Shown here in pieces: positions 1 to 64,000 of a stretch of DNA of 64,000 nt (positions within the stretch are counted from its first letter, which is position 1; every line of letters starts with the position of its first letter). The notes below the pieces were generated by a model. It was not told the origin of the DNA, ran no database searches, and saw only the letters and a list, made by a program, of their open reading frames with translations. This stretch comes from Xiamenia xianingshaonis (GTDB taxonomy: Bacteria > Actinomycetota > Coriobacteriia > Coriobacteriales > Eggerthellaceae): positions 868,001 through 932,000 of the forward strand of contig NZ_CP072829.1 of assembly GCF_017945865.1 (NCBI RefSeq), read 5' to 3'. Both the position numbers and the translations under genes were made by a program.

Positions 1-42
1 TCGTCTCAAACGTTGCGCCATGTGCGCGAGGTCGAAAAGTTC

Positions 43-489
43 CTAATCCTCAAGCCCCGCGATCTCGCGCCAACGCTTCACGTCGGCATCGGCGGTATTG
101 GCAGCGCCCTCGGGTTTCAGCCCCGTGGTGCCTCTGGGCTTGGCGCTCTGAAGCTCCTTCACTTGCGCTTCGAGCCTTTTGACCTTCTCCTGCAGCCGGT
201 CCTGGTCGTCTGTTTCCTCTTGGCTCTCCTCGACATCGCCACAGGCCTCACTTTCGGGTTCGCGCTCGCCGCCTTTAGCAGCTCGCCTTGTCGCTTTTCG
301 TGCGGAAGTAACGGGCGCGGCAGCCTCGTCGCAAGCGGCGTCTTCGCCACCTTCCGCCTCGTCGGCTTCTTTCTCTTCGGGCTCAAGTCCCGCCCCCGCA
401 TCGGCGGCATCGCCCACGGCATCGCCATCGTCGCCACCCTCTTCGTCGCACTCCTCGATCAGCGCTTTCAGCTTGTCGATCAGTCCCAT
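43..489 (-). CDS. Phage scaffold-like protein
   Basis: A protein of about 148 residues beginning MGLIDKLKALIEE. It is very rich in Asp, Glu and Ala in the first 60 residues, becomes basic around residues 65-90, and has a charged segment near residues 100-125 (QDRLQEKVKRLEAQVKELQ) that should form a coiled coil. This composition, and the position downstream of the portal gene, fits a capsid assembly scaffold, which normally precedes the major capsid gene (beyond the left edge). The open frame extends further upstream, but the ATG at 489 is preceded by a strong GGAGGAGG ribosome site, so I start there. No enzymatic motif is visible. The family assignment is by composition and position only. Confidence 0.6.
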   Translation of the reverse strand: MGLIDKLKALIEECDEEGGDDGDAVGDAADAGAGLEPEEKEADEAEGGEDAACDEAAAPVTSARKATRRAAKGGEREPESEACGDVEESQEETDDQDRLQEKVKRLEAQVKELQSAKPRGTTGLKPEGAANTADADVKRWREIAGLED

Positions 490-825
490 GCTCTCGCACG
501 CCTCCTCCTTCGTTGTTTGCCGTCGGAGCCATTGTCCGAAACCGTCACAAACTAGGGCGCACGTGCTATGTCGGAAGCGCTTTTTCCGTGAGAAAATAAA
601 ATCTGCCCCCTGGGATAGTCGGACATGGTGATTTTTGATCGGTGGGGTATGCAGACGGACATGCCGGAATATCGGTTTAGCGCTCGCGACCCGTGCGAGC
701 GAGCGCGCCCGCTCCAACGCCGCTCGCGTCATCGCGCCGCCGCTGCCGCCAGCGCAGACGCATATGCCGAAGCTCCAAGCTACTCTTGGCGCCTTCGCCG
801 TTCAACCGCTCCCGAAAGGAGACTC

Positions 826-1008
826 ATGACCTGCGGAAACGAGCGCTAGATCGCGAACGTCATGCGCGTGCTGTTCGAAACGAACCTCACCCTTTCCGTC
901 ACGGCTTTGGCGTTCGCGCTCATGCACCTCCTGTGAGCCTTCGTGCGGGCGTCCTTTCTCGCAATCGCGCTCGTTGCCGTCTTCTTCGGGTGCGTCCGCT
1001 GGAGATAG
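826..1008 (+). pseudogene. Possible decayed small membrane-protein frame with two internal stops
   Basis: An ATG at 826 follows an AAAGGAG ribosome site by five bases. The frame reads seven codons to a TAG (847-849), reopens with an ATG at 862, encodes a hydrophobic stretch (LTLSVTALAFALMHLL) to a TGA at 934-936, and continues in the same frame with a second hydrophobic stretch (FLAIALVAVFFG) to a TAG at 1006. It is antisense to the late operon. This may be a decayed two-helix membrane peptide, a 24-residue free-standing peptide from 862, or chance. Confidence 0.25.
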
Positions 1009-1250
1009 CGAGACTAGCCGCCGAATCTCGCGACGGCTCACGCACGTCCGCTTCAGGCTTGACCCTTTAAGGTTTAAGCCGCCATCCCCGCCGAAGCGCC
1101 GCCACTCCATGGCGCTCAGGTTATCGAGTCGTCCGCCGCATGCGCTCCGCGCGGGGTCTTGCGCCGGTCGTCGGTGCCACGTCACGCCCATGCCGCAAAC
1201 GACAGTCGCACTCACGCGCAAAGCGCCCATCCGCGCCCATTTACGGCGGC

Positions 1251-1310
1251 AAAAACAAGCCCGCGCAAAGCTTCAATCGAACATGGTTGGTCTTTGCGCG
1301 GTCTTGTTTT
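1251..1310 (-). terminator. Terminator-like hairpin downstream of portal
   Basis: Sixteen-base arms at 1255-1270 and 1292-1307 pair with a single mismatch; the loop is 21 bases. Read on the minus strand, the stem is followed by a T run (TTGTTTTTG), so it looks like a Rho-independent terminator after the portal gene. The mismatch is C opposite T between G-C and C-G pairs, the same signature as the hairpins at 3335-3837. Confidence 0.6.
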
Positions 1311-1349
1311 ATGCTGCGCCTTCAATGGCCACGGCTGTGCGCTTTGCGC

Positions 1350-1374
1350 TGCCGCAGCGTTAACTGCTGCGGCA
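1350..1374. repeat. Perfect 9-bp stem-loop in the portal-scaffold gap
   Basis: TGCCGCAGC at 1350-1358 and its exact complement at 1366-1374 flank a 7-base loop. No T run follows on either strand. It may be part of a structured untranslated segment. Confidence 0.5.
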
Positions 1375-1513
1375 CGGGCGCGCCGCGTCACCGCCGTCCT
1401 GTATCGGCGCAAGCCACGCGCTGCGCACATGCGGCTGCGTTGTCCCCCTTGCGTCGCGCCATTCCGCGCCGTCACTGCGGCGGCCAGGGCGGCATCTACA
1501 CGCGGTGCCACCG

Positions 1514-2941
1514 CTACGCGTGCCCGACGACCCCCGGCTGCACCGTCTGGCCCGCCTTGTTGCCGAGCCCTTCCACACGCGCGCGTGCGGTCGCCTCGTC
1601 CTCGCCGTACCACTTCATGCGGTACTCCCACGGCTGCATGGTCACGCCCACCTCGAGCATGTCCTGCGCCTTCTCACTTTGCGTGTCCTGGATGATGCTG
1701 TCGTCGTACGCGATGGTGAGCTCCTTGGGCTCGGGCACGCGCTCTCCATGCCGTCGCGCGCACGCGATGAGGGCACGGCTTATGGTGACGAGGCTCTTTG
1801 CCAGCAGGTTCTCGTGCCGCCTGATGTTGCGCATGAGGGCCGAGTTGTCGCTGCACACCTCGGTGGCGGTGCGGATGTAGCCGGTCGTGTCGAAGTCGAA
1901 GTACGTCAGCCCGAAGCCGCACAGGTCGCCCAGCATCTGCAGCGCCACGCGGAACACCTCGGACTGCGCCTCGGTGCGAAGCGCGGGCGCGAACTCCTTC
2001 ACCAGCTCGTCGGTGCTCATGACCTTGCGGAATATCGTGCAGTCGTTCTTGCCGAACGGGATGGGAGGTCGGCCCTTGTCCTTCGGGTCGCGGTCGAACA
2101 TCACGTCGGACAGGAATATGCGCATCTTGGACAGGTCCACCTCGCTCACCAAGGCGTCGAACGCCAAGTCCACGCTCGCAAGTGCGTCGAGGGCGTCGGC
2201 GAACACGCTCTGCCCGTACGGCGACATGTCCACGCGCGTGTTCTGGACGGCGGGACGGATGATGGCGAAGGTGGGGAAGGCGCTGCACGTGTCCACCTCT
2301 TCCACAACGCCCTCTGGCGTAACCCGGTTGCCACGATTGTCGAAGCAGACGGTGCGGATGGCGAACGTGCCGCGCTCGTTCGGCGCGTGGATCTGCAGCT
2401 GGTCGATGGCCTCGCCTCTGTAGTAGGCGCGGGTGACGAACGCGCATTCGGTGACGCCCTCCACGTCCCAGGTGAGTGGCACCACCATGCGCGCATCGTA
2501 ATGGCGGATGCGCACCGCGTCGCGCCCCTGCCGCCTCGTGTCAAGCCAGATGGCGAACGCCCCCGTGCCCAGCCCGAACGCCCGCACCAGCGTGTCCTGC
2601 GCCATGGCCATGAAGCCGGTTTCGGCGAAGTACCTGGAGAGCCAGTCGGTCGCCTTCTGCTTGTCCGCGACCACCGCGGTCTTCTCGTTCAAAAGCAGAG
2701 AGCCCCACTCGCGGCACACGCGCATCGCTGGACGAATAGAACGCCTGTGAACCTTGTACGTGCGCCCGAAGCTGTCTGAGTCGGTGTAGTCGTAGAAGTC
2801 GCCCCGCGACGCCATCCAATCGTCCCACAGGCGGATATGCCCCTCCATGTCCTCGAGGGGCAGCCGATACCCCAGCCCCCTCAGATACGCCCTCACATGC
2901 TCGGGAATCCAATAGCTCTCGTCCAACCCGTCAACGCCCAT
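1514..2941 (-). CDS. Phage portal protein (SPP1 gp6-like)
   Basis: About 475 residues, the usual size for SPP1/A118-type portals. The portal forms the dodecameric ring at the capsid vertex through which DNA is packaged. Recognition rests on the overall pattern: an N-terminal region with RLWDDWMASRGDFYDY, the central VEEVDTCSAFPTFAIIRPAVQN, and a helical C-terminal part with TATEVCSDNSALMRNIRRHE, typical of this family. The gene follows terminase large subunit but is separated from it by about 0.9 kb without a gene, which is unusual. An in-frame GTG lies at 2950. I prefer ATG 2941 because AAAGGTGG is well placed. That ribosome site sits partly in a hairpin (arms 2952-2958 and 2968-2974), which could tune translation. 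Confidence 0.85.
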   Translation of the reverse strand: MGVDGLDESYWIPEHVRAYLRGLGYRLPLEDMEGHIRLWDDWMASRGDFYDYTDSDSFGRTYKVHRRSIRPAMRVCREWGSLLLNEKTAVVADKQKATDWLSRYFAETGFMAMAQDTLVRAFGLGTGAFAIWLDTRRQGRDAVRIRHYDARMVVPLTWDVEGVTECAFVTRAYYRGEAIDQLQIHAPNERGTFAIRTVCFDNRGNRVTPEGVVEEVDTCSAFPTFAIIRPAVQNTRVDMSPYGQSVFADALDALASVDLAFDALVSEVDLSKMRIFLSDVMFDRDPKDKGRPPIPFGKNDCTIFRKVMSTDELVKEFAPALRTEAQSEVFRVALQMLGDLCGFGLTYFDFDTTGYIRTATEVCSDNSALMRNIRRHENLLAKSLVTISRALIACARRHGERVPEPKELTIAYDDSIIQDTQSEKAQDMLEVGVTMQPWEYRMKWYGEDEATARARVEGLGNKAGQTVQPGVVGHA

Positions 2942-3853
2942 GGCATCCACCTTTCGCCGCCGCTTTTGGCGAAAAGGCTACCCATGCGTCACACGCTGGC
3001 GGTGCCGTCCCTCCTGTATCCACGATCACGTGCGCGCCCCATGTGCTCTCGGCTTTATTCGTGTCGGCTTCACCCGTGTTGCAAGCTGTCAATACTCCTG
3101 TCTTTTCCGTACCTTTGCACGCTCATGAAATCGGTGTTTCTGCCTTTACCGTGCCTACGAACGCGCAATAAAAGCCCGCGTGCGTGGATGAATGATCTTA
3201 GCTGGCAGCTAATATGAAATAGACGCGCGGGGAAGGCAAGGCTCCACCTGTCCCAGCTATTGCCATTCCTTCTGCCATTACGGCTGCACAATGCAGCTGC
3301 AAAGGCAGGCTCGCACTTCGTCGCTCGCAGCTCCATGTGCCGCTTCGCGTCACATTCCATGCCGCGCCGCCACGGTCGGCGCTCTGTGTCGGGCAAGCCT
3401 CCTCAAGGGCGCTCGCCAGTCATCGGGCCATGGAAATCGCCGTCAGCGCCCTTTGCGGGGTCTTGCCCTCTTCTCGCCAAGCCGCTTCGCGTCTCGGCTC
3501 TGGCTGCGCATGCCAGCAAGCTGTCATGCTCCGCAGTTCCGCAAGCCCGCAAGCGGTCTTGCTCCACAGCTCCATGTGCCTCCTCGGTCTTGCGCCATGT
3601 CATCAATCATCATGCAGTCAACTTCGCGCAAGCCCTGCGGGGTCACATTCCGCACCTTCCGTGCCACCTTCGGTGTCACTCCAGGCCACTCCAAGCCCGC
3701 TCCGGTCGCTTGCGCTCCCTACGCGGTCTTTCCGTGGGCTGCGCAAGCCACATTCCATGTGTCTTGCTCCGCAGTCGGGCAGCCACCTAGCGGTGTCTGC
3801 CCTCCAGCCGCCAAGCCTTGTTCCAAGTCTTGGCGGCGACGAAACCAAACCCC
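2942..3853. other. 0.9-kb gap between portal and terminase with no convincing gene
   Basis: No frame on either strand is protein-like. From 2942 to 3330 I see a perfect 15-base palindrome (3198-3212) and the RBS hairpin of the portal gene. From 3335 to 3837 there is a dense run of imperfect stem-loops, listed separately. The terminase and portal genes are transcribed leftwards through it, so it would be an internal untranslated segment of the late transcript. Confidence 0.6.
3335..3837. repeat. Array of imperfect hairpins sharing a C/T mismatch
   Basis: On the + strand each unit has a left arm containing GCC and a right arm containing GTC, so that C faces T between a G-C and a C-G pair, and the loop is often TTC. 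Clear units: 3335-3355, 3364-3382, 3391-3468 (long, with an inner perfect arm pair 3405-3413/3445-3453), 3541-3562, 3661-3679, 3743-3767, 3777-3802 and 3807-3837. Degenerate units lie at 3476-3498 and 3693-3711. Arm sequences differ completely between units while pairing is kept, so the structure rather than the sequence is conserved. On the transcribed (minus) strand the mismatch is A opposite G. Confidence 0.75.
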
Positions 3854-5131
3854 CTAGCCTCTCAGCACATCCTCCATCATGGCGTAGCGCACCGCGTCGA
3901 TGGAGTGGTCGTTGCCGTCGGGAATGTCGTCTATCCACGTGCCCTCGCGGTCTTTGGCGTACTCCTTCAGCTTGAACTCCTCGAAGGTGAGCGGGCATCT
4001 CACGGGGTCGATCACGATCTCGCGAAGCCCTGCCAGCCACTCATAGGAAAGCCGCCTCATGCGCCCCTTGCGCGCGGGATGCGCCCGAAGCCCGAACTCG
4101 CGCCGATACGTCATCATCTGCTGCTTGCCGTCGGGCGTGTCGTCGCAATAGATCAGGCAGTCGTGGAAGCTCGGCTCCGCGCCCTCGAAGGCAGGGAAGG
4201 TGAGGGCATCCACGACCATCTGCCCCGTCTCCGCCGGCGTCTTCCTGTTGGCGGACAGCTCCTTGAACACTACGAGCCGCCTCTCGGAAGGCTCCCAGTT
4301 GGCGAACACGCACCGCCAGGGGTCGGGAAACCACCCCCAGTCGATCCCGATCCGCAGACGGTCGAAGGTCGCGATCTCCTCGTCGCTCACGCGCTCGCCG
4401 CGCACGTTGGCGAACACGCTTCCGCCCGTGCCCGTGACCTCGCCTAAGTACTCCCAACGCCAAGCGTTCTCGTTGGTCTGGCGAAGAAGCTCCGCCTCCT
4501 CGTAGAACGGCCGCCCCACCCAGTCCATGTGCTCGTCAACCACGTCCAGATAGGACGAGCGCCGCACCAGGCAGTCTTTTCTCTTCTCCATCTCCAAGCA
4601 CTCGCGGTTGACCCAGCTCCACAACGTTCGCGGCGGATTGTACGAATAAAAGATCCAGAACGCATCCCCGCCGCGCCGAAGCGAGTTGAGGATGCTCCGC
4701 ACCGCCTCGATCCCGTCGAACTGGTCGGTCTCCTCGAACCACACGATCGCCGCATAGCCCCGCGTGAACTTGACGCCCTTCAGCTTCACGGGATCGTCCG
4801 CCCCCCGAAACACGATGCGCTGGCCAGTGGGCAGATACGTTATCTCCATCGGCGACACCCTCGTGCGGAAGTACTCTTCGAGTCCAAGCGCGCAAACAGC
4901 CCAGATCACCTGCTGGAACACCGAGCCGCGAAGCGTGTTGCCGAACCGCCTCACCACCACCGCGTTGGCGTACGGGTTCGCAACCATCAGAAGCACTATG
5001 CAAAGCGAGATGAAGCTGCTCTTCGTCGAGCCGCGCCCGCCGTGCAGCCAGTAGTGCGTGTGCCCGTGCGCCATCACGTCGCCCAGGACGTCGTGGAAGC
5101 GCGATATGCAGAAATCCGAAGCGGTGGCCAT
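3854..5131 (-). CDS. Phage terminase large subunit
   Basis: 425 residues, the usual length for PBSX/Terminase_3-type packaging motors. The N-terminal ATPase has Walker A GGRGSTKS at residues 31-38 and Walker B AAIVWFEE at 127-134. The C-terminal RNase H-like nuclease shows acidic residues at IGIDWG (D264), DCLIYCDD (around 330) and DGNDHSIDA (around 405). It would cut concatemeric phage DNA and drive it through the portal. The start ATG follows GAGGTGGGG directly after the stop of the small subunit (TAAATG junction), so the two are co-translated. The gene is followed within 20 bases by the first unit of the hairpin array. Confidence 0.95.
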   Translation of the reverse strand: MATASDFCISRFHDVLGDVMAHGHTHYWLHGGRGSTKSSFISLCIVLLMVANPYANAVVVRRFGNTLRGSVFQQVIWAVCALGLEEYFRTRVSPMEITYLPTGQRIVFRGADDPVKLKGVKFTRGYAAIVWFEETDQFDGIEAVRSILNSLRRGGDAFWIFYSYNPPRTLWSWVNRECLEMEKRKDCLVRRSSYLDVVDEHMDWVGRPFYEEAELLRQTNENAWRWEYLGEVTGTGGSVFANVRGERVSDEEIATFDRLRIGIDWGWFPDPWRCVFANWEPSERRLVVFKELSANRKTPAETGQMVVDALTFPAFEGAEPSFHDCLIYCDDTPDGKQQMMTYRREFGLRAHPARKGRMRRLSYEWLAGLREIVIDPVRCPLTFEEFKLKEYAKDREGTWIDDIPDGNDHSIDAVRYAMMEDVLRG

Positions 5132-5650
5132 TTACCCCACCTCGCCTTCGGGCAGAGAAGCGGCCTTATCCCGTGCAAGCTCCGCCGCAGAATCGTCCAC
5201 CCGCACAACCTCAACCTCCGCCTCGACCACGGGCTCGCGCTCGATCACCGCCACGGGCACGCCCAGGACGATCGTGGGCGCTGCGGTCTTGCCCTCGTCG
5301 AACCTGCGCTCGCTCTTGCCGAACTCGTTGGGGTACTTGCGCTCAAGCAGCCACGCCGCCGCCGTCCAGTTGCACGTCTTCTCAAGAGCCGCCGCCTTGA
5401 TGGTCTCAAGAAGTGTTGCCTTGTAGTCCGCCTCCGCTTTTTTAAGACCTTCCACGAGTGCGCGTTTCAGCTTTATGTTCTTGTCATCCTCGTATGCGCC
5501 CGTGGTGTCCGAGCCGATCTGAATCCAGCGGTAAAACGCGCTCTGGCTCATGCCGAGCGCCTGGCATATATCGACGTCGGCAAGCCCCTGCCGTTTGAGC
5601 TCCACGGCCCGCTCGATCACCTTACGTGTGCATTTGCAAGGCATAGGCAT
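5132..5650 (-). CDS. Phage terminase small subunit
   Basis: 172 residues from the ATG at 5650; an in-frame GTG at 5659 is possible, but its ribosome site would be too close. The N-terminal half is a helix-turn-helix domain (KRQGLADVDICQALGMSQSAFYRWI) that should recognise the packaging start site. The segment AAAWLLERKYPNEFGKSER is typical of small terminase subunits of Gram-positive phages. The C-terminal tail is acidic (VEAEVEVVRVDDSAAELARDK). It ends immediately before the large subunit. A terminator hairpin lies just upstream (5663-5697), so the packaging genes must be reached by readthrough, antitermination or a promoter in the short gap. Confidence 0.87.
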   Translation of the reverse strand: MPMPCKCTRKVIERAVELKRQGLADVDICQALGMSQSAFYRWIQIGSDTTGAYEDDKNIKLKRALVEGLKKAEADYKATLLETIKAAALEKTCNWTAAAWLLERKYPNEFGKSERRFDEGKTAAPTIVLGVPVAVIEREPVVEAEVEVVRVDDSAAELARDKAASLPEGEVG

Positions 5651-5662
5651 ATCGATCACCCC

Positions 5663-5697
5663 ACAAAAATGACCCCTGCGTATATACAGGGGTCATT
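5663..5697 (-). terminator. Rho-independent terminator upstream of the terminase genes
   Basis: Perfect 11-bp arms at 5668-5678 and 5687-5697, loop of 8 bases, followed on the minus strand by TTTTTG. It separates the early-type genes from terminase, a likely early/late checkpoint. Confidence 0.8.
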
Positions 5698-5719
5698 GTC
5701 CGCACCCGTCACACGGCGC

Positions 5720-6145
5720 TTACGTCTTCACGTCGCGCTTTCTGGTCTGAAGCCCGTGCTTGCGCCTGAACCTCGAATTCCGCTGCCTCATCATGTCGTA
5801 GGTTCGCCGCATGTCGTCCAAGTCCTCGGCCTCCTCGGCGAGCCGCCGCTCGTCTTCCAGCATCTGCGAATAGACCTTCTGCTGCTCTATGTTGCGCTCG
5901 TAATTGCATCTCCTGCAAAGCCCGGTCAGCTTGTTCAGCCTCACGTTGGGCGCACCGCAAGCCGGGCAGCGCGTTTGCACTCTCAGGCTTATGCGGTTTC
6001 GGGAGGCGTACATCTTTATCGAATCGCGCGTGCGCTCGATCCCGCACGCGTCCTTGAGCGCACGCCTCACGCCCTCTACTCCGAGGTGCGCATTGTCGCG
6101 CATCACCTCCACCTGGCGCGTCGTCCATTCAACGTTCTCAGCCAT
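5720..6145 (-). CDS. Helix-turn-helix protein with zinc ribbon
   Basis: 141 residues. The N-terminal part (WTTRQVEVMRDNAHLGVEGVRRALKDACGIERTRDSIKMYASRN) looks like a DNA-binding helix-turn-helix of the type that senses order of repeats or sites. The middle has a CPAC...CRRC zinc ribbon (residues about 59-80), followed by a charged helical, probably coiled-coil, C-terminus. Its start overlaps the end of the upstream gene by a few bases and has GGAGGCG as ribosome site. A terminator immediately downstream separates it from terminase. By position it could be a late-gene activator or antiterminator. That is inference from context; I do not recognise the family by name. Confidence 0.65.
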   Translation of the reverse strand: MAENVEWTTRQVEVMRDNAHLGVEGVRRALKDACGIERTRDSIKMYASRNRISLRVQTRCPACGAPNVRLNKLTGLCRRCNYERNIEQQKVYSQMLEDERRLAEEAEDLDDMRRTYDMMRQRNSRFRRKHGLQTRKRDVKT

Positions 6146-6392
6146 CGCACACGCCTCCGGCGCGCGCAGGTTCTCCCACGTCGAATCGCGTGCCGTGGCC
6201 CTCCACGTAAACCCTGAACCCCATCTGGGTCGCCATCTCCACGAAGCTCGCGGCGCTTATCGCCGTTTCGCTGGACAGCACGACACCCGCGTACGAATCG
6301 CATTTGCCGATCTTTTCCGACAGCCCGCGCTGGCTCGTGTGGCTCTTCGCCATCATCTCCCGAACCACGTTCAGTATCCGTGTCTTTCCCAT
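6138..6392 (-). CDS. Small phage helix-turn-helix protein
   Basis: 84 residues from ATG 6392, preceded by GAGGTGG; an in-frame GTG at 6401 is the alternative. The segment SQRGLSEKIGKCDSYAGVVL resembles an XRE-type helix-turn-helix, followed by a short FVEMATQMGFRVYVEG stretch that looks like a beta pair. It overlaps the following gene by 8 bases. Probably a DNA-binding regulator of the prophage; target unknown. Confidence 0.55.
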   Translation of the reverse strand: MGKTRILNVVREMMAKSHTSQRGLSEKIGKCDSYAGVVLSSETAISAASFVEMATQMGFRVYVEGHGTRFDVGEPARAGGVCDG

Positions 6393-6405
6393 TTCAACCA
6401 CCTCG

Positions 6406-7797
6406 CTACATGCTCAAATAGCCGGGTCGGCCGTCCCTGTCTATTGCCGCCATCGAAGCCCCAACCGCCGCCTCGCTCCATTGCGTGCCGTTTCCGCCGA
6501 CCAGCCTCGCGCATCCAGCGAAAACCTCGTTACCTGCGCATTGGCCCGGAAGCTCCCAGGCAGCATCCGCCTTGATCGCCCTCAGGTTCGCGCATCCCGC
6601 AAAGCACCCCTCGATGTCGACGAGCCCTGCGGGATCGAGCCCCGTAAGGTCGATGCTTGAAAGCGCGCAGCCGTCAAAGGTGTGCCGCATGCTCTTCGCT
6701 CGATAGGTGACCAGCTTGCCCACATCGCCCAAGTACATGGAATGGAAGAGGTTCTCCCAGCCCGTGAAGCCGCGGATCGCGTCGCAGCCGGAAAACCACC
6801 AGTCCAAGCTCATATCCGCGTAGCCGCAAATCCCGCGCTTGAACTGAACGCTCTTCACCCTGTCCCGAAGCGCGTGGTAGGGCATGGCATCCGGCGCTCC
6901 ATAGGCGATGCCGGCGCAAAGCCTCCCCGTGGAAATGCAATCGTATTGCCCCGTCGGCTCGCTCAGCGTGAAGGTGAGCGTGCCGCCAGAGTAAAGGTTC
7001 GCGTTGATGAAGCGCCTCTTGTCCGCCCCCTTGTAAACGACAACACCGTGCTCGCCCGTGTGCAGCGCATCACCTGCCGCATCCTCGCTCACGAGCGCAA
7101 CGTCTGTCCCCACAAGCTTCATGCACCCGCCGAAGGGCTCGCCCGCACGCGCCCTCTGCGCAACGGCGAAGTCGGCCTCTATCGTGTCGAGCCACGTGCA
7201 TCCCGCATACATCCCATCGACCCGCACAAGGCTCGGCGCAACGTTGTCGAAGCCGCGCACGCGCACCAGCTTCGCGCACCCCTCAAACCAGCCGCTCATG
7301 TCCGCCACGTTGGCCACTTGCATGCTCGGTCGAAAATCCACCGCGCGTATCGCGTCCGCCGCCTCAAGCCATGCGGGCGCGCCTCCGCCCGTCGGCACCT
7401 CGTACACGCAGGCAACGTCAGCGTCCAGGTCGGTGCGAAGCCCCGCATACACGTTCAGCTCCAATGTTCCGTCGTCGTGCAGGAGCGCACGCGGCCGCTC
7501 GGTCGCGTCGAAATCGAGCGCGCGGATCGCGGCTCCCATGTCGCGCGGCTTGTACGTGCGCTTGCTCAAGGTGTGCAGTCGCAACGCGCTCGCTATGCCC
7601 TTGAACACCGCATCGTTCACCAGCCCGCGCTCGATCCCCGAATACTCATGCGTGCCGCCGCCAGCGCCCTTGCCGTCCAACGCGAGCACGGCACCCGCAA
7701 GCTCGCCTGGCCTGTAGAGGCGCGAGGAGCCGTTGCGCTCGCGCACGGCGTTGGCGATGTCCGCCATGATCGCCGTGTCCAGGTACTTGAACGTCAC
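6406..7797 (-). CDS. BspA/DUF285-type leucine-rich-repeat-like protein in prophage
   Basis: 463 residues. The body is built from repeated units of the type MSGWFEGCAKLVRVRGFDN, MYAGCTWLDTIEADF, WFSGCDAIRGFTGWEN, TFDGCALSSIDLTGL, CFAGCANLRAIKAD, VFAGCARLVGGNG. These are the hallmark of BspA-like (DUF285) surface repeats, with a conserved F-x-G-C. The first 60 residues (YLDTAIMADIANAVRERNGSSRLYRPGELAGAVLAL) are a separate small domain that repeats near residue 65-95. I see no signal peptide or membrane helix, so export on the virion or by lysis is more likely than Sec export. Start is GTG 7797 after GGGAGGTG, overlapping the previous stop. Phage proteins of this type usually lie in the tail module; here it sits between replication and packaging genes. 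Confidence 0.7.
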   Translation of the reverse strand: MTFKYLDTAIMADIANAVRERNGSSRLYRPGELAGAVLALDGKGAGGGTHEYSGIERGLVNDAVFKGIASALRLHTLSKRTYKPRDMGAAIRALDFDATERPRALLHDDGTLELNVYAGLRTDLDADVACVYEVPTGGGAPAWLEAADAIRAVDFRPSMQVANVADMSGWFEGCAKLVRVRGFDNVAPSLVRVDGMYAGCTWLDTIEADFAVAQRARAGEPFGGCMKLVGTDVALVSEDAAGDALHTGEHGVVVYKGADKRRFINANLYSGGTLTFTLSEPTGQYDCISTGRLCAGIAYGAPDAMPYHALRDRVKSVQFKRGICGYADMSLDWWFSGCDAIRGFTGWENLFHSMYLGDVGKLVTYRAKSMRHTFDGCALSSIDLTGLDPAGLVDIEGCFAGCANLRAIKADAAWELPGQCAGNEVFAGCARLVGGNGTQWSEAAVGASMAAIDRDGRPGYLSM

Positions 7798-7798
7798 T

Positions 7799-8029
7799 TC
7801 ACACCTCCCATTTCACGCAGCCCGAAAGCTCCGGGGAATCGTCGCCCTCGACGAACTCCTCCAAATCGCCGCACCAGCCGAAGCGGCATATCCTGCTGCC
7901 GCACTTGGGGGCCGCCACGTACTCCTCGCACTCGCAGCAACGCCCTCGCTCGAAGAACGCCCTCATGCGTCTCATCTGCTCATCGCAATACACATCCCAG
8001 TCGTGGGCCGGGTCATCGGTTCGCATCAT
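7799..8029 (-). CDS. Small cysteine-rich phage protein
   Basis: 76 residues with eight Cys, mainly in the stretch from CCECEEY through CGSRICRFGWCGD, suggesting one or two bound zinc ions or a rubredoxin-like knuckle. The rest is acidic. Its start overlaps the stop of the HNH gene and has a GGAGGCGG ribosome site. Function unknown; its place in the operon next to an HNH nuclease fits a packaging or DNA-processing accessory. Confidence 0.6.
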   Translation of the reverse strand: MMRTDDPAHDWDVYCDEQMRRMRAFFERGRCCECEEYVAAPKCGSRICRFGWCGDLEEFVEGDDSPELSGCVKWEV

Positions 8030-8370
8030 GGCCGCCTCCCGTACGTCTCAGCCTGTTTGCGCACGTGAACGGGAAGCCAAGAAGGAAGCGTGCGCGCTCG
8101 CTCGAATTTCATCGGCGAGGACACGTGCCTGTACACCCACCGCGCCCGCACGTCGTCCCAATCCAGGTGCAGCCGCCCCGAGTGCAGAAGTCCGTGGCAT
8201 CCGCTCTCGTTTCCGCGCCCGCAAACCATGACGGTGGGACCGCTCTCGCCGCCCTGGCTCCTCGGCACTATGTGGTGTCTGCTTCCCGCAGGTCGTCCGC
8301 AAAACGCGCAGAGCCCGTCTGCGTTCTCTATGCTCGGCTTGTCCATCAGCCGCTTTTGGCGCTCATTCAT
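8026..8370 (-). CDS. HNH endonuclease
   Basis: 114 residues. The HNH fold is seen as CAFCGRPAGSRHHIVPRSQGG followed by a conserved NESGCHGLLHSG, with the CxxC pair holding structural zinc and the HH pair supplying the catalytic His. HNH proteins of this kind are often encoded near terminase and help cut at the packaging site. The reading frame is open further upstream, but that part overlaps the preceding gene in another frame, so I use ATG 8370. The small upstream overlap (a few bases) is typical of translational coupling. Confidence 0.85.
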   Translation of the reverse strand: MNERQKRLMDKPSIENADGLCAFCGRPAGSRHHIVPRSQGGESGPTVMVCGRGNESGCHGLLHSGRLHLDWDDVRARWVYRHVSSPMKFERARTLPSWLPVHVRKQAETYGRRP

Positions 8371-8375
8371 GGCAA

Positions 8376-8747
8376 TCACATCGCATTGCGCACGTCCGCC
8401 CATTCGCGCCCTATCTGGTCGCGTATGGAGTCCGCCCGCTTCTTGTGGAACAGGATCGCCTCGTAGTTCGCATCGAAGGCGGCGTCTGCCAGCGAAAGCT
8501 CGTACTCGATGTCCGCAAGCTCGGGGTTGCCGCGCACAACGGCGTCGATCATTGAAACGGGCGTCTTTCGCTCCTCGCGCTCGGCAACCGTAAGCTCGGC
8601 GCGGCGCACCTTGTAGTCGCGCGTCAGCGCGCACACCCGCTCCTTCAGCGGCACCATTTCGTTTATGCATGAATACGCGCTCACAAGCGCGTCCTGCAGC
8701 TGCGTCTGCAAGTCCGCTCCGTCCTCGAACAGAAACCGCTCATCCAT
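8376..8747 (-). CDS. Phage hypothetical protein
   Basis: 123 residues starting MDERFLFEDGADLQTQLQDAL. It is acidic and almost wholly helical in prediction by eye, with long charged runs (LTVAEREERKTPVSMID, ILFHKKRADSIRDQIG), and may form a coiled coil. No catalytic motif. Its start overlaps the stop of the DnaC-like gene, so it is translated with the replication genes. I do not recognise the family. Confidence 0.6.
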   Translation of the reverse strand: MDERFLFEDGADLQTQLQDALVSAYSCINEMVPLKERVCALTRDYKVRRAELTVAEREERKTPVSMIDAVVRGNPELADIEYELSLADAAFDANYEAILFHKKRADSIRDQIGREWADVRNAM

Positions 8748-9417
8748 GTCGCCGCCTCCTGTCAACGCCCTCCACCGCCACGCGCTCGGCGGTGAGCACG
8801 CGCGAGAGAACGGAATCGGCCATCGTGCGCTCACCGCTTCGCACCAGGTGCGCCAGCAGGCCGTTCGCATCCATGTTCGTCGTGAACATGGTGGGCTTGC
8901 ATCTGTTGTACCTCCCGTTGATGATTGCGAAGATCAAGGGCAAGCTCCACTCGGTCGCCTGTTCTTTGCCTAGGTCATCAATCACCAAGAAGGGCTCTGA
9001 GATGTAGCGGCGCTTCACGCTCTCCGCCGACTCGGGCCGCCCGAACGTGTCCTTGCACTCGTCCAAGATCCCCTGCATCGTGCAGAAGCGCCCGCGCATC
9101 TTTCGCGCAACGTGGCGCAGGACCGCGCATGCCTGGTGCGTCTTGCCGCGCCCGTTCGCTCCGACCAAAAGCATCCACCCGTCGCCGCCGTCAAGCACGT
9201 CTTGCGCATAGCGCTGGACTTCGCCGAGGCAATCGGCGAGCTCTGCGGCCTTGTAGCGCTCGGGAATGCGGGCGTAGTCCAAGCGCCTCAGGTATTCGCG
9301 CCGTCGCATTTGCTCTTCCTCCTCGCGGATCGTGCGCTCGCGCTCGCTGCGCTCCTCTTCGCTCATGGCGTCGTAGGGGTTCTTAAAATGCCCCAGCATA
9401 TTCGCTATTCTTTGCAT
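8740..9417 (-). CDS. DnaC-like helicase loader ATPase
   Basis: About 225 residues. AAA+ features: Walker A GANGRGKT (residues about 86-93) and Walker B FLVIDDLGKE (about 143-152), followed by a sensor-like MFTTNMDANGL segment. The N-terminal region is highly charged (SEEERSERERTIREEEEQMRRREY). Together with the upstream DUF4373-like initiator it makes the usual two-gene replication module of Gram-positive phages: the initiator marks the origin and this protein loads the host or phage helicase. Start ATG 9417 follows AAAGGGGG and overlaps the upstream gene by 35 bases. Confidence 0.87.
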   Translation of the reverse strand: MQRIANMLGHFKNPYDAMSEEERSERERTIREEEEQMRRREYLRRLDYARIPERYKAAELADCLGEVQRYAQDVLDGGDGWMLLVGANGRGKTHQACAVLRHVARKMRGRFCTMQGILDECKDTFGRPESAESVKRRYISEPFLVIDDLGKEQATEWSLPLIFAIINGRYNRCKPTMFTTNMDANGLLAHLVRSGERTMADSVLSRVLTAERVAVEGVDRRRRHG

Positions 9418-10111
9418 CGACGCCCCCTTTCGCCGCATCCTCGCCCCGCGCCCAGTTGGCGACGGCCGCCTTCCACTTGGCCATCTTGTTCTTGCCGACC
9501 ATCCAGCCCTTGGACTCGTAGAAGTTCACGAAGCGCTCGGCATCGATCGCATAGCCCCTCTCGGCTGCATACGCCGCAACCTCCTCGACGGTCGGCGGCG
9601 TGAAGCGCGGCCTTAGCCGCGCACCGCTATCTCTGGTATTCAAGTCTTCAGTCTTACAGTCTTTAGTCTTTAGTTGCTTAGCGTTCGCAGTGCGTTTGCA
9701 CGCGTTCGCATCCGAATCGTCCTTCGACCAGCGGGTTTTGGCCGCCTCGCTTGCCGCCTTCGACTTCGCGCTCGCGGCGAGCAATGCCTCCTCCGCGCGC
9801 CTCGACGTCACCTGTAAGCACGGATCGTCGCCGACGACGCCCATAAGCCCAAGCTCGCACATCGAGCGCATAAGGGCTTCCATGTCCTCGCAAGGAACTT
9901 GCATGCAGCCGCACAGCACGCGCATCGAATCGGAATACCGGGCGCTTCCCGCGTCCGCATCGGCAAGCCTCACGCTAAACGGTCGCTCGTATTTGTATAT
10001 CTGCTCCAGCACGTACCAGTACGCATCCACGGCGACGCTCCCGTGCTGCATGCGCAGCACGGAAATCCTGCCGTCGGTGGAGGCGTCGCTGTCGTGCTTG
10101 AACCACTCCAC
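9383..10111 (-). CDS. Phage replication initiator (DUF4373/Lin1244-like)
   Basis: 242 residues from a GTG at 10111 (VEWFKHDSDASTDGR...), preceded by AGGCGGTG. The N-terminal 100 residues have the WFKHDSDA... and AYWYVLEQIY pattern of the phage replisome-organiser winged-helix domain. The middle is a Lys/Thr-rich low-complexity linker (KTRWSKDDSDANACKRTANA onwards). The C-terminal part has FVNFYESKGWMVGKNKMAKWKAAVANW, seen at the end of many phage DnaD-like initiators. It should bind the phage origin and recruit the DnaC-like loader encoded next. Confidence 0.82.
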   Translation of the reverse strand: MEWFKHDSDASTDGRISVLRMQHGSVAVDAYWYVLEQIYKYERPFSVRLADADAGSARYSDSMRVLCGCMQVPCEDMEALMRSMCELGLMGVVGDDPCLQVTSRRAEEALLAASAKSKAASEAAKTRWSKDDSDANACKRTANAKQLKTKDCKTEDLNTRDSGARLRPRFTPPTVEEVAAYAAERGYAIDAERFVNFYESKGWMVGKNKMAKWKAAVANWARGEDAAKGGVDAKNSEYAGAF

Positions 10112-10121
10112 CGCACACCGC

Positions 10122-10661
10122 CTAGAACGGGATGTCTTGGTCGTACACCGAAAGCGGCACCGCATCGCCCTCGTACGCGTTGCCGCCGTAAGCGCCCGCG
10201 CCGCCAGCAGCTTGCGCCTGATATGCGCCCGCATTGCCGCCGTATGCGCCGTCGTTGCCCCGCGCTCGGTATGCGCCGCCTTGCATGCGCGGCGAGCTCG
10301 CGTCGCCGGCACCGCCGCGAGGCCTCACGCAAAGCCCCTTGATCGGGTCGTCCACGAACACGACCACGCGGCTTTTGCTGTTTCCCTGCTTGTCCTCCCA
10401 CCTCTCCTGCACGATGTGGCCCTCCGTGATGGCGCACGTGGCGCCCTTCGCTATCTGGTCCAGCACCACGCGAAGCTGCGCGTCGGTTGCCCAGAACTTG
10501 CACTCGAAGAAGCTCGGCACCTCCTCGTATCCGCCGTTCTGGCTTTTTCTGCTCTGGTTCCACGCAAGCCCGAAGCTCACGATGTTGCTGCCGCCGGCGG
10601 TAGCCGCAACCTCTGCGTCGCGGGTTATGTTTCCTTGTATGCTCACGCTGTTTCCATGCAT
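10122..10661 (-). CDS. ssb: Single-stranded DNA-binding protein (phage SSB)
   Basis: 179 residues. The OB-fold occupies residues 1-110 (GNITRDAEV, FFECKFWA, GHIVQERWEDKQGNSKSRVVVFVDD). It is followed by a Gly/Ala/Tyr-rich disordered linker (AYGGNAGAYQAQAAGGAGAY) and ends in the acidic tip DQDIPF that binds partner proteins. It coats ssDNA during phage replication and works with the Bet recombinase encoded upstream. The start ATG sits immediately after the stop of bet. Confidence 0.93.
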   Translation of the reverse strand: MHGNSVSIQGNITRDAEVAATAGGSNIVSFGLAWNQSRKSQNGGYEEVPSFFECKFWATDAQLRVVLDQIAKGATCAITEGHIVQERWEDKQGNSKSRVVVFVDDPIKGLCVRPRGGAGDASSPRMQGGAYRARGNDGAYGGNAGAYQAQAAGGAGAYGGNAYEGDAVPLSVYDQDIPF

Positions 10662-11417
10662 CTAAAACGCCTCCTCGTACACGGGCTCTGCGTCTTTCGC
10701 TCCGCCCTGAATGGTCTCACGCCGTCCCAAATTGCCGCTCGCGTCCGCGCCCTCGTGCGCGCTGTGCGCGCACGCTCGCAAAGGCGGGCCGCTCGCCTCC
10801 AGGGCGTCTGCGTCAATCCCCATTTCCTCCGGCTCGTACAAGTTGCCGAAATCCGCCGGGAACGCCTCGCGCAGCGCCTGGCTCACGGCCACCTTTCGTA
10901 TCATCGTCGCGGGCTTCGTCTTCCAGAGCGCGTAGCCTTGGTTGTACTCGTCGAACGAGACCTCCGCGTACTCCGGCTCGCGCCCGTCCACGAACACCTC
11001 GCACCACCCGCCAATGAGCTTCTCTCCCAGGTCCTTGTAGAGCGCGCAGCCAGGGCGCTTCACGGGCGCGCCGTCGCGGTTGAGCACCGTGATGCCCGCG
11101 CGCTTGCCCTTGTACATCGGATTTGCGCTCGCGCGCCTCTCGAAGAAGTTCTTGGTCACCACGAGGCTGCACTGAACGCCGTCCTTGCCGCGCCTTAGCT
11201 GCACGACCACATCCCCCGTGAAGGGGTTCAGCCGCCGCGCCTTGCACGTCATGATCACCTTCGCGAGCTCGCGGTTGGAAATCGTCGGGTTCCCCCGCGC
11301 GTCGTATGCGTCTTTCGGGTCTATCAGGTACCCCACGACGACGGCGGGGTTCAGATCGATCTCCGTGCCGTCGGCCTCGTAGCGCACGGCCAAGGCGCTC
11401 CCGCTAGCCGCGCACAT
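10662..11417 (-). CDS. bet: Phage recombinase Bet (RecT/lambda Bet superfamily)
   Basis: 251 residues. The segment NRELAKVIMTCKARRLNPFTGDVVVQLRRGKDGVQCSLVVTKNFFERRA is typical of Bet single-strand annealing proteins, as is MIRKVAVSQALREAFP. It anneals complementary single strands during recombination-dependent replication. The last 50 residues are variable and acidic and end in EEAF, perhaps contacting SSB. It overlaps the DUF1351 gene by 14 bases, and DUF1351-Bet-SSB is a common phage trio. Start ATG 11417 has GAGGTGCG upstream. Confidence 0.9.
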   Translation of the reverse strand: MCAASGSALAVRYEADGTEIDLNPAVVVGYLIDPKDAYDARGNPTISNRELAKVIMTCKARRLNPFTGDVVVQLRRGKDGVQCSLVVTKNFFERRASANPMYKGKRAGITVLNRDGAPVKRPGCALYKDLGEKLIGGWCEVFVDGREPEYAEVSFDEYNQGYALWKTKPATMIRKVAVSQALREAFPADFGNLYEPEEMGIDADALEASGPPLRACAHSAHEGADASGNLGRRETIQGGAKDAEPVYEEAF

Positions 11418-12309
11418 CGCACCTCACCGCCTCGATGGCCTCGTCGGCATCGGCGAAGAAGGTGGAGAGCACATGCCCGTGCATGCCGCATCGCTTCATG
11501 TAGTCCACGAACCCCTCGCGCTGGGAAACGGTCGCCTCGCAAGCGATCAGAAACACCGCCACGGGCTCGAAATCAAGCCTGCTCGCGTCGTGGGCCGAAG
11601 CGTCAACCGTTATGCAGGGCGTCGCGTTCAGCTCCTTGTTCGCGACGACCTCCGCCTTCATCCGATCGATGCGCGCTTGCTCATCTGCGCGCCTCGCGTC
11701 ATACTCAATCGCAGCCCGAAGAGAAAGCGTGCGGAAGAACTCGGCCTCTGCTTCCTTCGGGAAGCTGAAGGCCATCTTCTGGAACGCCTCCCAGTCCTGG
11801 GCGACGGATGCGACTTTCGCCAGAAGGGCGTCCTCCGCCTTCGTCTCGCCGAAGCTCTTGTTCGTCCATTCGCGCTCAAGAAGCCGCTCCAGCGGCACCA
11901 CGTCGTAGAGCGCTGGCGCGAAATCCCGATAGGCTTCGTCAAGCTGCGCGCGCCTTGCGTATCTGGCGTTCTCCTCCTCAAGCTTGATCCCCGCATCCAG
12001 CAGCTTCCACGGCTCCAAGATCAGCGCGTCAAGCTCCTTCACATGCGCCTCGAAGTCCGCGAGCGGGCGGTTGTACTCTCGCTTTATCGCCCTGCGCGCG
12101 TCGTTCAGCTCGTTGCTCATTTTCTTCAGGTCGGTCCTGCACGCCTTCGCGTCCTTCATGCCCATGCCCGCCACAGCCTCGGCGGTCAGCCCCTCGTAGG
12201 GCGCTATCAGCTCTTGCAGTCGTTTTCGCATCCCGGCCCAGTCGGCGGTTATCACCGCAGGCTGGAAGCTCGTTTCCATCACGGCCAAGGCCGCATCTCT
12301 CTCGCTCAT
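11404..12309 (-). CDS. DUF1351 phage protein
   Basis: 301 residues, strongly helical and charged. It resembles DUF1351 proteins of Gram-positive phages (SNELNDARRAIKREYNRPLADFEAHVKELDALI). These are nearly always next to RecT/Bet genes, and the same holds here. The central part is a probable coiled coil (residues 60-130). The C-terminal 70 residues (PCITVDASAHDASRLDFEPVAVFLIAC...) form a separate small alpha/beta domain. Role presumed in recombination; the biochemical activity is not known to me. Confidence 0.75.
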   Translation of the reverse strand: MSERDAALAVMETSFQPAVITADWAGMRKRLQELIAPYEGLTAEAVAGMGMKDAKACRTDLKKMSNELNDARRAIKREYNRPLADFEAHVKELDALILEPWKLLDAGIKLEEENARYARRAQLDEAYRDFAPALYDVVPLERLLEREWTNKSFGETKAEDALLAKVASVAQDWEAFQKMAFSFPKEAEAEFFRTLSLRAAIEYDARRADEQARIDRMKAEVVANKELNATPCITVDASAHDASRLDFEPVAVFLIACEATVSQREGFVDYMKRCGMHGHVLSTFFADADEAIEAVRCDVRG

Positions 12310-12320
12310 CGAAACTCACC

Positions 12321-12674
12321 TCATTTCAGGACGGCCGTCGTGAAGCCGTCGGCCTTGGATCTGCCGCACTTGAATCTGATGTCGTGCGGGTTTTGCTCCA
12401 TTGCGATGCGCGCGAAGCAGGGGGCGTAGGCGTTCGGCACCTTGCACAAAAACTTCTCCCGCATCGCCTCGATGCAGAAGTTCGCGCGGGCATGGCCCTT
12501 GGCCGCCGTCGCATCGCGTGCGCACTGCTTGAAGTAGAGCCACTCGAAGTAGTGCAGCGCCGCCCAGCGCCTCGCATCCGCCATCAGCTTCGCGCCCTCG
12601 TCCCATTCGTCCGCAAACGCCATGCGCATCTGGTTGTCGGGCGCATCGCTTACGGGATGGTGCTCAACGCTCAT
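12321..12674 (-). CDS. Phage hypothetical protein
   Basis: 117 residues from ATG 12674, which overlaps the stop of the RuvC-like gene (ATGA). The open frame continues upstream but only as a shadow of that gene. Aromatic-rich helical core (RRWAALHYFEWLYFKQCAR) and a Cys-containing C-terminal part (HDIRFKCGRSKADGF). I do not recognise it. The position in the recombination module suggests a DNA-metabolism accessory. Confidence 0.55.
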   Translation of the reverse strand: MSVEHHPVSDAPDNQMRMAFADEWDEGAKLMADARRWAALHYFEWLYFKQCARDATAAKGHARANFCIEAMREKFLCKVPNAYAPCFARIAMEQNPHDIRFKCGRSKADGFTTAVLK

Positions 12675-13186
12675 AGCGCACCGACCTCCCTCAAGTAGTA
12701 AAGCCCGTGGAGGAACGCGGAATACAAGTGCTCCGCGGTCGTCTTGGGAGCGTCCGCTATCATGTGGCCGCCGTCGTAGTCGCGCACGAGCTTTACGGCC
12801 ATGGCTTGCGCGTCTTGCCTTGTCGCTGATCTGAGGGGGCTCTTCTTGCTCCTGTGGGAAAGCACCGTCGGCGCGTCTTGCCAAACCACGTTCTCGCCGT
12901 CCAGCGCCTTGTCCAAATACCCGCAGGTGTAGGGAGTCTTGTAGGTAAAGCAGTTGTTGCGCGTGCCGTAGTGGACGAAATCCTCAATCACCACGGCGTC
13001 GCGCGGCTTGTCGGCCATCCAGGCCACCATCGCCGCCTCGATCGTGCGAAGCCTTTTGTGCAGCGCATCCAGCCCTGCGCCCTTCGGCTGCGCTGTCTTC
13101 ACGGTCTTTGCGGAAAGCACGCGAAGCTCGTCCATGTACACAAGCCCCGTGCTTGCGATTCCCGGGTCTATGCAGATGATCCTCAC
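12671..13186 (-). CDS. RuvC-like Holliday-junction resolvase
   Basis: 171 residues from GTG 13186 (an in-frame TTG lies at 13192). The RNase H-like fold is visible: first acidic residue in IICIDPGIASTGL (about residue 7), second in DAVVIEDFV (about 68), and a C-terminal AEHLYSAFLHGLYYL helix where the last metal ligands normally sit. It would resolve branched intermediates before packaging. It sits between the excisionase-like gene and an unknown small gene, 13 bases after the former. Confidence 0.8.
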   Translation of the reverse strand: MRIICIDPGIASTGLVYMDELRVLSAKTVKTAQPKGAGLDALHKRLRTIEAAMVAWMADKPRDAVVIEDFVHYGTRNNCFTYKTPYTCGYLDKALDGENVVWQDAPTVLSHRSKKSPLRSATRQDAQAMAVKLVRDYDGGHMIADAPKTTAEHLYSAFLHGLYYLREVGAL

Positions 13187-13199
13187 GCGCAATCACCGC

Positions 13200-13469
13200 C
13201 TAGACCTTCACCGCTTGCTCGTACTCGGCCACCGCCGTGCTTACAGTTGCGCAAGCGCTCCTCAAGCTCGCAAGCAGGTTTCGCGCCGCCTCCGCTCGCA
13301 TGTCTGCCTCGCTCGGCTTCTCCGCATCGTCGTAGGGGATTCGCCACCGCGTCCCGCCCAGCTTCTCCGCTTGAGGAATCTGCCCGTTTACCAGCATCCG
13401 CCGCACGCTTTGTGGGTGCAGCCCCATCACTTCGGCATACTCGTTGGCGTCCAGCATCCTTCTCGTCAT
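13200..13469 (-). CDS. Excisionase-like helix-turn-helix protein
   Basis: 89 residues. The N-terminal part MLDANEYAEVMGLHPQSVRRMLVNGQIPQAEKLGGTRWRIP is a winged MerR/excisionase-type (HTH_17) domain. The rest is a helix of small residues that may dimerise. By family and position it could direct excision by the integrase or regulate early genes. Start ATG 13469 is 8 bases from AGGTG; another ATG at 13473 is in a different frame. Confidence 0.75.
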   Translation of the reverse strand: MTRRMLDANEYAEVMGLHPQSVRRMLVNGQIPQAEKLGGTRWRIPYDDAEKPSEADMRAEAARNLLASLRSACATVSTAVAEYEQAVKV

Positions 13470-13487
13470 TCATTTCTCACCTCGCTT

Positions 13488-13721
13488 TCATGCGCCTGCG
13501 CCCACAGGGCATACACGTCCGACAAGCTCATCCAGCGGCACGTCGTAGAAGATTGCCAATCGCGTCGCCGCATCCAGGCTCATGCCGCATTCGGCGTTCT
13601 CGTACTTGCAAATGGTGTTCGTGGCGATCCCCGTTGCCTGTGCAACGTCGGACTGCTTCACATGCCTAAGAGCGCGCAGCATGCGCAAGTTTGCGGCGAT
13701 TTTCTCTCGATCACTTCTCAC
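13488..13721 (-). CDS. Cro-like XRE regulator
   Basis: 77 residues from GTG 13721, which follows GGAGGAGG; the open frame upstream runs through the operator region and is not used. The protein is a bare XRE helix-turn-helix (LRMLRALRHVKQSDVAQATGIATNTICKYENAECGMSLDAATRLAIFYDVPLDELV) without a protease or oligomerisation domain, as in Cro-type proteins. It is the first gene of the long minus-strand operon, divergent from the 13927 regulator. It probably binds the shared operators to favour lytic growth. Confidence 0.8.
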   Translation of the reverse strand: MRSDREKIAANLRMLRALRHVKQSDVAQATGIATNTICKYENAECGMSLDAATRLAIFYDVPLDELVGRVCPVGAGA

Positions 13722-13926
13722 GGTTCCTCCTCCCTCGTCTGTAAAACTGCTCATATTTGCCGTATAATGAAATCTGGTACGGCAGATGGGGAATACCATC
13801 CCTATACGTATTTATCATACGTGACTGGGATGAATAATCAATGATAATGGGAATTATCATCCCATATTGTTGTTACATCTGTATAATGATTCTTAATCGT
13901 CAAGCCGCAAGACAACCTGCAAGGGG
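13722..13926. promoter_or_regulatory. Lysogeny control region with divergent promoters and operators
   Basis: A perfect 20-bp palindrome lies at 13841-13860 (ATGATAAT, GGGA spacer bases included, ATTATCAT). A leftward promoter is seen as TTGATT (13836-13841) and TATGAT (13814-13819), 16 bases apart, on the minus strand; the palindrome overlaps its -35. A rightward -10 TATAAT lies at 13882-13887. The AT-rich character contrasts with the GC-rich genes. Two TGGGAT/ATCCCA arms (13827-13832, 13858-13863) bracket the palindrome. This is the switch between the repressor-integrase and the early operon. Confidence 0.7.
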
Positions 13927-14337
13927 GTGAAAATGGATACGACGGAGATCAAGATGCCTCGCGATGAGTTCAACAAGATGGTAGGAGAGAGGATCAAGCA
14001 AAAGCGCATCGAAGCCGGCTATACGCGCCTCCCGCTTTTCGCCGAGGAGAAGCTGGGCATAAAGCCGGACACGTACCGCAGATACGAAATGGGCACGGTC
14101 GCCCTGTCGCTCGAACTCGCATGGCGCATAGCCGACGTCCTTGAGATGACGTTGGATGAGCTCGTCGGGCGCACGTTCGCAAGCAAGCTGGTGATCAGCG
14201 ACGACCTCGACCCGATCGAGCGTCACATCCTTGAGCGTTTCCGTGGTCTGGAAGCAGAAGACAAGATCGATGTGTACAACAAGGTCGAATATTTTATCGT
14301 CAACCTAGAGGAAGGAGGCCAAACGAAAAACGAATAA
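13927..14337 (+). CDS. Prophage repressor-like XRE protein
   Basis: Frame of 136 residues, first Met at 13933 or slightly earlier depending on start. The N-terminal XRE helix-turn-helix spans about residues 18-70 (RIKQKRIEAGYTRLPLFAEEKLGIKPDTYRRYEMGTVALSLELAWRIADVLEMTLDELVG), followed by a short helical tail (LDPIERHILERFRGLEAEDKIDVYNKVEYFIVNLEE), presumably for oligomerisation. It lacks a LexA-like peptidase domain, so induction would need another mechanism such as a cleaving protease or an antirepressor. It lies between the operators and the integrase on the + strand, as CI-type repressors do. Confidence 0.75.
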   Translation: MKMDTTEIKMPRDEFNKMVGERIKQKRIEAGYTRLPLFAEEKLGIKPDTYRRYEMGTVALSLELAWRIADVLEMTLDELVGRTFASKLVISDDLDPIERHILERFRGLEAEDKIDVYNKVEYFIVNLEEGGQTKNE

Positions 14338-14355
14338 CTCCACCTGAAAAAAGCA

Positions 14356-14389
14356 ATGCCACCGAAGATTTGGACGTCGCCGGTGGCAT
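14356..14389 (+). other. Stem-loop between repressor-like gene and integrase
   Basis: ATGCCACCG (14356-14364) pairs with CGGTGGCAT (14381-14389). There is no T run after it, so it is more likely an attenuating or processing hairpin in the repressor-integrase transcript than a full terminator. Confidence 0.45.
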
Positions 14390-14434
14390 CGATAAAGTCC
14401 CCTCAGATCAATGAAAGGACAGGTGCATTCTAAC

Positions 14435-15622
14435 ATGAGCAAGGGCACCATCTACCCGCTTGAAGATAAACCTAAAGGCAAATGCCGCAAATGGAAGCTA
14501 CAAGCCTACAACGGCAGAGACTTAGCTACCGGCAAGTACAAGCGCATCTATCGAACCGTAGAGGGCACCTACACCCAAGCGCAAAAGGAATTACGACTCC
14601 TGTTGGGTGAGATAGAGAAGGGTAAGGTTGCGAAGAAGAGATGTGACCTCTTTGTCGATTATGCTGACAAGTGGCTGGAGCAGCGCAAGCTAATCCGCGA
14701 ACATGCAACATGGTCAAAAAACGTTGACCATGTGAAGTGCGCGAAGCTTCACCTCGCAGATGCCCGCATGTCCGAAATCACTCCTCAAGTCATCGAAACG
14801 GTCTACAGAAAGTTACTTGATGGCGAGTCCCCAAGCGGGCGTAAGCTTTCCGGCACCTACGTCGAATGCATTGCACGAACGCTCCATAAGCTGTTCAGCG
14901 ATGCCATAAAAGACGGAGTAATCGCCATCAACCCGTGCGACGACGCCGAAAAGCCAAAGAACGACACACCAGAAAGAAAAGCTCTTCCCACTTCCAGCAT
15001 ATATGAACTGATCGAAAAGCTCGACCCTCGCCAGCCTACACAGCTTGTGGTTCTTCTGGGCATAAAGGCGGGCATCTGCCGTGCCGAGGCGCACGGTCTT
15101 TCATGGGGCGACATTGATGGCGACTGCATCCATATTCGCCACAATTTCGATGAGGGCGGCAATCTGAAAACCACCAAAGTGAAAAAGCGCACGCGCACGC
15201 TTCCGCTCACCGACTCCGTGAAAGAAGACCTGAAAGCTGCGCGCACCCATCTCCAGGCATTGTTCGATCGCTACAACAAAAAGACGATGCAGATGCTCGA
15301 ATCCAAGGGCGTTGAGATTAAAAAGTCTGATCTGCTTCGCATCACCGACGAGACACCTGTCATATGCGATGGTCATGGCAATCGCTTGCTGCCGCATGCG
15401 TCTTCGCAATGGTGGACGCGGCATCGCTCCGAACTGGGTTTTGACGATTGGACAATCCACGACATGCGTCACAGCTATCTGTCGGAATTGGCGCGGAGGA
15501 AAATACCTATTAAGGTTCTTCAGGAGCTCGCTGGTCACGAGAAGGGAAGCACCACCATGGATATTTACCTTCACGCCAACGACGAAGACAAGAGAAAGGC
15601 AGTTGCCGTAGTCGATTGGTAG
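14435..15622 (+). CDS. int: Tyrosine-type site-specific integrase
   Basis: 395 residues from ATG 14435 (AGGTG nine bases upstream); an in-frame ATG at 14411 has no clear ribosome site. The N-terminal AP2-like arm-binding domain (KWKLQAYNGRDLATGKYKRIYRTVEGTYTQAQKEL) and SAM-like core-binding domain precede the catalytic domain. Catalytic residues: Arg in AGICRAEAHGLSWGDI, HDMRHSY (His-x-x-Arg), LAGHEKGST (His) and the tyrosine nucleophile in MDIYLHAND. It recombines phage and host att sites; it lies 190 bases from tRNA-Val, the presumed attachment site. Confidence 0.95.
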   Translation: MSKGTIYPLEDKPKGKCRKWKLQAYNGRDLATGKYKRIYRTVEGTYTQAQKELRLLLGEIEKGKVAKKRCDLFVDYADKWLEQRKLIREHATWSKNVDHVKCAKLHLADARMSEITPQVIETVYRKLLDGESPSGRKLSGTYVECIARTLHKLFSDAIKDGVIAINPCDDAEKPKNDTPERKALPTSSIYELIEKLDPRQPTQLVVLLGIKAGICRAEAHGLSWGDIDGDCIHIRHNFDEGGNLKTTKVKKRTRTLPLTDSVKEDLKAARTHLQALFDRYNKKTMQMLESKGVEIKKSDLLRITDETPVICDGHGNRLLPHASSQWWTRHRSELGFDDWTIHDMRHSYLSELARRKIPIKVLQELAGHEKGSTTMDIYLHANDEDKRKAVAVVDW

Positions 15623-15648
15623 GGATAATCAGGCATATCAAGAGCAGA

Positions 15649-15684
15649 GGGGGCGATGCGAAAATTCGCATCACCCCCTTCGTT
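15649..15684 (+). terminator. Terminator of integrase gene
   Basis: GGGGG-C-GATGCGAA and its near-complement form a long stem (15649-15678) with one mismatch, followed by TTCGTTTTG. It is 26 bases after the integrase stop. Confidence 0.7.
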
Positions 15685-15697
15685 TTGCGTCTCTCGG

Positions 15698-15758
15698 TTT
15701 AACTCCAATTCACTCCAAAAATGCAAACCTTGGGAACAATTCACTCTTTTTTAACTCC
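15698..15758. repeat. Possible integrase arm-type sites
   Basis: TTTAACTCC occurs at 15698-15706 and 15750-15758, and CAATTCACTC at 15706-15715 and 15737-15746, in opposite order. The repeats lie between the integrase gene and the tRNA that serves as core att site, where arm-type sites are expected. Confidence 0.4.
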
Positions 15759-15771
15759 TGGCCTCAGAATC

Positions 15772-15805
15772 AAAGAAAAAGGTCAGAGCAAATAACGCTC
15801 TGACC
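15772..15805 (-). terminator. Terminator of tRNA-Val
   Basis: Perfect 9-bp arms 15781-15789 and 15797-15805, followed on the minus strand by TTTTTCTTTG. It lies just 3' of the tRNA. Confidence 0.85.
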
Positions 15806-15814
15806 TGCTGTTTC

Positions 15815-15889
15815 TGGTGGTCGCTACAGGATTTGAACCTGTGACCCCCGCCGTGTGAAGGCGATGCTCTCCCGCTGAGCCAAGCGACC
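15815..15889 (-). tRNA. tRNA-Val (anticodon CAC), prophage attachment site
   Basis: The 75-nt sequence folds as a full cloverleaf: acceptor GGTCGCT/AGCGACC, D arm GCTC-AGCGGGA-GAGC, anticodon loop TTCACAC with anticodon CAC, T arm with GGTTCAAATCC and an encoded CCA end. It reads GUG codons. The tRNA faces the prophage with its 3' end, so the phage att core probably lies in the T-arm/acceptor half and the insertion keeps the tRNA intact. Confidence 0.95.
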
Positions 15890-16060
15890 ATGGGTTGTTG
15901 CCGTTGCAACGTCTGAATATATTAGCGGTTTGCGCCGCTGGTGACAAGAGGTTGTTTCGGTTGTGAGGTTTTCTTCACATTGTCGCGGCTGGCAGGGCGG
16001 GGAGGGCTGGGGGCGCCGCCGCAGGCCCCCAGCCGCCTGCGGTAGGCTGTGCGGCCCGCC

Positions 16061-18013
16061 TTACGCCCTTTCGGCCACCTCGCCCGCTTCGTAGGCTTCA
16101 AGCAGCCGCTTCAAGTCGTCGATCTGGGCCTGCAGCTCGACGCCCTTGTCGGTGTCGGCGATGAGCGTGCGGCGGTCGGGCTTTTCCACCAGGCGCTTGG
16201 TCGAGTGGATGTCGATCTCGCTTTCGATGGCCGCCTGCGCCGATTCCAGCGGCTCGTGCGTGGCCAGCACGAACCCCCACGAGTTCGAGATGAGGGTATA
16301 GCCCGCAATGCCGGTGGTCGCCTGGTAGGCCCGCGAGAAGCCGCCATCGATGCACAGCACCTTGCCGCCGCATTTCACCGGGTCTTCGCCGTCTTTCACC
16401 TTCACGGGCACATGGCCGCAGATGATGCGAGACGTGGCCGGGTCCATCCCGAAGTCCTCGAAGATCTTGTCGAACACGGCCTCGTCGTTGATGTAGGTGT
16501 AGAACGCGTTCTTCACCTCTTTGCGCGCCTCTTTCTCGGCGATGAGGTACAGTTCGAACGTGGCCATCTTCGACTTTGCGAACAGCGGCGAGCCCTGTCC
16601 GAGCCACAGGTACCACATAAGGTCGCGCCCGCGCTTGCGAAGGACGGGGTCGGGGCTGTCGAAGGCGTCGCGGACGTACTTTTCCAACACGTCGTACAAA
16701 GCGCGTCCGGCGTATTTCTTTCCGAACACGTCCACTTCCATCAGGCTGCCGTCGGGGTTGAGCGGCACGCAGGCGTGCAAAAGCAGGCTGGAGTTCGAGA
16801 TCTTGTACAGGCTGCCGGCGTCCAGCAGAAAGTGCATGTGGCGCTGCAGCTTCTCGCAGTCCATGAACGCCTGCTCGAGCCGATGCATGACGGCTTCCTC
16901 TTCGTCGGTCAAGCGATAGGGGTCGGCCGGATCGATGGTGGGGAACACCTTGTCGGTCAGCTCGTATTCCACGCCGTCGACCACGACGGTGCCGCGCTCG
17001 TAGTCGATCTTGTCCAAAAGCTTGCGATCTTCAAGGCCAAAGCTCGGATTCTCGTCAATGAGCTGGCCTTCCACCTTGAACTGGATGACGGCCATGGCCT
17101 TTTGGATCTTGCGGTTCAGCTCGTATTCCTGCTCGGTCAGCTCGGGGCTGCCTTTTAGCGCGAACGCGACGCACGGGTCTTCGGCGTAGGCGTTGAACGC
17201 GAAGGCGGCCAGCGGCAGCACGTTGATGCCGTAGGCGTCCTCCAGAATGGACAGGTTGCCGTAGCGGGCGCAGTTGCGGACAACGTGCGCGATGCAGCCG
17301 CGCTGCCCGAGCGAGGCGCCCATCCACACCATGTCGTGGTTGCCCCACTGGATGTCGACGTTGTGGTAGCCCATGAGCAGTTCCATGATGACGTGCGGCG
17401 CCGGCCCGCGGTCGAAAATGTCGCCGACGATGTGCAGATGATCGATGGCAAGCCGCTGAATGAGATGGCAGAACGCCTCGATAAGCGCGTCGGCCCGGCC
17501 CGTTTCGACGACGGCGTCGATGATGGCGTTGTAATAGGCCACCTTGTTGGGGTCGTCGCTGCGCACGGTCAGAAGCTCTTCCATAATATAGGCGAAGTCG
17601 TCCGGCAGCGCCTTGCGCACGCGCGATTGGGTGTACTTGCGGGCCGAGACGCGGCACAATTCCACCAGCTGGATGATGGCTTTGCGGTACCATGCGTCGC
17701 GGTCCGTCTCGCCGTCCAAGATGAGCGCCATCTTCTCGCGCGGGTAGTAGACGAGCGTGGCGAGCGTCTGCTTCTCGGCGTCGGTGAGAAAGCCGCCGAA
17801 CACGTCGTCGATCTTCAGGCGGATCGAGCCGGCGGCGTTGCGCAGGATGTGCGAGAACGCCTCGTATTCGCCGTGGATGTCGGATGCGAAGTACTCCGTG
17901 CCCTTCGGCAGGTTCAAAATGGCGTTGAGGTTGATGATTTCCGCCGACGCCTTTGCTTTGGTGGGGAACAAGTTCGACAGAAGTTCGAGGTAGCGCTTAT
18001 CGGCTGCATCCAT
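16061..18013 (-). CDS. fbp: Fructose-1,6-bisphosphatase class III
   Basis: 650 residues, the usual length for the Firmicutes/Actinobacteria class III enzyme. Hydrolyses fructose 1,6-bisphosphate to fructose 6-phosphate in gluconeogenesis. Calcineurin-like metallophosphatase motifs: ASDIHGEYEAF (around residue 43), GDIFDRG (around 200), WGNHDM (around 230), and later GHVPVK with the second His ligand. The open frame extends far upstream, but ATG 18013 has AAGGAGG eight bases before it and matches the family N-terminus (DAADKRYLELLSNLFPT). Transcribed away from the next gene, the 12-alpha-HSDH-like gene. A GC-rich hairpin (16005-16034) follows the stop without a T run. Confidence 0.96.
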   Translation of the reverse strand: MDAADKRYLELLSNLFPTKAKASAEIINLNAILNLPKGTEYFASDIHGEYEAFSHILRNAAGSIRLKIDDVFGGFLTDAEKQTLATLVYYPREKMALILDGETDRDAWYRKAIIQLVELCRVSARKYTQSRVRKALPDDFAYIMEELLTVRSDDPNKVAYYNAIIDAVVETGRADALIEAFCHLIQRLAIDHLHIVGDIFDRGPAPHVIMELLMGYHNVDIQWGNHDMVWMGASLGQRGCIAHVVRNCARYGNLSILEDAYGINVLPLAAFAFNAYAEDPCVAFALKGSPELTEQEYELNRKIQKAMAVIQFKVEGQLIDENPSFGLEDRKLLDKIDYERGTVVVDGVEYELTDKVFPTIDPADPYRLTDEEEAVMHRLEQAFMDCEKLQRHMHFLLDAGSLYKISNSSLLLHACVPLNPDGSLMEVDVFGKKYAGRALYDVLEKYVRDAFDSPDPVLRKRGRDLMWYLWLGQGSPLFAKSKMATFELYLIAEKEARKEVKNAFYTYINDEAVFDKIFEDFGMDPATSRIICGHVPVKVKDGEDPVKCGGKVLCIDGGFSRAYQATTGIAGYTLISNSWGFVLATHEPLESAQAAIESEIDIHSTKRLVEKPDRRTLIADTDKGVELQAQIDDLKRLLEAYEAGEVAERA

Positions 18014-18280
18014 GGCGGGCCTCCTTGGGACGACGCGAATCGATGCTGCTATTGTATCGATCCGCCGGCGCCGCGCGAGGCTCACGGGCCGGACCCGACG
18101 AAATCGTCCGGCAAACGCAGGTTGCAGGCGCGTTTCTGCTGGATATATGCGGAAACGGGCCTTTTCAAAGCGGTGGAAAGTCGGGCGGCGAACAGGCTTG
18201 CAGCGCTTGTCGTAACCAGGCAGAAACAGCTTTCTGCTATCATAATATATATGTACCCTTTTCACGAATGGAGGCGTTCC

Positions 18281-19081
18281 ATGGGTTTTCTGACTGGTAA
18301 GACGGCGATCATCACGGGTGGCGGCTTTGCGGCGCTCAAGGACGGCAGCGCGGGCTCCATCGGCTACGGCATTGCGACGGCGTACGCGAAAGAAGGCGCG
18401 AACCTGGTTCTGACCGGGCGCAACGTGAAGAAGCTTGAGGACGCGAAGGAGCGCTTGGAAGGCGAGTTCGGCATTCGCGTGCTGGCCGTGCAGGCCGACG
18501 TGAACGCCGGCGCCGACAACGAGGCCGTCGTGCAAGGCGTCGTGGACGCGGCCATGGCGGAGTTCGGGCGGATCGACGTGCTGGTGAACAACGCGCAGGC
18601 TTCCGCTTCGGGCGTGCCGCTGGCCGACAACACCACCGACCAGTTCAACCTGGCCATCTATTCGGGCCTGTACGCCACCTTCTATTACATGAAGGCGTGC
18701 CATCCGCATCTGAAGGAGACGCGCGGGTCGGTCATCAACTTCGCGTCCGGGGCGGGGCTGTTCGGCAACTTCGGCCAGGCGGCCTATGCGGCGGCGAAGG
18801 AAGGCATCCGCGGCATGACGCGCGTGGCGGCCACCGAGTGGGGCCCGGACGGCATCAACGTGAACGTCGTCTGCCCGCTGGCGTGGACGGCCCAGCTGGA
18901 GAAGTTCCAGGACGAGTATCCGGACGCGTTCGCGGCCAACGTGCACATGCCTCCGATGGGCCACTACGGCAACGTGGAAACCGAGATCGGGCGCGTGGTC
19001 GTGCAGCTGGCGAACCCCGACTTCAAGTTCATGAGCGGCGAGACGCTCGTGCTGGAAGGCGGCATGGGCCAGCGTCCGTAA
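18281..19081 (+). CDS. Short-chain dehydrogenase, probable 12-alpha-hydroxysteroid dehydrogenase
   Basis: 266 residues. The Rossmann SDR has a lengthened nucleotide loop (TGGGFAALKDGSAGSIGYGIA), NNAQ around residue 107, catalytic Ser in INFASGAG and YAAAKEG (Tyr-x-x-x-Lys). From memory, the stretch from AQASASG through YSGLYATFYYMK, GLFGNFGQ, VCPLAWTAQLE, MPPMGHYG and ending LEGGMG is nearly the same as the characterised clostridial NADP-dependent 12-alpha-hydroxysteroid dehydrogenases. These oxidise the 12-OH of cholate-type bile acids. The start ATG has GGAGG seven bases upstream. Followed by a terminator, so it is monocistronic. Substrate specificity is inferred from similarity I recall, not tested. 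Confidence 0.8.
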   Translation: MGFLTGKTAIITGGGFAALKDGSAGSIGYGIATAYAKEGANLVLTGRNVKKLEDAKERLEGEFGIRVLAVQADVNAGADNEAVVQGVVDAAMAEFGRIDVLVNNAQASASGVPLADNTTDQFNLAIYSGLYATFYYMKACHPHLKETRGSVINFASGAGLFGNFGQAAYAAAKEGIRGMTRVAATEWGPDGINVNVVCPLAWTAQLEKFQDEYPDAFAANVHMPPMGHYGNVETEIGRVVVQLANPDFKFMSGETLVLEGGMGQRP

Positions 19082-19136
19082 GGCGGCGATGAGGCAAAAG
19101 CGGCTGCGGGGCGCGGGAGTGCCGCCGCGGCAGAAG

Positions 19137-19172
19137 AAGCGTCCTGCACGAGGTGCGCAGGACGCTTTTTGC
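19137..19172 (+). terminator. Terminator after the SDR gene
   Basis: AAGCGTCCTGC pairs with GCAGGACGCTT (19138-19148 and 19157-19167) and is followed by TTTTTGC. Confidence 0.88.
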
Positions 19173-19374
19173 ATGCATGCGTTGCTTGCGCCGCGCGGCA
19201 AAAGCGGAGCGGGGACGCAGATCGGCGGCTCTTGCCGGAACTGGGGACGGCGCATGCGGCGTCTGCATCGGGTGACAAACGGCGTTTTTGTGCGACTGCT
19301 CAAAACACCGTCTTGGCAAGCGGCCGTGAAGGCTCCATAATGGACGCCCTCAGATGTTTTGGGAAGGTGGTTTT

Positions 19375-20634
19375 GTGGCTTTCAGACAGTCTCGCGTGCT
19401 GGTGTTGGCGGCGGCGTGCGTGTGCAACGCGCTCGTCGGCTCGCTGTACATGTGGAGCATCTTCAACCTGCCGCTTCAGGCGGAACGCGGCTGGGCGCCC
19501 GGCGGCATTGCGCTTGCCTACTCGCTCTACCTTGTGAGCGAATGCGTCGCAAGCATCGTGTGCGGTCGCTTGCAGGCTTCCGTCTCGCCGCGCGCCCGTG
19601 CGTATTTCGGCGGGCTGTTTTTGTCCGTGGGGTGGTTCTGCGGCGGCATCGCCCCGTCGCTGCCGATCATGTATCTTACGTTCAGCCTGATCGGAGGGAT
19701 AGGAAGCGGCTTTCTGTACAACACGGCCATGACGATCGCCACCGACTGGTACCCCGACAGACGCGGATTCGCCACAGGGTGGTGCACCGGCTGCACGGGG
19801 CTTTCTCCGCTGCTGTTCGCGCCGTTGGGAAACGCCCTCATCGAAAGCATGGGCGTCGACTGGGCCTTCAAGATCAGCGCGCTGCTGTTCTTGGCGGCCA
19901 CGCTCGGGTTCGCGTGGCTGCTGCGCCGCCCGCCTGCGCCCGGGGCTGCGGCCGCCGGCGAAGGCGCCGGCTCTGATGCTGCCGATGCGACCGCTTCCGC
20001 CGCCTCCCAGCCATCCGCCATCGGCCGCCCGCTCGACATGCCGCCTTCGCGCATGATGCGCACGCCCGAGTTCTACAGCCTGTGGCTCGTCTACGTCGTG
20101 GGCGCCACGTCCGGCATGATGCTCATCGGGCATGCTTCGGGCATCGGGCAACAGCTTGTGTCGATGACCGTGGCGCAAGGCGCGCTCATGGTGGGAGTGT
20201 TAGCCGTCGCCAACTTTGCGGGGCGCCTTTTGTTCGGGGCGCTTTCCGACCGCTTCGGGCGCTATCCGGTGCTTGCGTTCACGCTGGCGACGACGGCGGT
20301 CCTCATGATTGCGTGCTTCGCCCATGCCACGACGTTTCCGCTGTTCACGGCGGTGCTGTTTGCCACGGGGCTGTGCTTTGGCGGCATCATGTCCATCGTG
20401 CCGGCGCTGACCGGCGACCTGTTCGGCCTTGCGCACTACGGCCAAAACTACGCGCTGGTGTTTTCGGGGTACACCTGCGCCTCGCTCATCGGCCCGATGC
20501 TCGGGGCGCTTGTGCTGGAGCAGACCGGCGCCTACACGGCGGCTTTTCCCATCGCCGGCGCGTTGTCGGTCGCAGGAGTCGGGCTTGTCGCGCTCACGCG
20601 GCTGCTGGCGCAGAGGCGGGGACGCGCGGCGTAA
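19375..20634 (+). CDS. MFS transporter, OFA (oxalate/formate antiporter-like) family
   Basis: 419 residues with 12 predicted membrane segments and a central low-complexity loop (residues about 190-225, Ala/Ser-rich). The pattern LVGSLYMWSIFNLPLQ in helix 1, YLTFSLIGGIGSGFLYNTAMTIATDWYPDRRGFATG before the central loop and GRLLFGALSDRFGRYP after it are typical of the OFA family, whose members move small carboxylates. The substrate is unknown; bile acid or formate are only guesses from context. I chose GTG 19375 (GGGAAGGTGG four bases before) over ATG 19354, which has no ribosome site. Confidence 0.8.
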   Translation: MAFRQSRVLVLAAACVCNALVGSLYMWSIFNLPLQAERGWAPGGIALAYSLYLVSECVASIVCGRLQASVSPRARAYFGGLFLSVGWFCGGIAPSLPIMYLTFSLIGGIGSGFLYNTAMTIATDWYPDRRGFATGWCTGCTGLSPLLFAPLGNALIESMGVDWAFKISALLFLAATLGFAWLLRRPPAPGAAAAGEGAGSDAADATASAASQPSAIGRPLDMPPSRMMRTPEFYSLWLVYVVGATSGMMLIGHASGIGQQLVSMTVAQGALMVGVLAVANFAGRLLFGALSDRFGRYPVLAFTLATTAVLMIACFAHATTFPLFTAVLFATGLCFGGIMSIVPALTGDLFGLAHYGQNYALVFSGYTCASLIGPMLGALVLEQTGAYTAAFPIAGALSVAGVGLVALTRLLAQRRGRAA

Positions 20635-20761
20635 GCGGCGTCCGACGGGCGGGCGGCACACGTCGGAGGCGTTGGCGTTGCCAGACTGACCTGCATTTTC
20701 GTTCGGCGGCCGTTGCTTGCCGATGCGCCAGGCGTTTGCCGCGCGGCAGCAGGCACCTGCG

Positions 20762-21217
20762 CTACAGCATCGCCATCACGGTCGAGAAGACCGTCGAGAC
20801 CGCAATGGCGGCCATGAGGCACAGCAGGTAGCGCCGGTCGGCGGACTTGTCGAAGGAAAGCCGCCCGCCGTTGGCGCGGTACTGCGCCCAGGCGGCCCAC
20901 ACGACGACGGCGGCGAACACGACGAGCATGCCGATGTTGAGCAGGTTCGCCAAATGCATGAACGCCTGGTTGTCCGTCAACGACGACATGGCCAGCATCA
21001 GCGCCGTTAAAAGCACGCCGAACAGCGCCACGCACACCCACGAGATGCGCTGGGCGCTCCGCTCGTTCGTTTCGGTGAAATACGTGCGTTTCTTTTTCGT
21101 GACGGGCACGGCGACGAGATGCAGGCTCTGTCCCTTCCACAGGCGGGTTGCAAGCGTGCCGCAGGCGACCATGACGATCGCGCCGACGATGATAAGAATG
21201 ATGAGCAGCGCAGTCAT
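20762..21217 (-). CDS. Small membrane protein of unknown function
   Basis: 151 residues with four hydrophobic segments: about 3-23 (LLIILIIVGAIVMVACGTLA), 58-80, 90-110 and 128-150. A cytoplasmic-looking basic loop (VPVTKKKRTYFTETNERSAQR) lies between the first two. No catalytic motif is visible and I do not recognise the family. It is convergent with the MFS gene and divergent from the metallopeptidase gene. Confidence 0.65.
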   Translation of the reverse strand: MTALLIILIIVGAIVMVACGTLATRLWKGQSLHLVAVPVTKKKRTYFTETNERSAQRISWVCVALFGVLLTALMLAMSSLTDNQAFMHLANLLNIGMLVVFAAVVVWAAWAQYRANGGRLSFDKSADRRYLLCLMAAIAVSTVFSTVMAML

Positions 21218-21412
21218 GTTTTGCCCTTTCGTTGTTGCAAACAGGGGTGCGGCGGCCGCAGTCGCACAAGCGTCGCCAGCGTGAAGGCCATTGTATCCGT
21301 TTCGCCCGTCGCGACCGCGCCCTTTGTGCAAAATTGCCGCCAAGGGAAGGATGGGACGGTCTGCGAATTCAGGTAGAATGGGATCGGTTTTGCCGACGCG
21401 AAGGAGGGCCCC

Positions 21413-21808
21413 ATGGAGCCGTTGACCTCAGAAGAATTCGAACGCATCGTTGAAGAGGCCATCGCCGCTGTTCCGAAACGTTTCAGGGAAGCGATGGAGA
21501 ACATCGTCATCGTCATCGAGGACGAGCCGACCGACGACGACTTCGAGACGGCAGATTCGCCGGAATCCTACGGCGGCTCGTTTTGCGACGACGAGCTGCT
21601 GGGACTCTATGACGGCATCAGCCTGCCGGACCGCGTCGACTTTTACGAATTGGACGTGCCCGACGTGATCACCGTGTACAAAGGCCCGCACGAGCGCTGC
21701 TTCGAAGATCGCGACGAGCTGGTGGAAGAAGTCGGGAAGACGATCGTGCACGAGATCGGGCATTACTTCGGACTTGACGACGACAAGCTCTACGACATGG
21801 GGTATTAG
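21413..21808 (+). CDS. Minimal zincin-type metallopeptidase family protein
   Basis: 131 residues. A single HEIGHYFGLDD motif near residue 113 gives two zinc His ligands and the catalytic Glu, with a downstream acidic residue as third ligand; this fits the small single-domain zincin family (PF06262, DUF1025) common in actinobacteria. The N-terminal half is acidic (IEDEPTDDDFETADSPES). Role unknown; no signal peptide, so cytoplasmic. An AAGGAGGG ribosome site precedes ATG 21413. Confidence 0.85.
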   Translation: MEPLTSEEFERIVEEAIAAVPKRFREAMENIVIVIEDEPTDDDFETADSPESYGGSFCDDELLGLYDGISLPDRVDFYELDVPDVITVYKGPHERCFEDRDELVEEVGKTIVHEIGHYFGLDDDKLYDMGY

Positions 21809-21870
21809 GCAAGGCGCAGTGGCCGGCGGCCCCGGTGAGCTGCGCCTTCTTCGGTTGCCGCGCGGGCAAG

Positions 21871-23019
21871 CTATGCGAACAGTTCGGCCGTCTCTTCCAT
21901 GCGCTTGGCTATGGGCACGCCGAAGGGGCAGTTCGGCTCGCAGGCTTGGCAGCCGGTGCAGTCTGCTGCGTTCACATGCAGCGCCGTGTAGTGCTCTCGA
22001 ATCGATTCCGGCACCGTGTCGTGCATGAGCGCCAGGTCGGCGAACTTGTTGACCGTCGCGATGTCGATGCCGACCGTGCAGGGCTGGCAATGTCCGCAGT
22101 AAATGCAGTGGCCCGCATAGGCGTGCCGCGGCGCCCCGGCGAGCACTGACGCGTAATCCTTCTCGTCGTCGGAAGCCTCTTCGTAGGCGACGGCTTCGGC
22201 GATCTGCGGCAGTTCGCTGTAGCCGGCCAGCACCGAGACGGCCGCCGGGCGCGTCAGGCAGTAGTGGATGCACTGCACCGGCGTGAGCGCGACCTCGAAA
22301 GGAGACTTTTCCGCATCGAGCAAGCGGCCGCCGGCGTAAGGCTTCATGACGGTGAGGCCCACGTTGCGGCGCTGGCATTCCGCATAAAAGCGCGCGCGGA
22401 CCGGGTCGATGCCCTCGTCGTTCGCTTGGGCCAGATCTCCGTACAGCACCTCCAAATCGTCGGTGGGCGGCATCATGTCGAAGGCCGGGTTGATAGAGAA
22501 CATGATCATTTCGATCTCGGGGTGGTCAAGGGCCGCCAGCGCCACGTCGGGGTTGTGCGTGGACAGCCCGATATGCCCGATCGCTCCGGCGTCGCGCAGG
22601 CTGCGCACGTAGGCCAGATACGGCGAGTCGTCCATGATCTCGGCGAACTCGTCGGGGCTGTCCACGTAGTGGATCATGCCGAGCTCCACGTGGTCGGTTT
22701 GCAGCAGGCGCAGCAGGTCTTCGAAGGCCGCGCGGCATTTCTCGACGTCGCGGGTGCGCACATACTGGCCGTTTTGCCAGGTCGAGCCCACATGCCCTTG
22801 GATGATCCATTTGTCGCGGCTGCCCAGGTCGGCCATGGCCTGTCCTAGCTTGCCGCGCATGGCGGGGTCGGACATCCACACGTCCATGAGGTTGATGCCG
22901 CTGTCTTGGCACGTGCGCACGAATTCGCGCACCTCGTCGGCCGGCCCTTCCATCCACTCGGCCCCAAACCCGATCTCGCTGACTTCCAAACCCGTCTTCC
23001 CCAATGTGCGCAGACGCAT
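21871..23019 (-). CDS. Aldo/keto reductase with C-terminal ferredoxin domain
   Basis: 382 residues. Residues 1-270 are an aldo/keto reductase barrel (MRLRTLGKTGLEVSEIGFGAEW at the start; HVELGMIHYVDSPDE and IGHIGLSTHNPDVA in the barrel). The C-terminal 100 residues carry two Cys clusters, CIYCGHCQPC (about 310) and CTGCQACEPNC (about 358), for two 4Fe-4S clusters. Such fusions are common in anaerobes and probably pass electrons between ferredoxin and an organic substrate. Substrate unknown. Monocistronic by spacing. Confidence 0.87.
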   Translation of the reverse strand: MRLRTLGKTGLEVSEIGFGAEWMEGPADEVREFVRTCQDSGINLMDVWMSDPAMRGKLGQAMADLGSRDKWIIQGHVGSTWQNGQYVRTRDVEKCRAAFEDLLRLLQTDHVELGMIHYVDSPDEFAEIMDDSPYLAYVRSLRDAGAIGHIGLSTHNPDVALAALDHPEIEMIMFSINPAFDMMPPTDDLEVLYGDLAQANDEGIDPVRARFYAECQRRNVGLTVMKPYAGGRLLDAEKSPFEVALTPVQCIHYCLTRPAAVSVLAGYSELPQIAEAVAYEEASDDEKDYASVLAGAPRHAYAGHCIYCGHCQPCTVGIDIATVNKFADLALMHDTVPESIREHYTALHVNAADCTGCQACEPNCPFGVPIAKRMEETAELFA

Positions 23020-23312
23020 GGCGGCTCCTCACGCTCGCTTCCAGCAGTTTCGAACGCGGAAAACCTTACCCGGTCGACAAGCATTTGGCAAGGCGTCGGG
23101 AGAGGGCGGGGCCTTGCGAGGCCTTGCGGAACGACCGGCGTTTCCCTAGAATAGGACCGTTGCAAAACCGAGTCCTTTAAGGGGATGTCTTTTTGGTCAT
23201 TGTTCTGTAAAGAACGCCCAACCGAATAGCACTTGTGAAAGACCGCAAGGCCTTCTGGTTGGTGTTCGCAAAATTCGACTTCATCTACTCGAATCGATCG
23301 AAAGAAAAGACA

Positions 23313-24035
23313 ATGAACAACTTCCCCAAATCAGAGACGTTTTCCCTGCATACCGTCCAATCCAAGATCATGGGCCCCAATCCTCTGAAGCTCTGCGAGG
23401 AGCTTCTTCGCGGGCATGAGATCCCGCAGGGCGCCGTGGTGCTCGACCTCGGTTCGGGCACGGGCATCACCTCGTGCCTGCTGGCCCGCGAGTACGGCTT
23501 TGCCACTTATGCCGTCGACCTGTGGAGCGATCCCGGCGAGAACATGCGCTTCTTCGAGGAGATGGGGCTGTCGAACCGACAGATCTGCCCCGTCAAGGCC
23601 GACGCCTCGCAGGGGCTGCCCTTCGCCACGGAGTTCTTCGACGCGGTCATCAGCATCGACGCCTACAACTACTTCGGACGCGACTCCGCATACCTCGGCG
23701 AGAAGCTTCTGCCGCACGTCAAGCGCAGCGGGCTTCTGTACTTCGCCATCCCCGGCATGGTGCGGGACTGCCACGACGATCTGCCGCCCGAGCTGCTGCT
23801 GAGCTGGACGCCCGAGCAGCTCGAGTACATGCACGACATGGACTGGTGGCGCGCGATGATCGAGCCCACCTGCGGCGTGCGCATCGAGCGCATGGCACCT
23901 TTGACCTGCCATGACGAGGCGTGGGCGGACTGGCTCGCCTGCGACAACGAGTATGCCGCCGGCGACCGCGCTTCGATGGAGGCTGGCGCGGGCAGGCTGC
24001 TGAACAGCATCGGCATCGTGCTGAGAAGGCTGTAA
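23313..24035 (+). CDS. SAM-dependent methyltransferase
   Basis: 240 residues from ATG 23313; the open frame begins at 23235. Class I Rossmann fold: motif I VLDLGSGTGITS (about residues 43-54), acidic residue after strand 2 in YAVDLWS, FDAVISIDAYNYFGRD as motif IV region. It fits the UbiE/small-molecule methyltransferase group; the acceptor cannot be inferred. The preceding 290 bases hold no other gene. A GC-rich hairpin follows. Confidence 0.8.
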   Translation: MNNFPKSETFSLHTVQSKIMGPNPLKLCEELLRGHEIPQGAVVLDLGSGTGITSCLLAREYGFATYAVDLWSDPGENMRFFEEMGLSNRQICPVKADASQGLPFATEFFDAVISIDAYNYFGRDSAYLGEKLLPHVKRSGLLYFAIPGMVRDCHDDLPPELLLSWTPEQLEYMHDMDWWRAMIEPTCGVRIERMAPLTCHDEAWADWLACDNEYAAGDRASMEAGAGRLLNSIGIVLRRL

Positions 24036-24043
24036 GAGGGGAG

Positions 24044-24082
24044 AGGGGCGGCCAACGAGCCATCGCCGGCCGCCCCTCCTTC
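24044..24082 (+). terminator. Hairpin after the methyltransferase gene
   Basis: AGGGGCGGCC (24044-24053) pairs with GGCCGCCCCT (24068-24077). A proper T run is absent (CCTTC), so termination is less certain. Confidence 0.55.
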
Positions 24083-24096
24083 AAGGTGTCAGGCAA

Positions 24097-24173
24097 GGTG
24101 TCAGGGGTCGGGTGCTTCGACACGCGTTCCTTGGGGGGTGTCAGGGGTCGGGTGGTTTGACACGCGTTCCTTG
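24097..24173. repeat. Two 37-bp direct repeats
   Basis: The copies at 24097-24133 and 24137-24173 differ at two positions. Each contains GTGTC near the left and GACAC near the right, so each copy can also form a short hairpin. It looks like a dispersed intergenic (REP-like) repeat. Confidence 0.75.
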
Positions 24174-24345
24174 ATAGGCGGAAGACAGAGGTGCGGGCAT
24201 TTTGAACGCATGACCCGGCAATTCGAAGTGCGCCTGCTGCGGCGCGAAGACGAAGGGCGGGGCTGAAACGCGAAGAGGTGCGAGCGAACCAGGCCAAAGC
24301 GGCTTCGAATGCAGCCCTGAAAAGGGATTTCGCCCCCCAGAATAC

Positions 24346-24374
24346 AAAAAAGCCAGGAGCAAAATTGACTCCTG
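24346..24374 (-). terminator. Terminator of the severed tRNA-Asp
   Basis: CAGGAG (24354-24359) pairs with CTCCTG (24369-24374). On the minus strand the stem is followed by GGCTTTTTTG. It lies just 3' of the tRNA remnant, so it is the native tRNA terminator. Confidence 0.75.
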
Positions 24375-24388
24375 AACTCATGTTTTAG

Positions 24389-24433
24389 TGGCGGGATGTA
24401 CGAGACTTGAACTCGCGACCTCCGACGTGACAG
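24389..24433 (-). pseudogene. 3' fragment of tRNA-Asp(GTC), integration scar
   Basis: On the minus strand the last 45 bases of a tRNA are present: CTGTCAC (anticodon loop with GTC), variable loop, T arm with GAGTTCAAGTCTC and an encoded CCA end. The 5' half is missing, and the sequence to the right is unrelated. A duplicated 3' end with its terminator is what remains on one side when an element integrates into a tRNA gene. Confidence 0.75.
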
Positions 24434-24634
24434 TTGCGTGGGAGGGTGAAAACGTAGAATGACTTACGGTGTACAACGCACGTGTGACCTGCGGTTTTCG
24501 ATGATTTACGGAAACTCACGATAACGCAGAATTGGTGACACTGTCTGAGAATTGTCTTAAGTTTGTCTCCGTACGGATGGAGGTCATGAATCGAGACAGG
24601 TGGTCGCCAGTTTCGCGGGAAAGGTCGCATCGTG

Positions 24635-24881
24635 ATGACGGAAAAGCAGTGGCAGGACTTGGCCGAGGAGCACGAGCTCGCGTTTTTTCAGAGCAGACGT
24701 TTGCCTGGGGTCGCCGCAGTCTTTCAGCTTGGAAGAGAAGAAGCGGATTAGCGACGAGATGGACGCGAGCACGAAAGCGATGGACGCAGCGATGTGCGAA
24801 GATTTCTGGAGTCTCTCCGCCGAAGCCCGAGGCAGATTACTCGACATGCTTGGCGAGTCTGGTTGTGAGTCAAGACGATGA
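24635..24881 (+). pseudogene. Frameshifted small gene
   Basis: A frame from ATG 24635 (after AAAGG) reads MTEKQWQDLAEEHELAFFQS... for 38 codons to a TAG at 24749. A second frame, shifted by one base around 24725-24750, continues with protein-like sequence (EEKKRISDEMDASTKAMDAA ... FWSLSAEARGRLLDMLGES) to a TGA at 24879. Together they resemble one helical protein of about 80 residues broken by a single-base indel. Family unknown. It sits between the tRNA scar and the IS256 element. Confidence 0.45.
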
Positions 24882-25019
24882 TGGGAGGAGCTGCTGGGAA
24901 TAAAATAAGTCTATTCTTTGGTTTGGCTAATAGTCGACTAGTTAAAGGCATCCATAGTGGTGCCCTTTCTTTCGAGGTGCTTGACGTTTTAAACTTGCAT
25001 CGAGTTTACGATAGCGATC

Positions 25020-26489
25020 GTGTGCCGAAAGTTGGTGTCAGGAGCCGCTTTGAGACAGAAGCGGCCATTGCCTAGAATCGTTTTTGTGAAAGTAACCGAT
25101 TCGTCAGAAAGGCAACGGCCGCCATGGACACTTTACAGGACAAGGGAACGCTGGAAAACCTTCCGTTTCGCGAGGACGGGACCATCGACGTCAACGAGAT
25201 GATGCGTCGCGGGCTCGAGGCGACGGTCAACCAGATAATGGACTGGCAGGCAGACGAGATCTGCGGCGAGGGCAACCGGCGCAACGGCTACCGCGAGCGC
25301 AGGCTCATGACCGTGCTCGGCGAGATAACGATGAGGATCCCCAAGCTTCGGGAGGGCACCTACTTCCCCGACGAGCTGGTCAGGCCCTACTCGCGCGTCG
25401 ACCGGGCAATGGTCGGCATCGTGAAGGAGGTCTACGTGCGCGGCCTGTCCACCCGCAAGATCGAGAAGGCCGCCGACGCGCTGAAGTTCGGCTCGCTGAG
25501 CCCCTCGCGCGTCTCGCGCATGACCGCCGACCTCGACGAGGAGGTCGCGGCCCTGAACGCATGCCGCTTCGACGGAACGGATTTTCCGTATTTGTGGCTC
25601 GACGCCACCTACCTCAACTGCCGCGACGAGGGCCATGTCCAGTCCAAGGGCGTGGTCACCGCCATAGCGTGCGGCGAGGACGGCTCGCGCCGATTCGTCG
25701 GATTCGACGTGGCGGGCACCGAGTCTGCGGTCTCGTGGAAGGCGTTTTTGAGGAGCCTGCGCAAGCGCGGCGTCAAAGGCGTCAAGTGCGTGGTCTCCGA
25801 CGACCACGCAGGATTGGTCCAGGCGATAGCCGAGGTGTTCCAGGGGGCGGCGTGGCAGCGCTGCATCGTCCACCTCGAGCGCAGCGTGGCGGGCTGGTTC
25901 TCCAAGAAAGAGGACAAGGCCGTCGCCGCGGCGGCCATGAAGGCCGTCTTCGCCGAGCGCGACCCGCAGCTCGTGCGCGCCGCCTACCGCCAGGCGACGG
26001 AGCGCATCGCACAGCTCAAGGGGCGTGCGGGCGAGCTTCTCGAGGACGCCGAGGCCGACGCGCTGGCCTACCTCGACTTCCCGTACGGGCACCACGTCCG
26101 CCTGCGGACGAACAACGTGCAAGAGCGCGCCAACGGGGAGATAAAGAGGCGGACCAAGGTCGTGGGCGCGTTCCCGTCGGTCGGCTCGATGATGCGCCTG
26201 GTGGGGGCGGTGCTCACCGACGTCAACGAAGAGTGGCTCCATGCGCAGTTCATGGATGCGGCATCGCTTAAGGACGTAGTTAAGTCTGAGACAAACCTTG
26301 AACCTATTCCCGATGAAATCATAGAGAAGGCAAGGATATGCGTTACAACGGCAATCGAAGCTAAACTCGGAAGGGCGGCATGATGCCAATAGTGTAATAT
26401 GCAGTTGGTTCTGGGCAGCGCCGCGTTTGCTCGGGCGGGCCAAAGCCCGCACCTCCCAAGCGCAGTCATGACACCAACAATCGGCACAC
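25020..26489 (+). mobile_element. IS256-family insertion sequence
   Basis: The ends are 21-bp inverted repeats beginning GTGTGCCGA (25020-25040 and, inverted, 26469-26489) with two differences. The 1.47-kb element contains one transposase. No clear target duplication is seen between the flanks (ATAGCGATC left, TACCGGCGC right), suggesting rearrangement or an old insertion. Confidence 0.85.
25124..26383 (+). CDS. IS256-family transposase
   Basis: 419 residues, standard length. The DDE triad can be placed at WLDATYLNCRDEG (first Asp), VVSDDHAGLVQAI (second Asp) and ANGEIKRRTKVVGAFPS (Glu). The C-W/H signature of the family is in AAWQRCIVHLERSV. Residues 1-90 form the DNA-binding part. The gene is intact and has its own inverted repeats, so the element may be active. 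Confidence 0.95.
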   Translation: MDTLQDKGTLENLPFREDGTIDVNEMMRRGLEATVNQIMDWQADEICGEGNRRNGYRERRLMTVLGEITMRIPKLREGTYFPDELVRPYSRVDRAMVGIVKEVYVRGLSTRKIEKAADALKFGSLSPSRVSRMTADLDEEVAALNACRFDGTDFPYLWLDATYLNCRDEGHVQSKGVVTAIACGEDGSRRFVGFDVAGTESAVSWKAFLRSLRKRGVKGVKCVVSDDHAGLVQAIAEVFQGAAWQRCIVHLERSVAGWFSKKEDKAVAAAAMKAVFAERDPQLVRAAYRQATERIAQLKGRAGELLEDAEADALAYLDFPYGHHVRLRTNNVQERANGEIKRRTKVVGAFPSVGSMMRLVGAVLTDVNEEWLHAQFMDAASLKDVVKSETNLEPIPDEIIEKARICVTTAIEAKLGRAA

Positions 26490-26565
26490 TACCGGCGCAT
26501 TTGTACAACTGAGTCAAACGTTATATTCCTGGTGCTCTAATCAGGCGACGTGACTGACGGCGTAG

Positions 26566-28371
26566 TTACGAGTCACGACGAATCGCATAGAATTCGAGCA
26601 CTTCCGCAATAGCGGGAGTCGATGCGGCGCCAATCACATCTTCCGTAAAGAGGTTTTTGGCAACAATGCTTTTGGCCTCCGCGGCTTCTTCGTCATTTAA
26701 AGAGTTGAATTTCTCCCACCACTCCCGTGCAAGGGTGTCTTTATATGTAAAGCGGTGAATAATGAATCGCTCGGGCATCCAGAGTATTTTGTGGAATTCG
26801 TCGAGGTCTTTTCCGAATGCTTCCTCGAAGAATGATTTACCGCGTCCGATTTTCCCCTTGGTCGCGTTTAGAACTGCTTGGATTGTGCGGATGAATTTAC
26901 GGTTCCAATGTTCACCGATGAAATCCCGGTTTCTGAAGTATTCACCATCGGTAATCGGATGATACTTCATCGGGAAGGAGTAGATAACAGTATCAAGCTC
27001 CTCACAAAGCTCAACATTTATTTTCAACCTAATGTATAGATCATCGGGTGTGTCTTTGAAGTTGTAGAGCAGGTAATTAGAGAGGTTACCAATACCGTGT
27101 TTCGCTGCAAGTTTGATCGCCCTAACGTAGATATCTCTGTCCTTGATATCATCGAAAGCGATGCGTAGCGGTCTGATGTTGATCTCGGCAAGCTTCGCCA
27201 TCTTTGCGTCATTAGCCAATCTCGCATCTAGACCCTGGTTGAAATCAACGCATCTACGTCTTTTCGTTGGCTTAAAGTGCCGATCGTATAGGGGCTTCAC
27301 GTAGCTGTCAAACTCCAAAAGGGCTTCTTTCGTGGCGGTAGCAACGTAAAGGCAGCCGCGTTTTTCGCGTTCAATATAAAACTCGGCAAGCTCCTCTTCT
27401 TTCAAGCGGCGCGAGAGATTGTCGTAGAGTCGGATTAGTTTTCTCTTGTAGGCTCGATCGTTAACTCCATTTTTCAAGTTTCGTAACGCGACGTCATATT
27501 CGCTTTCTGGAATGTACGAAGCACCTGCTTCAAAACCAGCGGCCTTGATATCATCAATTATGCGATTGAAATGTCTCGATGCGAAAACGTTGTTGTCCAT
27601 CAGCAACAGATCGCGTTTAGGGCCAAACACCCTGTCCACTTCCTCGATTTTGCTTTTGACCTCAATGTAGCTGCAATACTTGGGCTCAAGTGTGGGTACG
27701 GCGCAGAATTCACAATGGCGTACACAGCCGCGCGTCATGTAGGCAAAGTAAGCGTCGTTTGCTGGATAAACGTAATCGATTTCCTCAAGGATCGAATAAT
27801 CGAGGGGCAGGGTATCTATGATGGTTTCGTCGCCTGGGTCAAGGTCACCTGGCTTGTCGAGCAAGCCTCTGTGTGGCATAATCCCAGTTTCCTCGTACAT
27901 CTCGTCAGCAAGTAAGGTAGCCGCAACTCCGCCCACCATGATGTTTTCGGGCTTGCAGAAATACTTCACGAATTCAATTGTCTCGATAATCTGCTTCCAG
28001 TAGAACGTGAACATAGTCGTTACGCCCACCCGGTCAAATTGCGGATAATCCTTTTTCATGTACCGGGATCTGTACTTTTTCAGTAGAGAACGCGCTTTGG
28101 TGCCCTCAAAATCCGGAATCACATCAAGGGGTGCCAGCTTCCCTGTCTTAATATGTTCCACCAGCGACGACTGATACTTGCCAAGCGCCAAATCTCCGAG
28201 TTCTTCGAGGTATTCTTCGAATAGGAGTTCGGCTGCAAATCTCTTGAGGTCCCCCTTATAGAACCTAACGTCATCGCCCCGTCGACGGTAGTAAGTTGCG
28301 ATTTTCATCAAGCCCATTGGAGGATACTTGCTCTTGTAATTCGGCTCGACGAGAAGAATCTTCCTACTCAC
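26566..28371 (-). CDS. B12-binding-type radical SAM protein (member of island cassette)
   Basis: 601 residues from GTG 28371, which overlaps the stop of the GHKL gene; an in-frame ATG at 28410 has a badly placed ribosome site. The N-terminal stretch KILLVEPNYKSKYPPMGLMKIATYYRRRGDDVRFY looks like a cobalamin-binding (Rossmann) half-domain. The radical SAM cluster motif is GCVRHCEFC (Cys 216, 220, 223, CX3CX2C), followed by a TIM-barrel region (LLLMDNNVFASRHFNRIIDDI). The last 200 residues are an extra helical domain. Substrate unknown. Translational coupling with the ATPase argues that it works in the same system. Low-GC sequence unlike the host genes. Confidence 0.8.
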   Translation of the reverse strand: MSRKILLVEPNYKSKYPPMGLMKIATYYRRRGDDVRFYKGDLKRFAAELLFEEYLEELGDLALGKYQSSLVEHIKTGKLAPLDVIPDFEGTKARSLLKKYRSRYMKKDYPQFDRVGVTTMFTFYWKQIIETIEFVKYFCKPENIMVGGVAATLLADEMYEETGIMPHRGLLDKPGDLDPGDETIIDTLPLDYSILEEIDYVYPANDAYFAYMTRGCVRHCEFCAVPTLEPKYCSYIEVKSKIEEVDRVFGPKRDLLLMDNNVFASRHFNRIIDDIKAAGFEAGASYIPESEYDVALRNLKNGVNDRAYKRKLIRLYDNLSRRLKEEELAEFYIEREKRGCLYVATATKEALLEFDSYVKPLYDRHFKPTKRRRCVDFNQGLDARLANDAKMAKLAEINIRPLRIAFDDIKDRDIYVRAIKLAAKHGIGNLSNYLLYNFKDTPDDLYIRLKINVELCEELDTVIYSFPMKYHPITDGEYFRNRDFIGEHWNRKFIRTIQAVLNATKGKIGRGKSFFEEAFGKDLDEFHKILWMPERFIIHRFTYKDTLAREWWEKFNSLNDEEAAEAKSIVAKNLFTEDVIGAASTPAIAEVLEFYAIRRDS

Positions 28372-29965
28372 AGATCTTATCCTCGATAGCTTTAACAAGT
28401 CGCTCGGCATCCTTAGGCGCTTTCAACCTTATTACCTCGTAGATGGTTGTTACAAGCTTTCTTTCACTCCGCGTGAACGAAGAATATTTTGGTCCAGCTG
28501 CACGAGGAGTCACCTTTCCTTCTTTGGGCCTATTCTTCGTATCCGTACCCTTCCTGTGTGCTTTCTTTGCCTCGCTCACTCCTTTTTCGGCGTCTTTTTG
28601 AATGCGGTCAATGAGCTCAGCTTTAATACGATCGTCGGCATTTTTGCTCTGCAGTTTTTCGAGCTTTTCCTTTGCCTTGACCGCTTCCTTTTTGATCTTG
28701 CTGAGCTTGTCAGTTGCTTCCTCGCGCTCTTCCTGGCTGATGAATGCCTGCTCATCGTCTTTCTTCTTGAAATCGCCTTTATCTTGCTCGGCTTTGACAA
28801 TCTTCTTTCTGGCTGCGTTGGCGTCAGAGCCGAGGCGATACAGATCATATAGCGACGTCTCGAAATATGCTTTCAACATCTTTTCGAGGCTTACGCGTCG
28901 CCCGTTCTCGTTGAAGTAGTCTCTTTGTGAATCCGGAATAAGATCTCTGGATATGGCGAATACTTCGCCAACGAAATACCTGTTGCCGCGCTCTTCGCGA
29001 TGGAATTGATCCAACGTTGATTCATCGCCAATCTGGATATTCTCTTTTCGTAGCCGTAGGCAGCTCATTGGATTGTTCTTCTTGTCAATCACCCCTTTGA
29101 AATTCGATGCGCCGAACCACATCCAGGCAACGAGATCTCCTGCATCGTCGAAGAAATCGTGGAATTCGACATCATGAATCACGTCGTCACGATTTCCGCT
29201 TCGGTCGCGAATATCGCAAGTGTATTTCTTGAACAGCTGTTCTCCATCAAGAAATACCTTGTATTCGTCAATTGGGTGACCCACTTCTTTTGCGTGGTTG
29301 TGCACCTTGGTCCTAAATAGGAAAGTCGATTGGTAGGGAATAGGAGCTACAAAAGCGAGGTAATCCCTTATACGCGCCGAATCGAGCAGATCGCTGTTCT
29401 CCTTGTTCACGTCCTCCAGGAGAACCTTGAAGTAATGACTATCAATATCGGCGCCGTCGCAAACTGGCTTTTCAGCGAAAGAGTAGATTTGTTCGAGCAC
29501 TTCGGAAGCAGTGTGCTTTTCTCCAAGATTGTTCTCGTTTAATAGGTCCCTCATGCGAATGGCATCGCATGCGAGTATTGACTCGACGCTTTCGCCTTTT
29601 GCCTTGGAGATGAAATGCAGCTTGCCGCAATATGCAAGACCTGCAAGACGTCCTATGCCCCTAAAGCCTTTATCTACGCCAAGCTCTTTTCCCGAATCGG
29701 CGATATTGCCCAAAACGACCTTAAAGTCTTCAGCTTTTACACCAAGGCCGTTATCGCGTATCTCGATAGACCTCGCCCTAGCGTCAAGAAAGATCTCGAT
29801 CGCACCTTCACCGATTTCGAGAATGCCGGTCTTTTCTGCGCTATCTATAGAGTCACATGCGTTTTGGATATACTCTCGGTATATCACTCTCGAGTCTTTG
29901 TACATTCCCGTGGTGAGGTTCTCGATGATATTCGCTCCGAACACGTATTCTGAACTTGTAGTCAT
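28364..29965 (-). CDS. GHKL (Hsp90/MORC-like) ATPase (member of island cassette)
   Basis: 533 residues from ATG 29965 (AAGGA seven bases upstream; GTG at 29971 is the alternative). The N-terminal Bergerat ATP-binding fold: N box YREYIQNACDSID (residues about 29-41), G1 IRDNGLGV (69-76) and G2 KGFRGIGRLAG (99-109). This is followed by an S5-like domain (about 190-330) and a long Lys/Glu-rich coiled coil (about 370-480, QDKGDFKKKDDEQAFISQEE and later). The architecture recalls Hsp90, MORC and MutL-type clamp ATPases. It lies between HerA and the radical SAM gene with 10 bases or less between stops and starts. Confidence 0.85.
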   Translation of the reverse strand: MTTSSEYVFGANIIENLTTGMYKDSRVIYREYIQNACDSIDSAEKTGILEIGEGAIEIFLDARARSIEIRDNGLGVKAEDFKVVLGNIADSGKELGVDKGFRGIGRLAGLAYCGKLHFISKAKGESVESILACDAIRMRDLLNENNLGEKHTASEVLEQIYSFAEKPVCDGADIDSHYFKVLLEDVNKENSDLLDSARIRDYLAFVAPIPYQSTFLFRTKVHNHAKEVGHPIDEYKVFLDGEQLFKKYTCDIRDRSGNRDDVIHDVEFHDFFDDAGDLVAWMWFGASNFKGVIDKKNNPMSCLRLRKENIQIGDESTLDQFHREERGNRYFVGEVFAISRDLIPDSQRDYFNENGRRVSLEKMLKAYFETSLYDLYRLGSDANAARKKIVKAEQDKGDFKKKDDEQAFISQEEREEATDKLSKIKKEAVKAKEKLEKLQSKNADDRIKAELIDRIQKDAEKGVSEAKKAHRKGTDTKNRPKEGKVTPRAAGPKYSSFTRSERKLVTTIYEVIRLKAPKDAERLVKAIEDKICE

Positions 29966-29975
29966 CGCCACGTCC

Positions 29976-31667
29976 TTATTGCTTGAATTGTTTGTAAATC
30001 GGTTTTGGGAACCGAATCTTCAATAACGTTCGGAACACAGGATTCTGTATGAGATAGTCACCTTGCTCCAATCGTGTAAGCATGTTGCGATATGTGCTCG
30101 GCAGGCTCTTATAATCCTTTGTTTCGGTTTCGATTGAATTGGTTCTGCCGTAGGCATGAGTTGCACAGTTGCCAGTCACTCGGTCATTAATGTTCGATCT
30201 GAATTGTTCGGCTGCAAACAGAACGACGCCTAGCGATCGTCCTCGTTCGGTAACGTCGAGTATCTGTCTCATGATTGGTGATGTTTTCGGGCTGTCCTTG
30301 GAAGCGTACTTATTTAGCTCGTCAATGAAAACTACAATACGCGCGGGAGGCTTGACGCTGTCTTCGTCATCGAATTCCCCAAGTTTCAGGTTGTATATTG
30401 TTCTAATGACGTCACCGAACACAAATGCCTGTTTGTCTTCTCCAAGCTTGGCCACGTCAATCACGTAAACATCGTTATTTCCAATCTGCTTCAATTCTTC
30501 GGCGAGCCGGCATTCGGCACGTTCGTAATTAACTCGATTTGCGAACATATCATCTTGTATCGCCTTATGGAAAACGCGGCTGAATTTCTTCCAGCTCTGC
30601 ACAGTGATCGATCCATCTTTCTTTCTGCCGCCAGCGCGCAATTCGGCAAGCTTATCCTCGAATTCGCCCCATGTCTCGATGCCTTTAAAATCGGAATCGT
30701 CACAATCCAGCACCTTGCTGATGATCGAGTCCATGGTCATTGTGGTGTCGTCAATATTGGCGAACATCATTTCAATGCTCTCTTTATCTTCACCGTAAAT
30801 AAACTTGTACTTCTTAAGACATTTGCGCCTAACGTAAGATTCTTCTTCATCACGGTCAAGGTAGGTGCTTCGCTTTGCGCGTCCCTTATCTGAATAGGGT
30901 ATGAGGTATCTAACGTGCTTGAACGGCTCGGTTGAAAGTCCCAGGGCATCGTATTCGGCTAATACCTTCTCTCTGGTCCCGTCCTCCTCGTCAAGAAACT
31001 CGTTTGCTTGATCGATGGCCATCAGGTCCTTACCTTTGACGTTGAAGATTACAAAAGCGACGCTATCGTCATCGTTCTCATCAGCATCGTTAATATGTTG
31101 ATCCTGGATTGCCTTCATGAGGAACATCGCATAGGACGTTTTTGAAGCAAGTCCCGAGATGCCAGATATATTCAAATGAGCGCCTTCGGGTCCAAGGATG
31201 AATTTGGAATTCAGATGAACTGGGAGATTGACTTCATCCTGCGTCCCCTCATACATTTTGAGCGAACCACATACAAGCGGGTTTTTAATCCCGCGCAGAC
31301 CAAGCGCAAAAGTGATCTCTTCTTCAGTGGCAAGATAGACCTTGGCGTTGTTGTGGACGGGCGTATACCAGTTGCTATCGTTAAAAGAAACTTTTGCTTC
31401 TACGTAGTTCATACCTACGCGCAGCGTCGGTTCCTCAACGTTCACATCTCCGAAATCGCTTGAGATATAGTTCGTGAGAAAGCTTTGCGCATCTGTGATA
31501 TGGGAAATGTTTTCTACGACTCCGAACGTGAACGAACCGTTAATATGCTCGACTTTGATGACGTCAAATGCCGCGAGCCTTAAATCTTGGTCCGTCCAAA
31601 AACAAAACTTGTCCATCGTGGTCGGGTACTTTTCTGTTGCCAATACCCTGCCTATCAGTTTGCCCAT
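29976..31667 (-). CDS. HerA-like hexameric DNA translocase (member of island cassette)
   Basis: 563 residues. The first 120 residues (MGKLIGRVLATEKYPTTMDKFCFW ... FGVVENI) form a HAS-barrel-like domain. The ATPase core has Walker A GISGLASKT (169-177), Walker B RIVVFIDE (443-450) and an arginine-finger candidate in DVTERGRSLG (about 471-480), the HerA/FtsK pattern. Between them is a 250-residue insertion. HerA proteins work with NurA nucleases to resect DNA, and a NurA-like gene is encoded next upstream, 15 bases away. Confidence 0.88.
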   Translation of the reverse strand: MGKLIGRVLATEKYPTTMDKFCFWTDQDLRLAAFDVIKVEHINGSFTFGVVENISHITDAQSFLTNYISSDFGDVNVEEPTLRVGMNYVEAKVSFNDSNWYTPVHNNAKVYLATEEEITFALGLRGIKNPLVCGSLKMYEGTQDEVNLPVHLNSKFILGPEGAHLNISGISGLASKTSYAMFLMKAIQDQHINDADENDDDSVAFVIFNVKGKDLMAIDQANEFLDEEDGTREKVLAEYDALGLSTEPFKHVRYLIPYSDKGRAKRSTYLDRDEEESYVRRKCLKKYKFIYGEDKESIEMMFANIDDTTMTMDSIISKVLDCDDSDFKGIETWGEFEDKLAELRAGGRKKDGSITVQSWKKFSRVFHKAIQDDMFANRVNYERAECRLAEELKQIGNNDVYVIDVAKLGEDKQAFVFGDVIRTIYNLKLGEFDDEDSVKPPARIVVFIDELNKYASKDSPKTSPIMRQILDVTERGRSLGVVLFAAEQFRSNINDRVTGNCATHAYGRTNSIETETKDYKSLPSTYRNMLTRLEQGDYLIQNPVFRTLLKIRFPKPIYKQFKQ

Positions 31668-31682
31668 TGTTTGCTCCCGTCC

Positions 31683-32849
31683 TTAGAACAAATTCACGAA
31701 ACTATCTGCGCTCATGTAGCGCGATTTTATGAACTTCTCTGTCAGGTATATGGGGTAGATATGGTTAGCCCATCGTGGGTCAGATCCATAGCAAGTTGGA
31801 TTGCGCTCGTTGACTATTGATGCGCTGAGAAGATCGACGAAGTCCGAATCGATACCGTACCCCATTTCGTCTTCTGTAACGAGAATTTTTTCGATCTTGA
31901 CTATCCCATCGAAAGCCGTTCTGGTTCTTTCCTGCTCTCGTATTCGCACATACCAAACAGCATATTTCGTATCGCCCAAGTACGAGTTCGTGTACTCCGC
32001 TACCGGAGTTCTGTGATACAGGGGCAAATCGGCTATAAAGCCCGGATTGGGCTTACCCTTTATATCCATGCAAACTTCTGGGTTGAAGCTTTTCGAAACG
32101 CCTATCACCCAGTTGTAATTGTTCCTAAAACGAAGTCTTTTTTGCTTATCCCCTCGATTATCGACCCGATACTCCAGGGACCCATCCTTGACGAGAATGG
32201 CGTTCTGCCCGAGCTTTCCGTCTCGAACTAACTCGGCAACCATTCGCTTTTCTTGTTCAATCATTCTGTCCTGTATGCAGGCTGTGCCAAGGTCTTCGTA
32301 TTTCACGTCATCATTTCCAGCAGCTTTTGCTGCTTTGTATGGAAGTATCTTGCTGAAGGCACAATGAGCTCTTTGCATTTCTGTACTGTCGTTGATTTTG
32401 CGAACCAATCCCTCGAAGAATCCCGGCCGTCCATCAGGGTCTGCAAGGCCGGGTGCCGCAATGACCATTTCACCAACGTATCGCTCTAGAGACATGCGGC
32501 GGTTTACCCTTGCTAAGCATCCAACACCAATCTGTCCGGCAATGATCGGGTACAAGACGCTTCTATCTCGTGTGTGTAGATAGGCCATGTCGTCAACTTT
32601 GAAAACTCTACGAGATCCGTCCAGAAAATATTTCAGAATCGATGGCTCTTCTGCAAAGCCTTTGCTCTCCAATACGTGCTGTAAGTCGATGTAACCCCGC
32701 TGACGTGTCGTTTCAGCAGTCTTTTGCCATTGGCCATTTGCTTCGCCATGATTGATTACGGATCTGGTATCGGGATCAAGCTGGTACTTTATCGCCTTGT
32801 AACTCTTGCCCGATGTTTCGCGCTCTAGGATAGTCATTATTCTTGACAT
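31683..32849 (-). CDS. NurA-like nuclease (member of island cassette)
   Basis: 388 residues. NurA signatures: LDGSRRVFKVDD at about 76-87 (first catalytic Asp), a second metal site at LVKDGSLEYR (219-228) and the VIGVSKSF strand at 248-255. There is a C-terminal YPIYLTEKFIKSR helix at the place of the usual YP...L..AH element. NurA is an RNase H-like single/double-strand nuclease that docks on HerA. Residues are conserved enough to expect activity. It follows the ribbon-helix-helix gene by 2 bases and precedes HerA. Confidence 0.78.
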   Translation of the reverse strand: MSRIMTILERETSGKSYKAIKYQLDPDTRSVINHGEANGQWQKTAETTRQRGYIDLQHVLESKGFAEEPSILKYFLDGSRRVFKVDDMAYLHTRDRSVLYPIIAGQIGVGCLARVNRRMSLERYVGEMVIAAPGLADPDGRPGFFEGLVRKINDSTEMQRAHCAFSKILPYKAAKAAGNDDVKYEDLGTACIQDRMIEQEKRMVAELVRDGKLGQNAILVKDGSLEYRVDNRGDKQKRLRFRNNYNWVIGVSKSFNPEVCMDIKGKPNPGFIADLPLYHRTPVAEYTNSYLGDTKYAVWYVRIREQERTRTAFDGIVKIEKILVTEDEMGYGIDSDFVDLLSASIVNERNPTCYGSDPRWANHIYPIYLTEKFIKSRYMSADSFVNLF

Positions 32850-32851
32850 AG

Positions 32852-33058
32852 CTATCCACCAGCTTGGCTATCGAGAGAATCGATTACCTCATCTGCAAGC
32901 ATTGAGGTAATCAGAGAGCTCATGCTGACGCAACGGGTATTTGCAAGATTGGCTACCGCTGCTTTCAGCTCGGGAGAAACTGCAACAATAATCCTCTCGG
33001 TCTTATTCGAGTTTAGTAATTGTTGCCGCATGCCTGTTGGTTTAGCGTTGCCATCCAA
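32852..33058 (-). CDS. Ribbon-helix-helix protein (first gene of island cassette)
   Basis: 68 residues. KTERIIVAVSPELKAAVANLANTRCVSMSSLITSMLADEV is a plasmid-type CopG/Arc ribbon-helix-helix domain: a short beta strand followed by two helices. It is the promoter-proximal gene of the cassette and probably an autoregulator of it; it could also be a DNA-binding subunit. An internal ATG at 33031 is an alternative start. Confidence 0.7.
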   Translation of the reverse strand: MDGNAKPTGMRQQLLNSNKTERIIVAVSPELKAAVANLANTRCVSMSSLITSMLADEVIDSLDSQAGG

Positions 33059-33138
33059 TTTGGTATCCTAACTGCAGGATGTATTCATGAGTTATTGTAA
33101 GTATACCTCAAGACTGATGCGCAACGACTCGATGCGTC

Positions 33139-33315
33139 TGAAATGGGTTGGGACGGCGTAACCTTGTTGGGGGTCGCACCCCCTTGATCTCCTACCAACC
33201 CGTTCCGGCCATTCCGGAGTCGACGGCGGCAGCATAGCGCACCTCGGAGGCCGGGTCTTTGACAGCTAAATAGGTTACTCAGATTCTGACTGCCCCGTTG
33301 AGCGGGGCTTTTTTT
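33139..33315 (+). ncRNA. Candidate structured RNA ending in a terminator
   Basis: GGGTTGG (33145-33151) pairs with CCAACCC (33195-33201) and encloses an inner hairpin GGGGGT/ACCCCC (33169-33174, 33178-33183). TCCGG/CCGGA (33204-33208, 33214-33218) forms a third. A terminator at 33292-33315 closes the unit. No gene on the + strand precedes the terminator, so it must end a short non-coding transcript or be part of one element end. The family is not recognised. Confidence 0.4.
33292..33315 (+). terminator. Terminator of the candidate RNA
   Basis: GCCCCG-TTGAG-CGGGGC followed by seven T. Confidence 0.85.
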
Positions 33316-33368
33316 GTTGCCGAATGTCAAATTTGATAGCATTATTATATGGTACTTTTAGGTAATTT

Positions 33369-35260
33369 ACGATACAGTATGAAGGAATGCAGGCCCGGCA
33401 AGGAGACGCCCATGCGCCTCAAAGTGGCCAGATCGTCGAAGTCGACCAGACTGTATGCAATAAAGTCAACGTACGACCCCAAGACCAAAAAGACCTCTTC
33501 GAAGATAGCGGCCAAGCTCGGCACTGCCGAGGAGGCCATGGAGCGCGAGGGCCTTGACTATGACGGCGCGATTGCGTGGGCCCGCGCCGAGATCGCGCGC
33601 ATGACCGAGAAGGAGGCCTTTGACGCGGCCGCCGTGACCATAAGGCTCAGGCCCGCGAAGCGGATGGAAAAGGGCGCAAGACGCCGCGCGAACGCAGGCT
33701 ACCTGTTCCCCGCGAAGGTCCTCTCCGAGCTCGGGCTGCGAGACATGTGCGGCAGGATCGCCGAGGGGCAGGGGTTCGACTTCGACCTCGGGGAGATCGC
33801 CGAGCACCTGGCCACGGGAAGTATGCTCGCCCCCTCGTCGAAGCTCGCCACGTTCAAGTGGTGCCAAAAGCTTATCGAGCCCCCGGCGTTCGCGGAGCAC
33901 CAGGTCTACCGCGCGCTGTCGGTTCTAGCCAAACATTCCGATGCGATCCAGGCCGGACTCTACAAGTCGTCCTCCAAGCTGCGTCGCAGGCGCACGGGCG
34001 TGCTCTACTACGATTGCGCCAACTACTTCTTCGAGATCGGGTGCGCCGACGAGGACGGCGACCGGCGCTACGGCGTCTCCAAGGAGCACCGGCCGAGCCC
34101 GATCGTGCAGATGGGCCTGTTCGTGGACGCCGACGGCGTCCCGCTGGCGTTCCGCATCGCGCCCGGCAACGCGTCCGAGCAGACGACGCTCAAGCCGCTC
34201 GAGCGCACGATCATGGAGGAGTTCGGCGAGTCCAGGTTCGTGGCGTGCACCGACGCCGGGCTCTCCTCGAAGGACAACCGCCTGTTCAGCACCGAGGGCG
34301 GGCGCGCCTTCGTCACGGCGCAGAGCATAAAAAAGATGAAGACAGAGCTGCGCGAGTGGGCGCTCGACCCTGCGGGCTGGAGGCTTTCAGGCTCCGATGC
34401 GGTCTACGACCTGCGCGAGGCCGGCGAGGTCGAGACGTGGGAGCGCGTGCTCCACAAGGAGAAGCGGGCCAAGGACGACGAGGGCTTCGAGCGGCGCTGC
34501 GTCGCCACCTTCTCGTTCAAGCGCATGGAGTACCGGGCCTCCATGTGCGAGCGGCAGGCCGAGCGCGCCGCCGCGAAGGCGGCCAAGGGGGCCAAGGCTG
34601 CCGAGAGGCGCAGCCCCAACGACCCGGCCCGGCTCCTCTGCGTCGAGCATGTCACGGCCGAAGGCGAGCTCGCCGACAGGGCCGTCGCGTCCCTCGACGA
34701 GTCCAAGGTCGCCGAGGAGGCCCGCTGCGACGGGCTCTCGTGCATCGCGACGTCGCTGGAGGACGACCCCGCCGACGTCATCGCCGTGAACAAGCGCCGC
34801 TGGCGGATCGAGGAGTGCTTCCGCACCATGAAGGCCGAGCTCAAGGCCCGCCCGGCCTGCCTCAGCCGCGCCGACGGGATACGCGGGCACTTCCTCACCT
34901 GCTTCGTCGCGCTTTTGGTCTACCGCTTGATGGACGAGCGTCTGGGCCATAAGTTCACCTGCGGGGAGCTGCTCTCCACGCTGCGGGGCATGGACGTGCT
35001 GGAGCTTTCCGGCGAGGGCTGGGTTCCCGCCTATGCTCGCGACGACGTGGCCGACGCACTGCACGACGCGTTCGGATTCCGCACCGACTACGAGATCGTC
35101 ACGAACCGCCAGATGGGCAAGGTGCTCACGGCCGCGCACAGCGCCAAAGTAAGAAGCACCAAAAGATAAACCGGTCTAAATCCCAACAAACAGGCCTGTC
35201 GCCTGGTGTTATGCCGTAAGTTGCCGTTCGCCGGTGTCAAAGACGGGATTACAGTATCGT
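33369..35260 (+). mobile_element. IS1634-type (IS4 superfamily) insertion sequence, tentative ends
   Basis: One intact transposase flanked by short inverted repeats: ACGATACAGTA at 33369-33379 and its near-complement at 35250-35260 (10 of 11 match). The ends are tentative because the repeats are short. It bounds the low-GC cassette on the right. Confidence 0.6.
33412..35169 (+). CDS. IS1634-type transposase
   Basis: 585 residues from ATG 33412 (AAGGAG six bases before). DDE catalytic positions: YYDCANYFFE, CTDAGLSSKDN and RWRIEECFRTMKAEL, the last matching the IS4-type Y-R-E-K box. A low-complexity Ala/Lys insert (AERAAAKAAKGAKAAERRS) lies in the middle. Full length and high GC like the host, unlike the cassette to its left. 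Confidence 0.92.
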   Translation: MRLKVARSSKSTRLYAIKSTYDPKTKKTSSKIAAKLGTAEEAMEREGLDYDGAIAWARAEIARMTEKEAFDAAAVTIRLRPAKRMEKGARRRANAGYLFPAKVLSELGLRDMCGRIAEGQGFDFDLGEIAEHLATGSMLAPSSKLATFKWCQKLIEPPAFAEHQVYRALSVLAKHSDAIQAGLYKSSSKLRRRRTGVLYYDCANYFFEIGCADEDGDRRYGVSKEHRPSPIVQMGLFVDADGVPLAFRIAPGNASEQTTLKPLERTIMEEFGESRFVACTDAGLSSKDNRLFSTEGGRAFVTAQSIKKMKTELREWALDPAGWRLSGSDAVYDLREAGEVETWERVLHKEKRAKDDEGFERRCVATFSFKRMEYRASMCERQAERAAAKAAKGAKAAERRSPNDPARLLCVEHVTAEGELADRAVASLDESKVAEEARCDGLSCIATSLEDDPADVIAVNKRRWRIEECFRTMKAELKARPACLSRADGIRGHFLTCFVALLVYRLMDERLGHKFTCGELLSTLRGMDVLELSGEGWVPAYARDDVADALHDAFGFRTDYEIVTNRQMGKVLTAAHSAKVRSTKR

Positions 35261-35437
35261 CAAAACGATAGTTCAATAGGAGAACGAGTCTCTTTCGACG
35301 GAACATGCACGCTGCTGCCAGTTGCGTGGCCTTCATGCCGGTTCTTCGCAAATTGGTCGTTGAAATCCGGTTGCTTTGAAAATTACCTTAATGATAATGA
35401 ATCGGAATGTTGCCGAAAACACGAAGGGGCGTTTCGT

Positions 35438-35914
35438 ATGCATGAATTACAAGTGACATCATCACAATTCGAAAACGAGGGATGGATGCCCGACAGTTTG
35501 GCGGGCTATGGCGAGGATCGTTCGCCAGAACTTTTTGTGGACAACATCCCTGAAGGAACGGCAGCGCTGGCGATAGTCATGGATGATTTGGACCATCCGC
35601 TGGAGAAGGGTTTCAATCATTGGGTCGCATGGAACGTGACGCCGAGCACCAGAATACCGGGCTCAATGCCGAAAGGCGCGACGCTGGAAACCCCGATCCA
35701 TATTGAACAGGGAATAGGTTACGGAAAGCATGGGTACAGAGGGCCGAAACCGCCGTTCAACTGGAATCACCGGTACCGATTCACGGTCTATGCGTTGGAT
35801 GCGAAGCTTGACATAAGCACTGACAGCAAAAAAGAACAGTTGATGGAAGCCATTGAGAACCATGTGCTGGCCAGCGGCATGCTGACAGGAAAGTACCAAA
35901 GACGTCACGCATAG
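35438..35914 (+). CDS. YbhB/YbcL-family (PEBP-like) protein
   Basis: 158 residues. Phosphatidylethanolamine-binding-protein fold: ALAIVMDDLDHP, HWVAWNVTPSTRIPGSMPKGA, GYRGPKPPFNWNHRYRFTVYALDAKLDI, the last being the signature of the bacterial YbhB/YbcL group. Role in bacteria is unclear. No signal peptide. ATG 35438 follows GAAGGGG. The upstream 175 bases include TAATGATAAT, which resembles part of a Fur box, but only weakly. Confidence 0.85.
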   Translation: MHELQVTSSQFENEGWMPDSLAGYGEDRSPELFVDNIPEGTAALAIVMDDLDHPLEKGFNHWVAWNVTPSTRIPGSMPKGATLETPIHIEQGIGYGKHGYRGPKPPFNWNHRYRFTVYALDAKLDISTDSKKEQLMEAIENHVLASGMLTGKYQRRHA

Positions 35915-35972
35915 CAAGCAGATGCAGAATTGCCGTATCTGCGCTCCCAGTGAAATAGTGCACCTGCACAAG

Positions 35973-35999
35973 AAAACCCCCGCGCAAGGCGGGGGTTTC
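35973..35999. terminator. Bidirectional terminator
   Basis: AAAACCCCCGC (from 35973) pairs with GCGGGGGTTT (35989-35998). It serves the PEBP-like gene and, from the other side, sstT. Confidence 0.85.
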
Positions 36000-36061
36000 G
36001 CATGGCTTCGGCGTGTCGCTTGACGTCTGCCGCGAAGCGCGCGTCAGGCGCCGGGCGAGTG

Positions 36062-37321
36062 CTAGTTGATCTCGTTCAGGCTGAAGTCGTCCTTGCCGAG
36101 CTTGAACGGCTTGCCGGCCTTTTTGCGCTCCATGTAGTCGGCCGTGGCGGTGAACAGCACGTCCGAAGAAGAGTTGAGGCCGGTCTCGCAGGAGTCCTGG
36201 ATGACGCCGATGATGAAGCCGACGGCCACGACCTGCATGGAAATGTCCTGGCCGATGCCGAACAGCGAGCAGGCCAGCGGAATGAGCAGCAGCGACCCGC
36301 CGGCAACGCCCGAGGCGCCGCAGGCCGACACGGCGGCCAGCACGCACAAAATGATGGCCGTGATCGGCGCAACGCTGACGCCCACCGTGTTGGCGGCCGT
36401 CATGGCCATGACGGTGATGGTCACCGCCGCGCCCGCCATGTTGATGGTGGCGCCGAGCGGGATGGACACGCCGTAGGTGTCCTTGTTCAGGCCAAGCTTG
36501 CGGCACAGCTCCATGTTGACGGGGATGTTCGCGGCCGAGCTGCGGGTGAAAAACGCCGTGATGCCGGAATCCTTCAGGCAGCGCAGCACGAGCGGGTAGG
36601 GGTTCTTGCGCAGGCAGAACCACACGATGAGCGGGTTGGTGCCCACGGCGATGACGACCATGCAGGCGACCAGCACCAGAATGAGCGCGCCGTACTCGGT
36701 GAAGATCTCCATGCCGTTTTCGCTGACCGAGGTGTACACCAGGCCGAGGATGCCGAACGGCGCCAGGCTGATGACCCAGCGCACGATTTTGGACACGGCG
36801 TCGGAAATGGACAGGAACGTGCCTTTCACGCCGTCGCTGCACGCGCGCAGCGCAATGCCTAAAGCGACTGCCCAGGCGAGGATGCCCAGGTAGTTGCCGT
36901 TGGTCAAGGCGGCCACCGGGTTGTCGAACAGCTTCAGAACGATGGTGGTGAGCACTTCTCCCACGCCCGAGGGCGCCGCCGTGTCTTCAGCCGCGCCGGC
37001 AAGCGTGATCGTCAGCGGGAACAGGTAGCAGGCAATGGCGGCCACAACGGCGGCCACGACGGTGCTCACGGCGTACAAAATGATGATGGTCTTCATGCCC
37101 TTGGCGCCTTGCGCATTGGCCAATGCGCTGATGACCAGGAAGAACACCAATACGGGGGCGACGGCTTTCAGCGCGTTCACGAAGATCGTGCCCAAAAGCG
37201 CGATCCATTCGTTGCCCGGCACCACGAGCGCCAACACCACGCCGATCACCAAGCCAACGATGATGCGCTTGATGAGGCTGATGTCGTTCCACGCTTTCGC
37301 GAGCCTCTTGACGGTATCCAT
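36062..37321 (-). CDS. sstT: Serine/threonine:sodium symporter SstT
   Basis: 419 residues with about eight membrane helices and two re-entrant loops of the DAACS (glutamate transporter) fold. TRSSAANIPVNMELCRKLGLNKDTYGVSIPLGATINMAGAAVTITVMAMTAAN covers the sodium/substrate site; the C-terminal helix ends in QDSCETGLNSSSDVLFTATADY, typical for SstT. Imports Ser/Thr with sodium. The frame is open further upstream through the tRNA gene; ATG 37321 (AAGGG eight bases before) is the family start (MDTVKRLAKAWNDISLIKRIIVGL). Confidence 0.93.
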   Translation of the reverse strand: MDTVKRLAKAWNDISLIKRIIVGLVIGVVLALVVPGNEWIALLGTIFVNALKAVAPVLVFFLVISALANAQGAKGMKTIIILYAVSTVVAAVVAAIACYLFPLTITLAGAAEDTAAPSGVGEVLTTIVLKLFDNPVAALTNGNYLGILAWAVALGIALRACSDGVKGTFLSISDAVSKIVRWVISLAPFGILGLVYTSVSENGMEIFTEYGALILVLVACMVVIAVGTNPLIVWFCLRKNPYPLVLRCLKDSGITAFFTRSSAANIPVNMELCRKLGLNKDTYGVSIPLGATINMAGAAVTITVMAMTAANTVGVSVAPITAIILCVLAAVSACGASGVAGGSLLLIPLACSLFGIGQDISMQVVAVGFIIGVIQDSCETGLNSSSDVLFTATADYMERKKAGKPFKLGKDDFSLNEIN

Positions 37322-37420
37322 GACGATAACCCTTCTTCTTGCGGGCTGCTCGTTGCCGGCAGCCTCGTCGGACAGAATGCGCGTGGGGGGAGGGTGCCGT
37401 CCCGGCATCCTCCCCCCACG

Positions 37421-37505
37421 TGGTGCGGGCGAAAGGACTTGAACCTTCACGAGTTTCCCCACCAGAACCTAAATCTGGCGCGTCTGCCAATTCCGCCACG
37501 CCCGC
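37421..37505 (-). tRNA. tRNA-Leu (anticodon TAG)
   Basis: 85 nt class II tRNA with acceptor GCGGGCG/CGCCCGC, anticodon loop TTTAGGT in the stem CCAGA/TCTGG, long variable arm, T loop GGTTCAAGTCC and encoded CCA. Reads CUA. Downstream lies a GC hairpin (37384-37419) without a T run. Confidence 0.95.
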
Positions 37506-37869
37506 ACGTGCCTGCACATGACGGCAGCGCTTCTATAATAGCAAAAGTTATGCTCGGGGCTCGTCAAATCGGGCGACGGCGCGCCAACGGGGCGGGCGGG
37601 CCGCGCAAAAGGCGGATTCGCGCGACTGCCCATGCGGCCCGTCTTGCGGCACTGGCCGCCGTGCCGCTTCGCCGGGGCCGGAGGCGACGGGTGCTTGCCG
37701 ATCAGGCGCGTTCGCCGGCCTTTTCGTCGGTTCTTCGTGAACGTCGCAGGCTGGCCCTTTCGCCCTTTTCGCGGTTATGCGATAATTGATTGCTGGTGCG
37801 CGCTTCTTGCTGCGCAGCCTCGCTGCAAGAGGCATGGAACCGAATGGAACACGATGGAGGAACACGCAA
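37506..37869. other. Intergenic region between tRNA-Leu and tig
   Basis: Divergent spacer of 364 bases with no protein-like frame. It must contain the promoters of tRNA-Leu and tig. The only likely element is a weak tig promoter TTTCGC (37758-37763)/GATAAT (37781-37786), 17 bases apart. Confidence 0.45.
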
Positions 37870-39279
37870 GTGGAAACTAAAGTTGAAAAACTTGAAGACG
37901 GCCAAGCCAAGGTGACGGTTACGATCGACGGCAAGGACGTGGCCGATCGCATCAAGAAGACTTACAAGGATTTCGCGAACCGCTACAATTTCCCGGGCTT
38001 TCGCAAGGGCAAGGCTCCGCGCAAGGTCATCGACACCGCCGTGGGCAAGGACGCGGTCGCCGCGACCGTGACCGACGAGATCGTGAACGGGTCCTACCCG
38101 CTGGCCATCGATGACGCGCGTCTCTATCCCATCTCGCGCCCGACGTTCGGCGAGACCGACCTGGTTCGCGACGGCGAGCCCTACAGCTTCGACTTCACGG
38201 TCGCGCTCAAGCCGGAATTCGAGCTGACGAGCTATGACAACGTGGAGATCGAGCTGCCGTTCGCCGAGGCCACCGAAAAGGAGATCGAGCAGCAGATCGA
38301 AAGCCTGCGCGAGCACTACGCCACCTACGAGAATTCTCCGGCCAACACGAAGGTCAAGCCCGACAGCCACATCGAGCTTTCCATGAAGGCTACCGACGAC
38401 GCCGGCGAGCCCATCCCGTCGCTGACCGCCGAAAGCCGTCCCTACAGCTTGGGCGGCAACCTTTTCCCGGCCGAGTTCGACGAGCAGCTCCTGGGGCTCA
38501 AGAAGGGCCAGACGGCCGAATTCGAGCTCGCCATGCCCGAAGACGCCCCCATCATGCTCTCGGCGCTGCAGGGCAAGACGGAAAAGGTCAATTTCGAAGT
38601 TGAGATCATCGCGGTGAAGCGCCAGGTCATCCCCGAGCTTACCGACGAGTGGGTCAAAGAGGTCCTGTCGTTCGACACGGTCGAGGACTTCCGCAAGGGC
38701 GTGGCCGACTCCATCACCGCGCAGAAGGGCGACATCCTGCCGCGCCTCAAGGAAAACGCGTGCCTGGAAGCCGTCGCCGAGCGCCTGGTGGGCGAGGTCC
38801 CCGAGAGCCTGGCCGAAGAAACCGAGTCCACGCTGCTGCAGGACTTCTTCCAGCAGCTGCAGGCCCAAGGCACCAGCCTTGACATGTACCTGGCCATGCA
38901 GGGCATCACGGCCGACCAGTTCAAGGCCGACGTGAAGCAGCAGGCCCAGGACATGGCGAAGCAGGACATGGCGCTCGACGCGTGGGCGAAGCACTACGGC
39001 ATCGAAGCCACCGACGAGGACGTGGCCGAGGAATTCGCGAAGACCGGCGTGGAAGACCCGCTGGCCCTGCAGGCCGAATGGCGCCAGAACGGCCAGCTGT
39101 ACCTGGTGCGTCAGGGCACGCTGCGCGCGAAGGCCGTGAGCGACCTGATGGACAAGGCCGTCGTCACCGAGGTGGAAAGCCTGACCGAGCAGAAGGACGA
39201 AAAGCCGAAGAAGGCTGCGAAGAAGTCTTCCAAGAAGGCCGAGAAGAAGGAAGAGGAGCCGGCGGCTGAGGCTGAATAG
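37870..39279 (+). CDS. tig: Trigger factor
   Basis: 469 residues from GTG 37870 (VETKVEKLEDGQAKVTV), with GGAGG upstream. Ribosome-binding N-terminal domain with the signature FANRYNFPGFRKGKAPRKVI (FRKGK loop), a PPIase domain (KPDSHIELSMKATDDAG ... LGGNLFPAEFDEQLLGLKKG) and a C-terminal helical chaperone arm. A Lys/Glu-rich tail (EKKEEEPAAEAE) is typical in actinobacteria. Binds nascent chains at the ribosome exit. First of the tig-clpP-clpX set. Confidence 0.96.
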   Translation: METKVEKLEDGQAKVTVTIDGKDVADRIKKTYKDFANRYNFPGFRKGKAPRKVIDTAVGKDAVAATVTDEIVNGSYPLAIDDARLYPISRPTFGETDLVRDGEPYSFDFTVALKPEFELTSYDNVEIELPFAEATEKEIEQQIESLREHYATYENSPANTKVKPDSHIELSMKATDDAGEPIPSLTAESRPYSLGGNLFPAEFDEQLLGLKKGQTAEFELAMPEDAPIMLSALQGKTEKVNFEVEIIAVKRQVIPELTDEWVKEVLSFDTVEDFRKGVADSITAQKGDILPRLKENACLEAVAERLVGEVPESLAEETESTLLQDFFQQLQAQGTSLDMYLAMQGITADQFKADVKQQAQDMAKQDMALDAWAKHYGIEATDEDVAEEFAKTGVEDPLALQAEWRQNGQLYLVRQGTLRAKAVSDLMDKAVVTEVESLTEQKDEKPKKAAKKSSKKAEKKEEEPAAEAE

Positions 39280-39316
39280 CCTGCAAACCGCTCCCCAGCG
39301 AACGTGCCGCACGCTG

Positions 39317-39350
39317 CGACCCGCCCCGCCATTGCGCCCGGCGGGTCGTT
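39317..39350 (+). terminator. Terminator after tig
   Basis: CGACCCGCC (39317-39325) pairs with GGCGGGTCG (39340-39348), followed by TTGTGC. Confidence 0.6.
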
Positions 39351-39454
39351 GTGCGATTTCCATGGCAAAACCTTGCGCTGCCTGCTGCGATACTGCACAC
39401 TAGGCGCGTAACACTGAGCGGCTGTTTGGCAGCCAGACAAGAAGTGAGGCATCT

Positions 39455-40078
39455 ATGGCATTTGAGACACGAGACGCGTTGATCCCGTACGTCATCGAAC
39501 AATCCCCTCGCGGCGAGCGCAGCTATGACATCTACTCTCGCCTGCTCAACGACCGCATCATCTTCCTTGGCGAGCCCATCGACGACCACGTGGCCAATTC
39601 CGTGGTCGCCCAGATGCTGCATCTGGAAAGCGCCGATCCCGACAAGGACATTTCGCTTTACATCAACTCTCCCGGCGGTTCGGTCACGGCCGGCCTGGCC
39701 ATCCTCGACACGATGGACTTCATCAAGTGCGACGTTTCCACCATCTGCCTGGGCGAATGCGCGTCCATGGCGGCGGTGCTGCTGTCCAACGGCACGAAGG
39801 GCAAGCGGCTGTGCCTGCCCAACTCCATGGTGCTCATCCACCAGCCTTCCGGCGGTGCTCAGGGCCAGCAGACCGAAATCGCCATCGTGGCCGACTTCAT
39901 GCTCAAGACGCGCGACCGCCTGAACCGCATCCTGGCGCAGAACACCGGCCAGTCCATCGAGACCATCCAAAACGACACTGAGCGCGACAACTACATGACC
40001 GCCGAGCAGGCGCTCGAATACGGCCTGGTCGACCGCATCACCACGTCTCGCGCGGCAGCTACGGACTCCAAGGAGTAG
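39455..40078 (+). CDS. clpP: ATP-dependent Clp protease proteolytic subunit ClpP
   Basis: 207 residues. Catalytic Ser in GECASMAAV (around residue 104), His in VLIHQPSGG (around 129), Asp in the [17 protein letters not shown] region (near 178). [20 protein letters not shown] at the N-terminus is typical. Forms the tetradecameric protease chamber fed by ClpX, encoded 11 bases downstream. The start has AAGTGAGG in front. Confidence 0.97.
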
Positions 40079-40089
40079 ATGTAAGCCTC

Positions 40090-41451
40090 ATGTACGACAA
40101 GCATAATGAAGGTAATGAAGGGTACGACGACCAGTCTCCCGAAGAAATCGTGTGTGCTTTCTGCGGCAAAGGCCCCAGCGAGGTCATGGCGATGGTGCAT
40201 GGCCCCGAAGGCATCGGCATCTGCGACTCGTGCCTTTCGGTGTGCGTTGACGCCATGATGAAGGACGTGGGCCTCAATGTCGCGAGCTATGCTGCCAACG
40301 GCGGGACGGCGAAGGATCCGCGCACGGGCCGCCATGCCGCAGCGCCGCAAGAGCAAGAAGGCGAACCGCGCCCCGAATTCGTGCTGGAAAACCTTCCCAC
40401 TCCCCGCGAGCTGTACGAGAAGCTCTCCGAGCACGTCGTGGGCCAGGAAAACGCGAAGAAGGCGCTGGCCGTGGCCGTGCACAACCATTACAAGCGCATC
40501 AACCTGGGCCAGGAAGCCGACGAGGACGACGTGGAGCTGGCGAAGAGCAATATCATGCTGCTGGGCCCCACCGGCTCGGGTAAGACGCTTCTGGCCCAGA
40601 CGCTCGCCCGCACGCTGCAGGTGCCTTTCGCCATCGCCGACGCCACGACGCTCACCGAGGCGGGCTATGTGGGCGAAGACGTCGAAAACATCCTGCTCAA
40701 GCTCATCACGGCGGCGGATTTCGACATTCCGCGCGCCGAGATCGGCATCGTCTACATCGACGAGATCGACAAGGTCGCCCGCAAGGCCGAAAACCTGTCC
40801 ATCACGCGCGACGTGTCGGGCGAAGGCGTGCAGCAGGCGCTGCTGAAGATCGTCGAAGGCACCGAAGCATCCGTGCCGCCGCAGGGCGGTCGCAAGCATC
40901 CCCAGCAAGAGCTCATCCACATCGACACCACGAACATCCTGTTCATCCTCGGCGGCGCGTTCGTGGGTCTGGCCGACATCGTGGCGCAGCGCGTCGGCGC
41001 GAGCGGCCTGGGCTTCAATGTGGATTTGCCGGCGTCGAAGAAGCATTCCGAAGCCGAGCTTTTGTCCAAGGTGTTGCCTGAAGACCTCAACAAGTACGGC
41101 ATGATCCCGGAATTCGTCGGGCGCATTCCAGTCGTCACGTCGCTGTCGGAGCTTTCCGAGGAAGACCTCGTGCGCATCCTCGTGGAGCCGAAGAACGCGC
41201 TCGTCAAGCAATACAAACGTATGTTCGAATTTGAGCAGTCGAAGCTGGAATTTGAAGATGATGCGCTCGTCGCCATCGCGCACGAGGCCGTCGAGCACGG
41301 CACGGGCGCGCGCGGCCTGCGCTCCATTTGCGAGCGCGTGCTGCAAGACGTGATGTACGAGCTGCCGGAATACGGCGCCGACACTGCCGTTGCAGTGCGG
41401 GCGTCCGACGTGCAAGGCGAGACGAAGCCCGAAATCGTCCGCGTCGCCTAA
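40090..41451 (+). CDS. clpX: ATP-dependent Clp protease ATPase subunit ClpX
   Basis: 453 residues. N-terminal zinc-binding domain (CAFCGKG...CDSCLSVC, residues about 20-48), then AAA+ domain with Walker A GPTGSGKT and Walker B IVYIDEID, a pore loop ([10 protein letters not shown]) and the arginine-finger region. The tail after the C-terminal sensor-2 helix is short. Unfolds tagged substrates for ClpP. Co-transcribed with clpP. Confidence 0.97.
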
Positions 41452-41471
41452 GGCGGCTGCAGCTCATTGTT

Positions 41472-41500
41472 CGCCGTCCGGGCAACCGGGCGGCGTTTTG
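41472..41500 (+). terminator. Terminator after clpX
   Basis: CGCCG-T-CCGG and CCGG-G-CGGCG pair around a GCAA tetraloop, followed by TTTTGG. Confidence 0.75.
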
Positions 41501-41534
41501 GTAGTGCGTATTTTGTTCGAACGAAAGGCAACCC

Positions 41535-44189
41535 ATGGCAGAGAAGATCGACTACGACTTTCAGGCCCACGAGCGCCCGCTGTTCGATGCGTGGATGGAA
41601 GCCGGCTACTTCCAGCGCACCGAAGGCTTCGGGCCGCTCGCTGACAATCCCTACACCATCGTCATCCCGCCGCCGAACATCACCGGCGTGCTGCACATGG
41701 GACATGCGCTGAACGACACCATCCAAGACACCTGCATCCGTCGCGCGCGCATGCAGGGCCGCCCCACCCGCTGGATCCTCGGCACGGACCACGCCGGCAT
41801 CTCCACGCAGACCAAGGTGGACAAAAAGCTTGCCGACCAGGGCATCAGCCGCCTGGAAATCGGGCGCGAGGCGTTCGTGGAGCAGTGCTACGAGTGGTAC
41901 CGCGAATACGGCACCACCATCGTGAACCAGATCAAGGGCATGGGCTGCTCGTGCGACTATTCCGACGAGCACTTCACGCTCGAGCCGGCCTACGTGAAGG
42001 CGGTGCGGAAGCTCTTCGTTGATTGGTACCACAATGATCTCATTTATCGCGGCAAGCGCATCGTCAACTGGTGCCCCAGCTGCACGACGGCCATCGCCGA
42101 CGACGAGGCCGAATACGTCGACGAGGCGGGCCATTTGTGGTACCTGCGCTATCCGCTGACGGAGCCGGTCGATGGCATCGAGTATTTGACGGTGGCCACC
42201 ACGCGTCCCGAAACGATGCTCGGCGACACTGGCGTGGCGGTGAACCCGAAAGACGAGCGCTTCGGGAAGCTTGTCGGCAAGACCGTCAAGCTGCCGCTCG
42301 TGGACCGCGAGATCCCCATCTTCGCCGACTGGCATGTCGATGTCGAATTCGGCACGGGCTGCGTGAAGGTGACGCCTTCGCACGACCCGAACGACTGGGC
42401 CATGGGCGAGCGCGCCGGCCTTGAGCGCATCAACATCTTCGACGAGACGGCGCACGTGGTGGAAGGCTACGGGGCGTTCTCGGGCATGGACCGCGACGAG
42501 GCCCGCGAGGCCGTCGTGGCCGCCTTCGACGAGCTGGGCCTGCTCGACCACGTCGAGGACCATGACCATTCGGTCATGACGTGCTATCGCTGCCACACGA
42601 AGCTTGAGCCGTGGGAGTCCGAGCAGTGGTTCGTCGCCGTCGACGGCCTGAAGAAGGACGCCGCCCGCGTCGTGGAGGACGGCACCATCCAGTTCCATCC
42701 CGAGCGGTGGCGCCAGGTCTACCTTGACTGGCTCGCCAACCTGAAGGACTGGTGCATCTCGCGCCAGCTGTGGTGGGGCCATCGCATCCCCATGTTCTAC
42801 TGCGACGAATGCGGCTGGGAAGACGCGAGCGTCGAAGACGTGGAGACGTGCCCGAAGTGCGGCGCCGCCGTGCGTCAAGACGAGGACGTGCTGGACACGT
42901 GGTTCTCGTCGCAGCTGTGGCCGTTTGCGACGATGGGCTGGACCGAAGAGGGCATGGGCGCGCCCGAGATCAAGCGCTGCTATCCCACGCAGGTGCTTTC
43001 CACCGCCCGCGACATCATGGGGCTGTGGGTCGCCCGCATGGTCATGGCGTCGATGTATTGCTGCGACGGCATTCCGTTCGAGCACGTCATCATCCATCCC
43101 ACCGTCATGGCGGCCGACGGCAAGCCGATGTCGAAGAGCCGCGGCAACGGCGTGGATCCTTTGCGCCTCATGCAGGACTACGGCGCCGATGGCATGCGTT
43201 TCGGCCTGTTGATGCAGGTCACTGGCACGCAAGACCTCAAGTTCAACGAAGCGAAGCTGGAAAGCAGCCGCAACTTTGCGAATAAGATCAGAAACGCCGC
43301 CCGCTTCGTCATGATGAACTTGGACGGCTATGACGGGGGAGCGCCCGACCCGCAGAATCCGGTCGACCGCTGGATCTTCTCGCGACTGGCGAACCTCGTG
43401 GCTGCCGTGGACGAGGCGTACGCCGATTTCGAGTTCGGCGACATCACGCGCGATTTGTACAGCTTCTTCTGGAACGAGTTCTGTGACTGGTACATCGAGC
43501 TGTCGAAGGCCCGTTTGAACGGCGAGCCGGAAGAGCGCGCCCAGTGCCAGCGCAACCTGGTGTTCGTGCTCGACCAGGCGCTGCGGCTTTTGCATCCCAT
43601 CATGCCGTTCGTGACCGAAGAAATCTACCAGGAGCTGCCCGTCGAAAAGGACGCGCCCATGCTCATCGGCGCCGCATGGCCCGATGCCAAGGCGCTGGCC
43701 GCCTATATCGACGCCGACGCCGAGCGGGCCGTCTCCATGGTGTGCGAGGTCGTTTCCGCCGTCCGCGCCACGCGCGCCCGCTACGGCATCTCGCCGCGCA
43801 CCGAGCTGTCGGTGGTCGTGAAGGTCGAAGGCGGCGACGCGGCGCTGCTGCAGGCGCAGGCCGGCCTCATCGAGCGCATGGGCAACACGTCCGAGCTCGC
43901 CATCGGCGCCGACGTTGAAAAGCCGGGCGAGTCGAGCGTGACGCTGTCCGCTGGCCTGGAGGTGTACGTGGTGCTGTCGGGCCTGGTAGACTTCGACGCC
44001 GAACGCATCCGCCTGAAGAAGGAATGCGAGAAGCTGGAAAAGGACGCCGCGAAGTTCGAAAAGAAGCTGTCTAATCCCGGCTTTTTGGCAAAGGCCGCGC
44101 CCGAGATCATTGAGAAGGACACGGCAAAGCTCGCCGAAGTGCGCGACAACCTGGAGCGTGTGAAAGCGCAGCTGGCCGAGCTGGGGTAG
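41535..44189 (+). CDS. valS: Valine--tRNA ligase
   Basis: 884 residues, standard length. HIGH motif as PNITGVLHMGHALN (about 44-57), the KMSKS motif as KPMSKSRGNG (about 533), an editing domain in between (TTRPETMLGDTGVAVNPKDERF), an anticodon-binding domain, and the C-terminal coiled coil (LEKDAAKFEKKLSNPGFLAKAAPEIIEK) diagnostic for ValRS. The zinc-binding YCDECGWE...CPKCGA ribbon is present. No T-box leader fits in the 35 bases upstream. Confidence 0.97.
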   Translation: MAEKIDYDFQAHERPLFDAWMEAGYFQRTEGFGPLADNPYTIVIPPPNITGVLHMGHALNDTIQDTCIRRARMQGRPTRWILGTDHAGISTQTKVDKKLADQGISRLEIGREAFVEQCYEWYREYGTTIVNQIKGMGCSCDYSDEHFTLEPAYVKAVRKLFVDWYHNDLIYRGKRIVNWCPSCTTAIADDEAEYVDEAGHLWYLRYPLTEPVDGIEYLTVATTRPETMLGDTGVAVNPKDERFGKLVGKTVKLPLVDREIPIFADWHVDVEFGTGCVKVTPSHDPNDWAMGERAGLERINIFDETAHVVEGYGAFSGMDRDEAREAVVAAFDELGLLDHVEDHDHSVMTCYRCHTKLEPWESEQWFVAVDGLKKDAARVVEDGTIQFHPERWRQVYLDWLANLKDWCISRQLWWGHRIPMFYCDECGWEDASVEDVETCPKCGAAVRQDEDVLDTWFSSQLWPFATMGWTEEGMGAPEIKRCYPTQVLSTARDIMGLWVARMVMASMYCCDGIPFEHVIIHPTVMAADGKPMSKSRGNGVDPLRLMQDYGADGMRFGLLMQVTGTQDLKFNEAKLESSRNFANKIRNAARFVMMNLDGYDGGAPDPQNPVDRWIFSRLANLVAAVDEAYADFEFGDITRDLYSFFWNEFCDWYIELSKARLNGEPEERAQCQRNLVFVLDQALRLLHPIMPFVTEEIYQELPVEKDAPMLIGAAWPDAKALAAYIDADAERAVSMVCEVVSAVRATRARYGISPRTELSVVVKVEGGDAALLQAQAGLIERMGNTSELAIGADVEKPGESSVTLSAGLEVYVVLSGLVDFDAERIRLKKECEKLEKDAAKFEKKLSNPGFLAKAAPEIIEKDTAKLAEVRDNLERVKAQLAELG

Positions 44190-44214
44190 GCTCGCCGCTG
44201 CTGCGGAAGACGCC

Positions 44215-44257
44215 AAAAGGCCCCGGAAGCCCGTTCAGGCTTCCGGGGCCTTTTTAG
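44215..44257. terminator. Bidirectional terminator between valS and hydrogenase operon
   Basis: AAAAGGCCCCGGAAGCC pairs with GGCTTCCGGGGCCTTTTT around CGTTCA; both strands end in T runs. Confidence 0.93.
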
Positions 44258-44303
44258 ATGCCGAAGTCGGCTTGGGCGCGCTGGGCGTGCTGCAAGCGCT
44301 TTC

Positions 44304-45596
44304 CTAGTGCACCGAGCAGCTGAGGCAGGGGTCGTAGGCCCGGACGAGCTTTTCGACGTCGGCGCGGATCGTGTCGGCATCGACGTCTTCAGCGACGAGG
44401 GTTTCTGCCAACAGGCGCATGTCGGCTTCAAGGTTCGCCACGTTGAGCGCCGTCGGCGTGATGATGGACGCGTGCGTGATGAACCCGGCGCTGTCGAACT
44501 CCAGCTCGTGGAACAAGGTGCCGCGCGGCGCCTCGGTGAACCCGACGCCCCGTCCGGCGCGAGGCGCAAAGGCCACCGGCGTGCTCGACCCGGCAAAACC
44601 GTCCGGATCGGCCAGGCGGCGGCACAGTGCACTGGTGCGCTCCAGCACATCGACCAGCTCGACCGCCTGCGCAACGTTGTTGGCGTACGGGTTGAACTCG
44701 GGCGGGCGCAGTCCCGCCTTGGCGCTTGCCACCTTCGCGGTTTTCGTCAGGTTGTCCCACGAGGCATTCAGGCGGGCGAGCGCGCTCGTCATGAACGGAC
44801 GCCCGGTTTCGCGCACCCGCGCAAGCAGCGCCGCCGAATGCGACACGCCGTATTCTTCGATGACCCGCTTGACGTCGGTCGCTTCAAAGTCGATGCCGTC
44901 GCGCACAAACCGCGCCTTGCGCGACGTGCACACCGGGTAGTACCCGTCCTGCACCATGGCAATGAAATCGCCGTCGGTCTGCACGTCGGGCACGGGAAGC
45001 GACCGGAACAGGTCGACCGTCTCCAGCGCAAACGGCAGCGCCGCTTCCAGCTCGTCGGCCAAGGCCAGGTAGTCGTCGCGTGAGATTTCGGACGTGAACC
45101 CGCCCACGACGGCAGTGATGGGATGCACGCTGCGCCCGCCCACCTTCGTGCACAGCTTGTTGCCGAGCGCCTTGAGGCCGAGCGCCTTGTTGAACAGCTC
45201 GGGGCTTTGTTCTGCCAGCGGAAACACGCTGTCCATGTCCATGAAGTCGGGCGCGGCGAACACGAACAGGTGCGTCGCATGGTTTTGCAGGTAAGAGCCG
45301 TACACCAGCAGCTCGCGCAGGGCGTTCGTGCGGTCGGTCACCGACACGCCGAACGCGTTCTCGATGGCGAGGATGTCGGTGACGGCGTGGCTTGCCGAGC
45401 AGATGCCGCAGATGCGCGAGGCGACGTAGGGTCCGTCCTCGAACGGCCGCCCGCGCACCATGGACTCGAACAGGCGGGCCGACTCGACGACGTTCATCTC
45501 AACGGTCTTCACCTCGCCGTCTTCGATGACGAGGCGGATGTTGCCGTGGCCTTCGATGCGGGCCACGTGGTCGACGGAAATAGCGGTCTTGGTCAT
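44304..45596 (-). CDS. hydA: [NiFe] hydrogenase large (alpha) subunit, group 3-type
   Basis: 430 residues. L1 motif RICGICSASH (Cys 63 and 66) and L2 motif DPCLSCSVH (Cys 424 and 427) hold the NiFe(CN)2CO site. The stop codon follows the L2 His directly, so the C-terminal peptide that is usually cut off by a maturation protease is missing. Together with the three genes upstream it forms a cytosolic heterotetramer like the Pyrococcus/actinobacterial group 3b enzymes, which couple H2 with NAD(P)H. hyp maturation genes are not in the window. Last gene of the operon. Confidence 0.92.
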   Translation of the reverse strand: MTKTAISVDHVARIEGHGNIRLVIEDGEVKTVEMNVVESARLFESMVRGRPFEDGPYVASRICGICSASHAVTDILAIENAFGVSVTDRTNALRELLVYGSYLQNHATHLFVFAAPDFMDMDSVFPLAEQSPELFNKALGLKALGNKLCTKVGGRSVHPITAVVGGFTSEISRDDYLALADELEAALPFALETVDLFRSLPVPDVQTDGDFIAMVQDGYYPVCTSRKARFVRDGIDFEATDVKRVIEEYGVSHSAALLARVRETGRPFMTSALARLNASWDNLTKTAKVASAKAGLRPPEFNPYANNVAQAVELVDVLERTSALCRRLADPDGFAGSSTPVAFAPRAGRGVGFTEAPRGTLFHELEFDSAGFITHASIITPTALNVANLEADMRLLAETLVAEDVDADTIRADVEKLVRAYDPCLSCSVH

Positions 45597-45605
45597 GGCT
45601 CGTCC

Positions 45606-46385
45606 TTAGTCAGCGGGTTGCAGGGCCGGATTGGTCTGGTTGAAGATGGTCAGGCGCTTGTCGAAGGCGGCGGGGTCGATGCCGCGCGCCGCGCAGGCGG
45701 CTCGGGCGGCATCCAGGTTCGCGTCGGCGGAAAGGCCGGCGCATCCCATGCAGACGCGGCCCAGGTTCACGCAGCGGGCGCCGCAGCCGGCTCGGGTGAC
45801 CAGGCCCAGGCACAGCGTGCCGTTTTCGTAGAAGCAGCCGGTCTCGTTGCGCTTGCATTCGCCGCAGAGCGTCTTGGTCTGGGGCAGGCGGTTCGATCCG
45901 TACAGCGCGCGCTGCAGCGTAGCCACGAAGTCGAGCGGATCGATGGGGCAGCAGCGCACCTCGAAATCCACGTCGATGACGCTGCTCACGGGCCGCGGCG
46001 TCACCATGGACCCGCAGGCGGCGGGCACCTTGCCGTACACCTGGCTCGGGCGTTCGAAAAAGCCGTCGGCCGCCATGCCGGGAATACCGCCGGTGACGGC
46101 GCACGCCCCGATGGCGATGACGACGTCGGCGGTCTCGCGGATGCGGCGCAGCTGTCGTTCGGCCTGTTCGGTGGTGACGGCGCCTTCGATGACCGCCACG
46201 TCGAAGTGTTCGGGCATGTGTCCGTCGCTCGTCAGCTGCCAGTAGCCCAGGTCGATCTGTCCGAGCACGTCCAGCAGGTGCGATTCAATGTTGGTAATTT
46301 GCAGTTGGCAGCCAAAGCAGCTGGCCAGGCCCACGACGATGACCGTGGGGACGTTTTCGCGCGCAGTTGCGCCCTCGTTGCTCAT
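45606..46385 (-). CDS. hydD: [NiFe] hydrogenase small (delta) subunit
   Basis: 259 residues. Cys ligands of the proximal 4Fe-4S cluster in GLASCFGCQLQ (residues about 22-27) and GACAVTGG and CCPIDP; distal clusters in the C-terminal half (TLCGECKRNETGCFYENGTLCLG ... GCGARCVNLGRVCMGCAG). No Tat signal, so cytosolic, as expected for group 3. Transfers electrons from the NiFe site to the flavin subunit. 9 bases separate it from the large subunit gene. Confidence 0.92.
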   Translation of the reverse strand: MSNEGATARENVPTVIVVGLASCFGCQLQITNIESHLLDVLGQIDLGYWQLTSDGHMPEHFDVAVIEGAVTTEQAERQLRRIRETADVVIAIGACAVTGGIPGMAADGFFERPSQVYGKVPAACGSMVTPRPVSSVIDVDFEVRCCPIDPLDFVATLQRALYGSNRLPQTKTLCGECKRNETGCFYENGTLCLGLVTRAGCGARCVNLGRVCMGCAGLSADANLDAARAACAARGIDPAAFDKRLTIFNQTNPALQPAD

Positions 46386-46394
46386 GGCGCCTCC

Positions 46395-47306
46395 CTACAT
46401 CGAGCCTTGGATGTTCTTGGCTTCCCAATAATTGAAGACCGGGCCGTCGATGCACACGTACTGGTGCCCGATCTGGCAGTGGCCGCATTTGCCCATGCCG
46501 CACTTCATGTGCCGCTCGAAGCTGCAGTAGATGTGGTCGTACTCGATGCCCTTCTTGCGCATCTCGTCGATGACGAACCGATACATCACCGGCGGCCCGC
46601 ACACGGCGCCGTACGTGTGCCGCGCGTCAAGCTCCAGGTGTTCGAAGGGCTTGGTGACCAGGCCCACTTCGCCGTCCCACGAGTCGTCCGGATGGTCGAC
46701 GGTCAGGTACAGGTCGAAGTCTTTGCGGTGGCGCCACATTTCGAACTGGTCGCGGAACATCACTTCGGCGGGCGTCTTCGACCCGTAGATAATAGTGACC
46801 TTGCCGAAATCAGAGCGCTCGTCGTGGATGTTGTTGATGAGCGAGCGCAAGGGCGCGATGCCCAGGCCGCCCGCCACGAGCAGGATGTCGTGTCCGCGCA
46901 TCTGCTCGAAGGGAAAGCCCCGTCCGTACGGCCCGCGAACTCCCACGATGTCGCCGCACTGCATCTGGTGCAGCCGTTCGGTGAAGCGGCCCGCGCGGCG
47001 CACGCACAGCTCGATGAAGCCGCGCTTGGAAGGCGAGCTTGAAATGGAGATGGGCGCCTCGCCGATGCCGAAGATGGAAAGCTCGACGAACTGTCCCGGC
47101 TCGTGGTGGAACGCGTCGCGGATGCGCTCGTCGATGAAGCGGAACTCGAAGAGCTTTTCGGTGGCGGTCAGATCGGTGATGGACGTGATGCGCGCCGGCC
47201 AGGGGCGATAGGGGTTCGCAGCCACCAGTTCGGCGCCGGTCATCTGGTAGGGTTCGTCGCCGAGCGGGCGGACGACGACGTTGCGTGCGTCTTTGCAATC
47301 GGGCAT
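46395..47306 (-). CDS. hydG: Hydrogenase FAD/NAD(P)-binding (gamma) subunit
   Basis: 303 residues. Ferredoxin-NADP-reductase fold: FAD part with QFVELSIFGIGEAPISISS, NAD(P) part with DILLVAGGLGIAPLRSLI and TIIYGSKTPAE. The C-terminal end has four Cys (CSFERHMKCGMGKCGHCQIGHQYVC) for a 2Fe-2S cluster. This is the subunit that exchanges electrons with NAD(P)H. Gene order Fe-S, flavin, small, large is the same as for Pyrococcus sulfhydrogenase. Confidence 0.92.
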   Translation of the reverse strand: MPDCKDARNVVVRPLGDEPYQMTGAELVAANPYRPWPARITSITDLTATEKLFEFRFIDERIRDAFHHEPGQFVELSIFGIGEAPISISSSPSKRGFIELCVRRAGRFTERLHQMQCGDIVGVRGPYGRGFPFEQMRGHDILLVAGGLGIAPLRSLINNIHDERSDFGKVTIIYGSKTPAEVMFRDQFEMWRHRKDFDLYLTVDHPDDSWDGEVGLVTKPFEHLELDARHTYGAVCGPPVMYRFVIDEMRKKGIEYDHIYCSFERHMKCGMGKCGHCQIGHQYVCIDGPVFNYWEAKNIQGSM

Positions 47307-47312
47307 GGTGCT

Positions 47313-48392
47313 TTACGCCTCCTTCGCTTGCGTGCCTGCCGGATCCCCTTCGGCGTCAAGCGCGTCGTCGGAGCCTTTCGCCTTGAAGAAGTTCAGGACC
47401 TCGATGGGGTTGATGTTGGCCTTGCACGCCGTGACGCAGCGTCCGCACCCGACGCACAACATGCGGTCGTGGGCGGCCAGAAAGCCGTTGAGCTTGTGAT
47501 ACATCCGGTGCCGCACGCGGTTGCGCCCGTCGGGGCGGAAGTTGTGGCCGCCGGCGACCTCGGCGAACTGCGGCGCGGTGCAGGAGTCCCAAATGCGGTC
47601 GCGCACGCCGGTCTTGCCGTCGGGGGCGAGCACGTCTTCGATGTCGAAGCAGTAGCAGGTGGGGCACACGGCCGAGCAGGCGGTGCACGACAGGCACCGG
47701 CCGCCGAGCTCGGCCCAGTACGGGTCGGAATGGAAAGCGTCCATGAGCATGGCGACTTCCTGGATGTCGGGAATGTCCTGGTTGAACGCGTCCTGGCGAC
47801 GGCGCGTGGCATGGCGGAAGTCGATGCGGTCGGCATCGGTGGCCTCGCGCACGTCGCACGAGGCTTCCAGGATGTTCGCCGCCTCCACGCTGGAGATGCT
47901 CACGAGGTAGCGGTCGCCGAGCGACTGCAAAAACAGGTCGTAGCCGAAGCGGGCCTCGTCGGAGTCCCACAGGTGGCAGAAGCACGTGTCGTCAGGCATG
48001 CACGACAGGCCGACGACAAGCGTTGCCTTGCGTCGGGCCGCATAGTAGGGGTCGGCATACGGGCTTTCTAAAAACACCTGGTCAAGACGGTTGATGGCGT
48101 TGATGTCACAGGGATGGGCCCCGAAGATGACGCGCGGCGTTATCTCGGCCTCGTATTCGCGGATGCGGTTCGTTTCCGCGTTGTAGGCCATCAAGGTCTC
48201 GCGCGGCGGCAAAAGGTATTTCTTCGGAGACGCCACCGTGGTCGTGTAGTCCAGGTCGATTTCGTCTGGCGAGGAAATCACGTCGAAAACGTGCTTCGAT
48301 CCTCGGCGGACGGGGGCCACCACTTCGTGACGCTCCATGAAAGCGGCCACGAGGCCCGGAAGGTCTTGCGCATCAATGACTCGGTAGAGCAT
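47313..48392 (-). CDS. hydB: Hydrogenase 4Fe-4S (beta) subunit
   Basis: 359 residues from ATG 48392 (MLYRVIDAQDLPG); the open frame continues upstream through non-coding sequence. Two 4Fe-4S motifs: GGRCLSCTACSAVCPTCYC (around 230-250) and CVGCGRCVTACKANINP (around 318-335). The family N-terminal domain has GAHPCDINAINRLDQVF and CFCHLWDSDEA. Relays electrons between flavin and small subunit. First gene of the operon. Confidence 0.9.
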   Translation of the reverse strand: MLYRVIDAQDLPGLVAAFMERHEVVAPVRRGSKHVFDVISSPDEIDLDYTTTVASPKKYLLPPRETLMAYNAETNRIREYEAEITPRVIFGAHPCDINAINRLDQVFLESPYADPYYAARRKATLVVGLSCMPDDTCFCHLWDSDEARFGYDLFLQSLGDRYLVSISSVEAANILEASCDVREATDADRIDFRHATRRRQDAFNQDIPDIQEVAMLMDAFHSDPYWAELGGRCLSCTACSAVCPTCYCFDIEDVLAPDGKTGVRDRIWDSCTAPQFAEVAGGHNFRPDGRNRVRHRMYHKLNGFLAAHDRMLCVGCGRCVTACKANINPIEVLNFFKAKGSDDALDAEGDPAGTQAKEA

Positions 48393-48453
48393 GCTCACGT
48401 CCGTTCTCGTCTCAAGACGGCTCGTCCAACCTTGTCGCCCCGCACCCCTTATG

Positions 48454-48494
48454 AAAAAAGCCTCTTTGTGGGAAGAACCGCAAAGAGGCTTTTG
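48454..48494 (-). terminator. Terminator of ndk
   Basis: GCCTCTTTG (48460-48468) pairs with CAAAGAGGC (48481-48489); on the minus strand six T follow. It separates ndk from the hydrogenase operon on the same strand. Confidence 0.88.
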
Positions 48495-48516
48495 CAAAAC
48501 GCGTGGTCTGATCCGC

Positions 48517-48921
48517 TTAGTTGAAGAAAATGGCGATCTCGCGTTCCGCCGACTCAGGAGAGTCGGAGCCATGAATGACATTTTCGTCCATGATGAGCCC
48601 AAAATCGCCACGAATCGTGCCAGGGGCCGCCTCGGCCGGATTAGTGGCGCCCATGAGAGAGCGGCACTTCGCCACGGCGCCTTCGCCGGACACGACCATC
48701 TTCACGACCGGACCGGACGTGATGTAGGCGATGAGGCCGTCGTAGAACGGCTTGCCCTCGTGCTCGGCGTAGTTCTGCTTGGCCTGCTCGGGGGTGACCA
48801 TGCCGAGCTCCATGCGCTCGATGACGAGGCCGGCGCGCTCGAAGCGGTTGACGATTTCGCCGATGTGGCCGTTGCGCACGCCGTCCGGCTTGATCATGCT
48901 ATAGGTTTTCTGGATTGCCAT
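48517..48921 (-). CDS. ndk: Nucleoside diphosphate kinase
   Basis: 134 residues from ATG 48921 (MAIQKTYSMIKPDGVRN; AGGAAGG upstream). Active-site His in NVIHGSDSPESAEREI (residue about 117), substrate residues in YSMIKPDG and YAEHEGKPFY. Exchanges gamma-phosphates among NTPs. The upstream ATG at 48972 is part of an untypical extension and is not used. Confidence 0.97.
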   Translation of the reverse strand: MAIQKTYSMIKPDGVRNGHIGEIVNRFERAGLVIERMELGMVTPEQAKQNYAEHEGKPFYDGLIAYITSGPVVKMVVSGEGAVAKCRSLMGATNPAEAAPGTIRGDFGLIMDENVIHGSDSPESAEREIAIFFN

Positions 48922-48975
48922 AACACCTTCCTTTTGCGTCGTTTGCGACTGTTCGCAGGTTTTCTTTGACATCAG

Positions 48976-50334
48976 CTAGTCTTGGTTCTGGCTGGGGAAG
49001 TACAGCTCGACGCTCGACACCTTCCAGCCGATGAAGTCGCGGACCAGCATGATTCTGTATTGCACCGTGCCGCCTTCAGGCGTGGTGGCGGTGACGTAGG
49101 CGGTCGTGTCGCTCATGGACGCTTCCATGCCGTCGATCGTCGGCTCGTCGTCCTGCACGATGGGCTCGGCCATCGACGTCGCCACGTCCTCGTTCACCTC
49201 GCTGGCGAACACGGTCGAGACGGCCGCCTTCGGGTCGGCGAACAGCTCGTCGATGACGGTCTGCTGGGACGGATAGCCCCAGCCCTGCACGTAGAGCGCC
49301 ACGCAGGCGGCGCAGGCGGCCAGGACGAGCAGGATGACGACGGCGAGCGCCTTCAGCCCGACGTTGCGCCGCTTGCGGTCGGCCTTCACCTTGCCTTTGG
49401 ACCACTGCTCGATCTCTTCGTCGGTGGCGGTGAAGAACGGGTTGTCTTCCTCGACCGGCTGGATGCCCGTGGCCGTTTCGTAGGCGTCCTGGTAATAGTA
49501 GGCGTCGTGGTCGGGATAGACCGGCGTGCCTTCGCTGCTCACGTCGAAGCCCGACATGTCGGCGTTTGCGGCGCCCTGGTTGCGCACCGGGGAGATGACC
49601 TGGGTGATTTGCGCGGAGCCCTGCGACACGGCGCCGATGGCCCGCTGGTAGTCGACGCTGGCGGAGTCCGACAGGAAGTACGACTTGTCCGCAAGCGCCG
49701 CCTCGAAGGCCGTGATGGCCTTTTGCATCTGCCCGCAGGCGACGAAGGCCTGGCCGAGGTTGGCTTGCAGGCGGTTGCGCGTGGCCTTGTCCTGCACGAA
49801 CTGCAGGGCGCTTTCGTAGGACGACACCGCGTCGGCCGGACGGTCGAGCGCCATGAAGCACACGCCCAGGTTCAAAAGCGCCTTGGTGGGGTCGGGGTTC
49901 GACTCGTCCAAGGCCGCTTCGCGAAACGCCACGCCGGCTTCGGCCGACTTGCCCAGCTTCAGCAGCGCGTTGCCCATGGCCAGAAACGCCTTGTACGGCG
50001 TGGCATAGCGCTGGTCGGACACGGCCACCTCGAAGTGCAGCGCGGCGTCTTCGTAGTCGTGCAGCGAGGCGTAGGCCATGCCCAGGTTGTAGTTGACCGC
50101 GCCGAACGCGTCATAGGCCGTGTCGGCCGTGGCCTGGGTGTACGCCTGGATGGCTTCGGCGGGATTGCTCAGCTTGATGAGGCAATTGCCTATTTGATGG
50201 TACAGCTGGCCCATCTCGCCGGGCGCAAGCGGGCTTTCCGCGTCCTGGAGGCAGCGGGTGAACCCGGCCAAAGCCTGTTCGTAGGCTTTATGGCTGTAGG
50301 CTGCGCGTGCTTGCTGGAATAACTGGTTGTTCAT
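48976..50334 (-). CDS. TPR-repeat membrane protein
   Basis: 452 residues from ATG 50334 (AAGGA before). Residues 1-230 are about six tetratricopeptide repeats (AYSHKAYEQALAGFTRCLQ; AVNYNLGMAYASLHDYEDAALHFEVAV; KALLNLGVCFMALDRPADAVSSYESAL). A disordered acidic segment, one membrane helix (residues about 345-366, LKALAVVILLVLAACAACVAL) and a 75-residue extracytoplasmic domain follow. The TPR part should lie in the cytoplasm. Probably a scaffold; partners unknown. Confidence 0.75.
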   Translation of the reverse strand: MNNQLFQQARAAYSHKAYEQALAGFTRCLQDAESPLAPGEMGQLYHQIGNCLIKLSNPAEAIQAYTQATADTAYDAFGAVNYNLGMAYASLHDYEDAALHFEVAVSDQRYATPYKAFLAMGNALLKLGKSAEAGVAFREAALDESNPDPTKALLNLGVCFMALDRPADAVSSYESALQFVQDKATRNRLQANLGQAFVACGQMQKAITAFEAALADKSYFLSDSASVDYQRAIGAVSQGSAQITQVISPVRNQGAANADMSGFDVSSEGTPVYPDHDAYYYQDAYETATGIQPVEEDNPFFTATDEEIEQWSKGKVKADRKRRNVGLKALAVVILLVLAACAACVALYVQGWGYPSQQTVIDELFADPKAAVSTVFASEVNEDVATSMAEPIVQDDEPTIDGMEASMSDTTAYVTATTPEGGTVQYRIMLVRDFIGWKVSSVELYFPSQNQD

Positions 50335-50374
50335 CGAACGTCCTTGCGTCTCAGTGGATCGGCCCCGCCGCGTC

Positions 50375-50908
50375 CTATTCGGCGGCGTTTTTGATTTCAA
50401 TGCCTTCGATCACGTCGCCCACGCGCAGAGTCGCGATGACGTCCAAACCTTCGATGGTCTGGCCGAAGACCGTGTAGCCGGAATCGAGGCCGTGCTGCGG
50501 GCCGAGGCACAGGTAGAACTGCGAGCCGGCCGAGTCGGGGTTTTGCGAACGGGCCATGGCCAGCGCGCCGTCTTCATGGGAGTTGTTCGGGTTCGTGGTG
50601 AACTCTTCCTTGATGGAATAGCCGGGGTTGCCCGTGCCCAAGCCGCCGAAGGGGCTGGCGGCCTGGTGGACGACCTCTTCAGGGGTGAGGTCGCGGGTGT
50701 TGGGGCAGCCGCCTTGGATGACGAAGCCCGGCACGTAGCGGTGGAACTTCAGGTTGTCGTAGAAGCCCTTCTGGGCGAGCTCGACGAAGTTGCCCACGTG
50801 GATGGGGGCGTCTTTGCCGGCGAGCTGCACGGTGATGTCGCCCTTCGAGGTTTTGATGACGGCGACTTCTTCTCCGGTGGGCTGGTATGCAGGCGTATAC
50901 AAAGCCAT
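50375..50908 (-). CDS. Cyclophilin-type peptidyl-prolyl isomerase
   Basis: 177 residues. Cyclophilin core: FYDNLKFHRYVPGFVIQGGCPNTRD (with the catalytic Arg), MARSQNPDSAGSQFYLCLG and YTVFGQTIEGLDVIATLRVGD. Catalyses cis-trans isomerisation of Xaa-Pro bonds; no signal peptide, so cytoplasmic. Located 40 bases upstream of the TPR gene on the same strand, likely one transcript. Confidence 0.93.
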   Translation of the reverse strand: MALYTPAYQPTGEEVAVIKTSKGDITVQLAGKDAPIHVGNFVELAQKGFYDNLKFHRYVPGFVIQGGCPNTRDLTPEEVVHQAASPFGGLGTGNPGYSIKEEFTTNPNNSHEDGALAMARSQNPDSAGSQFYLCLGPQHGLDSGYTVFGQTIEGLDVIATLRVGDVIEGIEIKNAAE

Positions 50909-51329
50909 GTGACGGTTCCTTTCGTTCGACGTCGGATTGCGGCCCGCGCCGCCGCGGCGGCTCGTCGTCGGCGAAGACGCGGGCGAATGCTTTTAGGCGA
51001 GCATGATCGCATATGTCGAAAAAGTCTAACAGCTACAGGGTTTTGTCGATGAAAAAACGTATAACTTTCACTCGGGCGAGCGACGGGCGCGGCACGGCGT
51101 TTCTGCAGGCAGGCGCCGCGTCGTTGCGGCAAACTGGGAAAAGGGCCTGCCCGGGGCGCTCGCGGGCCTTCTGCAGCTCGCCCGCCGCCGTGCCGCGCTT
51201 TCGTGCCGCTTCCGCGCACCTTGCGACGCGCGCGGAAGCGGCCGGCCAAAACGAAAAGACTGCAGAGATTGTGCATCGACGAAAAAGACGGCCCCGGCTG
51301 CTGCGTTTTCGGGTACACTTAGCAGTTGT
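50909..51329. other. Intergenic region between cyclophilin gene and tRNA-Arg
   Basis: 421 bases, no protein-like frame. It should contain the leftward promoter of the cyclophilin gene and the rightward promoter of tRNA-Arg. I see no clear conserved structure. Confidence 0.5.
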
Positions 51330-51405
51330 GCCCTTGTAGCTCAGGGGATAGAGCGTCTGCCTCCGGAGCAGAAAGCCGCAGGTTCGAATCCTGTCAAGGG
51401 CACCA
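51330..51405 (+). tRNA. tRNA-Arg (anticodon CCG)
   Basis: 76 nt with acceptor GCCCTTG/CAAGGGC, D arm GCTC-AGGGGATA-GAGC, anticodon loop CTCCGGA (anticodon CCG, codon CGG), T loop GGTTCGAATCC and encoded CCA. Confidence 0.95.
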
Positions 51406-51483
51406 GCGAACGTATAGGGCACCGCTTGACCTTGTGTCGGGCGGTGCTTGTCATATGGCGGCGGTTTTGCAGGAAGAGGGCGA

Positions 51484-52866
51484 ATGGAAGAGACGCTGCG
51501 CATCGAGCGGATGGGGTACGAAGAAGCGGCGGTGGCGCACCTGGCCAGCGGAAAGACTGTGTTCGTGGAAGGAGCCTGCCCGGGCGACGTCGGAGCGGTG
51601 GCGGTGCTTGAAGAGAAGGCGTCGTTCGCGACGGCGCGCCTGCTCTCCCTCGACGAGGCGTCGCCCGTCCGCGTCGACCAGCCGTGCCCGTACGGGGTCT
51701 GCCTTGTCGGGGATCCGGCGCGCCTGCGCTGCGGGGGGTGCCCGTGGCAGCGGCTCGACTATGCGGCCCAGCTTGCGGCGAAGCGGGAAAACGTCGTGGC
51801 GCGGCTCGTGCGCTCGGCGCATTGGGACGCCGCGCGCGCCCAGGCCGTCATGGGGGAAGCGGTCGGCAGCAAGCGCGAATGGGGGTACCGCAACAAGGTG
51901 GAGCTGGCGGCGGCGAAAGACGCCCGAGGCTTTTTCGACCTGGGGTTTTACGCCGCGAACAGCCATGACGTCGTGGCGGTCGACGCCTGCCGGGCAGCCG
52001 TTCGCGGCGCCGAGCGCGCGCCGCGGGCCATGCGCGGGGCCCTTCGCTACCTGCAAAACAGCGGAGACTTGGATATTTTCCGCGTCGGCGTGCGGCACAG
52101 CCTGCGCACGCGCTCGACCGAGATCGCGCTGTGGACCCGCCCGGGCGCGTTTCCCCGCGCCGCGGTCGCCAAGACCCTCGGCAGCGCCCTCAAGGCGACG
52201 AGCATCGTGCGCGTTTTGGCCGAGCCGGGCAAGGAGCGCAAGATCAAGGGCCTGGAAGTGCTGGCGGGGGCGGGGCACTGGGAAGAGGAGGTCGCCGGCG
52301 TCCGCTTCATGGTCAGCGCCCCGTCGTTTTTCCAGGTGAACACCGCGCAGGCCGAAACGCTCGTGCGGCTGGTCGTCGAAGGGCTCGGCGGGCGCGTCGG
52401 CGAGGACGGGTTCGCGGGGCTTGACGGCGCGTACGTGGCCGACCTGTACGCCGGCTGCGGCACGTTCTCCGTTCCGCTTGCGCTAGCCGGGGCCGACGTG
52501 GTCGCCGTGGAATCGGCCGGGTCTTCCGTGCGCGACCTGCGGCGCAACGCCGACGCGAACGGGGCGGACGTCGACGTGGTCGGCGGGGACGCCGGGCGCG
52601 AGCTGCCCGATTTGGGACGCCTTGACGCGCTGGTGGTTGACCCGCCGCGTTCGGGTCTGGGCGAGGGCGTGGTGGAAAGCATCGCCGCCGCCGCGCCCGA
52701 GCGGGTGGCATATGTCAGCTGCAACCCGGCCACCTGGGCCCGCGACGTCGTGCGCTTCGAGGACGCGGGCTACCGTCTCGACGCCGCCCGTCCGGTCGAC
52801 CTGTTCCCCCAGACCTACCACGTCGAGGTCGCGAGCACGTTCGTGCGGCAGGAGGGTCGCCTGTGA
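51484..52866 (+). CDS. rlmD: 23S rRNA (uracil-5-)-methyltransferase RlmD/RumA family
   Basis: 460 residues from ATG 51484 (GGAAG region upstream weak). N-terminal TRAM-like barrel (MEETLRIERMGYEEAAVAHLASGKTVFVEG), a Cys cluster for 4Fe-4S (CPYGVCLVGDPARLRCGGCPW), SAM motif VADLYAGCGTFSVPLA, VVDPPRSGLG and the nucleophile in SCNPATWARDV. Methylates U of 23S rRNA at C5; whether it acts at U1939 or another site cannot be said from sequence. Confidence 0.9.
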   Translation: MEETLRIERMGYEEAAVAHLASGKTVFVEGACPGDVGAVAVLEEKASFATARLLSLDEASPVRVDQPCPYGVCLVGDPARLRCGGCPWQRLDYAAQLAAKRENVVARLVRSAHWDAARAQAVMGEAVGSKREWGYRNKVELAAAKDARGFFDLGFYAANSHDVVAVDACRAAVRGAERAPRAMRGALRYLQNSGDLDIFRVGVRHSLRTRSTEIALWTRPGAFPRAAVAKTLGSALKATSIVRVLAEPGKERKIKGLEVLAGAGHWEEEVAGVRFMVSAPSFFQVNTAQAETLVRLVVEGLGGRVGEDGFAGLDGAYVADLYAGCGTFSVPLALAGADVVAVESAGSSVRDLRRNADANGADVDVVGGDAGRELPDLGRLDALVVDPPRSGLGEGVVESIAAAAPERVAYVSCNPATWARDVVRFEDAGYRLDAARPVDLFPQTYHVEVASTFVRQEGRL

Positions 52867-53276
52867 AGCGCCTGATCGCGCAGTTCCTCAAGTTCGGCGT
52901 CGTGGGCGTTCTCGCCTTCGTCGTCGACTTCGGGCTGCTCTTCGTGCTCACGAGCGGGCTGGGCGTCAACTACCTCGTCAGCGCCACGGCGTCGTTCTCG
53001 GCTTCGGTCGTCTTCAACTACGCGGCTTCGATGCGCTACGTCTTCACGCACCGCGAAGACCTCTCGAGGCGTCGCGAGTTCGTCGTGTTCGTGGCGCTGT
53101 CCGTCGTCGGCCTTGTCATCAACAACGCGACGATGGCGCTGTTCGTGGAGGTGTTCGCCGTCAACTACCTGGTCGCGAAGGTGGTCGCGACGGCGATCGT
53201 CATCCTGTGGAACTTCTTCTCGCGCAAAAAATGGCTCGACGGCGGCGCGGAGGGCGCGGGCGCAGACGTCGGGTAG
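52863..53276 (+). CDS. GtrA family membrane protein
   Basis: 137 residues from GTG 52863, which overlaps the stop of rlmD (GTGA). Four membrane segments: 8-30 (FLKFGVVGVLAFVVDFGLLFVL), 35-55, 75-95 and 100-120; C-terminal RKKW motif after WNFFS is typical. GtrA proteins help flip or move lipid-linked sugars for cell-surface glycans. The overlap with an rRNA methyltransferase gene is probably a packing effect rather than a functional link. Confidence 0.88.
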   Translation: MKRLIAQFLKFGVVGVLAFVVDFGLLFVLTSGLGVNYLVSATASFSASVVFNYAASMRYVFTHREDLSRRREFVVFVALSVVGLVINNATMALFVEVFAVNYLVAKVVATAIVILWNFFSRKKWLDGGAEGAGADVG

Positions 53277-53360
53277 CGCGTCCGCGCGTCGCCTGCGGCC
53301 CGAAAACGCCGCTCGACCGGTGCGTTTGTGGAGATAATGACGCCGTTCGTCCGCCTTGGC

Positions 53361-53389
53361 TTGGCTCGCGCGCGTTGCTGTGATATAAA
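53361..53389 (+). promoter_or_regulatory. Promoter of the rimP-ribF operon
   Basis: TTGGCT (53361-53366) and TATAAA (53384-53389), 17 bases apart, with TG just upstream of the -10. The start of transcription would be near 53396, about 150 bases before rimP. Confidence 0.6.
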
Positions 53390-53413
53390 GATATGGCATG
53401 CCTGCGTGCATGT

Positions 53414-53434
53414 TGTTCGGCTTTTGGCCGAACA
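53414..53434 (+). other. Leader hairpin upstream of rimP
   Basis: TGTTCGGC pairs perfectly with GCCGAACA around TTTTG in the 5' leader, ahead of the leader terminator. Confidence 0.55.
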
Positions 53435-53457
53435 GACCATACTTTCGTGACGGAGAG

Positions 53458-53482
53458 AGTGGGTTGACCCCCGCTTTTTTTG
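53458..53482 (+). terminator. Terminator within the rimP leader (attenuator candidate)
   Basis: AGTGGG pairs with CCCGCT (one G-T pair) around TTGACC, followed by seven T. It lies between the operon promoter and rimP, so the operon is only transcribed by readthrough; NusA, encoded in this operon, could act on it. Confidence 0.6.
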
Positions 53483-53548
53483 TTGTATGGAGCAAAACGG
53501 CGCCGCGGCGCCGCGCGAACATGAACGAACATGAAGGAGGTGCCGGAG

Positions 53549-54025
53549 ATGCTGACGGGAAAAGAGCGGTCGCTGCTTGAGGCGCTCGAGCCCAGCGCCG
53601 CTGAAAACGGCGTCGAGATCGTCACCGTTTCGGTCATCGGCTCGAAAAAGGCCCCGACCGTTCGGGTCTATATCGACACGCCCGGGGGCGTGAGCTTTGA
53701 CGAGCTGACGGCCGCGCAGGCGTGGATCGATGAGACCATCGAGGCCATCGACCCGTTTCCCGGCGCCTACACCATCGAGGTGTCCTCGCCCGGCATCGAC
53801 CGGCCGCTGCGAACGCTCGACCACTTCAAGCGCTTCGTCGGCGACACGGCGAAAGTGAAGCTCGTCGGCCCCCTTGACGGCCGCGCTGCCTGGACCGGCG
53901 TCATCGAGGCCGTCGAAGGCGACGTCATCGTGCTGCGCGCCGATGAGGCCGTCGTGCAGATTCCCTTCGCAAACATCAAGGGCGCCAACCTCAAAGGCGT
54001 CGTCGACTTCAGCAAAAAAGACTAG
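53549..54025 (+). CDS. rimP: Ribosome maturation factor RimP
   Basis: 158 residues from ATG 53549, six bases after a near-perfect AAGGAGGTG. RimP pattern VRVYIDTPGGVSFDELTAAQAWI and YTIEVSSPGIDRPL, with the SH3-like C-terminal domain (TAKVKLVGPLDGRAAWTGVIEAVEGDVIVL). Assists 30S maturation. First gene of the translation operon; 37 bases precede nusA. Confidence 0.95.
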   Translation: MLTGKERSLLEALEPSAAENGVEIVTVSVIGSKKAPTVRVYIDTPGGVSFDELTAAQAWIDETIEAIDPFPGAYTIEVSSPGIDRPLRTLDHFKRFVGDTAKVKLVGPLDGRAAWTGVIEAVEGDVIVLRADEAVVQIPFANIKGANLKGVVDFSKKD

Positions 54026-54062
54026 ACCGCGGCATCCGCCCCATTGGAAAGGAACGAAGAAC

Positions 54063-55274
54063 GTGGCTACATCGGAACTGATCGAAGCATTGCAGGCCCT
54101 TGCCCACGAGCGCAAGATCGACGAGTTCTACCTCATCGAGCGCTTGGAGGCGTCGCTGGCCCGCAGCTACCAGCACATCTTGGACCTCGAATGGGACGCG
54201 CGCGTGACCATCGACCGCCTGACGGGAAAGATCTACGTCTACGAGCTCGTGCCGGTGGGCGAGCCTGACGAAGAGACCGGCGAATACGCCGAGTTCGAAG
54301 AGCGCGACGTGACGCCGGACGACGTGAGCCGCATCGCCGCGCAAAACGCCAAGAGCGTCATCGCGTCCATCGTGCGCGAGGCCGGCCGCCAGTCCATCTA
54401 CGAGGAATTCGCCGGGCGCGTGGGAGACCTGGTCACGGGCACGGTGCTGCAGGGCACGCCGGACTTCACCATCATCAAGATTCGCGAAGGCGTGGAGGCG
54501 GAGCTGCCGCACTACGACCTGAAGCGCAGCCCCAACGAGCGCAACGAGCGCCCCTCCGGCGAACACTACCGCCACAACCAGCGGTTGAAGGTCCTCATCG
54601 TGGACGTGCGCGACCCCAATTCCGACGCGCCGAAGATCCGCGGCGAGCAGGCCCGTCCCGCCATCGTGGTCAGCCGCACGCACCCCGACCTCATCCGTCG
54701 CCTGTTCGAGATCGAAGTGCCGGAGATCTACGACGGCCTGGTGGAGATCAAGTCCATCGCGCGAGAGCCCGGCGCCCGCTCGAAGGTGGCCGTCATGTCG
54801 CGCGAGTCCAACCTGGATCCGGTGGGCGCTTGCGTGGGCCCCAAGGGCAGCCGCGTGCGCATGGTCGTCGAAGAGCTGCGCAACGAGCGCGTCGACGTCA
54901 TCCAGTGGGACGAGGACCCGGCGGTCTATGTGGCGAACGCCCTGTCGCCGGCGCGGGTCAACCGCGTGCTCGTCGACGAGGAGAACCACTACGCCACCGT
55001 CGTCGTGCCCGACGACCAGCTCTCCCTCGCCATCGGCAAGGAAGGGCAAAACGCCCGTCTGGCCGCGCGCCTGACCGGCTGGCACATCGACATCAAAAGC
55101 GCCAGCTTCACGGCCGAGCCGCTCGCTCCCTTGGAGAACATGCTTATCGACGAGGATGAGGCCGAGGACGAGGACACGTGCATGTACGTCAGCGAAGACG
55201 GCGTGCGCTGTCGCAACCACGCCCGCCCGGACAGCCAGTTCTGCGGCATCCACGCCTCTTTGGACGAGGAATAG
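54063..55274 (+). CDS. nusA: Transcription termination/antitermination protein NusA
   Basis: 403 residues from GTG 54063. N-terminal polymerase-binding domain (1-120), S1 domain ([20 protein letters not shown]), KH1 ([31 protein letters not shown]) and KH2 ([25 protein letters not shown]). Instead of the acidic repeats of E. coli it ends in a short tail with the spacing C-x9-C-x2-H-x7-C-x2-H (residues about 370-395), which looks like a zinc-binding knuckle. Controls pausing and termination; may act on the rimP leader. Confidence 0.95.
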
Positions 55275-55301
55275 CAGCAGGTGGGGGAGCAGGGGACATC
55301 C

Positions 55302-55579
55302 ATGCGCGAGCGCCGTTGCATCGGTTGCGGGAAGACGGTCGGCAAGGCCTGTCTCGTCCGCATCGTGCGCCGTCCGGACGGCATGGCGGCGTTCGACCCG
55401 ACGGGCCGTGCGCCCGGACGGGGCGCCTACGTGTGCTCCCAAGCATGTCTGGCAGAGGCTGTCAAGAAAAACAAGCTCGCCCGAGCGCTCAAAGTGACGC
55501 TCGGCAGCGATGAAATGGAAAGAATCGCCGTCGACGTCGCATCAGCGCTGGCTGTGCGGGAAGGTAAAGGAGTGGTGTA

Positions 55580-55580
<1 letters not shown>
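55302..55580 (+). CDS. ylxR: YlxR/RnpM family RNA-binding protein
   Basis: 92 residues from ATG 55302 (AGGGG upstream; GTG 55281 is an alternative). Signature [24 protein letters not shown] and [30 protein letters not shown] with four Cys. In Bacillus the homologue binds RNase P RNA. It always lies between nusA and infB, as here. Confidence 0.93.
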
Positions 55581-58330
<2,750 letters not shown>

Positions 58331-58353
58331 CCGCGCTTCGAAGGCGCGATGCA

Positions 58354-58387
58354 GGGCCGGCCGCCGAACCCGTGGCCGGCCCTTTTG
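58354..58387 (+). terminator. Terminator after infB
   Basis: GGGCCGGCC (58354-58362) pairs with GGCCGGCCC (58374-58382), followed by TTTTG. rbfA downstream then needs partial readthrough or its own promoter. Confidence 0.75.
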
Positions 58388-58571
58388 CGCATCAAGGGCC
58401 GAATTCGCAGGCCGGCCGGGCGTTCGGGGCGCGACGGCGCCGCCGCGTTTGGCGTCCCGACAACGTGTCGGTTACCGTTGCCGGCCCGTGTGGCAGAGGC
58501 GGCGGCGCTTGGCTACCATGAAAGAGACGCCGCTTGGACGGCGCGATATGCCTCACGAAAAGGAGTGAACC

Positions 58572-58964
58572 ATGAAACAGAGTGCTGCGAACCGCAAGGT
58601 CAATGAGCATGCCCGCGAGGTAATCGCCCACATCCTGCTGTTCGAGATCTCCGATCCGCGTCTGCAGCTGGTCACCGTCACCGGCTGCGAGGTCAGCTAC
58701 GACCGCAGCTACTGCAACGTGTTCTACACGACCGAGCCGGAGCGCTACGAGGAAGCGGCGGCGGCCTTCAAGAAGGCTGCAGGAGCCATCCGCTCGCTCA
58801 TGGCCAAGGAGCTGTCGTGGCGCGTGGCGCCCGAGCTGCGCTTTTTGCTCGATGAAAGCGTCGACAACGCCGAGCGCATCGCCGAAGCGCTGCAGAAGGG
58901 CAAGCCGGTCCACGAGGCCGACAAGCCCGAGGACGAAGACGCGCCGGCCGAGGACGAACGATAG
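58572..58964 (+). CDS. rbfA: Ribosome-binding factor A
   Basis: 130 residues. KH-type fold: NRKVNEHAREVIAHILLFEISDPRLQLVTVTGCEVSYDRSYCNVFYT and SLMAKELSWRVAPELRFLLDESVDNAERI are the family core, followed by a disordered acidic tail. Needed for 16S 5' end maturation in the cold. AAAAGGAG ribosome site upstream. Confidence 0.95.
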   Translation: MKQSAANRKVNEHAREVIAHILLFEISDPRLQLVTVTGCEVSYDRSYCNVFYTTEPERYEEAAAAFKKAAGAIRSLMAKELSWRVAPELRFLLDESVDNAERIAEALQKGKPVHEADKPEDEDAPAEDER

Positions 58965-59089
58965 GGAAGCGCTGGCGAAAGCCGGCTCGCCCCGCCAAAC
59001 GTGGAGCCTCCTTGCGCATTCGACGCATACCGGCGCACTCTGTGCTTTAATAGGCAGGTTGCGAACATCGATTCCAAGGAGGCTCGCGC

Positions 59090-60085
59090 ATGGCGACGAC
59101 ACCTCAAACCAATACCGACCTGGCGGCAATGGCCCAGGCGCTGCTTGTGTGCGACGACGTGGTGATTTGCGGGCACGTAAGCCCCGACGGCGACTGCCTG
59201 GGTTCGCAGCTGGCGCTTGCTGCGGCGCTGCGGCAAGCGGGCAAGCGCGTTTCGTGCGTGCTTGCAAAAGATGACCCGGTTGATCGTAATTTGTTGTTTC
59301 TGCCGGGCATCGAAGACCTGGTGCCTGCAGCGGACTTCGACGGCGCCGTTTTCGCTTTTGTCGGGGTGGACGTGCCCACGCGCGAGCGCATCGGCCAAGC
59401 GGCGTGCGGGCTGCTCGACCGTGCGGACGTTTCTTTCACCCTCGACCATCATGCCGCGGACGAGCCCATGGCCGATTTCGTCTACGTCGACCCGGACGCG
59501 GCGTCCACGACGACGCTCGTGTGGAAGCTCGCCGATCTTTTGGGCGCCCGGCGCGCCGGAGACGTCGCGTTGTGCTGCTACACGGGTCTGGTGACCGACA
59601 CGGGCCGCTTTCAATACCAGAACACGAACGTCGACGCCTTCGTCTGCGCCAAAGAAATGGTGGAGGCGGGCCTTGACGCGTCGGTGGTGTCGCGCGAGGT
59701 GTTCCAGAACCGGTCGCTGCCGTCGCTGCGGCTCGAGGCACTCGCGATCGAGCGCATGCGGCTGCAAAACGACGGGCAGATGGTGACAAGCTGGCTGACG
59801 TTGGACGATTTCGCCCGCGAAGGCGCCATCAAGGCCGATGCCGAGCCGCTCATCGACGCGCTGCGGGCCATCAGTGGCGTGCGCGTCGCCTGCCTGCTGC
59901 GCGAACAGGAAGACTGCGTGCGCGGAAGCATCCGGGCCAAGGACGACACCGACGTGGCTGCGGTGGCGCGGCGTCTTGGCGGCGGCGGGCACAAGGCGGC
60001 CGCCGGCTTCACGCTGCAGATGCCCTTGGAAGACGCCATGGCGCTCGTCGAAAAGGCGCTGGCCGAGGCGGTGTCGGGCGAGTGA
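59090..60085 (+). CDS. nrnA: Bifunctional oligoribonuclease/PAP phosphatase NrnA (DHH/DHHA1)
   Basis: 331 residues. DHH phosphoesterase domain: ICGHVSPDGDCLGSQLAL (about 20-40), FAFVGVDVPT, LDHHAADEP (the DHH motif) and a DHHA1 domain with GGGGHKAAAGF near residue 306. Degrades nano-RNA and pAp. Typically in the rbfA-nrnA-truB order, as here. Confidence 0.93.
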   Translation: MATTPQTNTDLAAMAQALLVCDDVVICGHVSPDGDCLGSQLALAAALRQAGKRVSCVLAKDDPVDRNLLFLPGIEDLVPAADFDGAVFAFVGVDVPTRERIGQAACGLLDRADVSFTLDHHAADEPMADFVYVDPDAASTTTLVWKLADLLGARRAGDVALCCYTGLVTDTGRFQYQNTNVDAFVCAKEMVEAGLDASVVSREVFQNRSLPSLRLEALAIERMRLQNDGQMVTSWLTLDDFAREGAIKADAEPLIDALRAISGVRVACLLREQEDCVRGSIRAKDDTDVAAVARRLGGGGHKAAAGFTLQMPLEDAMALVEKALAEAVSGE

Positions 60086-61098
60086 AGCGCGGGGAATCGG
60101 GCCTGTCGCTGGTCGTGGGCGTGAACAAGCCGGTCGGCATGACGTCGCACGACGTGGTGAACCGGTGCCGGCGCATCTTCGGCGAGCGGCGCGTGGGCCA
60201 TGCCGGCACCCTCGACCCGGCGGCTTCGGGCGTCCTTCCCGTGTGCGTTGGGCCGGCAACGCGGCTCGATCCGTATCTGACCGGGCACGACAAGGCCTAC
60301 CGGGCCACTGTGGCGTTCGGGGCGTCCACCGACACCGACGACGCGCAAGGGGCCGTGGTGAAGGAGAGCGACGTGCCTGCCGAGGCATGGAGCGAGCGGT
60401 TCGCCAGAGGGGTGCTCAACGAGTTCGTGGGCGCGTCCAACCAGCTGCCGCCGGCCTATTCGGCCATCAAGGTGGGCGGGAAGAAGGCGTGCGACGCGGC
60501 GCGCGCCGGCGTCGTCATCGACCTGGCGCCGCGGCCGATCGTGGTGTACGCCGCCGAGCTTCTGGCCGTGCGCGAGGTCGCCTTCCAAGGGCGCACGCTT
60601 CTGGCCTGGGACGTTGCCTTCGAGGTGTCGAAGGGCACCTACATCCGCTCGCTTGCCCGCGACATCGGCATCGCCGTCGGGTGCGCCTCGACGCTTGCGG
60701 GGCTTGAGCGGACGCGCGTCGGCGCGCTGGGGCTCGAAAACTGCGTGACGCTGGAAGCGCTTGAAGAGGCGGGCGTGCGGGCCGCGCTCGATCCGGTCGA
60801 CCTTCTGGGCTTTCGTCTGCTGTTCGCGCGGGACGACGCGGCCCGTCGCATCGGCAACGGAGGTGCACTCGACCCGCGCGGCCTCGAGCTGTTCTGCCCG
60901 CCCGACCGCGGCTTCGACGAGATGTGCGCCTGCACCTCGGGCATCGCGCCAAGCTGCAAGCCGCTTGAAGACGGCGAGCGCATAAGCGTCGTCGAAAGCA
61001 ACAAGCTTGCGGCAATTTACGCCTATGACCAGGAAAAAGGCCGCTTGAAGGCCGATTGCGTCTTCCGGACGGGAGTGATCCGTGGCTGCTATCTATAA
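60082..61098 (+). CDS. truB: tRNA pseudouridine(55) synthase TruB
   Basis: 338 residues, start GTG 60082 overlapping the nrnA stop. Catalytic Asp in HAGTLDPAASGVLPVCVG (about 47), NKPVGMTSHDVV at the N-terminus, FEVSKGTYIRSLARDIG. C-terminal PUA-like region. Makes pseudouridine 55 in the T loop of tRNAs. Overlaps ribF by 17 bases. Confidence 0.95.
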   Translation: MKRGESGLSLVVGVNKPVGMTSHDVVNRCRRIFGERRVGHAGTLDPAASGVLPVCVGPATRLDPYLTGHDKAYRATVAFGASTDTDDAQGAVVKESDVPAEAWSERFARGVLNEFVGASNQLPPAYSAIKVGGKKACDAARAGVVIDLAPRPIVVYAAELLAVREVAFQGRTLLAWDVAFEVSKGTYIRSLARDIGIAVGCASTLAGLERTRVGALGLENCVTLEALEEAGVRAALDPVDLLGFRLLFARDDAARRIGNGGALDPRGLELFCPPDRGFDEMCACTSGIAPSCKPLEDGERISVVESNKLAAIYAYDQEKGRLKADCVFRTGVIRGCYL

Positions 61099-62005
61099 GG
61101 TCGGCGACGACTTCGACGAAAGCGTCTTTGCGGGGGCGTCGTGCGCGCTCGGCGTGTTCGACGGCGTGCACGAGGGCCATCGCTACCTGCTTGCCAGCGC
61201 CTGCGACACGGCGCGGCGCTCTGGGGGCGCGAGCGTTGCGCTCACGTTCGACATCGATCCTGACGAGCTGTTTCGTCCCGACGGCTTGAAAAAGCTCATG
61301 ACCAACGACGAGCGCGTCGCCATGCTGGCGGCGACCGACGTGGACGCGGTGGTCGTGCTGCCGTTCACGCGTGAGTTCGCCGCGTTGTCGCCCGAAGCGT
61401 TTTTGACCCAGACCTTTGGCGCAGCGGCGCCGGCATATCTGCACGTGGGGCGCGATTTCAGGTTCGGGGCGCGGGCGGCCGGCTCCGTCGAGACGCTTGA
61501 AGCGTGGGGGAGCGCCGGCGGCACGGTCGTCTGCGCCCATTCGCTCGTGAGCGAGGACGGCGAGCCGGTGTCGGCGACGCGCATCCGGCGCCTTTTGGCG
61601 CGCGGGGCCGTCGAAGGGGCGAATCGGCTGCTCACGCGCCCGTATTTCCAGAGCGGCGTCGTGTGCGCGGGGCGCGGCGAAGGGGCCGACATGGGCTTTG
61701 CCACGGCGAACCTCGCGGTGCCGGACGTGCTGCGCGCGCTCGGCGACGGGGTGTATGCGGCCTATGCGGTCGTGGACGGCGTGCGGTTCAAGGCGGCCGT
61801 GAACGTCGGCGTCGCGGCCACGTTCGCCGACCGCGCGACGGCGACCTGCGAAGCGCACATCCTCGACTTCGACGGCGATTTGTACGGCAAGCCGATCATC
61901 GTCGAGTTCGTCGCATGGCTGCGGGCGATGCGCAAGTTCGACAACGTGGACGAGCTCATCGCCACCGTCAAGGGCAACATCGACTGGGTGCGCGAAAACC
62001 TGTAG
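61082..62005 (+). CDS. ribF: Bifunctional riboflavin kinase/FAD synthetase
   Basis: 307 residues from GTG 61082. FAD synthetase part: CALGVFDGVHEGHRYLL (HxGH), GRDFRFGARAAG and SATRIRRLLARGAVEGANRLL. Kinase part: GADMGFATANLAVPD, PADGVYAAY-like DGVYAAYAVVDG and the C-terminal RAMRKFDNVDELI. Makes FMN and FAD from riboflavin; useful for the flavoenzymes nearby. Last gene of the operon. Confidence 0.95.
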   Translation: MAAIYKVGDDFDESVFAGASCALGVFDGVHEGHRYLLASACDTARRSGGASVALTFDIDPDELFRPDGLKKLMTNDERVAMLAATDVDAVVVLPFTREFAALSPEAFLTQTFGAAAPAYLHVGRDFRFGARAAGSVETLEAWGSAGGTVVCAHSLVSEDGEPVSATRIRRLLARGAVEGANRLLTRPYFQSGVVCAGRGEGADMGFATANLAVPDVLRALGDGVYAAYAVVDGVRFKAAVNVGVAATFADRATATCEAHILDFDGDLYGKPIIVEFVAWLRAMRKFDNVDELIATVKGNIDWVRENL

Positions 62006-62100
62006 AGCCGGGACGTCCAGCCGCCGCAGGCTGCAAGGCGACGCGGCTCCAGGCTGGGAAAGCACTGACCAATTCCACAGCCCTGCCCAGGCGGGCCGGC

Positions 62101-64000
62101 CTAGCCAAAGAGATTGTCATACTGTATGACGGCTGCGTCGTTGCGCACGTCGCGCTCGACGTCGTCGGAGTGGTAGTGCCAGTTTCCGTCGGGCGTCATG
62201 AACCCGTTCATGTTCGTGGCCGGCACGCGCGTCTCTTCGTCGAGCAGGAACTGCTGGCGCGGCGCAAGCGGCAGCCCGGCCGCCAGCGCGAGGCGGGCGC
62301 CCAGGTAGTTGAGGCTCGTCAGATTCTCCGTCGGTTTTTCCGCTTCGAGCGCGGACCCGACCCCCGCCTCTCGGGCGGCCTTGTTCGCCCAGATGAGGTA
62401 CGGCACGACGTAGCGCTCCTGCACGGCTTCAAGCCCGATGTCGTCGGCGCTTTGCCCGTCGTGGGTCGCCTTGAACAGCTCGTTGCTGAACCCGGGCTGG
62501 TGGTCGCCGAAGAAGCACAGCACGACGGGGCGCTCCGTCGCGTCGAGCTCGTCCACGAACGCGACCAGGTCTTCATCCGAGCGTTTGATGCAGCTGGCGA
62601 ACTCGTCGAGCCCGCTTATCGTCGACCCGTCGGGCAGCGTGACGCTCACCTGGTCTTCCGGCGGCACCGTGCCCTTGTCGTAGCCTCCGTGGTTCTGCAT
62701 CGTCACGTCGAAGATGAACTGGGGCGCGTCGCTTTGCGCGAGCAGGTCGAGCACTTTGTCGTAGGTGGCCGCGTCCGTGACCAGGCCGCGCAGGGTGTCG
62801 GCGCCTTCAAAGTCCTCGATGGAGGCGAAGTCGTCGAAGCCCAGCTGGCCGTACACGAGGTTGCGCCGCCAGTTGGACGCTTCGTTGGGGTGTATCGCAT
62901 GGGCCTCATACCCCAGCCCCTTGAAATACGACGCCAGGTTGTCGACGCCCTCCAGGTCGTAGAGCACGTACGGGTACACGCCGGTGCCCATGTGCGCCAT
63001 GGAAGACCCGGTCAAAAACTCGAATTCGCTGTTGCACGTGCCGCCGCCCATGGCCGACGCCAGCGCCGTGCCCGCTTCGAGCGCTTCGTCGGCCACCTGG
63101 TAGAAGCCGTCGGGGCGGGTGTTGGAATCTTCCATGCCGGGATAGCGCGACAGGTCCGAGAACGTCTCGTTCATGACGGCGATGACGGCGGGCTGCGGGG
63201 CGTTCGCGTCCGCGTCGTCTTGCGGATAGGCCGCCAGGATTTCCGCCGCGCGTTCCGGGGAGTAGCCGGGGGGCTCGTCGGGCGTGAGGTCTTGGGCGCG
63301 TTTGGCGAATCCAAGCGCGGTGCCCTGCCGGGAATAGGATTCCCGCACGCTCCACACGTCCACCTTCACGTCGTATTCCGTGCCGATGTCGGTCGTGTCG
63401 TACCAGTGCGCCAGCCCGAGCGCGAGCACGATCGCCAACACGCTGTTGATTGCGACGCGCAACGCGGAGAGGCGCACGGAAGGCATGAGGCTCAAAGCCG
63501 TCACGTAGGCCGTCCACAGCCCCAAGGAGCCGAGCATGCCAGGCTGCAGCACATAAGAGTAGCCGCCCGCCACCTCGGCGGCGGTCGACAGCGCGAACAG
63601 GTCGGCCGGCAGCACCGGCTGGCCCTTGAACTCGATCACGAACCCGTTGGCGATGCCGGCGAAAAGGCAGGCCGACACGAACGCGGCGACGGCGCCGCGG
63701 GTGGCCTGCCCGGCGAAGAACACGATGGCGAACAGCACGCAGAACAGCTCGATGTTGACCGTCGCGTAAGCCTGCTCCATGGCGAACAGGTTCTGGTTGC
63801 AGGGAAGCTCCACGAGCAGAAAACCCACCGGCCCTGCGCAGGCGACCAGAAAAGGCCGTATCCAACGCGTGACGCGGACCGCGGCAGGCGTGGCGAGCGG
63901 GCGGAACCACAAAACGGCGCCGCTTGCCAGCAGGCCGACCGCGCAGGCGACGCCGGCAGGTGCCGGATCGGCGAAGCCGAGCAGCGACGCGACCGCAAGC
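62101..64000 (-). CDS. LTA-synthase-like sulfatase-family membrane protein, 5' end outside window
   Basis: The frame is open to the right edge, so the N-terminus is cut. The visible N-terminal part has about five membrane segments (LASGAVLWF, FLVACAGPVGFLLV, LFCVLFAIVFFAGQ, AAFVSACLFAGIANGFV, VLAIVLALGLAHWY). It is followed by an extracytoplasmic alkaline-phosphatase/sulfatase domain: nucleophile Thr in VIAVMNETFSDLS, DVTMQNHGGYDKG and CFFGDHQPG with metal ligands. Family members polymerise glycerol-phosphate or transfer phosphoglycerol to surface glycans. A start at 63912 (TTG) is possible, but the upstream hydrophobic frame argues that the real protein is longer. Confidence 0.85.
   Translation of the reverse strand, partial: LAVASLLGFADPAPAGVACAVGLLASGAVLWFRPLATPAAVRVTRWIRPFLVACAGPVGFLLVELPCNQNLFAMEQAYATVNIELFCVLFAIVFFAGQATRGAVAAFVSACLFAGIANGFVIEFKGQPVLPADLFALSTAAEVAGGYSYVLQPGMLGSLGLWTAYVTALSLMPSVRLSALRVAINSVLAIVLALGLAHWYDTTDIGTEYDVKVDVWSVRESYSRQGTALGFAKRAQDLTPDEPPGYSPERAAEILAAYPQDDADANAPQPAVIAVMNETFSDLSRYPGMEDSNTRPDGFYQVADEALEAGTALASAMGGGTCNSEFEFLTGSSMAHMGTGVYPYVLYDLEGVDNLASYFKGLGYEAHAIHPNEASNWRRNLVYGQLGFDDFASIEDFEGADTLRGLVTDAATYDKVLDLLAQSDAPQFIFDVTMQNHGGYDKGTVPPEDQVSVTLPDGSTISGLDEFASCIKRSDEDLVAFVDELDATERPVVLCFFGDHQPGFSNELFKATHDGQSADDIGLEAVQERYVVPYLIWANKAAREAGVGSALEAEKPTENLTSLNYLGARLALAAGLPLAPRQQFLLDEETRVPATNMNGFMTPDGNWHYHSDDVERDVRNDAAVIQYDNLFG

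Follow-up and report, generated by a model that had tools for sequence, protein, structure and literature searches.

The genome of Xiamenia xianingshaonis carries an operon in which genes for a NurA nuclease, a HerA-family ATPase, an Hsp90-type GHKL ATPase and a radical SAM (rSAM) enzyme lie side by side, and comparison with relatives supports the view that these four enzymes form a conserved, horizontally moving unit. HerA-based defence is already known; its pairing with an rSAM enzyme and an Hsp90-type ATPase is absent from the databases and papers that we checked. We tentatively read the cassette, with somewhat less than even confidence, as a mobile DNA-restriction or anti-invader operon in which HerA-NurA would be the effector and GHKL-rSAM a control or marking module.

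Layout and setting of the locus

The original prediction described five tightly packed minus-strand genes of lower GC content than their flanks, set between two insertion sequences, and each of these points was borne out. In the window (the whole 64,000-nt stretch of DNA analysed), five co-directional open reading frames (ORFs) occupy positions 26566-33058 of the minus strand (Table 1), with gaps of 2 nt (RHH-NurA), 15 nt (NurA-HerA) and 4 nt (HerA-GHKL). The GHKL and rSAM genes overlap by 47 nt if the annotated ATG (28410) is the rSAM start; we prefer the GTG at 28371 because the rSAM relatives begin at its equivalent, and the overlap would then be 8 nt (GTGAGTAG). The GC content of the cassette is 0.46-0.48, a patch of about 47%, whereas most of the flanking sequence has about 0.60-0.67. 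A search for a promoter of the operon gave no more promoter-like sites than shuffled sequences did, and the search for RNA families found tRNAs and no other family.

Table 1. Cassette genes and flanking insertion sequences, in window coordinates
Feature	Position	Strand	Remarks
IS256-family element	25015..26494	+	directly downstream of operon; outside all cassette ORFs
rSAM gene	26566..28371	-	predicted N-terminal Rossmann (cobalamin-type) domain and rSAM barrel
GHKL ATPase gene, Hsp90 type	28364..29971	-	charged C-terminal tail
HerA-family DNA translocase ATPase gene	29976..31667	-	
NurA nuclease gene	31683..32849	-	
small RHH-type putative regulator gene	32852..33058	-	weak RHH_5 match, E 0.04
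IS1634-family element	33255..35266	+	upstream of operon; ends approximate

The IS256 element encodes a transposase at 25124-26383 (Transposase_mut, 1.5e-99) and has 29-nt terminal inverted repeats at 25015-25043 and 26466-26494; on the other side, the IS1634 transposase spans 33349-35169 (E 3.6e-93). A second copy of the IS1634 element, interrupted, lies at another place in the genome. The nearby tRNA integration scar that had also been proposed was not recovered: neither the 3' end of tRNA-Leu (37421) nor that of tRNA-Val (15815) occurs a second time in the window, and a scar made by their duplication was rejected. The integrase adjoining tRNA-Val (14411-15622) is about 11 kb from the cassette, with genes of normal GC content between. 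A genome of the same genus (G002) is colinear with the window only from 36061 rightwards; the cassette therefore lies in a variable region, and because colinearity stops there the comparison with G002 defined no clean empty site.

Identity of the four enzymes

The enzyme classes assigned in the original prediction all withstood profile and fold comparison. The HerA profile matches Deinococcus radiodurans HerA (7f6d) with an E value of 2.5e-53, and the motif residues of its Walker A (GISGLASKTS) and Walker B (FIDEL) are invariant in 34/34 relatives. The AF2 model of NurA (pLDDT 87) has four significant fold matches, every one a NurA, the best in Foldseek being DrNurA (1.5e-11), TM1739 (4.6e-9) and SsoNurA (5.2e-8); D77, E200, D222 and H363 are invariant in all 36 relatives. 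The Deinococcus pair likewise consists of an adjacent HerA ATPase and NurA nuclease with the same folds and catalytic motifs; the cassette differs in that its pair belongs to a mobile operon of four genes, the other two being the GHKL and rSAM genes, which the housekeeping pair lacks. In one Actinomycetota genome, a general HerA-NurA pair was seen near SbcCD-like genes.

The GHKL product (535 aa) matches Pfam HATPase_c_3 (8e-9) and, by profile, HtpG (2ior, 7.3e-11), the HtpG match being limited to its N-terminal part. It has the Bergerat ATP site common to HtpG/Hsp90 and MutL/MORC GHKL ATPases: the E/N box, DxGxG and GxxGxG motifs are present, with E33, N37, D73, G102/G105/G107 and R350 invariant in 34/34 relatives and the middle glycine of DxGxG (G75) in only 10/34. 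The conserved arginine stands at a putative equivalent of the Hsp90 middle-domain arginine. A housekeeping HtpG was rejected as its identity; a distinct, longer HtpG-like frame is found at another place in the genome.

The rSAM enzyme is predicted to be of the cobalamin type, with an N-terminal Rossmann domain before the barrel in its AF2 model (pLDDT 92) and a CX3CX2C motif (C229/C233/C236, ATG numbering) present in 43/43 relatives. Its best folds in the VIA-align comparison, where families missing from the list may fit as well, are MgmA (Z 16.4, rmsd 3.6 over 321 residues), AprD4 (16.3), TsrM (14.9) and MiaB (13.9). The Rossmann-rSAM architecture and CX3CX2C are common to all of these, whereas the cassette enzyme belongs to a family of its own, sharing a DFNQG motif with the phage family phrog_9298, which it matches with an E value of 2.9e-37.

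Conservation as a unit and relation to known systems

The order NurA-HerA-GHKL-rSAM is kept in 51/55 loci with enough flanking sequence, across at least seven phyla, with median gaps of 11, 11.5 and -1 nt. The set is therefore found in many genomes, and the doubt raised beside the original prediction, that no second genome might hold the four enzymes together, falls away. The four proteins diverge in step, their pairwise identities correlating with r 0.87-0.92, a level reached in 0/2000 permutations; order, spacing, overlap and this co-divergence together support the suggestion that the four enzymes work as one machine. In a sample of 341 Clostridia, 8 genomes have a HerA of this clade, all 8 with the other three genes beside it, and 11 have the rSAM. 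The HerA of the window is nested within Bacillota in the tree (98/95), a phylum in which Frisingicoccus (L005) has a related operon. The cassette HerA is missing from all 39 related genomes and its clade is present in 2 of the 296 Actinomycetota genomes, a distribution on which a housekeeping HerA was rejected. No HerA match at 1e-40 was found among PLSDB plasmids, and E. coli genomes gave no DNA match to the cassette.

Of the proposed five-gene cassette, the four enzymes thus stand as a unit and the RHH gene does not. Across 75 loci it has no relative, its place being taken elsewhere by Xre or MerR-like genes or by nothing, which fits a regulator and not a matched antitoxin. Partners can change as well: other rSAMs stand in for the orthologue in two loci (L044 and L061), and in L098 NurA-HerA and an rSAM occur with a type IIG restriction-modification (R-M) enzyme.

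The combination was thought to lack a name, and in PADLOC v2.0.0 it does: no system is matched by the cassette, nor does any specific model match its NurA, GHKL or rSAM. In an open-access library we found no paper describing the NurA-HerA-GHKL-rSAM set. HerA is weakly similar (5e-10) to the generic HerA models and to mad8 of MADS, of which the cassette has no further gene. As proposed for the cassette, DUF4297-HerA couples a HerA ring to a DNA nuclease (PMC11291478); here, however, that nuclease is NurA (RNase H-like) and not the PD-(D/E)XK DUF4297, two more enzymes are present, and neither Pfam nor PADLOC matched a DUF4297 or SIR2 effector beside HerA. Recruitment of a HerA-family ATPase into mobile defence operons is also seen in Dnd/Dpt and 'HerA/FtsK capture' systems (PMC10853773), and DndB-like genes accompany some rSAM loci, such as L044. 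In contrast to Dnd/Dpt, none of the five cassette proteins matched DptF, DptG, DptH or DndA-E in PADLOC at E<=1; PMC10853773 gives no description of the cassette's rSAM or GHKL ATPase, and a term search of the paper returned no GHKL, NurA, Hsp90 or MORC.

Proposed mechanism and competing explanations

The surroundings point to defence, the function that had been suggested, when neighbouring genes are compared. AbiE-like genes lie upstream in about 8 relatives' loci, a DdmD/DdmE-like pair and an AbiO/Nhi-like gene beside some relatives, and serine and tyrosine recombinases and a relaxase are among the neighbours; complete or divergent cassette versions occur on predicted viral contigs. PADLOC models matched number 123 in flanks and 41 in an imperfect control (models counted, not proteins), and many flanks hold ordinary genes only. 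The pVip matches among flank proteins (Pfam Radical_SAM and SPASM, two members each) may be ordinary SPASM-type rSAMs and were therefore not counted as viperins.

We suggest that the four enzymes would act as one complex under an interchangeable small regulator. Judging by what is known of the families and by the folds confirmed here, the HerA ring would pump double-stranded DNA into NurA, which would degrade it; the GHKL ATPase may open and close on ATP and so license or load HerA-NurA. The rSAM would add a chemical group, most likely to DNA, and this mark could separate own from foreign DNA or keep the nuclease off the host. DNA is favoured as its target because of the type IIG R-M enzyme in L098, the DndB-like gene in L044, the ParB-like neighbours and sets of ParB, SNF2, rSAM and GHKL genes such as that in L157; ParB-like and methylase neighbours would fit such a modification. 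Since a ParB-like or methylase gene is missing from most loci with all four genes, the case for DNA is indirect.

The same defence operon could instead use its rSAM on protein, maturing NurA, HerA or GHKL or marking an invader protein, with GHKL as chaperone or sensor. We regard this as possible, if somewhat unlikely: the rSAM's fold neighbours include modifiers of protein or small molecules (MgmA, TsrM, AprD4) besides the RNA-modifying MiaB, the GHKL is Hsp90-like and most loci lack a DNA-specificity gene, whereas the repeated presence of ParB-like, DndB-like and type IIG methylase genes nearby, and short phage rSAMs that occur without NurA, HerA or GHKL, argue against a protein target. The closest structurally solved NurA-HerA pair (7f6d) acts in DNA-end resection, not in immunity. 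That pair, and the general one near SbcCD-like genes, would suit a repair or recombination operon resecting ends as in Deinococcus and used by mobile elements for integration or repair; the patchy occurrence in related and Actinomycetota genomes, the partner replacement in L098 and the defence-type neighbours make this doubtful.

Two further explanations are much less probable. The rSAM might make a small antiviral molecule in the manner of viperin, with NurA-HerA-GHKL separate, and a cyclase-like gene does accompany the GHKL-rSAM pair in L121 and L146; yet the barrel aligns to viperins with a Z of only about 10, against 14-16 for the best cobalamin- and MiaB-type folds with their extra N-terminal domain, and the PADLOC viperin model did not match, leaving this very improbable. 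Scarcely more credit, and if anything a little less, is due to an abortive-infection or toxin-antitoxin unit with RHH as antitoxin and HerA-NurA as toxin: an RHH-like gene directly precedes the operon, and the related DUF4297-HerA anti-phage complex is a toxic, promiscuous nuclease needing tight control (PMC11291478), but the RHH gene is replaced or absent in other loci.

If the rSAM marks DNA, as in our preferred reading, it would represent a new chemical means of distinguishing a cell's own DNA from foreign DNA and offer a function to test for the hundreds of viral contigs with a related rSAM; if it acts on protein, it would exemplify a possible way of restraining a toxic translocase-nuclease. 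A broader idea, which we consider unlikely, is that GHKL and the DFNQG rSAM are an undescribed, portable immunity module writing or checking a new kind of rSAM-made DNA mark, plugged into HerA-NurA, ParB and SNF2 helicase, a cyclase-like gene or, as rSAM without GHKL, type IV Cas operons, while phages would carry a stand-alone writer to evade it. The rSAM/GHKL half does recur in prophages and phages with other DNA-handling partners, and an rSAM relative is found within phage type IV Cas operons. The rSAM's relatives in phages are in many cases much shorter, and a ParB-like gene lies near the phage rSAM in 11/57 contigs.

Conservation of the four enzymes

The original prediction, an undescribed five-gene defence cassette, was followed up by a genome scan with the Hsp90-type ATPase (GHKL) as query, which yielded 75 loci (L numbers) around which the nuclease NurA, the DNA translocase ATPase HerA and the radical SAM protein (rSAM) were then placed by tblastn. 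The four enzymes were found together repeatedly: the order NurA, HerA, GHKL, rSAM is kept in 51 of the 55 loci having enough flanking sequence, successive genes being separated by a median of 11, 11.5 and -1 bases, and the taxa named in the record titles are Bacillota, Bacteroidota, Planctomycetota, Synergistota, Chloroflexi, Cloacimonadota and Gastranaerophilales. Of the other four, L020 is a remnant, L077 a fragment, and L044 and L061 are Paenibacillus-type loci. In both of these a second large GHKL gene and a pair of rSAM genes other than the orthologue lie directly upstream of NurA-HerA-GHKL; in L044 a DndB-like gene precedes them, and in L061 NurA is split. In a search independent of the GHKL anchor, the HerA clade occurred in 8 of 341 sampled Clostridia genomes, all eight with NurA, GHKL and rSAM adjoining HerA (one, G326, is the genome on which the sample was centred, and two others hold loci already in the GHKL scan). 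The rSAM clade occurred in 11 genomes of the same sample, and in genome G500 a TGA interrupts the HerA frame. Divergence runs in parallel across the four proteins (Mantel r 0.87-0.92), to a degree reached in none of 2000 permutations.

The fifth component, the small putative regulator RHH, did not hold up: no relative was found at cassette loci and its place is held by Xre or MerR-like small genes in several, suggesting an exchangeable regulator. The cassette matches none of the named systems in PADLOC v2.0.0. DUF4297-HerA or SIR2-HerA, Dnd/Dpt and MADS were rejected, their defining genes being absent, as was an RHH toxin-antitoxin pair as the identity of the cassette. Searches of an open-access library of papers other than preprints found no report of the combination, which may have been named after 2023.

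Direct scans said little of the proteins: Pfam gave HATPase_c_3 (8e-9) on GHKL, a sub-threshold radical SAM match on rSAM and no match on HerA or NurA, and PADLOC gave weak HerA-like matches only (mad8, 5e-10). Profiles built from 34-43 relatives settled the identities. The HerA profile matches D. radiodurans HerA (2.5e-53), and the GHKL profile the HtpG/Hsp90 N-terminal domain (7e-11). The sole PDB match of the NurA profile, non-significant at 0.62, was NurA of the same D. radiodurans complex; the AlphaFold model of the cassette's NurA (pLDDT 87) has DrNurA, TM1739 and SsoNurA as best Foldseek matches (1.5e-11 to 5e-8). No close solved relative of rSAM was found by sequence, and the greater part of its model (pLDDT 92) aligned with MgmA (Z 16.4), AprD4 (16.3), TsrM (14.9), OxsB (14.4) and MiaB (13.9). 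Invariant are CX3CX2C and the family motif DFNQG of rSAM (43/43 relatives), the Walker A and B residues of HerA (34/34), D77, E200, D222 and H363 of NurA (36/36) and E33, N37, D73, G102/G105/G107 and R350 of GHKL (34/34).

Neighbourhoods and a possible division of labour

Some neighbourhoods point to defence, and many flanks hold ordinary genes. AbiE-like genes lie upstream of the cassette in about eight loci, and in most of these AbiEi- and AbiEii-like genes occur together (AbiEii match 1.6e-92 in L055). AlbA_2/Schlafen-like genes follow rSAM directly or shortly past it in seven loci, L041 has DdmD-like (6e-38) and DdmE-like (7e-6) genes, and in L123 there is a gene like AbiO/Nhi. A PADLOC scan at 1e-10 gave matches to 123 models for 135 flank proteins and to 41 models, mostly of kinases and generic ATPases, for 135 control proteins, an excess that is only suggestive of a defence context because the models are redundant and the control, taken from random regions in some of these genomes, is of a different contig type. 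In L098 (genome G305) the divergent NurA-HerA pair has, in place of GHKL, a B12-binding rSAM, together with a SocA/Panacea protein and a restriction-modification enzyme of type IIG (E 0).

The rSAM family (433 relatives) extends to hundreds of viral contigs. Longer viral rSAMs pair with GHKL, in the order rSAM then GHKL in at least 11 contigs; in most of those with visible flanks, the neighbours of the pair include ParB-like genes and a small REase-like gene as well as an SNF2 helicase that resembles ZorD/DpdE, and a DpdB/DndB-like gene stands beside some sets (DpdB-like in L161). These sets are possibly a separate, unnamed defence system. Elsewhere a cyclase-like gene, GHKL and rSAM occur together (L121, L146), and in two predicted viral contigs (L155, L160) an rSAM relative and a second conserved gene (~411 aa) terminate a type IV Cas operon (Csf1/Cas8, Cas11, Csf2/Cas7, Csf3/Cas5); no paper was found to describe type IV systems with an rSAM enzyme. 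Given these varied partners other than HerA-NurA, GHKL-rSAM looks like the portable part, with the DNA-processing part exchanged.

HerA of the known HerA-NurA family pumps DNA into NurA. With HerA assigned by profile match and NurA by modelled fold, both consistent with that family, HerA would do so here, and GHKL-rSAM would control it. DUF4297-HerA is a promiscuous nuclease, toxic without control (PMC11291478), and defence operons have repeatedly recruited HerA/FtsK ('HerA/FtsK capture'; PMC10853773). Because ParB-like, DndB-like and methylase partners recur, the rSAM product is more likely a DNA mark, a protein target being a strong rival. Folds, motifs and genomics are all that is demonstrated of the mechanism, and we infer the remaining steps.

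The cyclase-like protein (~260 aa; Pfam and PADLOC without match for the members scanned) adjoins a second GHKL ATPase in L031, L033, L041, L054, L055, L121 and L146, either downstream of the cassette or accompanied by an rSAM of its own. Shorter phage rSAMs (L164-L223, ~270-440 aa, phage family phrog_9298) occur in many phage contigs, often close to terminase; in 11 of 57 contigs a ParB-like gene is close by.

Locus and mobility

Coordinates of the cassette, its surroundings and related loci
Feature	Location	Remark
rSAM	26566-28371	minus strand
GHKL	28364-29971	minus strand
HerA	29976-31667	minus strand
NurA	31683-32849	minus strand
RHH	32852-33058	minus strand
IS256 terminal repeats	25015-25043 and 26466-26494	ends of the element on the downstream side of the cassette
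Phage-like genes (RuvC-like, Xre repressor, tyrosine integrase 14411-15622)	12321-15889	end at tRNA-Val
Paenibacillus-type loci	L044:1-11698; L061:139-11685	
Divergent NurA-HerA locus	L098:596-9592	
Type IV Cas operons	L155:7125-12591; L160:7097-12630	predicted viral
Two ParB-like, small REase-like, SNF2, rSAM, GHKL (some members missing per contig)	L148, L153, L156, L157, L159, L161, L162	predicted viral contigs
Marinitoga camini virus 1	L224:10936-14762	

All five predicted ORFs are present, at 46-48% GC against mostly 60-67% in the surroundings, and IS256 and IS1634 elements do flank them, neither cutting a cassette gene. The rSAM start is taken as the GTG at 28371, since relatives begin at the corresponding point, giving an 8-base overlap with the GHKL stop (GTGAGTAG). 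The phage-like genes are a probable prophage, separate from the cassette. A second, interrupted IS1634 copy lies at ~1283019-1286462 of the same genome (compared with 33094-35292); the flanking pieces 33094-33253 and 35248-35292 have swapped sides around it.

HerA was absent from all 39 genomes searched within the host's genus, family and order, and its clade was found in 2 of 296 Actinomycetota genomes, this one and G305 (E 1.9e-140), the remaining HerA-bearing genomes having general HerAs only. The HerA studied here branches inside Bacillota (support 98/95). Two predicted viral contigs (L144, L145) bear complete cassettes, with integrase, excisionase and HTH families among their remaining genes. 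One more complete cassette comes from a faecal phage record that is unverified. In Marinitoga camini virus 1 the cargo consists of NurA, HerA and, on the opposite strand, a divergent rSAM relative of 360 aa, annotated as 'hypothetical protein'; it sits between repressor and resolvase genes.
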